DNA of 37,013 bases from positions 1 to 37,013 of the IMG/VR virus record IMGVR_UViG_3300017987_000196; one strand, given 5' to 3'. Position numbers and translations under genes: made by a program. The notes under the pieces were generated by a model. That model searched no databases. It was not told where the DNA came from and saw nothing but the letters and a program-made list of their open reading frames with translations. The first letter of the stretch is position 1. Every line of letters starts with the position of its first letter. Shown here in pieces: positions 1 to 37,013 of the stretch. Source of the DNA: a virus.

Positions 1-1
1 G

Positions 2-202
2 GAAAAAGGAGAAAACTTTGAGAGTTATGCAGATAAAAAGCGCGTTAAAATGCGGATTCTCCTTATGCAGAAAACCATTGAAAAGATCAAGGCTGGTAAT
101 AACACAATGATCATATTTGGCCTAAAAAATATGATGGATTGGCATGATAATGTAAAAAACCAGCTAGAAGCACCACAGGGATTTACCTTTAAGGGAGTAT
201 GA
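2..202 (+). CDS. Terminase small subunit, C-terminal part (gene runs off the left edge)
   Basis: An open frame enters from the left edge and ends in a TGA at 200-202 that overlaps the large terminase ATG at 199 (ATGA junction). The 66 residues seen are charged and helical and end in a short tail rich in Gly, Phe and Lys. Small terminase subunits recognise phage DNA and hand it to the large subunit, and they normally lie directly upstream of it. The assignment rests on this position and the translational coupling, with weak support from sequence character. The N-terminal DNA-binding part lies outside the window. Confidence 0.65.
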   Translation, partial: EKGENFESYADKKRVKMRILLMQKTIEKIKAGNNTMIIFGLKNMMDWHDNVKNQLEAPQGFTFKGV

Positions 203-1482
203 GCAGGGAAATAGAGTATAAACCCCTCTCTTATCAAAAGCCTTTCCACTTATCTACCAAACCCAAAGTCTACTTATCCTCTGGTTTTGGTGCTGGTAAG
301 ACCTATTCCCTTGTGATGAAGGCCTTTCAGCTTATGCACCTTAATCAGGATATGGCGGGCGGGATCTTGTGCCCTAGTATCAAAATGTATAAGCGTGATG
401 TCTACCCCACCATAAAAGAAATATGCTATGAGAATGGCATACCTCACCAATACAATAAGACAGACCTGCAATGGTATTTCCCAGATGCCAGGGCTCTTGT
501 TTACATATTCCACAGTGAGGATGAGGGAGCCAGTATCAGAGGCCCCAATCTAGCATGGGGCTGTATCAATGAGGTAACCCTAGTCAGTGAGATGGCCTTT
601 AAAGCACTCATATCTCGTATCAGAAAGAAAGAGGCTAAGCTGCTCCAGTTAGCCATGAGTGGCACACCTGAATCATTCAACTGGTGTTATGAGTACTTCA
701 TACAGGAGCCTAGACAAGACACTGATCTGATATTTGGTAACAGTGCCGAGAATATTTATAATGCGGATAGCTATATCCAGATGCTGAGAGATTCATATGA
801 TGAGCTAATGCAGCAGCAGTATATTGATGGCAAATTTGTTAACCTAACTGGTAAGAGGTGTGCCTATGCATTCGATAGGTTTAAACATACTGCGGATGAT
901 ATTGATAAGCTTGATGGCTTTCCTGTGTATGTGTCTCTTGATTTCAACGTTGATCCTATGGCCGCTACTTTATGGAATAGGCTACCTGGTATTACTCAAA
1001 AATCAAATAGGCAGAAAACAAGGGGGGCAATACTCAGAGCATGGGATCAAATCAGAATCCCAGGAGCAGACACATACGACGTGTGCAAAGCCATACGGGA
1101 AAAAACATTTAAGACTGATCAGATCGCTATATTTCCCGATCCAGCAGGGGCATCACGATCAACCAAAGTAAAGCACCTCACAGATATAGACATACTAGAA
1201 AGTGAGGGATTTACTGATATCCGGTATAAGAGAAAGATCAGTGTCAGGAATTGCCTTAATGCACTCAATGCCATGTTTAATCGGAATGAGGTTATAATTA
1301 ATAGGGTAAAGTGTCCTGATGTGGTGGCAGATCTAGAGCAGTGCGTCTTTAGGCAGGGAGTTTTTGAAATTGACAAGACAAACCTTAAGCGCTCTCACTG
1401 GCTTGATGGGTTAAAAAACATGGTAGATTATGAATTCCCCATTAAGGTAGGCAGAGGATTTAGAGAGGTGAGATACAGATGA
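199..1482 (+). CDS. Terminase large subunit (DNA-packaging ATPase/nuclease)
   Basis: This is the packaging motor subunit that pumps DNA into the prohead and cuts the concatemer. The N-terminal ATPase domain has a Walker A loop GFGAGKT at residues 29-35. A Walker B-like segment ends WGCINE at 120-125, with Glu125 as the likely catalytic carboxylate, and an SGTPE coupling motif lies at 154-158. The C-terminal RNase H-like nuclease shows acidic clusters expected to bind metal: Asp248 in SLDFNVDP, Asp314 in FPDPAG, and Asp403/Asp410 near the end. At 427 residues the length is normal for the family. It overlaps the upstream small subunit and the downstream portal gene by four bases each, as in a translationally coupled packaging operon. 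Confidence 0.95.
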   Translation: MSREIEYKPLSYQKPFHLSTKPKVYLSSGFGAGKTYSLVMKAFQLMHLNQDMAGGILCPSIKMYKRDVYPTIKEICYENGIPHQYNKTDLQWYFPDARALVYIFHSEDEGASIRGPNLAWGCINEVTLVSEMAFKALISRIRKKEAKLLQLAMSGTPESFNWCYEYFIQEPRQDTDLIFGNSAENIYNADSYIQMLRDSYDELMQQQYIDGKFVNLTGKRCAYAFDRFKHTADDIDKLDGFPVYVSLDFNVDPMAATLWNRLPGITQKSNRQKTRGAILRAWDQIRIPGADTYDVCKAIREKTFKTDQIAIFPDPAGASRSTKVKHLTDIDILESEGFTDIRYKRKISVRNCLNALNAMFNRNEVIINRVKCPDVVADLEQCVFRQGVFEIDKTNLKRSHWLDGLKNMVDYEFPIKVGRGFREVRYR

Positions 1483-3215
1483 GCCAGCTTATTAAAAACG
1501 AATCAGACATATTGCAGCAGAGTATTAGGGCAGAGGTATTGGATGAGATTACTAATGGCTGGGAGAATAAGCAGCGCAGATTCTGGGAGCTAAGAAAGCA
1601 TGAGATATACCGGGATAAAAACAGTAAATGGGTAATGCAAGCTCTCATGAATGAAGGATTTCAGGATACCACCCTTTTTCAAATGCAGAATAGAGCCTCT
1701 AATATAAGTATCTGTAGAAAGATAGTAAATAAGCTAGCTCAGGCCTATACAGGGGGTGTGGACAGAAAGGTTGAGGATCAGAAGTCTCAGGAAAGCATTG
1801 ATGCTTTAGAGAGAGAGATAGACGCCACCACCCTCTTTTTAAAAAGTGATCGGTACAGGCAGCTATTTAAAAATACCATGATGCAGATAGTGCCTGTGAT
1901 ATCCAGAAGGGAAAGCCTACCCAATAAAGCGGTATATGATTTATTGGCCAGGGTATTAGCTCCTTGGCAGTACGATGTGATAGAGGATCCTAATGATCCC
2001 ACTAAGCCCATGGTGATAATCCTGTCCGATTTCCAAGAGCAGCACCAAATGCTATTTGATTGGTTTTATGATCAGCTTAGAGGTAGCCAGGGCAGAAGGC
2101 CTGCCAATAGAATACCACTAAAAGATGGCTCTAATAGGCGTGATGATAAGATAGCTGATACCCGCATTGATAAAGGCATGGGAGATAAACCCAGACGCTT
2201 TATTTGGTGGTCTGATAATTTCCATTTCACCACCGATGCCAAAGGGGCAGTTACTAAAACCCCATTTGATGGTGGGGTAAATAGCCCGCAAGAATTGGCT
2301 AAGTCCGGGAAAAACCCCATTGAGATAATGCCTTTTGTCAATATCACAGGGGATCAGGACGGCTTTTTCTGGGCTGCTGGTGGTGAGGATGTAGTAGAGG
2401 GCAGCCTATTAATCAATAAGATATTGACTGATATCAACTATGTGACCTTTACCCAGGGCTTTGGCCAGTTGGTTATAGCGGGTAAAGATTTGCCCAAAAA
2501 GATAGTGGGTGGCCCCGATAGAGCCCTCACTTTTGATTTGAAGCCAGACGATCCTAACCCGCAGGTATTCTATGCGTCTAGTAATCCGCCTGTGGCTGAA
2601 TGGCTGCAAACTGTAGTCAGCTATCTTGGTATGCTGCTTAGCACTAATGATCTGAGCCCCAGAAATATCAGCGCTAAGCTTGATGTGACAAATGTAGCTA
2701 GCGGCATAGCTATGCTCATTGAGCAGAGCGAAAGCACTGCTGATATTCAAGTGATTCAGAATCTGTATAGGGATAAGGAACCCCTGTTTTGGGAGATCTT
2801 AAAGCGGTGGCATGAGCTATATCACAAGACAGGCCAACTAGTAGAAAACCTACAAGAGATAGCCCCCTTTACTGACAGTGATGTGAAACTCAAATTCCAC
2901 CAGCTTAAGCCTGTGATCACAGAGAAAGAACAGTTAGAGAATATCAAGCTTAGAAAAGAGTTGGGGCTTAATACTATTGCGGAATTACTCATGATCGATA
3001 ACCCCGATCTGAGTGAGGATGAGGCTAAAGCTAAGGCTGAGGAGATCATGAATGAGAAGAAAGAGCGCAGAGATCAGATGGTGGGTGATATGATGAGTAA
3101 AGTACCAAGCAATCTTAAGCCAGGAGAAAAAGAAGATGGCCAAGAAAAAGTGCAAGAAAAAGAAACCCAAGAAATAGGAGCAGAGGATGCCAGTCAAGAG
3201 CAGGGCACAAGCTAG
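1479..3215 (+). CDS. Portal protein
   Basis: This gene encodes the predicted dodecameric ring at the capsid vertex through which DNA passes. The 578-residue length, the position directly after the large terminase, and the conserved early segment ISICRKIVNKLAQAYTGGV (about residues 75-93) fit siphovirus portals. A middle region around residue 400 (SAKLDVTNVASGIAMLIEQS) resembles the portal stem and crown. The C-terminal 60 residues are highly charged, rich in Glu, Lys and Gln, and probably flexible. The start overlaps the terminase stop by four bases, and the 3' end overlaps the next small gene by 29 bases. Confidence 0.88.
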   Translation: MSQLIKNESDILQQSIRAEVLDEITNGWENKQRRFWELRKHEIYRDKNSKWVMQALMNEGFQDTTLFQMQNRASNISICRKIVNKLAQAYTGGVDRKVEDQKSQESIDALEREIDATTLFLKSDRYRQLFKNTMMQIVPVISRRESLPNKAVYDLLARVLAPWQYDVIEDPNDPTKPMVIILSDFQEQHQMLFDWFYDQLRGSQGRRPANRIPLKDGSNRRDDKIADTRIDKGMGDKPRRFIWWSDNFHFTTDAKGAVTKTPFDGGVNSPQELAKSGKNPIEIMPFVNITGDQDGFFWAAGGEDVVEGSLLINKILTDINYVTFTQGFGQLVIAGKDLPKKIVGGPDRALTFDLKPDDPNPQVFYASSNPPVAEWLQTVVSYLGMLLSTNDLSPRNISAKLDVTNVASGIAMLIEQSESTADIQVIQNLYRDKEPLFWEILKRWHELYHKTGQLVENLQEIAPFTDSDVKLKFHQLKPVITEKEQLENIKLRKELGLNTIAELLMIDNPDLSEDEAKAKAEEIMNEKKERRDQMVGDMMSKVPSNLKPGEKEDGQEKVQEKETQEIGAEDASQEQGTS

Positions 3216-3345
3216 GTTATTTGGTGCTGTGGCAGGGGGCAGAAAAACCAAAGCCAAAACCTTGAGTAAGGCCAAAGCAAAGGAAAGCCTCAAAGGCCAA
3301 AAACTTAAAAAGCTACCTGAGAGAGTAAAGAAAAAAAAGAAATAG
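3187..3345 (+). CDS. Small basic phage protein, DUF3008-like
   Basis: A 52-residue protein starts inside the portal 3' end behind a TAGGAG ribosome-binding site. Its N-terminus MPVKSRAQARLFGAVAGG resembles the small phage-associated DUF3008 family (typical opening MPVKSKAQ). The rest is almost entirely Lys, Ala and Leu and ends in a lysine run. The function is unknown. Its position among head genes and strong positive charge suggest DNA or capsid-interior contact, which is inference. Confidence 0.7.
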   Translation: MPVKSRAQARLFGAVAGGRKTKAKTLSKAKAKESLKGQKLKKLPERVKKKKK

Positions 3346-3355
3346 GGGGGTAACC

Positions 3356-3454
3356 ATGTATCATCCAGGAACCAAAGTAGAGGATTTGACCTTGCATATT
3401 GCCAACCCGGCTGACTTGGTGCAGCCAGGAGATACGGTTGATAGCATTGTGTAA
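3356..3454 (+). CDS. 32-residue hypothetical protein
   Basis: A short frame starts with an ATG after a GGGGGGTAACC leader, the same kind of leader that precedes many genes in this cluster. It ends in a TAA overlapping the next ATG by one base. The product starts MYHPGTKVEDLTLHIANP and is acidic. I do not recognise it. The good leader and exact packing between neighbours favour a real gene. Confidence 0.55.
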   Translation: MYHPGTKVEDLTLHIANPADLVQPGDTVDSIV

Positions 3455-3924
3455 TGGGCAAACAGAAGCCAGTCGAATATCAGTTTGATCCCTTTGAATT
3501 AACCGGGCTTAAAAAACCTAGGGGGGTTGATAAAAGGGAGATACTAAAAGAGGTGGGGGAGTTTGTCCTAGAATCTGTATTAGATAAAGTAGGCGGGACA
3601 AATTCCCCTGTCTCTGGTCACGGCAGATTTAAAAGGCTCACCAAGAAATACAAAGCTAGAAAGGTGGCTCAGGGTGGGGCCCCAGTGCCAGATCTTGAGT
3701 TAGAAGGGGATCTGCTAGATTCTCTTAGGGCTCCCATAAGAAATGGGAAATTAGTTTTAAAGGTAACCCCATCACAAAACGATAAAGCCGATGGCCACAA
3801 TAATCACAGCGGCAAATCTGAGATACCTACCAGGCGCTTTATCCCTAAAAAGAAAGATGGGGAGACATTCAAAAAAGATATCATCAAAGGAATGCGCCGT
3901 ATCATCAAATCATTTGAGGAATAA
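3454..3924 (+). CDS. Virion morphogenesis / tail-completion-like protein (first of a pair)
   Basis: The 156-residue protein carries a pattern known from the Mu gpG-like virion morphogenesis family. A LELEGDLLDSL segment at about residues 81-91 is followed by a loop with ADGHNNHSG and then IPTRRFIP near residues 124-131. The C-terminal helix is basic. Family members are proposed to act at the head-tail neck. The gene lies between portal and scaffold and overlaps the next gene by one base. The next gene shows the same segment order, so the two look like diverged duplicates. Confidence 0.6.
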   Translation: MGKQKPVEYQFDPFELTGLKKPRGVDKREILKEVGEFVLESVLDKVGGTNSPVSGHGRFKRLTKKYKARKVAQGGAPVPDLELEGDLLDSLRAPIRNGKLVLKVTPSQNDKADGHNNHSGKSEIPTRRFIPKKKDGETFKKDIIKGMRRIIKSFEE

Positions 3925-4463
3925 TGCCTGTTAAATTTAAAGCCGAGGTAGACACAAAAGCACTAGAAAGCATCAAGAAAAAAACCAAACAACTTAAGAA
4001 GCCTGTGACTAGAGACTTTGCCAGGCAAATAGGCAGAGTAATAGTTAAGGAAATGAAGCGCATTATTAAGCGCGGTGTCAACCCAATTAAGGGATGGGGC
4101 AAATTCCCGGCATATAGGGGTAAGTATAGAAAGCAGATACAGAAAAAAGGCTATGTAAGCGTAGATGGAGAAAGGGTAAGTAAGAAGCTAAGGCCTGTAA
4201 ATTTAAAGCTTACTGGCAAATTTCTGAGCACTCTAACCAGTAAAGCAGAGCCCGATAAAACCGGCTTTAGTGCTGTGGTGAGATATAAGACAGATTTATC
4301 TGAGAAAAAAGAAGACGGGCACAGGACAGGACACAATGAGCAGGCTGAAAGGCCCACTATCCCACAAAAAAAGCTTAGAGAGGATTTCCAAAAATCTATC
4401 AGTGATAAATACATAAGGCTATTTAACAAAGCAATTAAGAGGGTGACTGATAAGAAGCGTTAA
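3924..4463 (+). CDS. Virion morphogenesis / neck-like protein (second of a pair)
   Basis: A very basic 179-residue protein. It follows the same plan as its upstream neighbour: a GKF-x-Y stretch, then LKLTGKFLSTL (about residues 93-103), a loop EDGHRTGHNEQ, and IPQKKL followed by an amphipathic helix. This supports a shared fold with Mu gpG-like or HK97 gp10-like neck proteins, but the family call is by pattern only. The start codon overlaps the upstream stop by one base. Confidence 0.55.
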   Translation: MPVKFKAEVDTKALESIKKKTKQLKKPVTRDFARQIGRVIVKEMKRIIKRGVNPIKGWGKFPAYRGKYRKQIQKKGYVSVDGERVSKKLRPVNLKLTGKFLSTLTSKAEPDKTGFSAVVRYKTDLSEKKEDGHRTGHNEQAERPTIPQKKLREDFQKSISDKYIRLFNKAIKRVTDKKR

Positions 4464-4498
4464 ATTTTTATTTAAAAAAACCAAAAAGGAGTATACTA

Positions 4499-5179
4499 AT
4501 GAATAACGGATCCACAAGCGGTGCTGTGGCAGGTGATGGCGGTGCCAATCCTGGTAATCAAGAAAAAACAGGTCAAGAATCAAACCCGAATACCACCCCT
4601 AACGAACGATTAGTCAAATGGGAAGATCACAAGCGTGCCATTGATGACATGCTTGATAAAAAAGCCAGGCTAAAAGAAGCAGAAGAAAAAATAGCCGAGC
4701 TTGAAAGGGGTAAGCTTCAGGAAAAAGAGGAATACAAAACGCTATATGAGCAGACTAAGGCTGATGTGGATAAGTGGAAAACAGAGGCGGAAAACGGAAA
4801 GAAATTATTTAAGCATACCCAAAAATATAACGCGGTTAAAAAAGCAGCCCTGGAATCGGGTATGCTACCAGAAGCCTTAGACGATCTTGATCTATTAGAC
4901 CTTGATTCAATCGTAGTTGAAACAACGGATGCTGGGCGCTATGCGGTGCATGGCGTTAAGGAATTCGTAGAGAAGTTAAAAACCAATAAAGCGCATTGGT
5001 TTAAAAAGGCTGATGGGCCCACGGTTGATAGCGGTGGTGGCGGTGCCCCGCCAAAGGAACCAGGGCCAGTTACAGCCCAAGATGTAATCAAGGCAGAAAG
5101 GCAATGGCGAATGGGTAAGATCACAGAGGCTGAATACCATGAGATTTATACCAAGTACGCTGGCCAGACTGCCCAATAA
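4499..5179 (+). CDS. Capsid scaffold-like protein
   Basis: A 226-residue protein lies directly upstream of the major capsid gene, the usual place for a scaffold. The N-terminus is low-complexity Gly/Asn/Ser. Residues about 45-105 are a highly charged Lys/Glu/Ala helix likely to form a coiled coil. A Gly-Pro-rich linker (SGGGGAPPKEPGP) precedes a short C-terminal helical module of about 30 residues that could bind coat protein. This architecture matches phage scaffolds such as the GP20 type. The ribosome-binding site is AAAAAGGAG before the ATG. Confidence 0.72.
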   Translation: MNNGSTSGAVAGDGGANPGNQEKTGQESNPNTTPNERLVKWEDHKRAIDDMLDKKARLKEAEEKIAELERGKLQEKEEYKTLYEQTKADVDKWKTEAENGKKLFKHTQKYNAVKKAALESGMLPEALDDLDLLDLDSIVVETTDAGRYAVHGVKEFVEKLKTNKAHWFKKADGPTVDSGGGGAPPKEPGPVTAQDVIKAERQWRMGKITEAEYHEIYTKYAGQTAQ

Positions 5180-5194
5180 AGAAAGGGTTAAGCT

Positions 5195-6040
5195 ATGGCA
5201 GATCAAGTTATGCGTGGCTCTGTAGAGCTTGATGCTCTAAAGCCAGAACTATGGAGCGCTGCATTCTTTCCCACTCTCTTAGAGACCTTGCCTTTTAATG
5301 GCGTGGTCGCTAGGGATTATGAGGGAGATATTAGGGCTCTTGGCGATACTGTTAACATTACCGAATTTCCTCAGTTTGATGAGGCAGAGGAAATTCAAGA
5401 GGATCAGAAAGTCGATGCTGATTCTATCACCGCTAGTAACCAGCAGCTGGTTATTAATAAGCAGGTGGTTAAGGACTACATCGTCACAGATCGGGCTAAA
5501 GTGCAGACTATTGAGCATGCCAATGCTCTTAGGGACTTGGCCTTTCACAGCATCTTTAAAAAGATGCAGAGCATTCTAATTGCAGCCACTGTTCCCAGCG
5601 CCGCTGCTCCCGATCATCAGATTCCTTATGATGCTGGCAGTACTCTGGCCCTGGCAGACATGCTTGAGGCTAAAGAGCTACTGGATACCCAGAATGTGCC
5701 GGACGATGGATCCAGGCAGATGATTCTGGATAGCCCGCAGTGGAATGATATTTTTAATATCACTGGCTTTACCTCAAGGGATTTCATCCCCACGGGTAGC
5801 CCTCTTTCCACAGGTGCCCTGCCTGCCCAGGTCTTGGGTTTCAATCCCAAGTTTACCACTGAGGCAAGTGCAGTAGCCTATTTCTTTCATCCTATGTATA
5901 TGAACATGGCTGTTCAAAAAATGCTGGATGTAAAGGAATTTGACCAGGGGGTTGAGGGTAAGCGCAGTGTCAGGATCAATAGCACCATCCTGTTTGGTGT
6001 TAAGCAGACTTCTGACATTCGGGTGGTTACCATTTCCTAA
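5195..6040 (+). CDS. Major capsid protein
   Basis: The 281-residue product follows the scaffold and starts after GAAAGGGTTAAGCT. The pattern of an N-terminal arm, GDTVNITEFPQ around residues 50-60, the long helix with KKMQSILIAA, and a C-terminal strand IRVVTIS is typical of HK97-fold coat proteins. The residue range is about normal for a coat protein without a delta domain or insertion. No protease gene is seen nearby, so maturation may use a separate scaffold without cleavage. The call rests on position and overall pattern. Confidence 0.85.
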   Translation: MADQVMRGSVELDALKPELWSAAFFPTLLETLPFNGVVARDYEGDIRALGDTVNITEFPQFDEAEEIQEDQKVDADSITASNQQLVINKQVVKDYIVTDRAKVQTIEHANALRDLAFHSIFKKMQSILIAATVPSAAAPDHQIPYDAGSTLALADMLEAKELLDTQNVPDDGSRQMILDSPQWNDIFNITGFTSRDFIPTGSPLSTGALPAQVLGFNPKFTTEASAVAYFFHPMYMNMAVQKMLDVKEFDQGVEGKRSVRINSTILFGVKQTSDIRVVTIS

Positions 6041-6053
6041 TTGGGGGTAAACA

Positions 6054-6491
6054 ATGCCTTTTAAAAACGAACTAAATTATCAGGAATACGTCTACGACTT
6101 TGATGTAGATGGTGGCACAAAAGATGCCGCCATTATTCTGAGTGACAAGGCTGGCTATGCGCCACTACCTGTAGGGGCCATAGTTAAATCAGTCGTGGCA
6201 TATGTAGAGGACGCAGTGCTGGGCACTAGCTCTACCTTGATCTGGGGCAATGATGGTGATCCCGATGGGTATAGCGGTGCTACCGTAGCAGAGGGAGACT
6301 TAACGGCTAATTCTCTACATAATGGCTGGGATAATGCTGCAGCCCTGTTATGGGATGATACTAACGATCATCAACTGCAATATTATGTAGACACTGCTGC
6401 AAATGGCAGTTTTGAAGTACTTATTGAGACTGCCGATTTGAGTGCTGGTAAAGTAATATTCATGGTTGAATATTATCTACCTGCTGCATAG
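6054..6491 (+). CDS. Putative capsid decoration or head-associated protein
   Basis: A 145-residue acidic, beta-rich protein immediately follows the coat gene behind a GGGGGTAAACA leader. Proteins at this spot in many siphoviruses are decoration or head-stabilising proteins. The content (repeated Gly-Asp turns, alternating hydrophobics, FMVEYYLPAA at the end) fits a beta-sandwich. I do not recognise a family. The function is inferred from location. Confidence 0.5.
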   Translation: MPFKNELNYQEYVYDFDVDGGTKDAAIILSDKAGYAPLPVGAIVKSVVAYVEDAVLGTSSTLIWGNDGDPDGYSGATVAEGDLTANSLHNGWDNAAALLWDDTNDHQLQYYVDTAANGSFEVLIETADLSAGKVIFMVEYYLPAA

Positions 6492-6548
6492 CAGTGAGTG
6501 GACTGTTCTAAAAACTAAAGAAGCGATCAGACAGACTTGACAGGTTAT

Positions 6549-6572
6549 GCTCAGCCCCATTGCGGGCTGGGC
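6549..6572 (+). other. Hairpin between head gene and connector gene
   Basis: The arms GCTCAGCCC and GGGCTGGGC form a 9-bp stem (one T-G pair) with a 6-base loop. No T tract follows, so it is not a normal Rho-independent terminator. It lies in the 102-bp gap before the next gene's ATG and might mark an mRNA processing or attenuation point. Confidence 0.45.
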
Positions 6573-6593
6573 ATAGCCACCTTGAGGGTTTAT

Positions 6594-7397
6594 ATGCCTG
6601 CCATACTCAGGAATGTAACCAGGACAGTACTTGATTCTGCAGAGACTACAGCCTATACCAAAAGCCCGTCACAGGATGCACTGACTTTTGAGTTAACTGC
6701 CTCAAGTGAGTTTTACATTTGCTTTAAAAAACCCTTCTCTACTAGGCATTTTAATTTTGACACGGCTAATACGGTAACCGGAGTGGTTATCACAGTAGAG
6801 TATTGGGATGGCACAGATTGGGCAGAAGTGCTGGACATAGTAGATCAGACTTGGGGCTTTACCAGAAGCGGGTTTTTATCATGGGTAAATGATGGCAAAT
6901 GGCAGCCCAGGAAAGCATCTCCTATTGATGATGTGGAATTGTATTGGGCTAAGATCACAGTAGACCAGGATTTAAGCGCAGGCACTTCTCTGCAGAGTGT
7001 CTTAAATTTATTCTGTGATGAGGATATGCTGCAGGCCTATTATCCCGAGCTAGTGACCGATACTAGATATCTACCTGAGGGGAGATCTGATTTCATTGAG
7101 CAGTTACATGCAGCTAAAGAGTGGGTAGTGCACCGCTTAAAAAAGGATCATCTCATAAAAGACGAGAATCAGATTGAGGACATCAACGAGGTAGCCATAG
7201 CCGCTACCCACGCTACTGCATGGGTGATACTCAATCCCATAGCTAAAGATGATGGTGATAAAGAGAAGCGTGATGAGGCATTCAATGATGCCAATAGAGA
7301 ATTGAACAGAGTTAAGATAGATATTGATTGGGATGAGAGCGGTGTGATTGAGGATGATGAAAAAGATATTGGCAATATTTTTATACCGAGATTGTAA
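6594..7397 (+). CDS. Head-tail connector-like protein with N-terminal beta domain
   Basis: The ATG at 6594 (267 residues) was chosen because GAGGG lies 5 bases upstream. A longer frame would need an upstream TTG inside the hairpin region. The first half is beta-rich (VVITVEYWDGTDW). The second half is helical and acidic, with DFIEQLHAAKEWVVHRLKK resembling adaptor proteins of the HK97 gp6 kind that bind below the portal. The gene sits between capsid and tail-terminator candidates and overlaps the next ATG by one base. An adaptor role is inference from position and shape. Confidence 0.5.
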   Translation: MPAILRNVTRTVLDSAETTAYTKSPSQDALTFELTASSEFYICFKKPFSTRHFNFDTANTVTGVVITVEYWDGTDWAEVLDIVDQTWGFTRSGFLSWVNDGKWQPRKASPIDDVELYWAKITVDQDLSAGTSLQSVLNLFCDEDMLQAYYPELVTDTRYLPEGRSDFIEQLHAAKEWVVHRLKKDHLIKDENQIEDINEVAIAATHATAWVILNPIAKDDGDKEKRDEAFNDANRELNRVKIDIDWDESGVIEDDEKDIGNIFIPRL

Positions 7398-7849
7398 TGG
7401 CTGATACTGTAGAGCAAATCATAGACGAGACAAAAAGCCTGATAGCTAGTGAATTAGGCAGTAACTATCAGGAATTGAGATTTATCTATGATGTGGAAAA
7501 AAATAATCTCCGTGATGCCAAATTAGCTTATGGGGTAAGGCCATTAGACGCGGCCAATGCAGCCACTCTCACTAGGTCTTATACCCTGGATCATGGCTTT
7601 GAGGTGATACTGACTGACACCTTTGCCAGGGGTGATAGTGACAAGCAGAGAGAAGATAGCCTCAAAGTAATGTATGATAAGGCTGATGAGATATTTAAGA
7701 ATTTAGTAAACCACAAGATTAACTTAGCAAGCGTGGTGCTGGATATTCAGGATCCAAGCCTAAGCGAGCCAGAATTTCTAGACGATAGTAAGTTTGTGAT
7801 CCTGAGAATGCAGTATGTGGTTAAGTACCGTAGTAATCTAAATCTATAA
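7397..7849 (+). CDS. Tail terminator/completion-like protein
   Basis: A 150-residue protein lies just before the tail tube gene, where tail terminator (gpU-like) proteins usually lie. It contains a helix-strand mix with FEVILTDTF near the middle and FVILRMQYVVKYR at the end. The ending fits the final strand pattern of tail completion proteins. The start overlaps the upstream stop. No diagnostic motif; confidence comes mainly from gene order. Confidence 0.5.
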   Translation: MADTVEQIIDETKSLIASELGSNYQELRFIYDVEKNNLRDAKLAYGVRPLDAANAATLTRSYTLDHGFEVILTDTFARGDSDKQREDSLKVMYDKADEIFKNLVNHKINLASVVLDIQDPSLSEPEFLDDSKFVILRMQYVVKYRSNLNL

Positions 7850-7869
7850 AAATCCGTAGGGGGGATCAC

Positions 7870-9066
7870 ATGGCTACTCCTATCATTAGGAAAAATTCAA
7901 TCATTGGTGTGGAAATCGAGAGCACAGAGGGTACTTATGTAGCCCCTTCTGCAGCTACATCTTATGTGCAGCCTTTGGCTGATGGCTTTGAGCTAATACC
8001 GGCCAGGGAACTAATTGATAGAGGTTTACTCAATGCCTCACCCGGTAAAGAAAGCCCTAGGCTTGGCACTAAATCAGTCACCGCTGCCCTGCCTGTAGAG
8101 TTTAGGGGTAGTGGCGTAGCTGGTGGCGCACCAGACTTTGATCCCCTGCTACGCTCTGCATTAGGTGCTGTAAGGGCATATGGCTCACAGACCACAAGTA
8201 CCACTACGCATACTGCCACTCAGATCAATCTCTCTGATGGTGATGCGGCTAATTACAACGTAGGGGATAGCGTGGTGGTCCTAGAGGCAGGAGCCCATGA
8301 AGTTAGGCCTATCTCGGCTGTGGTTACTACTCCTGGCAGTAATAGCATCTCTTTCCCATTTGCCCTGGATAATGGGGCTCCTAGTGATGGTGTAGTAATA
8401 GCTGAATACAATACCTATCTCACTGCTGCAGATGGCCATCCCTCTCTATCTCTTAGCTACTACTGGGCTAATGAGATCAGACAGAGTGCTGTAGGCTGTA
8501 AAGTCCCCTCTCTGTCTGTAGATAACTGGACCACGGGCCAGGTAGCTTCTTGGAATTTTGGATTAGAGGGGCTCTTTTATGGGGATGAGATTGATGGCGT
8601 GGCCCCCCACACACCGACTTATGATGATGAGGTACCACCCATTATTCTAAAGGCCTGTGTATATAGAGACGGGCTTCAGATCCCAATCAATACACTCACC
8701 CTTTCTCTGGCTAATACGCTTGGATTTACCACTAGCACCTGTTCAGAGAATGGTAGGATTTCCTCAAGGGTAACTGACAGAGAGATAACAGGCAGCATCA
8801 ACCCATATAAAGACGATACCCTTACTGATTACTTTGATGATTGGAATGATGGCACAGAATTTTCTCTGTTTGCTTATGCTTTCAATCCGTCAAGCACTAC
8901 TGGTGAGTTTGATTTGGGATCGGTAGTGGCCCTGTGGTTACCACAGTGTTTTTCTACTGAGTTTCAAACTCAGGATCTTGAGGGCTTACTCATTGACCAG
9001 ATTTCCTTTAGGGCTACTCGGGGGTCCGATGGAACTAATGAGGAAATGTTTGTCAGCTTGATTTAA
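7870..9066 (+). CDS. Major tail tube protein
   Basis: A 398-residue protein opens MATPIIRKNSIIGVEIESTEGTY, typical of tail tube proteins of long-tailed phages (polymerising beta-barrel rings around the tape measure). A long beta-rich body contains Ser/Thr/Asp turns. Near residue 350 comes an acidic loop followed by a strand resembling the closing edge of the tube fold. It lies between the tail-completion candidate and the chaperone pair. It is somewhat longer than many tube proteins, leaving room for an added domain around residues 90-150. The leader is GGGGGGATCAC. Confidence 0.82.
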   Translation: MATPIIRKNSIIGVEIESTEGTYVAPSAATSYVQPLADGFELIPARELIDRGLLNASPGKESPRLGTKSVTAALPVEFRGSGVAGGAPDFDPLLRSALGAVRAYGSQTTSTTTHTATQINLSDGDAANYNVGDSVVVLEAGAHEVRPISAVVTTPGSNSISFPFALDNGAPSDGVVIAEYNTYLTAADGHPSLSLSYYWANEIRQSAVGCKVPSLSVDNWTTGQVASWNFGLEGLFYGDEIDGVAPHTPTYDDEVPPIILKACVYRDGLQIPINTLTLSLANTLGFTTSTCSENGRISSRVTDREITGSINPYKDDTLTDYFDDWNDGTEFSLFAYAFNPSSTTGEFDLGSVVALWLPQCFSTEFQTQDLEGLLIDQISFRATRGSDGTNEEMFVSLI

Positions 9067-9092
9067 GCCCTCACATACTGCATAAGGTTCTT

Positions 9093-9503
9093 ATGATTAT
9101 CTTAAGGACTAGTGACAAGGTGCCCTGTAAAATTGGGGATCTTACTATTTGGGTGTCTCCCATTTCTTGGGATCAAAAAATCAGCCTATCCAAACATTCA
9201 AAACAGAAATCGGGTGAGGTACAGGAAAATCAAAGCGCCATGATTATGGACACTCTCATAATGTCTATCAAAAAGGTTGATGGCTTTGAGGGAGAATTCC
9301 TTGATGGCACACCTGCTGTTTTGGAATGGGTAGATGGAAAGCTGACAAAAGAAAGCATTGAGATGCTAGTTAGAGCTATTGGGGCAATGCCCATAAGCAG
9401 GCTTTCCAGCGCCATACTTACAGATGCTTTGGCTGGAGATATTGAGGGATTTGAAATTGATTTTGAATCCCTTAGGGCATCAAAAAAAAAGAATTCCCAG
9501 TAA
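9093..9503 (+). CDS. Tail assembly chaperone, short (gpG-like) form
   Basis: The 136-residue zero-frame product lies between the tube and tape measure genes, the conserved place for tail assembly chaperones. Its last codons read through a run of nine A residues (9482-9490) and stop at 9501-9503. A -1 shift at this run fuses it to the downstream frame (see the slippery site at 9485-9491). Such chaperones bind the tape measure and recruit tube subunits, and both short and long forms are needed. The sequence itself has no strong motif. Confidence 0.78.
   Translation: MIILRTSDKVPCKIGDLTIWVSPISWDQKISLSKHSKQKSGEVQENQSAMIMDTLIMSIKKVDGFEGEFLDGTPAVLEWVDGKLTKESIEMLVRAIGAMPISRLSSAILTDALAGDIEGFEIDFESLRASKKKNSQ
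9485..9491 (+). promoter_or_regulatory. Programmed -1 frameshift site, A AAA AAG
   Basis: In the zero frame the codons are AAA (9483), AAA (9486), AAG (9489), giving the classical slippery heptamer A AAA AAG. A -1 slip continues at GAA (9491) in the frame that runs open to 9961. The zero-frame stop lies only 10 bases downstream. This matches the lambda G/GT arrangement. No clear downstream stimulatory structure was identified. Confidence 0.82.
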
Positions 9504-9961
9504 GTAATGCTCTGTGGTTTCTACTAAGGGCCATAGAGGTACTTAACTACCCCACACTAATGGAATGGGCTAAACTCAAATCCACTCTCATTGCCCTGCA
9601 TAATAATAGATTTCTGTGTGATCATTGCTTAACTCTATATCCTGCCAGGCCCAAACTCCTAGAAAAAGAAAGGCGCGTTAAAGGGTGCTGGGATATCTAT
9701 AGCGATCCGATACATAAATTTGATGGCATAGCGTATAAAACCTGTCCTGGAAATTATTATGATAATATGGTGTGTAGCTGGGTTGAGGCAGCAGACAGTT
9801 TTGATAAAGGGGTAATGCCATTTCCTGGGAGCTACTTTGATCAGCCAGCTAAAGCAATCGAAGTACTCCGCATTATCAAGACATATAAAACAAACTATCA
9901 GCTAGAGAGAGCCAGAGAGAAAGCTGCTAGACAAAAGCCACAGGTAAAACATGGCAGATAA
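9491..9961 (+). CDS. Tail assembly chaperone, -1 frame extension (T part of gpGT-like fusion)
   Basis: This frame is open from the slippery site to 9961 and contributes 156 residues after the slip. The long form is then about 289 residues (133 from the first frame). An internal ATG at 9560 exists, but there is no good ribosome-binding site before it, which favours expression only as a fusion. The part contains CDHC at its start and further Cys residues (KGCWDIY, KTCPGNYY, VCSW), a possible metal site. The basic C-terminus overlaps the tape measure start by 11 bases. Confidence 0.72.
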   Translation, partial: EFPVSNALWFLLRAIEVLNYPTLMEWAKLKSTLIALHNNRFLCDHCLTLYPARPKLLEKERRVKGCWDIYSDPIHKFDGIAYKTCPGNYYDNMVCSWVEAADSFDKGVMPFPGSYFDQPAKAIEVLRIIKTYKTNYQLERAREKAARQKPQVKHGR

Positions 9962-11930
9962 TGAAGTCACAATACGATTAAAGGTAGAGGGCAATGCTAA
10001 GGTTGAGCTAGAGAAAGCCACTGATGCCGTAGAAGACTTCTCTAGGACCACCAAAAAATCCCTTGTCTCTGTGGGCAGAGCCTTTGAGGTATTCTCTGGG
10101 GTACTTGGGGCACAAGTATTCCTAGGAGCCATCAATAAAGCAGGCCGTGCAGCCAAGCGCCTATTTAATACTTTTGTGACTGATGGCGTTCAGGCGGCTC
10201 AAGTACAAGAGGATGCCATAAACCAGCTTAATACTGCCCTTGTGGCTAGCGGTAAATTCACAGCTGATACCAGTAAAGAGCTACAAGAATATGCATCCCA
10301 ATTACAGGCCGCCACCAAATTTGGTGATGAAACCATCCTACAAACCCAAGCCCTTATTCAAAGCCTTGGCCAGTTAGATAAAGAGGGCCTTAAACAAGCC
10401 ACTAAAGCCACCCTAGATCTTTCTGCAGCCTTGGGTGTGGATCTCAATACTGCAGCCCTGTTAGTTGGTAAGGCAGCTGCAGGTGAGATCAGCACATTCT
10501 CTAGGTATGGCCTTATCATCAAAAAAGGTGCCACTAATGCTGAGACCTTTGCCAATACCCTAGAAGCAGTTAATCAAAAATTTGGCGGTGCTGCTGCTGC
10601 CCAGGTAGATACTTTCTCTGGATCTTATGCACAGCTAAATAATACTTTTGGAGATCTCCAAGAATCTATCGGCTTTATCATTACAGAAAACACAGTGCTA
10701 CAATCTGTATTTAAAGAAGTGGGAAAGATCCTCACAGAATTACAGGATGTAATCAAGGCCAATAAAGATGAGATCTCAGTGGGTTTTTCCTCTGCAGTTA
10801 TAGCCGTGATCAAAACAATAAGAGGGCTCATTGCAGCAGTACAGACCGCTATTGTGGTATGGCTTGAATTAAAGAAAGCAGCCCTTACAGCAGCTACAGG
10901 ATTGGCTTTTGTAAGTGATTCGCTTGGTATCACAAAAGGCAAGGCAGATGAATTTGCCCAGGCAGTGATAGACGCCAATAAAGCTATAGAAGAAATTGGA
11001 GAAGAGGGCGGGCTAGTCAAATTAGATGAGGCTTTACAGAGAATACAGAACAGCGCAGAAGACGCCAAACAAAAGCAGGTAGAGTTACTTGAGGCAGAGA
11101 AAACAATACAGGATGAAAGAGATGCCCTATTAGAAAGAAAGCTAGCCAATGATGAGGCATTAAAACAAAGCAGGGAATCCCTAACTGAGGCAGAGCAGAA
11201 ATTAATAGATACAGTTATTGAGGGCTCTAAAACTGCCATAGAGAAAGAAGAAGAAAAACTCACAGCACTATTGAATGCTACAGCTACCACCAAAGCCGAG
11301 AGGAAAAAGCTTGGCCAGGCCATTGAGAAGCAGGCTGTAAAGATAACCACCCTTGAGAAAAAAGAAGAGCAAAAGCGCACCGCATTTCAAAAGCAGCAGC
11401 AGACTGCAAGGCTCAATGCTGCCAGTACTGCTTTTGGTAATCTGGCCACCCTTAGCCAAAGTAAAAATAAAGAGTTAGCAGCCATTGGTAAAGCTAGCGC
11501 CATAGCTCAGACTACTATTCAGACTTATCAATCTGCACAAGCAGCCTTTAGCGCTTTAGCGGGCATTCCATTTGTGGGGCCTGTACTTGGTGCTGCTGCT
11601 GCAGCAGCGGCTATAGTAGCAGGTTTAGCCAGAGTAGCCCAGATCCGTGGTACTCCACTACAAGAAGGCATTACCTCAGTGCCTGGCATTGGTACCGCTG
11701 ATAATTTCCCAGCTACCCTAGCACCCCAGGAAAGGGTAGTAACTGCAGAGCAGAATCAGGATCTCACAGAATTTCTGGCAGAGAATCAGGGACAGAATGC
11801 TATCCTCATAGATATCAGAGACAGGCTTGATACTCTAGAAAACAGGGTAACTGTCAATGTGGGTGGCACTGAGATTGCCGATGAGTTATTAGATTTACAG
11901 CGTAGTGGCAGAGCCATAGGAGCAGCCTAA
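9951..11930 (+). CDS. Tail tape measure protein
   Basis: A 659-residue protein follows the chaperone pair. It is almost entirely helical and Ala/Lys/Glu-rich, with a long coiled-coil stretch at about residues 345-490. A hydrophobic Ala/Gly-rich segment (GIPFVGPVLGAAAAAAAIVAGLA) lies near residues 530-555. Tape measures set tail length at roughly 0.15 nm per residue, which would suggest a tail near 100 nm. The C-terminal region contains GTADNFPATLAPQERVV, a motif common near tape measure ends. This length and composition fit a siphovirus. Confidence 0.88.
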   Translation: MADNEVTIRLKVEGNAKVELEKATDAVEDFSRTTKKSLVSVGRAFEVFSGVLGAQVFLGAINKAGRAAKRLFNTFVTDGVQAAQVQEDAINQLNTALVASGKFTADTSKELQEYASQLQAATKFGDETILQTQALIQSLGQLDKEGLKQATKATLDLSAALGVDLNTAALLVGKAAAGEISTFSRYGLIIKKGATNAETFANTLEAVNQKFGGAAAAQVDTFSGSYAQLNNTFGDLQESIGFIITENTVLQSVFKEVGKILTELQDVIKANKDEISVGFSSAVIAVIKTIRGLIAAVQTAIVVWLELKKAALTAATGLAFVSDSLGITKGKADEFAQAVIDANKAIEEIGEEGGLVKLDEALQRIQNSAEDAKQKQVELLEAEKTIQDERDALLERKLANDEALKQSRESLTEAEQKLIDTVIEGSKTAIEKEEEKLTALLNATATTKAERKKLGQAIEKQAVKITTLEKKEEQKRTAFQKQQQTARLNAASTAFGNLATLSQSKNKELAAIGKASAIAQTTIQTYQSAQAAFSALAGIPFVGPVLGAAAAAAAIVAGLARVAQIRGTPLQEGITSVPGIGTADNFPATLAPQERVVTAEQNQDLTEFLAENQGQNAILIDIRDRLDTLENRVTVNVGGTEIADELLDLQRSGRAIGAA

Positions 11931-12727
11931 TGAGTGAGTGCTTTAAAATTCTGTATGTGAATGAGTTTTTTGACCTGGATAATACTATTACCAGCACCAC
12001 AGAGGATGCAGAATTTCCGGTCTCAAATCTCACTTCTGATAGCAGATCTCAAGTATGGCGATCTGCCAGTGGCACCACTACAGACAGAGTAGTGATAAAC
12101 CTTGGCTCAGCTAAAGATATAGATAGCTTTGCCATGTTTTTTGATGCCCTAAATCCCCTACCCCTTACCTCTAGTGCAGTTGTGAAATTACAGGCTAACA
12201 CCTCTGATAGTTGGGGAGCCCCACCAGTAGATGTGACACTTTCCATTGATCAGGTATATAAAAATGCTTATCACTTTTTTACCTCTACTCAAAACTATCA
12301 GTATTGGGCTGTGTCTGTCAGTGATGGCACTAATCCTAATAACCAGATAGAGCTATCTCTGCTTTATCTATCTGAGGCTGCAGGCACTTCTCAGCCCCCA
12401 GAAATTGGCTTTAAAGATGGGATAAAGGATCAGAGTAAACCCAGATCTACAGCCTTTGGCCATGAATACTGGGATATATACCCCAATCGGATAAGCTGGG
12501 ATTTTAATTTCAAGGCACTATCAGAAGCAGACAAGATCCTTTTTAAAGATATATTCACAGAGGTAGGAAAACACGGCACCATAGTTACAGCCCTTGATAG
12601 TGATGAGAATATTTTTACTGATGCCAATGAGTATCTGCTTTACTGCAGATTAACTAAGGACTATTCGGCTAAACACAGGTTTGTTAATTACTTTGATTAC
12701 CCTCTGTCAGTTAGAGAGGCCCTGTAG
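11930..12727 (+). CDS. Distal tail / minor tail protein
   Basis: A 265-residue protein directly after the tape measure, where distal tail proteins occur. The N-terminal half resembles a discoidin-like carbohydrate-binding sandwich (VINLGSAKDIDSFAMFFDAL and YWAVSVSDGTNPNNQIELSLLYL). The C-terminal half contains WDFNFKALSEADKILFKDIF. It overlaps the tape measure stop by one base and the next gene's GTG start by one base. The role in baseplate assembly is inferred. Confidence 0.6.
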   Translation: MSECFKILYVNEFFDLDNTITSTTEDAEFPVSNLTSDSRSQVWRSASGTTTDRVVINLGSAKDIDSFAMFFDALNPLPLTSSAVVKLQANTSDSWGAPPVDVTLSIDQVYKNAYHFFTSTQNYQYWAVSVSDGTNPNNQIELSLLYLSEAAGTSQPPEIGFKDGIKDQSKPRSTAFGHEYWDIYPNRISWDFNFKALSEADKILFKDIFTEVGKHGTIVTALDSDENIFTDANEYLLYCRLTKDYSAKHRFVNYFDYPLSVREAL

Positions 12728-15288
12728 TGGCTTTTAGTACATATAGTCAGTTTCAGGATTTAGAGACCAGCGAGAAAGTAGCCCTAGTAATTCTTGAGGC
12801 ATCACGTAGGCTCATGGGCTGGCAGGTGCATTCTGGCTCAATATATAAATTGGATCCCTTTGATCATGCAGTTATAGAAAGCATCCTTGAGGATGGCACA
12901 GCCCTAACAGAGGTGGGGAGTATAGGCGCTATAACCCCAGGAGACTTCTATAATGATAGATCGGCTAAAATACTATATCTTGAGGCTACAGACAGTACTA
13001 ACCCAAATGGCAAATTCCTTGCCCTCACCTTTCAGAATTTTTATTCTAATGCTCTTGGAATTCATGAGCCTCACGATCTGTCTACTGGCTTTAATGTGTA
13101 TTGGCTACCTTATGTTAAAGCTACTTCTAGGTTTGGGGTAGAGCTAGACAATAAAGAGTATCTAGGCTTTGCCATTGAGGGGGGCGGTAATGTCACCCTC
13201 ATTAATGATCGGGATTACTGGGATTCTATTTATGATAAGTGGTATTGGGATAACCAGAAGATCTTGATCTATTCCTGGCATAGAGATCTACCTATTACTG
13301 AGGCTAAGCTAATATATAGGGGGCTTACTCAAAAGCGCACCTGGACAGATGAAAGCATTAAGTTTGCCCTAAAAGACCAGCTTAAAGCCCTTAGGCAGCC
13401 GGTACCTCTAACAGATTTATCTGAAGCATCGGGAGCCACGCTTAAGCCCAGTAATGTAAACAGAAAACAAAGGATCATATATGGCCGTGTAGTGGGCCAT
13501 ATTCCCTCTAATATTGATGAGACATTGCCCCTGGGCAATACTATTACTGGCACTGCTACCACTGCCAATGGCAGCACTTCTGTTACTGGCAGTGGCACTC
13601 TTTTTCTAAAAGAAGTAAGCCCAGATGATAATCTCATATTCGGAAATGATACTACTGAATACACAGTAGAATCTGTTACCAGTGACACAGTGCTAACCCT
13701 TACAGAGGATTATGGCGGATCTACAGGATCTGGGAAAGCCATAAAGATCAAAGGGGGGCATCCTAAGCGTTACCAAAACAGAGTACACCTCATAGCTGGC
13801 CACGCTCTTAAAGTACCAGCTACTACAGTAGCCTCAGCCAATAAGATTGATGTGATTACAGTAGTAGATGATGCGGATTTTTTTGTGGGGGCAGAAATCA
13901 CAGTAGGCTCTGATATCACCAATATCTCAAGAGTATCAAGCAATGTGATAGAAATGAGACCTGCCCTACCCACCATCCCTAGCCCTGGCACAGCAGTTAC
14001 CTTAAGCGCCATATGGGATGTGTATATCAATGATAAAAGGCTTAACCTCACAAGAGACTATACCTTTGATGCTTCTACGGCCAAGCTTACTCTAGATGAG
14101 CTAGCAGAATTCAATGTGGCTGATGTGCTTAAGGTTAATGGCTCAGTGACTTTTAATTCAACCCGCACAGTGACTGGCACAGGATTACAGGAGCAGTTTA
14201 AACCAGGTGACTGGATCAGAAATCAAAACCAAAGTGATTGGTTTGAGGTGCTATCTGTAGACAGTGATACCCAGATTACTTTAAGGGTAGCAGCTACCTA
14301 TAGTGTCTCAGGCACAGCATTAAAGAAATCCCCTCAAGTCTATGCAGATGGGGAAACCACTATTTCCTTAAGGGCTATGGGAGCTACAGAGGATGGCACT
14401 ACTACCGGGGATTTTATAGGCACAGGGCCACTGGCCGCTAAAGACATACTAAAGCGGGCTGGGCTTACTGATGATATTACAGAAAGTACTTTTGATACAG
14501 CCAGTGAGGTAGCCCCACAGATCATAACTTTAGCTGTGCCAGATACAGTATCAGCCACAGAATCTAAATCTGTTCGGGAAATTATCAATAAAATAAATGA
14601 GAGCATATTTGGCAGTGTCTATCAGAGTAATGATTTCAAGCTTGAGTATAGGGTGCTAGATCCGGGCAGGACCACAAGCTATGTACAGTTTATTGAGGCA
14701 GAAGTGTTAAAGCTATCTGTCAAAAGTGATAGCTCAAAAGTAATAAAAGACTGTCTTATTGAGTATCTTTTTAAAGAGTTTGATCCTGATAGCCTTGAGG
14801 AAAGCTTTGCCATTGAGACACAGAGCAGCCAAGTAGCAGAGTATCTGGGCAAGACCGATGAGCAGTTTAGACTTAGGACAGTGCTGCAAAGCCAAGGTGA
14901 TGCCAAAGTATTTGCCCAGAGGTGGGTATTTTTAAGGGAGATAGTATCTGCTGTGATAAGCATCAGCACCTCTCTTAAGGGAGCCAGGCTACAGATCCAT
15001 GATAGGATAAAGCTTGTGCATAGAAAGCTTTATGAAAGATTTGGGGCCCCAAGTGAACAGGTAAAGCTAGCAGGCATTACAGCTATCAAAAGAGACTTTG
15101 CCAGTAGTGATATTCAGATTGATGATTTGGGTAATGCCTATAATAGAGCGGGCACCATTACAGATAATGCGGCTAATATCTGGGCCAGTGCCACAGATAC
15201 TGAGAAGCTTTTAAATGGGTTTATTACCGATAACTTTGGGATGATAAATAATGATGCCAATACCTTTGGTATCAACGTGATATGGTGA
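12727..15288 (+). CDS. Large tail tip / central tail hub protein
   Basis: An 853-residue protein starts with GTG that shares its first base with the upstream TAG. The N-terminal half (to about 270) is Trp/Tyr-rich and resembles hub domains. Two copies of a roughly 65-70 residue beta module lie at about 272-342 and 471-535 (shared pattern VTGTGT..., PGDxI, SVxSDTxLTL, SGTALK). The C-terminal third contains the conserved-looking AEYLGKTDEQFRLRTVLQS. This is the probable tip protein that plugs the tail and carries receptor-binding proteins. No peptidase motif was seen. Confidence 0.65.
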   Translation: MAFSTYSQFQDLETSEKVALVILEASRRLMGWQVHSGSIYKLDPFDHAVIESILEDGTALTEVGSIGAITPGDFYNDRSAKILYLEATDSTNPNGKFLALTFQNFYSNALGIHEPHDLSTGFNVYWLPYVKATSRFGVELDNKEYLGFAIEGGGNVTLINDRDYWDSIYDKWYWDNQKILIYSWHRDLPITEAKLIYRGLTQKRTWTDESIKFALKDQLKALRQPVPLTDLSEASGATLKPSNVNRKQRIIYGRVVGHIPSNIDETLPLGNTITGTATTANGSTSVTGSGTLFLKEVSPDDNLIFGNDTTEYTVESVTSDTVLTLTEDYGGSTGSGKAIKIKGGHPKRYQNRVHLIAGHALKVPATTVASANKIDVITVVDDADFFVGAEITVGSDITNISRVSSNVIEMRPALPTIPSPGTAVTLSAIWDVYINDKRLNLTRDYTFDASTAKLTLDELAEFNVADVLKVNGSVTFNSTRTVTGTGLQEQFKPGDWIRNQNQSDWFEVLSVDSDTQITLRVAATYSVSGTALKKSPQVYADGETTISLRAMGATEDGTTTGDFIGTGPLAAKDILKRAGLTDDITESTFDTASEVAPQIITLAVPDTVSATESKSVREIINKINESIFGSVYQSNDFKLEYRVLDPGRTTSYVQFIEAEVLKLSVKSDSSKVIKDCLIEYLFKEFDPDSLEESFAIETQSSQVAEYLGKTDEQFRLRTVLQSQGDAKVFAQRWVFLREIVSAVISISTSLKGARLQIHDRIKLVHRKLYERFGAPSEQVKLAGITAIKRDFASSDIQIDDLGNAYNRAGTITDNAANIWASATDTEKLLNGFITDNFGMINNDANTFGINVIW

Positions 15289-15292
15289 GACT

Positions 15293-15799
15293 ATGGCTTT
15301 TGGATCTATACCCTCAGCATGGCTAGATATTGGTGATCCCACCAAAAAAGAGCTATTTGATCTGATAAAAGATAACTTTGATGATCTGGATAGCAGGATA
15401 AATTCAGTTGAGGCAGCAGTTACCAATGAGACACCCATACAGTTTTCTGTAATTGGCAGATATTATATCGAGACTATGCCATTTTTAGGGGCAGGCACTA
15501 CTATTAGAATCCCATTTGATATTGAATTAACTAGTGCGGTATTGCATGTAATAGATGATGGTACGGCTGGCACGCTTGATGTAGATGTGAAATATAAAAG
15601 AGGTGCAGCTGCCTTTACTACCATTTTTTCCACTAGGCCAAGTCTTACTTTTGGTAGTGGTAATAATAGCATTGCCACTAATGGCGCGATTTCTATTACT
15701 GATTTAGATGCCGGGGATTTTATTAGGCTTGATATTATTACCCCGCAAACTAACAATGAGAAATTTAATTTGTATCTCACATGGGAGATTAGGGCATGA
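15293..15799 (+). CDS. Tail fibre/tip-associated protein
   Basis: The 168-residue product opens MAFGSIPSAWLDIGDPTKKELF, then a short predicted coiled coil (LIKDNFDDLDSRINSVEAAV). This arrangement is common at the N-terminus of trimeric phage tail fibres. The rest is a beta domain. It lies between the hub and another small beta protein. A receptor-binding or adaptor role is inferred from shape and place. Confidence 0.5.
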   Translation: MAFGSIPSAWLDIGDPTKKELFDLIKDNFDDLDSRINSVEAAVTNETPIQFSVIGRYYIETMPFLGAGTTIRIPFDIELTSAVLHVIDDGTAGTLDVDVKYKRGAAAFTTIFSTRPSLTFGSGNNSIATNGAISITDLDAGDFIRLDIITPQTNNEKFNLYLTWEIRA

Positions 15800-16269
15800 T
15801 TAGTTTTGGAAAGTTTCCTTATCATGGGGCTGGGAATACTGTATTTACTGGCACGCTTAATTATTCGACCACTTCTGGGTGGGCTACTGTTACTGGCTCT
15901 ACTATAAATATTACCACCAAAGGAAATCTAGTAAAATTAGGCGCGCAGGGAAATGGTGTGGGGCAAGGAGAGTGGCGAATAGAAAATTTTGTAGGGCAAA
16001 CCACTACCATAGGGCAAATTAGAATAATAAGAGATGGATCAATAGTTATAAACTATTCAAATCTTGGCATTCAATTGGATACTGCAGCCACAGCGCTTAG
16101 AGTATTTAGATATCCATTGGGCATAATTAACTGCCTTGATTTACCACCAGCAGGGCCACACACCTATATTATCCAATTAAATATAGCATCAGGAGTTGGT
16201 AGAATAGCTCTGGCTAGCGGCTTGTTTTCGGCGGTTGAATTGATTCTTGATAGTGTAGAATTAACTTAA
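15796..16269 (+). CDS. Putative receptor-binding beta protein
   Basis: A 157-residue Gly/Thr/Ile-rich protein overlaps the previous gene by four bases (ATGA). Alternating strands and an acidic end (FSAVELILDSVELT) suggest a jelly-roll or sandwich head domain. The pair with the upstream coiled-coil protein would suit a two-protein receptor-binding complex. I do not recognise the family. Confidence 0.42.
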   Translation: MISFGKFPYHGAGNTVFTGTLNYSTTSGWATVTGSTINITTKGNLVKLGAQGNGVGQGEWRIENFVGQTTTIGQIRIIRDGSIVINYSNLGIQLDTAATALRVFRYPLGIINCLDLPPAGPHTYIIQLNIASGVGRIALASGLFSAVELILDSVELT

Positions 16270-16281
16270 TAGGGGGTAACA

Positions 16282-16620
16282 ATGAGCCAATACGGCGTAC
16301 AGGAAACTAAAGAAGTTCTAGACCTAATGTTTGCAGGCGGTGGTGCAGTCAAATCTGCCCTAGCAGATGGTAAGCTTGATCTCAATGATTTGGCCTATCT
16401 CATGCCTGTGGTGATGAGTGCAGGCCCTGCTTTCCAAGACATCTCAAAAGTGCCTAAGGAATTAGGCGATCTTGATGAGGATGAGGCTAAAGACCTAGTG
16501 GCCTATATGAGCCAGAAGCTTGGGCCTTTGGTGCCAGAGCCTGTGCTTAAGGAAAAAATCGAGAAGGGTTTAAAATTAGCCCTTTCTCTGGCTGAATTTT
16601 TGATAGTATTAAAAAAGTAA
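16282..16620 (+). CDS. Small helical protein of unknown function
   Basis: A 112-residue, mostly helical, acidic protein behind a GGGGGTAACA leader. It contains LNDLAYLMPVVMSAGPAF and ends LSLAEFLIVLKK. There is no signal peptide or metal site. It lies between tail fibre and lysis genes, so it may be a virion accessory. Function unknown. Confidence 0.5.
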   Translation: MSQYGVQETKEVLDLMFAGGGAVKSALADGKLDLNDLAYLMPVVMSAGPAFQDISKVPKELGDLDEDEAKDLVAYMSQKLGPLVPEPVLKEKIEKGLKLALSLAEFLIVLKK

Positions 16621-16654
16621 GTGTTCATTATTTTCTTTCTCCTACAGTGTGCAA

Positions 16655-16703
16655 GCCAGGGTGAGTAGACCTAAGGAGCTAGGACGGAATTACTCACCCT
16701 GGC
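16655..16703 (+). promoter_or_regulatory. 13-bp perfect inverted repeat with an SD-like loop before the peptidase gene
   Basis: The arms are 16655-16667 (GCCAGGGTGAGTA) and 16691-16703. The 23-base loop holds AAGGAG at 16673-16678, and a further CCTA/TAGG stem can present it in an apical loop. The peptidase ATG at 16710 has no other good ribosome-binding site. The hairpin lacks a T tract. It could therefore control translation of the lysis gene. Confidence 0.6.
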
Positions 16704-16709
16704 AATACT

Positions 16710-17216
16710 ATGAATATCTGGCCACAGCTTAAGCACTTTAAGAGATCTGAGAATTGGGGAGATCCCAAAAAGGTAGATCACAAACTCTTATTCATCCTTG
16801 ACGCATACCGAGAAGAATTAGGCATACCCCTCTATGTCTCTAGATCAGTAAGTTATGATAGAGAGCAGAGCCCACACTATCCAAATGAACAGGGGTTTTC
16901 TGAAGCGATAGATCTGTTCCCTCTGCTCTCCCATAACCCCGACTTAACGCTATGCGATTGTTATTTACTGGCCACCAGGTACCCGTTTTCAGGTATAGGC
17001 ATCTATCCCTACTGGAGACTTACAAGACGCACCGCTCAGGGGCCTTTAATTGAAAAAGGGGGCATTCACCTAGATATATCAACCCGTAGGCCCCTGGGCC
17101 CTTATCGCGCAGCGGGCCATTGGATCGGATTACCACCTAGGCCAGAAGATCCAGAGAGAAAAAAACAATATGTGGAATTAAACTTATGGGAATTAAAAAA
17201 GCATGGTTTGGTATAG
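16710..17216 (+). CDS. M15-family peptidase, endolysin candidate
   Basis: A 168-residue protein matches the D-Ala-D-Ala carboxypeptidase (peptidase M15) pattern. SPHYPNEQGFSEAIDLF puts a likely zinc His at 56 and an Asp at 68. GIGIYP at 96-100 and GGIHLDIS at 118-124 supply His120 and Asp122. Such enzymes cleave peptidoglycan cross-links, and a phage version next to membrane-protein genes suits an endolysin. There is no signal peptide, so release would need a holin. A virion-associated role is the alternative. The start is the first ATG after a large hairpin. Confidence 0.72.
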   Translation: MNIWPQLKHFKRSENWGDPKKVDHKLLFILDAYREELGIPLYVSRSVSYDREQSPHYPNEQGFSEAIDLFPLLSHNPDLTLCDCYLLATRYPFSGIGIYPYWRLTRRTAQGPLIEKGGIHLDISTRRPLGPYRAAGHWIGLPPRPEDPERKKQYVELNLWELKKHGLV

Positions 17217-17899
17217 CCCTATTTCTATTTGGCTGTAGTGAGTATCAGCCCCTAGAGAAAGACTTATTTTATCCAAGGGATCTCCAATTTGAAGCTAATG
17301 GCACGGTCTATACAGGGGCAGCTACCCTACCAGAAGCTAAAGAGTATAAACTCATCATTGAGCCTAAAGATGAGGTGCCGGAGCTATTCATCATGCGCAC
17401 CTGCCACAGAGAATTGACTTTTGAGAAAGATGAAAAAAAGCTGGGCTTCATTCCTCTGGGCAGTAACAAATATGAATACACCTATATACCAGTGCCAAAC
17501 TCAGAAACTAACAGGGTATGCCCACTGAGAATGTCGGCCTTTGATAGTGATCATAATCAGCACAGATGGGCTCACGTCGATTTTGATAACCCCTATATGT
17601 ACAAGCTTACAGACTGGGATCTCATTTGTGGTGGGGAATTCAATAAAACAAAGCACGGCGGAGTGGGGGTATGTCAGCAGAGAGTGGGCACGCTACAGGT
17701 GGTAGAGTTTAAAGAAGAGGTGCGGTGGGCCAGCCCCAAGCCAGATTACTGCAATGATCCCGTTTTGAAATATGGCCATAGATGGGAAATCAAACTCATT
17801 GAGAAAGAGTGCCTTTATCATGGCTATAATAAAAAACGTGAGCTAATGAGGCTTACCACTATTGGCTTTAGCGGAGTAAGGGTAAATCGGCCACAGTAA
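17186..17899 (+). CDS. Predicted lipoprotein
   Basis: A 237-residue protein. The first 17 residues form a short signal ending LFLFGC, a lipobox, so it is likely lipidated and membrane-anchored. Further Cys residues (about five after the anchor) may form disulfides. It overlaps the peptidase gene by 31 bases and precedes a small membrane protein gene, so it may act in lysis or as a spanin or exclusion protein. No family recognised. Confidence 0.62.
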   Translation: MGIKKAWFGIALFLFGCSEYQPLEKDLFYPRDLQFEANGTVYTGAATLPEAKEYKLIIEPKDEVPELFIMRTCHRELTFEKDEKKLGFIPLGSNKYEYTYIPVPNSETNRVCPLRMSAFDSDHNQHRWAHVDFDNPYMYKLTDWDLICGGEFNKTKHGGVGVCQQRVGTLQVVEFKEEVRWASPKPDYCNDPVLKYGHRWEIKLIEKECLYHGYNKKRELMRLTTIGFSGVRVNRPQ

Positions 17900-17909
17900 G
17901 GGGGGGCAT

Positions 17910-18101
17910 ATGTGGAGTGTAATCATTACCGTAGTATTGCAGATAGTGGGCTTTATCTTAGAGCGGATCAATGCCAGTAAAGAGACAAAACAGAAGTTTT
18001 TTGAGTTTGTGAAAGAGGCTAGCAATGATGTGACTAGCACCAAACTGGCTGAGTGGGGAGAGCAGCAGCTAAAAGAAATTCATGAGGCTAAGTGGGATTA
18101 G
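17910..18101 (+). CDS. Small membrane protein (holin candidate)
   Basis: The 63-residue product starts after a GGGGGGCAT leader. It has one hydrophobic N-terminal segment (WSVIITVVLQIVGFIL) followed by a charged amphipathic tail. One transmembrane segment and location beside the endolysin and lipoprotein suggest a holin or lysis accessory. Its 3' end overlaps the leftward gene 18088-18330 by 14 bases. Confidence 0.5.
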   Translation: MWSVIITVVLQIVGFILERINASKETKQKFFEFVKEASNDVTSTKLAEWGEQQLKEIHEAKWD

Positions 18102-18330
18102 ATTCTTTTTTTACTAGCTTTTCTAAAAGTCCGGTCTGCTTTACTGATTCTGTCTTTAACTCAATCAAAGTCTCAAACATTTTGGCGGTGATAGATCCCT
18201 TGAGCCCATTACCATTTCTGTTCTCATTTCTGGTTTTCACATAGCCGAATATCTCTTTAATGATGAGATAGACCGCAAATATCCCAAGGCCCACAGGCCC
18301 TGCCGTTTTGACTATTTCAAATTCAGACAA
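18088..18330 (-). CDS. Small membrane protein, holin-like
   Basis: An 80-residue leftward product with one transmembrane segment (about residues 11-29, GPVGLGIFAVYLIIKEIFG) and a C-terminal amphipathic helix ending KLVKKESNPT. This resembles short one-helix holins in shape only. It overlaps the nuclease gene upstream on the same strand and converges with the previous lysis gene. Which of the two small membrane proteins is the holin cannot be decided. Confidence 0.48.
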   Translation of the reverse strand: MSEFEIVKTAGPVGLGIFAVYLIIKEIFGYVKTRNENRNGNGLKGSITAKMFETLIELKTESVKQTGLLEKLVKKESNPT

Positions 18331-18680
18331 GAGAGATCCCCCTGGTATAGCTGCCTAGTGAACAGAATGGCATCGTCAAGACTTCTGGCCACCCCTACTT
18401 TAGCCCCGTGTTTTTCTTTAAGCTTTAAGAATTCCCTTTGAGCTACTGTCAGTTTACCACCCTTTTTCTTAACCTCTAAATAACCCATATTGCCACGGCA
18501 CAGTATGGTGAAATCTGAGTGGCCTATCTGATCTTGATTAGGGATGAATTTCTGACTAGGCCCATTGCCATAGATCTTTCCGGTAGTAGTTATTCGGTTA
18601 AAAGTAAGAAGATCCCGGTTTTCCTGAATAGTGAAATAATGCTTGATGCTTTTTACCAAAGCTTTTTCTGATGGATTCAT
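18312..18680 (-). CDS. VRR-NUC domain nuclease
   Basis: A 122-residue protein matches the VRR-NUC restriction-endonuclease fold. A DFTILCRGNMGYLEVKKKG segment (about residues 75-93) supplies the Asp and Glu-x-Lys catalytic pair, followed by LTVAQREFL, the usual Q-containing helix. These stand-alone phage nucleases are proposed junction or replication-intermediate nucleases. The ATG at 18680 has no clear ribosome-binding site. It lies just downstream of a leftward terminator-like hairpin, so it may be expressed by read-through or from its own promoter. Confidence 0.82.
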   Translation of the reverse strand: MNPSEKALVKSIKHYFTIQENRDLLTFNRITTTGKIYGNGPSQKFIPNQDQIGHSDFTILCRGNMGYLEVKKKGGKLTVAQREFLKLKEKHGAKVGVARSLDDAILFTRQLYQGDLSCLNLK

Positions 18681-18700
18681 GAATGGGAATTTTAGCAGGA

Positions 18701-18779
18701 AAAAAAGGGAGCTACTAGCCGTGAAGGGCCAAGCCAGATTCTATCGTCGGGAGAATTATGGCTTTACTAGTAGCCCCCT
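18701..18779 (-). terminator. Leftward terminator-like structure with nested stems
   Basis: On the minus strand, GGGGGCTACTAG and CTAGTAGCTCCC form a 12-position stem (one mismatch) that is followed directly by six T residues. The loop contains two further stems (AAGCC/GGCTT and ATTCT/AGAAT). It sits downstream of the Ubl operon and upstream of the VRR-NUC gene, so it could end the operon transcript or act as an attenuator for the nuclease. Confidence 0.6.
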
Positions 18780-18796
18780 CTAAGTGAGCTAATCGA

Positions 18797-18990
18797 TGTC
18801 AATACCCTGTAACACGATCTTGCGTATTACTCAAGACCGTGTTATAAGAATATCACTGAATTGACATACTGCAATATAGCACCTCTCACGATTTCTATGC
18901 AAGCGTCAATTCAGTAAAATGCTCATGGCAGATAGGGGCTAGCCACCAAAAGCACCAAACTCCTTGATGCGTTAGGGAGTGGCTAGCCCC
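18797..18990. promoter_or_regulatory. Gene-free region with competing inverted repeats
   Basis: Four pairings were seen. TGTCAAT (18797-18803) pairs with ATTGACA (18860-18866). TAACACGATCTTG and CAAGACCGTGTTA (one mismatch) form a hairpin between them. ACTGAATTGAC (18855-18865) pairs perfectly with 18905-18915 and would exclude the first pairing. GGGGCTAGCCAC (18935-18946) pairs perfectly with 18979-18990. No coding frame or T tract was found here. It precedes the 19022 gene as a possible leader. Confidence 0.6.
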
Positions 18991-19021
18991 GCTTAAACAA
19001 TGTTAAAAAGGAGAAAAACAA

Positions 19022-19327
19022 ATGGCTAGACATAAGAAAATATTCAGAGATACCTCTGAAAAAATCGAACTATTAAGTAAATGGAAAAATCTACAAGATC
19101 AAGGGCTCAGCGCTTATGCTGCGGCTAAGAGGCTTGGAGTGCCTGCCCCCAGTCTTTTTGGCTGGGATAGGAAAGGTATTCATAAAATAAAGGGAAATAA
19201 TGGCAATAGCCGAATAGTGCCCAGGAGCACTCAAAAGATACCAGCCAGCATTCTCCTCATGTTAGAGGATGATGATGTACCGCCCACTAAAAAGATCGCC
19301 CTTATGGAAACCTACTTTGGCACCTAA
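19022..19327 (+). CDS. Helix-turn-helix DNA-binding protein
   Basis: The 101-residue product has a predicted helix-turn-helix at about residues 27-52 (LSAYAAAKRLGVPAPSLFGW), similar to transposase or terminase-like HTH units. The rest is basic and then acidic. It starts after AAAAAGGAGAAAAACAA, the early-gene type leader of this phage. Its stop overlaps the stop of the convergent E1-like gene. It is probably a regulator; its target is unknown, though the repeats just upstream are candidates. Confidence 0.6.
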   Translation: MARHKKIFRDTSEKIELLSKWKNLQDQGLSAYAAAKRLGVPAPSLFGWDRKGIHKIKGNNGNSRIVPRSTQKIPASILLMLEDDDVPPTKKIALMETYFGT

Positions 19328-20004
19328 GGCATGGTTTGGGGGGCATCCAAGAGGTGCCCCCTCATTTGATTGGCCCCCACATGCCACTCAACTATCCGGT
19401 AATAATTCCTATGGCACAGCCTGTCCTTTATGATCTTACATATGAGCCCGCTTATCAGCAGCACAGTATAAATAGTGCTCCTGGCTGTACAGGGCTCCTG
19501 TATTGAATTCTCATCACTATGCAAGGTCTTCTCATACATCTCCTGGTCTTGGGGCATATCTGGCCTTATGGCAAATACCCTCAAGTATTCTGATGCCATC
19601 CTGGGATCTATGAGTAGTTCAGCCTCAGGGTTATTTTTTTGGTTTTCCCAAATCATTTTCCTCACAGCCATAGAATCTACAGCGCTTATAGTTATACCAG
19701 GCCCTAATCCCTGCCCCGCATAAAAGTCTGGGGCATAAGAAATAGATCCACCCCCCATTCTGAGCACTGTCTCATAAAGCTTGGCTACTTTTTTATGGCC
19801 CACATCTTGGCCCCCATAAAACTGGGCATTGAGATTTTCTATTTCCACATCATCCCCATCCCAAACATCTATATTAATAAATCCCATCTTGGCCAGAGAT
19901 AGAGTAGTAAAGCTACCCACAGCCCCTGCCCCAATAATAGTAATGGGTGTGCAAAGTATCTGCTCAGGGATAATATCAAACTGCCTAGTCAATTCTTCTC
20001 GCAT
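19324..20004 (-). CDS. ThiF/E1-like ubiquitin-activating enzyme
   Basis: A Rossmann protein of 226 residues that would adenylate a ubiquitin-like C-terminus. The nucleotide loop is IIGAGAVGS (residues 23-31), and the acidic motif WDGDDVEIENLN at 48-59 is typical of ThiF/MoeB/E1 enzymes. Asp110 lies in SAVDSM. A likely thioester Cys is C172 in PCTARSTIYT. The ATG at 20004 was chosen for its AAGGAG site about 10 bases upstream and because it overlaps the JAB gene by 20 bases, the same overlap seen at the JAB start; a longer frame begins at 20049. It is the last gene of the Ubl-E2-JAB-E1 operon. No fused E2 or JAB domain. Confidence 0.88.
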   Translation of the reverse strand: MREELTRQFDIIPEQILCTPITIIGAGAVGSFTTLSLAKMGFINIDVWDGDDVEIENLNAQFYGGQDVGHKKVAKLYETVLRMGGGSISYAPDFYAGQGLGPGITISAVDSMAVRKMIWENQKNNPEAELLIDPRMASEYLRVFAIRPDMPQDQEMYEKTLHSDENSIQEPCTARSTIYTVLLISGLICKIIKDRLCHRNYYRIVEWHVGANQMRGHLLDAPQTMP

Positions 20005-20914
20005 CTCCGTGCCACTCCTTATAGTCATAATAATATTCAAGCCACTCATCTATCTCTCTATCATCCATGCCATTAATATCTGCATTTGTGAAACTTAGGG
20101 CATACAGAATATCTAAATCACAAGGATCTAATGTGCGGTGTTTAGTACGCTGGGTATTATTGCGGTTGAGGTTTTCCCATTTGTAATCTTTTTTAGCTGC
20201 CTTTTTTTGTTTTTTAAGGGCATTGAAAAACTGCTTTCTGGTATATACCACAGCCACCCCATCAAAGGAGATTCTGATCTTGTTTTCTTTAATTTCTCCT
20301 GGAGATACATACTGAACACTATCCCCTATAGCATAGTATCCACCCTTCAAATCTGCCTGTGTTTTGATCTCATCATTTATAGGCGCTCTCCAAGATCCCC
20401 CACTATAACCTGCCCAGGTTTTGGTTTTTACATTATCATCATATTCCTTATTCCATTGCTTCTCTAACTCACTATCATAATAAAAGACTGGTCTTGTGGG
20501 GATTTCATCTACAAAAATGGCAGGTAGCCCCGTCACTTTACCCTGGTAATAGCAGGATTTGATTTCTGCTTTAGTATTAAAGACAGAAGCTATAAACCAG
20601 CCATTACTACCAAGATCTTTAACTGTCTCTTTATCTGTAGCACTCCAAAACACAGTGCCTTGTCCGTGGCTATGCCACCAGAAATTGAGGTGCCCAGGAT
20701 CATCTTTTAACTCAAACATTGCTTTAGACAGATCCTCACCATCAATATCAGTGGCACCTCTTGAGTTTTCCTGAGGCAGTAGCATGGCATTGATCACCCT
20801 AAAACCATCCTCAATAATGACTACTTTACCCAAACCACTTACCTCTTGTGGTGATGCTTTCCTCACCCAGTACATTATCTTTTGGTAAACCAGATTATCG
20901 ATTGTTATCTGCAT
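19985..20914 (-). CDS. JAB/JAMM metalloprotease (deubiquitinase-like) with C-terminal extension
   Basis: A 309-residue protein with the full JAMM signature: Glu24 in SPQEVSGLG, His81-x-His83, Ser91 and Asp94 in HSHGQGTVFWSATD. JAMM enzymes cut isopeptide bonds or the tail after a ubiquitin-like C-terminus. The domain fills about the first 130 residues. The remaining 180 (Trp/Tyr-rich, then Lys-rich) are unrecognised and may bind substrate. The start is placed at the ATG after GGAGAGAAGCTA, giving a 20-base overlap with the E2-like gene; a frame from 20935 is possible. The gene sits between E2-like and E1-like genes. Confidence 0.88.
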   Translation of the reverse strand: MQITIDNLVYQKIMYWVRKASPQEVSGLGKVVIIEDGFRVINAMLLPQENSRGATDIDGEDLSKAMFELKDDPGHLNFWWHSHGQGTVFWSATDKETVKDLGSNGWFIASVFNTKAEIKSCYYQGKVTGLPAIFVDEIPTRPVFYYDSELEKQWNKEYDDNVKTKTWAGYSGGSWRAPINDEIKTQADLKGGYYAIGDSVQYVSPGEIKENKIRISFDGVAVVYTRKQFFNALKKQKKAAKKDYKWENLNRNNTQRTKHRTLDPCDLDILYALSFTNADINGMDDREIDEWLEYYYDYKEWHGDARRID

Positions 20915-21932
20915 TAGCTTCTCTCCGGACAACATTGTTTATAAGAGTATCGACTGCTATCCTGTCAATTTCTCTGCCTACCTCTGAAATATTAGAGCCA
21001 GCATTTTTTTTTATTCCATTTTTTTGAGAGAGCATCCTCTCGTATTTCTCCCTAAACTTATATAGCTGTATATAAGGGCCTGCAGGTTTATAGACGGTAA
21101 GCATGATCTGAGTTAACTTTAATACGCCATAAATATCAAACTTGGCATAACAATCTAGAAGGGCTTCACGTTGATTACCATAACAGAGATACCCATCTCT
21201 AGAGCAGAATGGATGAATTCCGCCATCTACTAAAATATTATCTTTTCCCTTTTTTATTTGTGTGTGCATATCTTGAAACCAAAGCAGCACTCTATATTGG
21301 CCCATTGGCACAGAATAGTTTATAGCTTTAGCTGGATCTTTTTCACTAAGTACTATATGAGGGGTATTTAGCTCTAGGTGATCTTCGTATAGCCTGTGTA
21401 TAGAGTAAAACCCCTCATCTATTATTTTAAATATCTGCTCACCCAAACTTTGCCCGTTAACTTTACTCGACAACTCCTGGAAGCTAAGCATTAGATTGCA
21501 GTAAAGCGAGTTAAGGTCCCTTTGATGCCTGTCAATTCTACCCCTAATATCTCTAATATAGCTGTTTGATTGCCACGTCTCACTGGCATCTAAGTCTAGC
21601 TTTTTAAATTTGGTGTGGTAATAAGTAAACACCCTATCATCTAAGCTTTTTTTAAGGCTCAGATCTTTAAATTTCCCAGCTTCTTTCTCATGCATAAAAA
21701 GCCTATTAAATTTTTTGGGCGGGAAAGGAATAAATTTCGAGCTAAAGTAATTCAGATAAAGGAACGCCATAGAGTCCAGCATATGCCCGCTGACTACGGT
21801 AACCATGTGATTGAGATTATCTGTAGCTTCTGAGACCTTATCCTCATCTAAATTTCTCTGTATCAAAAAATAAAGATCATCTATTGAGAGCCTATTCCCA
21901 TATTGGTAAATAATATCGCTTTTTAGAGACAT
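20895..21932 (-). CDS. E2-like ubiquitin-conjugating enzyme with helical N-terminal domain
   Basis: A 345-residue protein. Residues about 205-295 match the E2 core. GGIHPFCSRDGYLCYG at 237-252 mirrors the E2 signature HPN...NG.ICL, giving Cys250 as the likely catalytic residue with His240-Pro241 upstream. It is followed by helices resembling the post-active-site E2 helix (YGVLKLTQIMLTVY). The first 200 residues form an unrecognised helical domain. The ATG at 21932 follows GGGGGATTCTT; an upstream ATG at 21983 lies inside a hairpin and is less likely. E2 identity is from motif reading and context; structure prediction would settle it. Confidence 0.75.
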   Translation of the reverse strand: MSLKSDIIYQYGNRLSIDDLYFLIQRNLDEDKVSEATDNLNHMVTVVSGHMLDSMAFLYLNYFSSKFIPFPPKKFNRLFMHEKEAGKFKDLSLKKSLDDRVFTYYHTKFKKLDLDASETWQSNSYIRDIRGRIDRHQRDLNSLYCNLMLSFQELSSKVNGQSLGEQIFKIIDEGFYSIHRLYEDHLELNTPHIVLSEKDPAKAINYSVPMGQYRVLLWFQDMHTQIKKGKDNILVDGGIHPFCSRDGYLCYGNQREALLDCYAKFDIYGVLKLTQIMLTVYKPAGPYIQLYKFREKYERMLSQKNGIKKNAGSNISEVGREIDRIAVDTLINNVVRREANADNNR

Positions 21933-21952
21933 AAGAATCCCCCAGATAATTA

Positions 21953-21980
21953 CCCGCCCCCCATAAAGCAGAGGGGCGGG
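21953..21980 (-). terminator. GC-rich hairpin between the Ubl and E2-like genes (attenuator candidate)
   Basis: CCCGCCCC and GGGGCGGG form an 8-bp stem with a 12-base loop in the 57-base gap between the Ubl stop and the E2 start. Only a few T residues follow, so termination would be partial. It could raise the amount of ubiquitin-like protein relative to the enzymes. Confidence 0.5.
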
Positions 21981-21989
21981 CATAATGGA

Positions 21990-22190
21990 TTAGGCTCCCT
22001 TAGCATTAGGGGCAAAGGATACGTAGCAGAAATCCTCTAATTCCTCATCCCCATCCGCAGGCACACCATTGATAGAGGCAGAGTAATCATCTCCTGCTTT
22101 GATCTTTTCCCTAGCATCCTCTACCGTATTGAGCCCGCTAAATACCTGAGGATTGCCCCCAGCTACTTGAACAGTTACCTTTTTAGCCAT
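21990..22190 (-). CDS. Ubiquitin-like (beta-grasp) protein
   Basis: A 66-residue product heads the operon behind an AAAGGAGAAAGCAA leader. The predicted order is strand (KKVTVQVAGG), strand (PQVFSG), helix (VEDAREKIKA), strand (YSASINGVPAD), then strand (FCYVSFAP), as in small beta-grasp proteins such as PRTRC-C or MoaD-like folds. The end is AKGA, so a Gly is next to last; removal of the Ala would leave a conjugatable glycine. Neighbouring E1-, E2- and JAB-like genes make this role much more likely than sequence alone does. Confidence 0.8.
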   Translation of the reverse strand: MAKKVTVQVAGGNPQVFSGLNTVEDAREKIKAGDDYSASINGVPADGDEELEDFCYVSFAPNAKGA

Positions 22191-22230
22191 TTGCTTTCTC
22201 CTTTATTCAGTTGTTTTTTCAGCTAGTACA

Positions 22231-22305
22231 GAGTGTAATACTCCTGTAAAACAAGATATTACAAGCCTTTTTTAGAGCTTGACAAAGCGTGTAATACTGC
22301 ATACT
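22231..22305. promoter_or_regulatory. Divergent promoters with three operator-like repeats
   Basis: The motif (G/A)TGTAATACT occurs three times: GAGTGTAATACTC at 22231-22243, an inverted copy at 22255-22265, and GTGTAATACT at 22289-22298. A leftward promoter for the Ubl operon can be read as TTGTAA (22264-22259), 18-base spacer, TATTAC (22240-22235), both boxes overlapping repeats. A rightward promoter is TTGACA (22279-22284) with CATACT at 22300-22305 (15-base spacer, weak). The adjacent RHH gene is the likely repressor. Confidence 0.65.
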
Positions 22306-22314
22306 TATAAGGCC

Positions 22315-22518
22315 ATGAATACAATACTTAAAAGTGTCAGAATCACTAAGCAGCAGGATGAGGCTATCAAAAAAACGGGGGTAGAATTCTCATTTTTAGT
22401 GAGATATGCGCTTGATAGTCTTTTGGCTAAAAAATCTTTAATAAAAAGACTGGCTGTACAGAAAGGGGGCAAGAGTAATGAGCCAAAAGATATTCGCCAT
22501 AGGAGATGTGCACGGTAG
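22315..22518 (+). CDS. Ribbon-helix-helix (Arc/CopG-like) regulator
   Basis: The 67-residue protein from the ATG at 22315 starts with a strand (KSVRIT) followed by two helices (KQQDEAIKKTG and FSFLVRYALDSLLAKK), the RHH fold. The tail is basic. RHH dimers bind short repeats like those 10-85 bases upstream, so it probably represses itself and the divergent Ubl operon. The ribosome-binding site is AAGG with a short spacer. It overlaps the next gene by 41 bases. Confidence 0.7.
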   Translation: MNTILKSVRITKQQDEAIKKTGVEFSFLVRYALDSLLAKKSLIKRLAVQKGGKSNEPKDIRHRRCAR

Positions 22519-23239
22519 GAAAGATTTATTAGATGACCTGTACTTTACTATTAACCAAAACTCAGACGACAAGTTTGTTTTCTTGGGGGATCTTATAGAC
22601 AGAGGGCCACAGTCTTGTGAAGTAATAGATACTGTAATGGGCATGATGCACAATTACTCTAATAGTGTTTTCTGTGTCTTGGGTAATCATGAAAGGCTTT
22701 GTCTTAATGCCTGCTTGAGAGCCAGCATAGAGGATGAGATCCTCTGGCAAATAAATGGCGGAGATGCCACTAAAGCGAGCTATCCTACTGCCAAGGTCTT
22801 TCAAGAGCATTTAGAATGGATGCTGCGCTTACCTCTTTACCATAAAGAGCAGGGCTTCTTTTTTTCTCATGCCCCCGTGCCAAGGGAAAGCTTTAGAGAT
22901 CCACATATGAAGGGGAAAGAGTACTCAGAGCAAGAGCTAACTTGGACATATAACCGGGATGAGTTTGGTGTGGCTAAAGATTTTAAAGATGGCACAGTGG
23001 GTGTGTGTGGCCACATTCATATGCTGCACAGGGGAGTAATGGCCCCAAGGTTTTATCCGCATTATATTTATGCTGATTCTGGCTGTGGCTGTAGCTCTAA
23101 TGCACCATTAGTGGCGGTTGAGGTAACTACTAGAGAGACATACTGGGCATGGCCAGAGGGAGTTGATGAAGAGACTAGAAATAGGATTGAAAAACAAACT
23201 TATATTGTGGCCAAAAGAAGCTTAGGAGAAAGTGCATGA
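22478..23239 (+). CDS. PPP-family serine/threonine protein phosphatase
   Basis: A 253-residue protein like lambda phosphatase. It has the three PPP metal motifs GDVHG (9-13), GDLIDRG (37-43) and GNHE (69-72), and later metal His residues in FSHAPV and VCGHIHM. It would hydrolyse phosphoserine/threonine on proteins using two metals. Its role in the phage is not clear. A 30-residue extension (EGVDEETRNRIEKQTY...) follows the core. The start lies inside the RHH gene after a GGGGGCAAGAGTA leader. Confidence 0.88.
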   Translation: MSQKIFAIGDVHGRKDLLDDLYFTINQNSDDKFVFLGDLIDRGPQSCEVIDTVMGMMHNYSNSVFCVLGNHERLCLNACLRASIEDEILWQINGGDATKASYPTAKVFQEHLEWMLRLPLYHKEQGFFFSHAPVPRESFRDPHMKGKEYSEQELTWTYNRDEFGVAKDFKDGTVGVCGHIHMLHRGVMAPRFYPHYIYADSGCGCSSNAPLVAVEVTTRETYWAWPEGVDEETRNRIEKQTYIVAKRSLGESA

Positions 23240-23430
23240 TTAATAGATCAGAAATCCAAGTGCAGGATAAAGACTTAGAGAATGCTATCAACTTGATTTG
23301 TGATACTCTTGAGGAAAACAAGGTTGATAAGGTGGTCGGGGCAGTAGCAATGGCTACCCTATTACAGGCGCTAAAAGAAGAGGGAGTAGAGGTGTGCTGC
23401 CAAGTGGTGGCTGAACAGGATCCCGATTAA
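23236..23430 (+). CDS. 64-residue hypothetical protein
   Basis: An acidic, helical protein overlapping the phosphatase stop by four bases and the next ATG by one base. It contains VGAVAMATLLQALKEEGVEVCCQ. No signal peptide or known motif. Tight packing supports a real gene. Confidence 0.5.
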   Translation: MINRSEIQVQDKDLENAINLICDTLEENKVDKVVGAVAMATLLQALKEEGVEVCCQVVAEQDPD

Positions 23431-23642
23431 TGCCATATAAGTATGTAAACATTGTTAAAGACGTGAGGAAAGCAAGGGGCTTAAGACAGAAAGATTTAGC
23501 TAAAGCTACAGGCATAAAACAATCAGAGATTAGCATGATAGAAAATACTGCTACTAAGCCTTGTGTGTATAAGGCCCTGCTTATAGCTAGGCGCTTAGGT
23601 ATGTCTGTAGAGAAATTGTTTTGGGTTTTTAAAGATGAATAG
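23430..23642 (+). CDS. XRE (Cro/C1-type) helix-turn-helix regulator
   Basis: The 70-residue product is nearly all HTH domain: a first helix (VKDVRKARGL), then KDLAKATGIKQSEISMIEN as the recognition core (about residues 21-39), then ALLIARRLGMSVEKLF. This is the classic phage repressor/Cro fold without a C-terminal dimerisation domain. It is followed directly by the structured element starting at 23643. Whether it controls lysis-lysogeny is unknown, as no integrase is present. Confidence 0.82.
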   Translation: MPYKYVNIVKDVRKARGLRQKDLAKATGIKQSEISMIENTATKPCVYKALLIARRLGMSVEKLFWVFKDE

Positions 23643-23830
23643 ATTTCGCGGGCTTTGTGGGGCGATGGTACCTAACGCCGAATCGGGAATGCCCGGCCCG
23701 CGAAATACCCACCTATCGTTTTACGGTAGGTTACCCCCGGCCCGTGGCAGCGGGCGTGTTGAGTGAGTCAATAAAATAGGCGCTGTCATCCCTATTTGAG
23801 GCCTGAGAGGACCTGGGTGGGGAATCCAGG
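23643..23830 (+). ncRNA. Candidate structured RNA with five hairpins
   Basis: Starting just after the XRE stop, arms ATTTCGCGGGC (23643-23653) and GCCCGCGAAAT (23696-23706) make a perfect 11-bp outer stem. Inside it GGCG/CGCC and CGGG/CCCG form two small stems (a three-way junction). Next come ACCTATCG/CGGTAGGT, GCCCG/CGGGC, AAATAGG/CCTATTT and CCTGG/CCAGG hairpins. No coding frame was found in this 188-base stretch. I could not match a known riboswitch, ribozyme or tRNA. Strand is assumed plus because neighbours are plus. Confidence 0.6.
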
Positions 23831-23839
23831 CGGGGGTTA

Positions 23840-23897
23840 AATATTTGGAGACGTTGCCTAATCTGTATTGAGGAAATATCATGAGGGTCCAAATATT
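23840..23897 (+). promoter_or_regulatory. Inverted repeat enclosing a start codon and ribosome-binding site
   Basis: AATATTTGG (23840-23848) and CCAAATATT (23889-23897) pair perfectly over 9 bp. The 40-base loop contains the GAGGAA ribosome-binding site and ATG at 23881 of the zinc-ribbon gene, so it could control translation. Confidence 0.42.
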
Positions 23898-23985
23898 ACT
23901 CTGTAATAAATGCGGACAGTGGGGCTATGTCGTATTTAAAAAAGGAAAAGCGATCTGTATTAAATGTCTGAAATTTATTTCATAA
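23881..23985 (+). CDS. 34-residue zinc-ribbon protein
   Basis: Starts at an ATG after GAGGAAATATC. Two CxxC knuckles (CNKC and CIKC) are spaced 16 residues apart, expected to bind one zinc ion. It overlaps the phosphoesterase gene by 22 bases. Probably a small nucleic-acid- or protein-binding factor; specific role unknown. Confidence 0.6.
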   Translation: MRVQILLCNKCGQWGYVVFKKGKAICIKCLKFIS

Positions 23986-24452
23986 GCGATCTGCACTTTG
24001 GCCACCTGAACTATAAAAGATTTGTGCCCTGGATAAAGGACATGGATCACGATGAGTACATAGAGCTAATGGTGGTAAGGTGGAATTCCGTAGTCAAAAA
24101 AAATGATGTGGTATGGGTGCTTGGAGATGTGGCCTTTAATGCTAAGGGGCTTATTACTTTTGATAGGCTCCTGGGCATTAAGCACCTGGTAAGAGGTAAT
24201 CACGATAACTTAAGCACGCTCAGCTATCTGAAGTTTTTTAACAGTATCCAGGGTATTGTGAAAAAGCACAGCTACTGGCTTTCTCACTGCCCTATACATC
24301 CAGAGGAATTAAGAGGCAAGAAAAATATACACGGCCATGTACATCAGAATGAGTTAAAAGACAGAGATTATATTTATGTGGGGGCTGATAAGCTTGAGGG
24401 ATATCCCATTAGCTTGAATCAGATTAGAAACCAGGAGAAAACAAATGAATAA
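23964..24452 (+). CDS. Calcineurin-like metallophosphoesterase
   Basis: A 162-residue enzyme with the five metallophosphoesterase motifs: D-x-H at residues 9-11, GDV at 54-56, GNHD at 78-81, His108 in SHCP, and GHVH at 124-127. The short length fits the phage/bacterial family related to YfcE-type phosphodiesterases. The substrate is unknown. It is the second of three phosphoesterases within 3.2 kb. The downstream gene starts eight bases before its stop. Confidence 0.85.
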   Translation: MSEIYFISDLHFGHLNYKRFVPWIKDMDHDEYIELMVVRWNSVVKKNDVVWVLGDVAFNAKGLITFDRLLGIKHLVRGNHDNLSTLSYLKFFNSIQGIVKKHSYWLSHCPIHPEELRGKKNIHGHVHQNELKDRDYIYVGADKLEGYPISLNQIRNQEKTNE

Positions 24453-24699
24453 ACCTTTTATAATGTCACCAAGAGCCAATGAAATGGGCAATCCAGTTAA
24501 GGGCAGTGTGAGAATTCCCTGCTCAAGATGTAACCAAGATTTATGGGTAAGCCCAGCCACCAATAAAACCAGGATAAGATTAGATGCCCAGGTAATATGT
24601 ATACAGTGTTTATCTAGAGATGCTGAATTGGCCCAGCAAGTAACCTTTACTATGTCTAAAGAGCAGATGGCAGAGGTAGCTGAGCATGTGGCGGATTAA
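24445..24699 (+). CDS. Small zinc-ribbon protein
   Basis: An 84-residue product with CSRC at about 26-29 and CIQC at about 52-55, a typical two-knuckle zinc ribbon, then a helical tail. It starts after CCAGGAGAAAACAA, the phage's early-type leader. Its stop overlaps the stop of the convergent gene. Confidence 0.58.
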   Translation: MNKPFIMSPRANEMGNPVKGSVRIPCSRCNQDLWVSPATNKTRIRLDAQVICIQCLSRDAELAQQVTFTMSKEQMAEVAEHVAD

Positions 24700-24953
24700 A
24701 TCTCTTTTATCTTAACCAGCTTTTTAATCTTGAGTATGGCGGGCTTAAAGACACAATAGCTTTCACTATTATCATCATCTGGATTGCCATTAGTACACCA
24801 GGTAAGTATGTGCAGATAGTGCTCGGCCTCAGCCCATAGAATGCCCCATATCCTGCACTTCATAGGTAAAAGATTAGAGCCCCCACATTGGCTATGATCA
24901 TAAAAGTCTACCTCTACCAGCCACTTATCTTTTTTGACTGTATAGCTCGCCAT
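24696..24953 (-). CDS. 85-residue hypothetical protein
   Basis: A leftward gene; the ATG at 24953 was preferred to an upstream TTG. It contains several Cys residues (SQCGGS, MKCRIW, TWCTNG, SYCVF) in a strand-rich background starting MASYTVKKDKWLVEVDFYDH. This looks like a small metal-binding or disulfide fold. It overlaps the phosphoesterase gene upstream by 29 bases. Function unknown. Confidence 0.5.
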   Translation of the reverse strand: MASYTVKKDKWLVEVDFYDHSQCGGSNLLPMKCRIWGILWAEAEHYLHILTWCTNGNPDDDNSESYCVFKPAILKIKKLVKIKEI

Positions 24954-25665
24954 TAAAGACTGCCTTTCCTTTATCAATGTTTACTATCTGTATTGTGTAA
25001 CCCCCCCTGTAAAACCATCCAATGGCAAAGGCATGGCACCAATCAGGCACATCCTCTACATAGGGAGCGGCTTTTTTAAAATCTCCAAGCCAGCCAATGT
25101 TATAGGCTTTGAGCACTTTCCCATCCCATGTGCGGGTAGTGTAGATCTGTACTCTATGAGTATGCCCAAACAGCACATCTGCGTGATATTTCTGGATCAT
25201 ATTAAAGCAGACGTGTTTAGAGCAGAGCGTGCCATGAGTGACTATGAGATCACGGATCTTGTAATAGCCCCCCTGGCCATATGGTATATAGCGCCATTTA
25301 GGATCAATGCCGAGTATGTCACGGGGCTTTAGGTAATTGATAAAGGCCGGGCATTTTTCTTCTATATACTTTAAGATTCTCTGTTCATGGTTACCCTCTA
25401 GGAAAGTGACTTTCCGACATTTTGAGGCTGCTACTATAGTATGGAGTAAATCGGTACAAGGACGCACCTCTTGATCAAAAAGGGCGTAGGCTTTTTGTGG
25501 GTTTTTCCGATATCGAGATAAGGAGTACACATCAAAAAAGTCACCCAAAAATACTATTTCCTTGGCATGTACCTGGGGAATAATATTCAGCAGGCATTTG
25601 ATACTAGGCCAGTGTGGCCATTGGGCATGCACATCAGGCACAAATATTACAGGATAAGTATTCAT
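24925..25665 (-). CDS. Calcineurin-like metallophosphoesterase (third)
   Basis: A 246-residue leftward enzyme. Motifs: PDVH with Asp11/His13, GDFFD at 41-45, GNHE at 91-94, VTHG near 160, and FGHTH in the last third. The set is complete, so it should be active. It resembles phage phosphoesterases more than the PPP protein upstream. The substrate is unknown. No good ribosome-binding site lies before the ATG, so translation may be weak. Confidence 0.85.
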   Translation of the reverse strand: MNTYPVIFVPDVHAQWPHWPSIKCLLNIIPQVHAKEIVFLGDFFDVYSLSRYRKNPQKAYALFDQEVRPCTDLLHTIVAASKCRKVTFLEGNHEQRILKYIEEKCPAFINYLKPRDILGIDPKWRYIPYGQGGYYKIRDLIVTHGTLCSKHVCFNMIQKYHADVLFGHTHRVQIYTTRTWDGKVLKAYNIGWLGDFKKAAPYVEDVPDWCHAFAIGWFYRGGYTIQIVNIDKGKAVFNGELYSQKR

Positions 25666-25766
25666 TGTATTTAGTGGTTTGGCTTGGGATATTGCAGATC
25701 GTTAGATGCTAGTAATATGATACTGGGAAATAGGATTTATTACCATCACACCGCATAGGGGGTTAA

Positions 25767-26042
25767 ATGGCTCAATATAAAAGAATCACAGAGACAGTAG
25801 AAGCTAAGAAATATGGTGCAGGCAAACCAAATGATATAAAAACCTGGCTAGCCCAGCTAACAATTTCCTTTGATCCTACTGCCCAAGTCAGTGAAACAGA
25901 TAATATTTTCTTTAGGCAGGTAGGGGCCCTTGATACAGAGCAATTTTTTAAATTAGCAGAGGGTGAGTGGTTAATATGGGATGGCAGCAATCTTTTTAAA
26001 ATGTCTGATGCTGATTTCCTAGCTACCTATGAGCCTGTATGA
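25767..26042 (+). CDS. Conserved-type small phage protein
   Basis: A 91-residue protein with a GGGGGTTAA leader. The order YKRITETVEAKKYG..., KLAEGEWLIWDG, MSDADFLATYEPV resembles a widespread small phage protein with a charged start, a Gly-Glu-Trp-Leu/Val-Ile strand and an F...Y ending. Its function is unknown. A hairpin with a T tract lies downstream. Confidence 0.6.
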   Translation: MAQYKRITETVEAKKYGAGKPNDIKTWLAQLTISFDPTAQVSETDNIFFRQVGALDTEQFFKLAEGEWLIWDGSNLFKMSDADFLATYEPV

Positions 26043-26109
26043 TTTGAGGTGTCAAGTTTTATCGGCAAAGGCCGGGGAATTTCCCTGATCAAAAATAGGG
26101 AAAAAGTTA

Positions 26110-26161
26110 AAGCCCCTATGAGATCCTATTGACTGTCACTCACAGGGGCTTACAATTTTTT
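26110..26161 (+). terminator. Rho-independent terminator
   Basis: AAGCCCCT...TGAG pairs with CTCA...AGGGGCTT (12 pairs, one mismatch), and TTTTTT follows at 26156-26161. It should end the transcript of the gene at 25767-26042. Confidence 0.78.
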
Positions 26162-26266
26162 CTAGGCTTAGGTGAATTCATTTCACCATTCACGCCGCGT
26201 GTTATCAAGTAAAATCTTATGAGAGGTTATGATATTGCATGACACTCCATAGTAACAGGGGAACAA
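26162..26266. other. Non-coding stretch
   Basis: Contains a small perfect hairpin, GGTGAA/TTCACC, with a TTCAT loop near 26170. No gene seen. Leads into a short ORF at 26267. Confidence 0.4.
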
Positions 26267-26404
26267 ATGGCACCACGTACTAGTCTTCAAAAGCAAGGCG
26301 TGGTTTCAGACAGCATGGGGGTTACCCGCAAGGGGAGAGGCAGAGCCTTTTGGAAATCCATTAGGAGAGTAATTAAGGACACCGAGCTAATACTTGGCTA
26401 CTAG
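26267..26404 (+). CDS. 45-residue basic protein (micro-ORF)
   Basis: ATG after AGGGGAACAA, similar to the phage leader type. The product is strongly basic (GVTRKGRGRAFWKSIRRVIK) with a short acidic end. It lies alone in an otherwise non-coding 730-base region. It may be a nucleic-acid-binding peptide or chance; the ribosome-binding site favours a gene. Confidence 0.42.
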   Translation: MAPRTSLQKQGVVSDSMGVTRKGRGRAFWKSIRRVIKDTELILGY

Positions 26405-26773
26405 CTTTGGCTAGTGCACCTATGCCATCCTTGATAACGCAGTGTTCACATACCCCCCGTAGTGAGTGAGGTGTGCCCACAAAGGTTTATAGTCTTTTGT
26501 TAGTTTAAAGAGAGAGAGCCGGGGAGAAGGAGAGCGTTAGCACTCTCCCATCTCCCGGCTCTCTCAATCTTTCTAATAGAGAATGAGGATGATTCTATAG
26601 GCAGAGACATATAGAAAAAGAAAGGGCCTAACCGAGACAGTGGCTAGGCCCAATCGAGAGTTACCCGTTAGGGTATTCGGCACCCGTACTAACCCCGTTA
26701 TACTACGGGATATTGTGTCAAGTCAAAACAAGGGACAGTAAGGTGATACACACCGCGTCAAAGGAGAAAACAA
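26405..26773. other. Non-coding region with several hairpins
   Basis: Holds a strong stem at 26512-26565 (GAGAGAGCCGGG... with TCTCCCGGCTCTCTC, about 15 bp with one extra G, plus inner GGAGAG/CTCTCC). Also seen are 26624-26651 (GGGCCTA/TAGGCCC), 26662-26675 (TACCC/GGGTA with a GTTA loop), and 26694-26709 (CCCG/CGGG). No convincing gene was found. Weak T content follows the first stem, so it may terminate. The last 15 bases give the leader for the 26774 gene. Confidence 0.5.
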
Positions 26774-27202
26774 ATGTATCAGATGTATGAGGTAGAATTA
26801 CACAGGAATGGGGAAAAATTACTCAGTCACTATAAAACTGAGTTTGAAGCTAGATATAAGGCTGAGCCATATACCACAGACAAGGATGCCGAGATTACCA
26901 GATGGGCTGTGAAAGCCTTAAAGCCAGATCGGGCCATGGATCTCATCACAGAGTATCTTGGCATGAGTGATGAATGGTTTTTAAAGCAGTCACATTCGCT
27001 CCTGTGCTTTCAAAAGAATGTGAATAGGGTGCTGGGCTCACTCGGGGCTAAAGAACACCGTACAGGCCAATCTAAGAGAAATATGATCCGCACCATAGTC
27101 TCTTGTGACAGATGCCATAACCATTACTGGTTAACATGTAGCATCAAAGATTTAGATGATCCTGGGTTTGAGAGATTGTGTGATAATTGTGCTAACTCTT
27201 AA
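26774..27202 (+). CDS. Hypothetical protein with C-terminal zinc ribbon
   Basis: A 142-residue product behind AAAGGAGAAAACAA. The N-terminal 110 residues are mainly helical; DEWFLKQSHSLLCFQKNVNRVLG resembles DNA-replication accessory domains, without firm identification. The end holds CDRCHNH and CDNCANS, a zinc ribbon. It may be a replication or recombination accessory; it is the only candidate replication gene in the window. Confidence 0.45.
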   Translation: MYQMYEVELHRNGEKLLSHYKTEFEARYKAEPYTTDKDAEITRWAVKALKPDRAMDLITEYLGMSDEWFLKQSHSLLCFQKNVNRVLGSLGAKEHRTGQSKRNMIRTIVSCDRCHNHYWLTCSIKDLDDPGFERLCDNCANS

Positions 27203-27225
27203 AGGGTGGATGAATGGGAGACTAG

Positions 27226-27253
27226 CGGGCCAGTGCATTGGTGTACTGGCCCG
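27226..27253 (+). other. Strong hairpin, 12-bp stem
   Basis: CGGGCCAGTGCA pairs with TGTACTGGCCCG (one G-T pair) around a TTGG loop, between the 26774 gene and the next start. No T tract follows, so it may stabilise or process the mRNA. Confidence 0.5.
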
Positions 27254-27281
27254 TGCTATTCTATATCTAAAGGGGGGTAAT

Positions 27282-27437
27282 ATGGAATTACACGTTTTAG
27301 AAAGAGAGATTCAAGAGTATGCCATGGTAGTGGTTAAGGCCAAATTAGAGAGACTCAAAGCTAGACGCTTTGTGTTATTCCCATGGCTGCGTGCCAGGCG
27401 GTTATTAAAGCTGGTTAGGCATATTAAAAAGGGATAA
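27282..27437 (+). CDS. Small basic hypothetical protein
   Basis: The ATG at 27282 follows an AGGGGGGTAAT leader; a longer frame upstream lacks one. The product (51 residues) starts MELHVLEREIQEYAMVVVKAKL and is amphipathic and very basic in the second half (RLKARR, RARRLLKLVRHIKK). Function unknown. Confidence 0.52.
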   Translation: MELHVLEREIQEYAMVVVKAKLERLKARRFVLFPWLRARRLLKLVRHIKKG

Positions 27438-27462
27438 AGTGCTTTCCTATAGGGGGTAAAAA

Positions 27463-27804
27463 ATGAGAGTTTTAATCGCTTTATTACTATTGTCTGGCAT
27501 TGCCTATGCTGGACAAACTGCTATCAGAGATGCCACGGTTACTGCCATCCCAGCTAATTATGCTGATGCTGGATCAGAGCTAATGAGCGGTGTTAGGGCT
27601 AATAGCATATGCTGTGAAAACAGAACAGGGGCAGATATTTATATTTGTCTTAGGGCAAATGGGGCTGCTGCCTGTGGTGATGATTGGCGCTATGCTAATG
27701 GCACAGGTACCTGCCTAGATATGCACGCATTAGCTAATAAAGTCTTTATGAGGGGTGTATCTGGGGTAGTTAATACCGGATATTTCCAGTGCCGGGTTTG
27801 GTAA
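27463..27804 (+). CDS. Secreted protein with signal peptide
   Basis: A 113-residue protein with a Sec-type signal (MRVLIALLLLSGIAYA, likely cleaved before GQTA). It has five or more Cys residues (SICCENR, IYICLR, AACGDD, GTCLDM, YFQCRVW), suggesting disulfides outside the cytoplasm. The leader is GGGGGTAAAAA. A virion, periplasmic or outer-surface role is possible. It is next to another exported gene. Confidence 0.62.
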   Translation: MRVLIALLLLSGIAYAGQTAIRDATVTAIPANYADAGSELMSGVRANSICCENRTGADIYICLRANGAAACGDDWRYANGTGTCLDMHALANKVFMRGVSGVVNTGYFQCRVW

Positions 27805-27814
27805 GGGGGGTAAT

Positions 27815-29245
27815 ATGAAATATCTATTTTTAGCTTTAATGCTTTTTGGGCTAACCGCCCATGGCTCTGGCTTTCTTGGCGTTAGTGGACCTATTGGGCA
27901 ATTATCAGGTGATGAGATTACCTTTACCCCTGGAGATACCACATCAGAGAAGCAGTTTTTTTACCTGGCCTATGCAGCCACCTCAGGTACTTACAAGCTA
28001 AGATATAGCGGACAAGACACCGCTACCCTAAATTGGAATGATGATGCAGCCACAGTTCAGGCAGCCCTTGAAGCTTTATCTAATATTGGCTCAGGCAATA
28101 TCACAGTAAGTGGTAGCCTTACAGATGCTACCCCCCCAAGCGGCTGGACTTTTACTTATACCGGAGATCTTAAGGGCCAGGATTTAGTAGAGATGCAGAC
28201 CACAAGCTTTGCCCTTAATTGGAGTGGTGGCGCTTACCCCGGATGGGCCGTGTGGTTTGAGACTATCCAAACTGGTGGCAAAGGCCCCACTATATTTAAG
28301 CTGGCTAGAGACTGGTCTATTCTCCCGGGAGATGATGATAACTCTATTAGGTTTATGGCAGATGATGCTGCAGAGCCCTCTTTATGGGAATTTGTGGGTA
28401 AGTGGAATCCGGCACCAGCCGGTGCTTATCATGGTTTAAGAGTGCGATATAAAGGCCAAAGAGTATCTGATATCTATCTCGGCTATGGCCCATGGGATGC
28501 CAATCAACCAGGAGTAATTACACCGGCAACTGTTTGGCTAATGTTAGGTGCTGGTGGTGGCGGCAGATATCAAACTACTATTTACCTTGACCCGATTAAT
28601 AAATATGCCTATGGCAGTGATGGTTTGGTATATACGGGCTGGGGTGGATCTGAAACAAACCCGCCCCAGATCGGCATTTCCCGCACTAGCGGCAGATATC
28701 AAGAAGCTCACTTTATTGATGAGGTATCAGTGGGCGGTGGTGTAGTGCTTTTACCAGACGGTGTAAAAGGTATCGACGTTAACCAGCCAAGTAAACCTGG
28801 TGATGTAGTGCTTCAAGGCATAAATAATCTTGATGGCGCTGGTGGTGATGGTGGCGATGTTTATTTAAAACCCGGCACTGGGGCTGCCTCTGGGGATTAT
28901 GGCAGAATTAAAGTTGATGGCCGTGGCTTTCAAAGGATTATTAAAGCTATGAGCCAGGTAAACCTTACAGCAGATAATACTCAACTTGACGTATCAGACA
29001 CCTCATTTATTGAGATTAGCTCTGATGATGCTGTGGCTGCTAATAGGACTTTCAACTTTGGCGGTGGTACATATGTTGAGGGGCATGAGGTTACTATGTG
29101 CTGGACAGGGGCCAATGCCGGGGAATTATTAGATGTATCAAACCACAAGTTATCTGCTGCCTGGATACCTGGAGATCATGACTGTATTACTCAAATTTAC
29201 AGGTCAGGAGATGGCTGGCTAGAGACCGGGAGATCTGATAACTAA
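27815..29245 (+). CDS. Exported protein with tail-fibre-like beta domains
   Basis: A 476-residue protein with a signal peptide (MKYLFLALMLFGLTAHG). Residues about 50-110 contain TYKLRYSGQDTATLNWNDDA and VQAALEAL, a pattern seen in phage fibre and structural proteins. The centre is Gly-rich (GGAGGDGGDV). The end has strands and two Cys (MCWTGANAG, DCITQI). A signal peptide on a structural-looking protein is unusual for a phage, since virion parts assemble in the cytoplasm; it may be exported to the host surface. Leader GGGGGGTAAT. Confidence 0.58.
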   Translation: MKYLFLALMLFGLTAHGSGFLGVSGPIGQLSGDEITFTPGDTTSEKQFFYLAYAATSGTYKLRYSGQDTATLNWNDDAATVQAALEALSNIGSGNITVSGSLTDATPPSGWTFTYTGDLKGQDLVEMQTTSFALNWSGGAYPGWAVWFETIQTGGKGPTIFKLARDWSILPGDDDNSIRFMADDAAEPSLWEFVGKWNPAPAGAYHGLRVRYKGQRVSDIYLGYGPWDANQPGVITPATVWLMLGAGGGGRYQTTIYLDPINKYAYGSDGLVYTGWGGSETNPPQIGISRTSGRYQEAHFIDEVSVGGGVVLLPDGVKGIDVNQPSKPGDVVLQGINNLDGAGGDGGDVYLKPGTGAASGDYGRIKVDGRGFQRIIKAMSQVNLTADNTQLDVSDTSFIEISSDDAVAANRTFNFGGGTYVEGHEVTMCWTGANAGELLDVSNHKLSAAWIPGDHDCITQIYRSGDGWLETGRSDN

Positions 29246-29249
29246 ATAG

Positions 29250-29278
29250 TTGACTATCTTATAAACCATTTATAAGAT
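29250..29278 (+). promoter_or_regulatory. Promoter with palindromic operator before the RHH-like gene
   Basis: Arms ATCTTATAAA (29256-29265) and TTTATAAGAT (29269-29278) form a perfect 10-bp inverted repeat with a 3-base centre. It overlaps TTGACT (29250-29255) and TATAAG (29271-29276) promoter boxes, 15 bases apart. Autoregulation by the next gene is likely. Confidence 0.62.
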
Positions 29279-29285
29279 CCAGCCC

Positions 29286-29549
29286 ATGTATAGCACAGAG
29301 CAGCATACTGCATATATGGGTTTTTGGGTACGTCCATCTTTTAGATCTGAGTGTCAGAAATATAACCTGCCAGTATCTCAAATCTGCAGACAAGCCCTTA
29401 ATAAAGAAATCATTAAAATAAAAAAGGCCCTAGAAAAATCTAGGGCCACGGAGAAAACAAAAGGAAAGACAAAAAATGTCTACAAGCACAAAACTACCAG
29501 AAAAAATAGATCAGTCAAAGCCTATTCCGTTTACTCAAGATCAGCTTGA
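29286..29549 (+). CDS. CcdA/RHH-like small DNA-binding protein
   Basis: An 87-residue protein whose central part ([30 protein letters not shown]) resembles RHH antitoxins of the CcdA type. It ends in a very basic tail. It lies just downstream of a perfect palindrome. The final 74 bases overlap the Bet-like gene in another frame, so the end is less certain. No partner toxin was recognised; it may simply be a regulator of the recombination genes. Confidence 0.55.
29416..29447 (-). terminator. Terminator active on the minus strand, inside a plus-strand gene
   Basis: On the minus strand GGCCCTAGA, loop TTTT, TCTAGGGCC is followed by TTTTTTATTTT: a canonical Rho-independent terminator. Minus genes end far to the right at 31952, so this may stop antisense transcription over the recombination genes. 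Confidence 0.7.
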
Positions 29550-30483
29550 CCTTATCAGGACGCAAATTTGTCGTGGGGCTAGTCCTGATGAGTTAAAGCT
29601 TTTTCTAAACCAATGTCAACGCACCGGGCTAGATCCCTTCTCTAGGCAGATATATGCCATTAAGCGCTGGAATTCTAAAACCAGAAAAGAGGAAATGCAG
29701 ATCCAGGTATCTGTAGATGGCTTAAGACTTTTGGCAGAAAGATCTGGGAAATATGAAGGCCAAACAGATGCGGTATGGTGTGGTGCTGATGGTGCGTGGG
29801 TAGATGTGTGGCTAGAAAAAGCCCCACCATTAGCTGCTAAAGTGGGTGTATACAAGAAAGGTTTTAAAGAGCCTCTGTGCTGTGTAGCCAAGTGGGATAG
29901 CTATGTGCAAACAGATAAGCAAGGGGCTCCCATGTTTATGTGGGCCAAGATGCCAGAGGTAATGCTAGCCAAATGTGCAGAGAGCCTAGCCCTTAGAAAA
30001 GCATTTCCCACCGAGACCAGTGGCCTATATTCAGCAGAGGAAATGGCACAGAGCACACCACAAGAGCCAGCCCCACAAGCAGTAGATTCTCAGCCTGTAG
30101 ATGAGGGAGATAATCCAGAAGAATGGGTGATTGAATTTGGGAAAAAATATAGAGGCAAAAAGTTTCAAGAAATAGAGAGTAAGGACTTAGCTAGCATGAG
30201 GCAGTGGTTACATGAGCAGCCACAAAGATCCCAATACGCTTTAAAATTTATGGCTCAAATAGATAGGGTGCTGGCTTTGAGGCAGCAAGGTCCTGCTGAA
30301 GAAGATCAAGAGATGCTTAAAGAAAGAGCCCAAACTATACTTGAGGTAGCCCAGAAATGTGGCTGGGATATGGCAGAGGTACAGGATGCTATGAGCAGCC
30401 TTTGCGGCTGTACAAGCCTTAATGAATTGACTGTGAGGCAGTTTGATGAATTATGCAGTCATATACAGGAATTTAAAAAATGA
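29476..30483 (+). CDS. bet: Bet/RecT-family single-strand annealing protein
   Basis: A 335-residue protein matching the Red-beta/RecT group: [21 protein letters not shown] (about residues 45-65), [36 protein letters not shown]. These proteins pair complementary single strands in phage recombination. After about residue 200 comes a linker and a second domain ([22 protein letters not shown]) resembling the C-terminal module of ExoX-like nucleases, probably non-catalytic. The start follows GGAAAGACAAAAA. No exonuclease partner was recognised in the window. Confidence 0.85.
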
Positions 30484-31067
30484 AAACTCTAACTGGCAAA
30501 TGGCTCAAAAAACAAGGCGCATGTCAATCTGCCATTGATTGGCTTGAGACCCAGCCTAATAAAGATATAGAAGCTTTATTTAAAGAAGGCTTTAGAAAGA
30601 AAGAAAGGCTCGGATGGGGCAACTGGATAATAGTCAGGCTATTAAACAAAAAACAAAAACTACAATATGCCATTTATGCGGCAGAGCAGGTTTTGAATAT
30701 TTATGAGAAAAAATATCCCGAAAATAAAATTCCAGGGCGGGCAATAGCCTCAGCCAAAAAAGTATTAAAAAGAAACACTAAAAAGAATAGAGCTGCTGCT
30801 TATGCTGCCGCTGATGCTGCTTATGCTGCTTATGCTGCCGCTGCTGCTGCTTATGCTGCCGCTGATGCTGCTTATGCTGCTTATGCTGCCGCTTATGCCG
30901 CTTATGCCGCTTATGCTGCCGCTTATGCCGCTTATGCCGCTGCTGCTGCCGTTTATGCCGCTGATGCTGCTTATGCTGCCGCTGATGCTGCCGCTGCCAA
31001 AATACAGATACGGATTAAAATATTAAAATATGGCTTTAGGCTTTGGAGAAGCAGAATTAAAAAATGA
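30480..31067 (+). CDS. Protein with long Ala-Tyr repeat
   Basis: A 195-residue product overlapping bet by four bases. Residues 1-100 are a mixed helical domain ([40 protein letters not shown]). Residues about 105-173 are almost only Ala, Tyr and Asp (repeat [11 protein letters not shown]), then a basic helix. Such repeats occur in some phage proteins and likely form a long helix with aligned Tyr. Function unknown. Confidence 0.6.
30792..30998 (+). repeat. GCTTATGCTGCC-type tandem repeat
   Basis: About 207 bases built from GCT/GCC (Ala), TAT (Tyr) and GAT (Asp) codons in the preceding gene. Unit length varies between 9 and 12 bases, with strongly biased codons. It is probably unstable in copy number. 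Confidence 0.85.
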
Positions 31068-31294
31068 CAAAAGAAGAAGTAATTAGAGCTATGCAGAGTA
31101 AAAACTATGTGGGTGGTATGCACATACTAGTCAAGCGTGGCAGGCCAGATCCTAAAAAGTTTTCAGAGATTATATGGGAAGACCCTGCTAAAGATCTCAT
31201 GTTTGAGATACTGACACATTTTTCCGAGTGGTGGCAGGAAATGGAAAGCGCTGCTAAGGAGTTAGCCGATGAAAAAAATAGCCGCACACATTGA
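31064..31294 (+). CDS. 76-residue hypothetical protein
   Basis: Overlaps the previous stop by four bases (ATGA). Trp-rich and charged (WWQEMESAAKELADEK), with no signal peptide. Not recognised. It overlaps the next gene by 26 bases. Confidence 0.48.
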   Translation: MTKEEVIRAMQSKNYVGGMHILVKRGRPDPKKFSEIIWEDPAKDLMFEILTHFSEWWQEMESAAKELADEKNSRTH

Positions 31295-31553
31295 TGGCGC
31301 TGTATGGCTACTAGCCATTTTAGCTGTGCTCTTTAGCCTTATGGTATTTGCCAAATCCAAAACACAAGAGGCAGAATGTACTTGGACACTGTGCCATTAC
31401 TGTTCAGAGCCCATATGCCCATGTGAAAGAAAACGCATAGAAAAACTTAATACCCAGGAGATGAAAGATCTGGTTAAAATGAAATATGAGCAGTATCCAG
31501 AATCACATTTGATTTTAGACTGTAAGCCCGTATACAGAGGTAAAAAGAAGTGA
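31269..31553 (+). CDS. Cys-rich membrane protein
   Basis: The 94-residue product has one transmembrane segment (about residues 11-27, VWLLAILAVLFSLMVFA) followed by a Cys cluster (ECTWTLCHYCSEPICPCERK), a possible metal site. It starts inside the upstream gene. It may be a small anchor protein. Function unknown. Confidence 0.5.
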   Translation: MKKIAAHIDGAVWLLAILAVLFSLMVFAKSKTQEAECTWTLCHYCSEPICPCERKRIEKLNTQEMKDLVKMKYEQYPESHLILDCKPVYRGKKK

Positions 31554-31825
31554 TTATAGAGCCAAAAGATTTGGCAGGAATTGAGGTGCTAGATCATGAT
31601 GAGACTAGACCACTATATCCTGATGAGCTTAAGGTTATTTGTCTCCGCATCAATGAAATATTGGGCGAACCTCAAACCCTTTTTTCTAGTGATAGTGTTA
31701 TATGGGCTCCTTTTACTACTAGCCATACTCAGTTTGAGGGTTATCTGATTAGGAAAGGTTATCCAAATGCCGAAGGATCAAAGCAGATTATTGAAAGACT
31801 TGGCCAAACAGGCACTGAGGGATAG
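31550..31825 (+). CDS. 91-residue hypothetical protein (GTG start)
   Basis: GTG overlaps the upstream TGA by four bases, consistent with coupled translation. Acidic, with no recognised motif. It overlaps the next gene by 59 bases. Confidence 0.42.
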   Translation: MIIEPKDLAGIEVLDHDETRPLYPDELKVICLRINEILGEPQTLFSSDSVIWAPFTTSHTQFEGYLIRKGYPNAEGSKQIIERLGQTGTEG

Positions 31826-31955
31826 TGCCCTAGAAGATCCTAAGCTGGATTTGGGAGAGAGATGGCTTATAGCGCTTGCCAAATTAATAGCCCAGGATTA
31901 TTTAGCCAGAATGCAGGCTTTTGTGAATTTGGTTTTCAAATACATGAAAGACTAG
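31767..31955 (+). CDS. 62-residue hypothetical protein
   Basis: Helical and hydrophobic toward the end (RWLIALAKLIAQDYLARMQAFVNLVFKYM). It overlaps the upstream gene in another frame; its stop overlaps the stop of the convergent gene. A weak case, but the tight packing agrees with its neighbours. Confidence 0.4.
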   Translation: MPKDQSRLLKDLAKQALRDSALEDPKLDLGERWLIALAKLIAQDYLARMQAFVNLVFKYMKD

Positions 31956-32158
31956 GGGGTGACGGACCTACCCCGGTTGGCCCCCTCACGTAGTTTTTTG
32001 ATACCGAGCAGAGCCAGATGATACCAGCCTTTATGATAGCTAGTAATGGGCGGGCAGCCCATAGCCTTAAGTTGGTGATTCAATATCTTTAGAGCCTCTA
32101 TCATATCATCCTGCTCTGCCCGGTTTATCTTAAAGTGTATGTCTCTATCACGCTTCAT
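31952..32158 (-). CDS. 68-residue hypothetical protein
   Basis: The last gene of the leftward operon. MKRDRDIHFKINRAEQDDMIEAL resembles a short, possibly RHH-like, strand plus helices (ALKILNHQLKAMG), then LALLGIKKLREGANRG. No firm family. It overlaps the upstream gene's end by four bases. Confidence 0.45.
   Translation of the reverse strand: MKRDRDIHFKINRAEQDDMIEALKILNHQLKAMGCPPITSYHKGWYHLALLGIKKLREGANRGRSVTP
31954..31999 (+). terminator. Possible terminator at the convergent junction
   Basis: AGGGGG (31954-31959) pairs with CCCCCT (31981-31986); TTTTTT follows at 31994-31999, 7 bases after the stem. It may end the plus-strand transcript at the convergence of the two gene groups. Confidence 0.5.
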
Positions 32159-32406
32159 TTTTTCCGCCGCCTGTGTTTAGCTTTTTTCTCTAATTCGCCA
32201 TCTACTATTTTAAGATTTGATAGCAGCCTGGAAATCGAATTAGTTCCGTGTGCCCAGAAGTAAAGGGTGTGTAATCGGCCTATTATCTTAGCTAAACGCA
32301 GGCCATCATCTATATCCTCTTTATAAGCCAGGTCAAGGCATTCATTAAGCAGATTCTTAACAGTTTTGGGTGCCGCCACTTTATACCCCCTATAGTAAAT
32401 GCTCAT
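32155..32406 (-). CDS. Hypothetical helical protein
   Basis: A basic, helical product (MSIYYRGYKVAAPKTVKNLL..., ending KKAKHRRRKK). Two starts are possible: the ATG at 32406 (83 residues; 17-base overlap with the lipoprotein gene) and 32442 (95 residues). The shorter overlap is preferred. Function unknown. Confidence 0.45.
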   Translation of the reverse strand: MSIYYRGYKVAAPKTVKNLLNECLDLAYKEDIDDGLRLAKIIGRLHTLYFWAHGTNSISRLLSNLKIVDGELEKKAKHRRRKK

Positions 32407-32875
32407 TAAAGGGATAATACCTATTATACCAATACTCATCATCCCATGATTCTGTGGTGCAGTTTTGGAAAGTAAACTCAGCGGGTATCATAATGGGCGG
32501 ATTACTACCAGGATCTTCTTCAGCCACGCCACCCACATGCTCAGCTTTCATATCCGCGCCATTTCTGGTAAAGGCCCAATAAGAGGTGGGGGATCTTTGC
32601 AGAGTGCAGGCATTCTCCCTGGCCCAGTGATGCTCATTACTAAGATATAATCTATTCTCCCCAAGCCAGTTTAAACCACAGTACACATCACTATCCCCGT
32701 TAGGATAAATGATAGCTATGTACCGGAAATAGGTATTCCCATAGTCCTGCCTACAAGCTACTTTAATCATAGTGATACCCTCAGATGTGGCGTCATTACT
32801 GCCAGTATCACCGATAGGGGGTAAGTGCTCCCTGCCACAGGCAGAGAGTAATAGTATGATAAGTAAGTACCTCAT
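32390..32875 (-). CDS. Predicted lipoprotein (second)
   Basis: A 161-residue product with a short signal and lipobox LLLSACG. Lipid attachment is expected at Cys13. Several later Cys residues are present (VACRQDY, YCGLNW, ACTLQ, NCTTE). It starts after AAAGGAGAAAACAA. It may coat the inner side of the outer membrane or the cell surface and exclude superinfection, which is inference. Confidence 0.6.
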   Translation of the reverse strand: MRYLLIILLLSACGREHLPPIGDTGSNDATSEGITMIKVACRQDYGNTYFRYIAIIYPNGDSDVYCGLNWLGENRLYLSNEHHWARENACTLQRSPTSYWAFTRNGADMKAEHVGGVAEEDPGSNPPIMIPAEFTFQNCTTESWDDEYWYNRYYPFNEHLL

Positions 32876-33132
32876 TTGTTTTCTCCTTTCCTATTCATGA
32901 ATACAGGGCCAGCAGTATTAAGGCGGTGCAGGGTAACTAAGCGGCACACAGAGGAAAGCCTTAACTTTTCCATTAGCCCTAAGCACCTAGCACATATAAG
33001 CACATCAGCCCTGCCATGCCCCTTGGCAGAATCATCCCATGGCATATAGCCACCTCTACTTCTAGCCCTAATCTTATTACACCCACTACACCTGAAATTT
33101 CCTTGAAACCTAATAGGCCCTTTCTTTTTCAT
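32872..33132 (-). CDS. Zinc-ribbon-containing small protein
   Basis: An 86-residue, very basic product with CSGC and, about 30 residues later, CARC, a two-knuckle zinc site, followed by helices. It overlaps the next gene by four bases. The leader is AAAGGAGACAAGAA. Confidence 0.52.
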   Translation of the reverse strand: MKKKGPIRFQGNFRCSGCNKIRARSRGGYMPWDDSAKGHGRADVLICARCLGLMEKLRLSSVCRLVTLHRLNTAGPVFMNRKGENK

Positions 33133-33488
33133 TTCTTGTCTCCTTTCATAATATGATCCTCAAACCTCATAACCTTGGCCGGTCGCCATGCTGTATTTTT
33201 ACTAGAAAAATTATCTATGATACCTACCGTGGCGTGCTCAATGGTGACAGGATCAATGAGAGATTGATACAGGTCACCCAATTCCTCAAAGGGTTCAAAG
33301 GTATAGTTTTTCACATCCTGAATAAAGTACTTGGCTGGCTCTTTTAACTCACAGCCCTCAACTATCATCTCTACCAGGACATCTTTTTCCTGATAGAGGG
33401 GCTTGAGGGCAGCCAGCACGTGATTAAGGACTATGAGCCTTTTGGCCATAGCCTGCAGGTCTTTTTTGGTGAATGGTTTTTTACTCAT
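33129..33488 (-). CDS. 119-residue hypothetical protein
   Basis: A helical, charged protein (MSKKPFTKKDLQAMAKRLIV, VLAALKPLYQEKDVLVEMIV). There is no recognised motif. It starts after AAAGGAGAAAACAA and overlaps the next gene by four bases. Confidence 0.5.
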   Translation of the reverse strand: MSKKPFTKKDLQAMAKRLIVLNHVLAALKPLYQEKDVLVEMIVEGCELKEPAKYFIQDVKNYTFEPFEELGDLYQSLIDPVTIEHATVGIIDNFSSKNTAWRPAKVMRFEDHIMKGDKK

Positions 33489-33703
33489 TTGTTTTCTCCT
33501 TTCTTGTTTTCAGCAGACAAATCCTCTAATAGCCACTCACAGGTATCTTTAATTCCGGTAATAAATTCTGTGCCACAAGAGAGGCAATAGATTCTATTAA
33601 ATGCGTATAGCACCCTGTCTCCCTCTTTAATGAGGCATTGGCACTCATAGCACTGCTGTGTAGATGAGCCATAAATATATAACTGGAATAGCGTGTTATT
33701 CAT
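33485..33703 (-). CDS. Zinc-ribbon small protein
   Basis: The ATG at 33703 has the AAAGGAGAAAACAA leader directly upstream (72 residues). Two CxxC motifs (CYEC, CLSC) about 22 residues apart suggest zinc binding, then a helix (CEWLLEDLSAENK). Part of the leftward operon. Confidence 0.58.
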   Translation of the reverse strand: MNNTLFQLYIYGSSTQQCYECQCLIKEGDRVLYAFNRIYCLSCGTEFITGIKDTCEWLLEDLSAENKKGENK

Positions 33704-33719
33704 TTGTTTTCTCCTTTCT

Positions 33720-34184
33720 TTATAGGATTTCAAACCCACCACAGGCTTTTAGAAATTCCACAAATTCCTGCACATTCTCTACACTGAATGGATAATGTGT
33801 CTCATAGCTTTTTCTCATGCCTTTCCCGTCACAGCCATTACACCTCATATCTCCTGGCCCAATGTCTGGTGGTTTTTTTCTCATCCCCTTGCCTTTACAG
33901 ATCTCACAGGCTTCAAGGGGCAGGTTTTCTAGGTGCTGCTCATAGCCTTTTTGAAATTCTCCAGTTGATCCGATATCAATGCGATCTTGAAGCTTTTGGG
34001 CTAACAGTAAAGAATCCTCTTCATTCAGGCCATCACCATCATTTGTGTGGCCCATTATCCCAGCGCACAACTCTGGGGCTACACTAAGGCAGTAATCCCA
34101 GAGTGGCCGCCACCACCACACATTATTTCTGAAATATTCACCCGTTTTGTTTTTTGGATTTTTTCCGTATACATCCATTCCCAT
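33720..34184 (-). CDS. Conserved phage protein with DnaJ-like zinc motifs
   Basis: A 154-residue protein. The start MGMDVYGKNPKNKTGEYFRN and VWWWRPLWDYC are characteristic of a phage family of unknown function. The second half holds CEICKGKGM and CNGCDGKGM, two DnaJ-type CxxCxGxG motifs that would bind zinc. It is the first gene of the leftward operon, with the strongest promoter seen here upstream. Role unknown. Confidence 0.7.
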   Translation of the reverse strand: MGMDVYGKNPKNKTGEYFRNNVWWWRPLWDYCLSVAPELCAGIMGHTNDGDGLNEEDSLLLAQKLQDRIDIGSTGEFQKGYEQHLENLPLEACEICKGKGMRKKPPDIGPGDMRCNGCDGKGMRKSYETHYPFSVENVQEFVEFLKACGGFEIL

Positions 34185-34207
34185 TGTTTTCTCCTTTCTA
34201 TGGTTCC

Positions 34208-34245
34208 ATTATAACACACTGTGTCAGTATGTGTCACAATTGTGA
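34208..34245 (-). promoter_or_regulatory. Strong leftward sigma70 promoter with palindromic operator
   Basis: On the minus strand GTGACA (34237-34232), 18-base spacer, TATAAT (34213-34208, perfect). The palindrome TCACAATTGTGA at 34234-34245 overlaps the -35 box, and four GTGTCA copies lie within 34220-34310. It should drive the 34184-to-31952 operon, with repression possible. Confidence 0.78.
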
Positions 34246-34322
34246 AGCGGATCACACAATGTTTCATAGTGTGTCAAAAGTTTAGACGGGTTGGTGATGC
34301 CCGCTGTGTCAGGTGGTATTAG

Positions 34323-34374
34323 GGTGGTACTGGGGTGGTACTGGGGTGGTACTGGGGTGATACTGGGGTGGTAG
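34323..34374. repeat. 11-bp tandem repeat
   Basis: Unit GGTGGTACTGG occurs contiguously three times exactly, then once with one change, then a partial copy. It sits 80-190 bases from the leftward promoter in the gap before the HNH gene end. It could be an iteron-type origin or protein-binding array. Confidence 0.8.
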
Positions 34375-34402
34375 GATATAGGGGAGACTTGGTTAGGGAT
34401 GG

Positions 34403-34725
34403 CTACCTGGGGGGCTGGGATACCTTGACGTTATGCTGGCCCCCCAATCTTTCCCAGGTAATAGTAAACATTCCGCCATCTGGGCATTTCCGTTTTAAAT
34501 AGTCAGCAGCATTACATACTCTGCAAAGCACATTTAGCCCAGCAGGATTTCTTTTGCCGGAAAGAATGGCATCTACTAAAGAACCGCCCATGGCTTTTAT
34601 TTCAGTAGTCCCGCCCCCATTAATATGATTAATCTCAAGAATCTTCTAACCCTTTCTGGGTGACGTTTTCTGTAATTCCTGGTGTTTTGAGTTTGGCGCG
34701 TGCGTTTTTCAGCCTTTGTTTCCAT
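34403..34725 (-). pseudogene. HNH endonuclease, split by a frameshift
   Basis: An ATG at 34725 opens a 42-residue frame (METKAEKRTRQ... YRKRHPERVRR), a typical start for small phage HNH enzymes. The HNH core LEINHINGGG and LNVLCRVCN lies in the -1 frame, from 34645 to the stop at 34403, behind an in-frame TAG. One shift near 34646-34650 would restore a protein of about 106 residues. No canonical slippery site is seen. It overlaps the methyltransferase stop by 17 bases. It is either a broken gene, a sequencing error, or a recoding event. Confidence 0.6.
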
Positions 34726-35938
34726 TTATTAATTTAGCCTCTTTCCCTGTGAATGTTTCCCATCTTTCAATTATGATATTGCAGTAAGCGGGATCTATTT
34801 CCATGCCAAGACAAGTGCGGTTTGTTTTCTCACAGGCTATGAGGGTAGAGCCAGAGCCTAGAAAGCCATCCCAGATAAGCATTCCTTTTTTACTAGAATG
34901 AATAATGGCATGCTCAATAACTGAAATGGGTTTTGAGGTGGGATGGCTTTTATGTGGCGTTTTTGTAAAAACCCAATAACCGTATGCGTGCCCCTCATCT
35001 GGATACTTAAAATAATAATTTGGGGTATGCCCATAGCATATCATTTCAAGACTAGAAAAATTCCATGTCTTCTTTGTTAAGCTTGGCATAGGGTTTTGTT
35101 TACACCAAATTAAATAGCTATAAAAAGAGCAATAAGAGCCCATCCATTCCCATATTTTTGGTGCAACGAATTGTGATGTGAAAATATAATAAGAGCACCC
35201 TGACTTAGATAGAGCGGGCAAATTATTTAGCATTGGATTAATATCAAAATCCTGGTCCCATTCTGAGTTTTTCAATGTTTTAACAGCTTTATTAACATCA
35301 GAGCCAAGACAGCTTGTTTTCCCACCGCAGTTATACGGTGGATCAGTAAACACCATATCCGCTTTCTTACCATTCATTAGCCGATCCAGATTTTCTTTTA
35401 CAGTGCAGTCACCGCATAAGAGCCTATGCTCACCAAGCACCCACAGATCTCCCTCTTTACACCTAGCCTCAGCATTCCCTGGCACACTGTCCGCATCCTT
35501 ATCCTCAAACTTATCAGCTATCTCCATCTCAAAATTTTCAAGGCCCAGCATATTCACATCAAAGTCAGGGCCTAAGTTTTCCATTTCAGCATTCACAAAG
35601 CTAAGGTCAATACCTACCCCTGCCCACTCATGTAGTGAGTTGTCAGCCACAATGTCTGCATATTCCTGATCGGTATTCTCATAGTTTTGATAATCCACAG
35701 GGGCACTAGGCCAGCCTTTTAGCTTAGCTGCCTCAAGAGCGCCATGCCCTGCGGTGATATAACCAGACTGCTTACTCACTCTTATAGGCCTACGCCACCC
35801 CTGGTATTCAATAATATCTGCCAGACGTTTTATCTGATCATCGGTATGCTTATTGGGGTTTCTGGGATGAGGCTTAAGATCCTCAATAGCTTTCATCTCG
35901 GTATGTTCACACCTAATCGGTATCTCATTGCGTGCCAT
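34709..35938 (-). CDS. ParB-like domain fused to DNA methyltransferase
   Basis: A 409-residue protein. The N-terminus (residues 10-120) is a ParB/Srx-like domain: LKPHPRNPNKHTDDQIKRLADII and YITAGHGALEAAK. The C-terminal part is an amino-methyltransferase with DPPY at 199-202 and FLGSGS at 359-364, in the order of the beta group (N6-adenine or N4-cytosine). This fusion is common in phages and modifies phage DNA. Leader AGGGGGTAAAGC. No matching restriction enzyme is seen, so it probably protects from host restriction. Confidence 0.9.
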   Translation of the reverse strand: MARNEIPIRCEHTEMKAIEDLKPHPRNPNKHTDDQIKRLADIIEYQGWRRPIRVSKQSGYITAGHGALEAAKLKGWPSAPVDYQNYENTDQEYADIVADNSLHEWAGVGIDLSFVNAEMENLGPDFDVNMLGLENFEMEIADKFEDKDADSVPGNAEARCKEGDLWVLGEHRLLCGDCTVKENLDRLMNGKKADMVFTDPPYNCGGKTSCLGSDVNKAVKTLKNSEWDQDFDINPMLNNLPALSKSGCSYYIFTSQFVAPKIWEWMGSYCSFYSYLIWCKQNPMPSLTKKTWNFSSLEMICYGHTPNYYFKYPDEGHAYGYWVFTKTPHKSHPTSKPISVIEHAIIHSSKKGMLIWDGFLGSGSTLIACEKTNRTCLGMEIDPAYCNIIIERWETFTGKEAKLINGNKG

Positions 35939-35989
35939 GCTTTACCCCCTTTATGAGATACAATATAGGCAAACCCACCAGGACACACA

Positions 35990-36232
35990 ATGCCCAGATA
36001 TGATTTTTTCTGTAAAAGATGTGAGAGAGAGACCACCGTTTTCACTCCAGAAGATCGCCCAATACATCTGCGCAGTGTCAAATGTGAGCATTGTGGTAAA
36101 AACAATCTTGAGCTAGTAGCCTATTACTATGATGATAAAACCCTTCTCTATGCCATTCAGTATCAAATAGATAGCTTGATAGCTAAGGTAGATACTATTA
36201 TAGAGAAGTTAGGCCCAGTAGATGAGGATTGA
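35990..36232 (+). CDS. FmdB-like zinc-ribbon protein
   Basis: An 80-residue product starting MPRYDFFCKRCER, the hallmark of FmdB/CxxC regulatory ribbons, with a second pair CEHC about 20 residues later. The rest is a charged helix. It diverges from the methyltransferase gene across a 51-base gap. Possibly a transcription factor. Confidence 0.68.
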   Translation: MPRYDFFCKRCERETTVFTPEDRPIHLRSVKCEHCGKNNLELVAYYYDDKTLLYAIQYQIDSLIAKVDTIIEKLGPVDED

Positions 36233-36268
36233 TCCCACATCCTACTGATTAAGTAAAAAGGGGGGTAT

Positions 36269-36949
36269 ATGCCTAAGAAAAAAGATTCTGATTATCTAAC
36301 TGATCCCGCAGAAACTGAAGAGCTAGAGATTAAAAAACCCACGCCTGCCATGCCAGCTGAGCACGAGAGAGCATCAAAAGTATTCAAGCATCTTGCCTAT
36401 AAATTGCACCTTGGCACATTCAAAAGGAATATTTCCTATAAGTACCTAGAGCCCAGCATCCAAACCATTGAGCACGTTCATTTCTACCACTCGGTAGATA
36501 GGTCCGGTAGACCACTCAAATACAGTGCCCCTGTGGGTGGGCATTTCCATGAAGTCAAAGTCCATTGGGATAAGCCAGCCATCACAAAAGAATTCAAGGA
36601 TCCAGATGGCACAATGCGTACTTATTCAGGCCCTCAATTTGAAGTAGGCCCCCCTCTTACCATGGCCAGCATCCGCATTGGCAGATCTAAAAGATTTGTC
36701 AAAAAGCCGGTGCGCGTTAAATGGCCTTTAGTAGATGATGAGGGTAATGAAACCTACATTGAGGATAACCACACCCATTTCCTAGAGTACATAGGCACCG
36801 ACATCATAAGCGAAGCTACACAGAAAGAAGCCCAAGAGAGAGATAGGGTAAAGATTCAGCCCATGGTATCCAGACATCAGGCCACTACCCAGGCACAAGC
36901 CTTACAGCAGTTAGGCACAGGCAATTATTCAAATACAAAGCAGGAATAG
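36269..36949 (+). CDS. Hypothetical phage protein upstream of the terminase
   Basis: A 226-residue, His-rich protein (HVHFYHSVDRSG, GGHFHEVKVHW, EDNHTHFLEY), all strand-rich. The His clusters could bind metal. It is preceded by a GGGGGGTATATG leader. Its place just before the packaging genes suggests a virion or packaging role, but I do not recognise it. Confidence 0.5.
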   Translation: MPKKKDSDYLTDPAETEELEIKKPTPAMPAEHERASKVFKHLAYKLHLGTFKRNISYKYLEPSIQTIEHVHFYHSVDRSGRPLKYSAPVGGHFHEVKVHWDKPAITKEFKDPDGTMRTYSGPQFEVGPPLTMASIRIGRSKRFVKKPVRVKWPLVDDEGNETYIEDNHTHFLEYIGTDIISEATQKEAQERDRVKIQPMVSRHQATTQAQALQQLGTGNYSNTKQE

Positions 36950-37013
36950 ATGAAATTCATAACCAAGAAATGTGCTGTGTGTAAGAAGAAATTCAAAGCT
37001 AAAGATTGGGGTA
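36950..37013 (+). CDS. Start of a CxxC protein (runs off the right edge)
   Basis: The ATG overlaps no gene and lies directly after the upstream TAG. The 21 residues seen, MKFITKKCAVCKKKFKAKDW, contain one CxxC knuckle, so a zinc-binding N-terminus is likely. It points toward the small terminase at the left edge but is not in frame with it across the ends. Confidence 0.55.
   Translation, partial: MKFITKKCAVCKKKFKAKDWG

Follow-up and report, generated by a model that had tools for sequence, protein, structure and literature searches.

A phage gene cassette predicted to encode a complete ubiquitin-like conjugation system

In bacteria, ubiquitin-like tagging has been linked to cofactor chemistry and to antiphage defence. 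The Bil operon (BilABCD) unites four activities, with a ubiquitin-like modifier (Ubl), E2, DUB and E1 encoded by BilA to BilD. BilA has two Ubl domains, BilB carries a CEHH motif with the catalytic His 13 residues after the Cys, and BilD has two adenylation domains, one inactive and one active, and an inserted Cys domain (PMC11354881). Among bacterial antiphage loci, type II CBASS (Cap2/Cap3) and Bub also encode enzymes of the E1, E2 and JAMM kinds; Cap2 joins E1 to E2 in one protein and acts on a CD-NTase (PMC12355090), and the PDB name and length of BubCD suggest a fusion of DUB and E1. PRTRC systems (TIGR03735-03738), which by our own reading of gene content are operon type 6d of Iyer 2006, are borne on mobile elements, and a plasmid example is arranged as C(Ubl)-x-x-B(E2)-A(JAB)-ThiF(E1). 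In archaea, the ubiquitin operon of Caldiarchaeum subterraneum with Rpn11 has a JAMM-trimmed pro-Ubl and separate E1 and E2; archaeal pro-ubiquitin must be trimmed by Rpn11 before E1 can use it (PMC5654768). SAMP conjugation by the archaeal SAMP2/UbaA/JAMM1 system is independent of an E2 (PMC11354881). Lambda-type tail assembly includes a phage-borne Ubl and JAB, TAPI and TAPK, which are tied to tail assembly and for which no E1 or E2 has been described (PMC1779556). We found no open-access paper on a phage-encoded set of all four genes; an earlier mention in Burroughs 2009 or Chambers 2023/24 is not excluded. The crAss phage papers examined mention neither ubiquitin nor ThiF.

The window analysed here is a 37,013-nucleotide stretch of viral DNA (IMG/VR record IMGVR_UViG_3300017987_000196). 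A preliminary description, made from the letters alone, had proposed four consecutive leftward genes at 19324-22190 for a Ubl, an E2-like protein, a JAMM protease and a ThiF/E1, and all four adjacent ORFs were found as placed (Table 1). With the chosen starts, which are backed by homologue N-termini and by GGAG-like sequences upstream of the genes, the E1/JAMM and JAMM/E2 overlaps are exactly 20 bases each, as had been stated. The longest possible ORFs would encode 241 aa for E1, 316 aa for JAMM and 362 aa for E2. Flanking genes had been taken to be exclusively those of a phage, and the proteins encoded there agree with this: terminase, capsid, tape measure, tail fibre, RecT, a NinI-like phosphatase and a ParB-methyltransferase.

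Table 1. Features of the cassette and its surroundings, in window coordinates.
Feature	Position	Strand	Basis
E1-like (ThiF fold) activating enzyme, 226 aa, catalytic Cys172	19324..20004 (start 20049 if first ATG)	-	Pfam ThiF, profile matches
JAMM/JAB metalloprotease, 309 aa	19985..20914 (start 20935 if first ATG)	-	Pfam Prok-JAB, motif, Rpn11 profile match
E2-like conjugating enzyme, 345 aa, UBC core about 165-290	20895..21932	-	AF2, hhalign
12-bp G+C-rich hairpin in the Ubl-E2 gap	21951..21982	-	RNA fold z, similar hairpins elsewhere
Ubl, beta-grasp modifier, 66 aa, C-terminus ...FAPNAKGA	21990..22190	-	AF2, Foldseek, profile match
Holliday-junction-resolvase/endonuclease-like neighbour, same strand as cassette	18312..18680	-	PHROG 93 (4e-11), PHROG 5702 (5e-9)

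The AF2 model of the Ubl (pLDDT 87.7) has the topology beta-beta-alpha-beta-beta-beta, and Foldseek matched it with a probability of 1.00 to MTH1743, MoaD, ubiquitin and ISG15. The closest solved relative by sequence profile is archaeal SAMP2 (E 1.9e-5). The window protein ends in one terminal Gly plus Ala (K-G-A) instead of two Gly, a feature that the preliminary description had not noted. Across the family the tails read KGGR, KGGC, KGGL, KGGKI, KGGAN, KAGA or KGA, or run for 12-20 residues past GG, so that G or GG is followed by 0-20 additional residues. Such residues beyond G/GG predict trimming by the JAMM protease, and the tails resemble the archaeal pro-ubiquitin trimmed by Rpn11 (PMC5654768). 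The JAMM protein itself matched Pfam Prok-JAB above the cut-off (6.2e-6), and its profile matched an archaeal Rpn11 homologue (1.9e-5). Its motif, an upstream Glu plus HSHx7SxxD, is as complete as had been claimed and qualifies the protein as a JAMM/MPN+ metalloprotease.

The E2-like protein has a helical or coiled N-terminal region, and its HP(240-241)...C250 lies within a UBC core predicted by AF2 with a pLDDT of about 90 across residues 165-290. Since Foldseek with the whole-protein model was weak (Ube2W, prob 0.87, E 0.21), probably owing to the long helical N-terminus, the core was instead assessed by comparing profiles. The second-ranked Foldseek match was 7zw0_sj. By hhalign, the core aligned to UBE2D2/N/I with a probability of 86.8% (E 4.3e-6, against 0.17-0.92 for unrelated controls) and with the HPx...C active site in register. 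When a segment of 52 residues from the E2 of a relative was searched on its own, it gave 47 matches in the PDB, all to E2 enzymes or E2-containing fusions, each individually weak (best E 0.18). A core with HPx...C in register fulfils the definition of a UBC-fold E2, weak as the whole-model fold search was. The preliminary description would have been refuted by a 66-residue protein without a beta-grasp fold or a 345-residue protein without an E2 core; neither proved to be the case.

The E2 motif, noted earlier as HP...DGYLC, reads HPFCSRDGYLC, and C250 is invariant among relatives. The classical Asn of HPN is absent, with HPF in the window and HPH in most relatives. HPF in place of HPH or HPN, together with the single-Gly tail of the Ubl, could point to domains that have decayed, or that came together by chance, and do not carry out conjugation. 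We regard this as most improbable, as the ORFs are intact and overlapping, ribosome-binding-like sites are present, the catalytic residues are invariant across deep divergence and the gene order is conserved.

The E1 is a single ThiF-type domain (Pfam ThiF, 7.1e-15) with the GAGAVGS loop described before, and its profile matched SAE2, UBA3, MoeB and Cap2. Residues C172, R7, D49, D51, K72, D110 and R115 are invariant (14 relatives), and the position equivalent to MoeB Arg73 (N-L-Q-R-Q motif) is Ala, Cys, Ser or Asn in the cassette family. In one relative (L046) with an E1 of 668 aa, a reading of the N-terminal part as an E2-E1 fusion was dropped, as no HPx-C site was found. Membership of the Ubl and E1 in the ThiS/MoaD and ThiF superfamilies also allows a sulfur-carrier system, in which a ThiS/MoaD-like Ubl would donate sulfur for cofactor, tRNA or DNA modification and E1 would be its ThiF/MoeB-like activator. 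The Ubl of a Myxococcales relative passes Pfam ThiS, and relatives are annotated as thiamine biosynthesis proteins. However, E1 scored far below the cut-off of the curated NCBIfam ThiF/MoeB models (53.7 vs 159 bits), nearly all loci combine Ubl and E1 with a JAMM protease and an E2-like protein, and no rhodanese, cysteine desulfurase or cofactor genes were recognised near the cassette. Sulfur transfer is thus a very unlikely role.

The genome-neighbourhood search proposed earlier identified, through E1, 22 other non-redundant viral contigs; in 18 of these the full set of four is present, with order and shared strand unchanged. Their catalytic residues are retained despite low identity to the window (E2 13-23%, E1 36-47%). 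Scans of viral contigs with a single E2 or a single E1 sequence gave no matches; a search with only the JAMM protein yielded three loci, and alignments built from these reached the remaining ones. No match was obtained by tblastn of JAMM and E2 against GenBank phages. Cultured crAss-like and Flavobacterium phages hold a related E1-JAMM pair, annotated only as thiamine biosynthesis (E1) or hypothetical proteins, and these pairs probably have Ubl and E2 partners. In crAss, hhalign gave gp78 a probability of 8.4% as E2 (P 0.004) and gp79 one of 5.8% as Ubl (P 0.0065), with controls at 0.1-0.2%. This evidence is only suggestive, and we therefore did not count the crAss phages as proven four-gene carriers. 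Overall, four independent domain identifications, from profile matches and structure prediction, and a gene order kept across many phages support a phage-encoded Ubl-E2-JAMM-E1 set.

We compared this set with the described systems. The likeness to Bil and Cap2/Cap3 that had been claimed holds in kind, whereas membership does not, given that the chemistry of E2, the architecture of E1 and the pattern of fused genes all differ. In contrast to BilA, the phage Ubl is one domain; the phage E2 has its His 10 residues before the Cys, with Tyr or other residues, not His, at the CEHH positions downstream; and unlike BilD the phage E1 is ThiF-only. Cap2 and apparently BubCD are fusions, whereas the phage set consists of four separate genes, and no CD-NTase occurs among the scanned flanking proteins of the window cassette. 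PRTRC shares the order of the four genes and the mobile setting. Its curated cut-offs are unmet by the phage set (PRTRC_A 13.1 vs 101.8 bits, ThiF 22.6 vs 144.75), the PRTRC_B and PRTRC_C models found no match among the window cassette proteins, and no PRTRC E was recognised adjoining the phage set. No PRTRC_C scored above cut-off in a search of 141 genomes from the phylum to which one bacterial relative belongs. The E1 tree places PRTRC E1s on their own side of a 100/99 branch and separates the group of phage, crAss and MAG sequences from PRTRC at 90/98. The PRTRC comparison profiles were tiny (two to five sequences), and the comparison of JAMM with PRTRC_A was void because the PRTRC_A profile included one wrong protein, a Shewanella membrane protein. 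The cassette is not a member of Bil, Bub, type II CBASS or PRTRC, from which it is set apart by the position of the E2 histidine, by which genes are fused or by curated cut-offs, and from PRTRC also by the E1 tree. The C. subterraneum operon is similar in its trimmed Ubl and separate E1 and E2, and its Rpn11 is matched by the phage JAMM profile; the phage set differs in being viral, with a minimal ThiF-type E1 and no small RING E3 recognised. A related Ubl, a ThiF-type E1 and a JAMM are shared with SAMP2/UbaA/JAMM1, to which the phage set adds an E2. TAPI/TAPK have only their phage-borne Ubl and JAB in common with it.

In many copies the phage cassette neighbours RecT, Erf, Sak4, a Cas4-like or other exonuclease, primase or uracil-DNA glycosylase, and bacterial copies adjoin Rad52, a PD-(D/E)XK nuclease and primase. 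This association, for which there is no computed baseline, does not extend to several loci, where no replication gene could be recognised in the vicinity. The same gene set as in Bil, which reportedly tags phage tails (cited in PMC12135933), and the orientation of the window cassette, which is opposite to that of the neighbouring rightward genes and in this resembles an accessory insertion, would fit a superinfection-exclusion or anti-competitor device, a Bil-like defence that would tag the virion proteins of competing phages or act against a Ubl system of the host. This appears unlikely: PADLOC models gave no match for Ubl, E2 or JAMM and matched E1 only weakly, in E1-E2 models and over the nucleotide-binding part, the defining Bil features are unmet, and in many relatives, including crAss-like phages grown in culture, the set sits inside the replication module, not in an accessory region. 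As the same four genes recur in the same order in many phages, often beside replication or recombination genes, the cassette is probably a standard phage tool and not a stray bacterial defence locus.

Just downstream of the cassette, L049 and L050, which are two related large phages, encode a ClpC/E-type AAA+ unfoldase with an IGF (ClpP-loop-like) motif. Its presence raises the idea that proteins tagged with the Ubl go to a Clp-type unfoldase and are cut by host ClpP. As a general function we give this little credence, since the association is limited to these two phages and no Clp gene was recognised beside the window cassette. The preliminary description had guessed at tagging of virion or host proteins or at counter-defence; the recurring neighbours are more suggestive of replication/recombination modules and, for one subgroup, of a Clp unfoldase, to which some modified proteins are possibly handed. 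The likeliest role, though at somewhat less than even odds, is the modification of phage or host proteins of the replication/recombination machinery early in infection. More tentative still is the wider proposal of a largely viral Ubl-conjugation lineage in diverse phages, including crAss-like relatives, that is core to their DNA replication/recombination programme, tags replisome or recombination proteins, feeds a Clp unfoldase in some phages and is not a captured bacterial immune system.

With Ubl, E1, E2 and JAMM encoded together and their active sites intact, the locus satisfies the general definition of a prokaryotic Ubl conjugation system. We propose that the JAMM protease would trim the Ubl precursor from K-G-A to K-G in the window and from KGG-X to KGG in relatives. 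E1, probably a homodimer like ThiF/MoeB, would adenylate the terminal Gly and load it on C172, from which the Ubl would pass to C250 of E2. E2 would then link it to an amino group of the target without an obvious E3, and the JAMM protease could also take it off again. The four folds, the active-site residues, the tail pattern and the conserved order are established by sequence or structure prediction; the chemistry of the cycle is inferred. Conjugation is strongly predicted but not shown, and against it stands that neither an E3 nor a candidate substrate was identified. In the absence of biochemistry, we put the probability of a working, complete and reversible Ubl conjugation cassette used by the phage at roughly 75%. 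If phages carry and keep the full set, bacterial viruses would own a post-translational tagging system, the reverse of its defence role. Since relatives of it occur in cultured crAss-like and Flavobacterium phages, its function is testable in laboratory phage-host pairs.

Any functional tie of the resolvase/endonuclease-like neighbour to the cassette is uncertain. Another feature beyond the preliminary description is the hairpin between Ubl and E2, with an RNA fold z of -2.8 for a 66-nt stretch and -3.4 for the 57-nt gap. Similar hairpins lie in the Ubl-E2 gap of other phages, and the element is a possible attenuator or processing element.

The preliminary description had proposed a phage-encoded Ubl-E2-JAMM-E1 set, and all four leftward open reading frames were found as described in the window, an IMG/VR virus record of 37,013 bases. 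The starts used are supported by homologues and by GGAG-like sequences upstream. With these homologue-supported starts, the claimed 20-base overlaps were borne out at both enzyme junctions (E2/JAMM and JAMM/E1). Phage genes had been proposed on the flanks, and the proteins identified there are those of a tailed phage: terminase, capsid, tape measure, tail fibre, RecT, NinI-like phosphatase and ParB-methyltransferase. E1 is followed on its own strand by a resolvase-like nuclease gene. A convergent open reading frame without a family match overlaps the end of E1 by 4 bases, and three different metallophosphoesterase genes are packed into 3.2 kb inside the window.

Coordinates of cassette genes and other features in the window and in related loci
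Feature	Locus	Position	Strand	Size or score
Ubl (modifier)	window	21990-22190	minus	66 aa
E2 (conjugating)	window	20895-21932	minus	345 aa
JAMM (protease)	window	19985-20914	minus	309 aa
E1 (activating)	window	19324-20004	minus	226 aa
12-bp hairpin, Ubl-E2 gap	window	21951-21982		z -2.8 to -3.4
ORF convergent with E1	window	19022-19327	rightward	101 aa
Metallophosphoesterase genes	window	22478-23239, 23964-24452, 24925-25665
crAss001 gp79-gp76	L009	3334-7744
Apparently split JAMM region, phage Fpv1	L006	4665-6957
JAMM-E1 pair with two E2 paralogues	L045	4855-8454
AAA+ unfoldase	L049	7941-10460
AAA+ unfoldase	L050	8239-10770

The window E1 matches Pfam ThiF (7e-15), and profile searches matched SAE2, UBA3, MoeB, UBA5, Cap2 and BubCD. 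Its active-site Cys is invariant in a 14-member alignment, and the family aligns a residue other than Arg at the position of MoeB Arg73 (MoeB residues from PMC12355090). The JAMM protein matches Prok-JAB above the cut-off and, in a profile search, an archaeal Rpn11-like protein (6fjv, 6fju; 1.9e-5). Ubl alone matched no family; a 14-member Ubl profile matches SAMP2 at 1.9e-5 over nearly the whole protein up to the C-terminal GG. The proposed beta-grasp fold is supported by a confident AF2 model, with MTH1743, MoaD, ubiquitin and ISG15 as matches at a probability of 1.00 each. Ubl proteins mostly end in K-G/A-G followed by 0, 1, 2, 12 or about 20 residues (K-G-A in the window, KAGA in locus L014, KAG in L018 and L042). 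Judged from sequence, such tails would look like those of a precursor trimmed by the adjacent JAMM protease. In Caldiarchaeum, pro-ubiquitin needs JAMM/Rpn11 trimming before E1 activation (PMC5654768).

The window E2 has no family in Pfam, NCBIfam, PHROG or PADLOC. The predicted E2 core is supported: residues ~165-290 of the AF2 model (pLDDT ~90) form a helix, a beta-meander, an HPx...C loop and two helices, and a 25-member core profile matched three human E2s at E 4.3e-6, against 0.17-0.92 for control profiles. The three human reference sequences were entered by hand. In this alignment HPH...G-x-x-C falls on HPN...G-x-I-C of the human proteins. When a 52-residue stretch of one relative was searched against the PDB, all 47 of 47 matches were E2s or E2-containing fusions, each individually weak (best E 0.18). 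The active-site Cys is invariant among 14 aligned members. Since the Asn of the HPN triad is replaced (HPF in the window, HPH in most relatives), the transfer chemistry may differ from that of lysine-directed E2s. UBE2W likewise has HPH and modifies N-termini, which is a lead and not a test. CxxC...CxxC zinc-binding-like modules, absent in the window, follow the E2 core in loci L016, L020, L023, L024, L025, L026, L027 and L052, possibly as a built-in E3-like or DNA-binding module. In contig L045 the JAMM-E1 pair is flanked by two E2 paralogues.

The best reading of the cassette is a reversible conjugation cycle, in which the modifier would be trimmed, activated, transferred, conjugated and removed, although there is no biochemistry, no target and no E3. 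The enzyme genes overlap and Ubl is set apart from E2 by a gap, whose fold reaches z <= -2 in 10 of the 17 loci with room for a hairpin. Such an arrangement would permit an excess of modifier over enzymes, which is inference only. Strong gap hairpins occur in independent phages (window, L015, L017, L026, L042, L050, L051); several of the gap hairpins (L017, L018, L051) resemble intrinsic terminators.

E1 profiles recovered 22 further non-redundant viral contigs. With one profile per part, Ubl-E2-JAMM-E1 was found in the same order on one strand in 18 of them, including L049 and L050, where the Ubl scores only weakly (E 0.002 and 0.021) and its assignment draws also on position and on the KGG/RGG tail. 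By the same profiles L046 has no recognisable E2 and L052 no recognisable Ubl; L053 reads Ubl-E1-JAMM-E2, and L047, outside the 18, is truncated where its contig stops. Bacterial metagenome-assembled genomes (Myxococcales, a planctomycete, a deltaproteobacterium) carry 1-4 strongly related E1 copies each. In the copies examined E2 and JAMM, and mostly Ubl, adjoin E1 where the contig allows. One copy adjoins a conjugation-type coupling protein, a replication-relaxation protein and a DnaG-like primase, which points to mobile elements. Cultured crAss-like phages (crAss001 gp76-79, DAC15) and Flavobacterium phage Fpv1 encode clear homologues of E1 (1e-30 to 1e-37) and JAMM (1e-6 to 1e-11). The two genes ahead of the pair are placed and look as expected for partners, without significant similarity; in crAss001 they encode beta-grasp-like and H...C-bearing proteins in cassette order. 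The crAss-like E1 is annotated "thiamine biosynthesis protein". The Fpv1 JAMM gene appears to be in two parts, and a gene annotated as an endonuclease lies between them on the opposite strand, which resembles splitting by a homing element.

Prokaryotic Ubl-E1-E2-JAMM operons as a kind have been known since 2006 (PMC1779556), and by gene order PRTRC and Bil are the nearest described neighbours. However, the cassette proteins fall short of the curated PRTRC cut-offs, PRTRC E1s group in a separate clade, and differences in the E2 motif, in E1 architecture or in gene fusions set Bil, Cap2 and Bub apart. We therefore regard the cassette as a variant within this kind. Its phage setting and separate E1 lineage appear unreported within the searchable open literature, which excludes key closed papers.

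The evidence on what the cassette is used for comes from gene neighbours only, with no baseline for association. Phage cassettes neighbour RecT, Erf, Sak4, Cas4-like or other exonucleases, primases and uracil-DNA glycosylase, and bacterial ones Rad52, a PD-(D/E)XK nuclease and a primase; at some other loci nothing recognisable lies nearby. Directly downstream of the cassette, the two large viral contigs L049 and L050 encode a ClpC/ClpE-like AAA+ unfoldase, with an N-terminal zinc motif and a ClpP-loop-like IGF motif.
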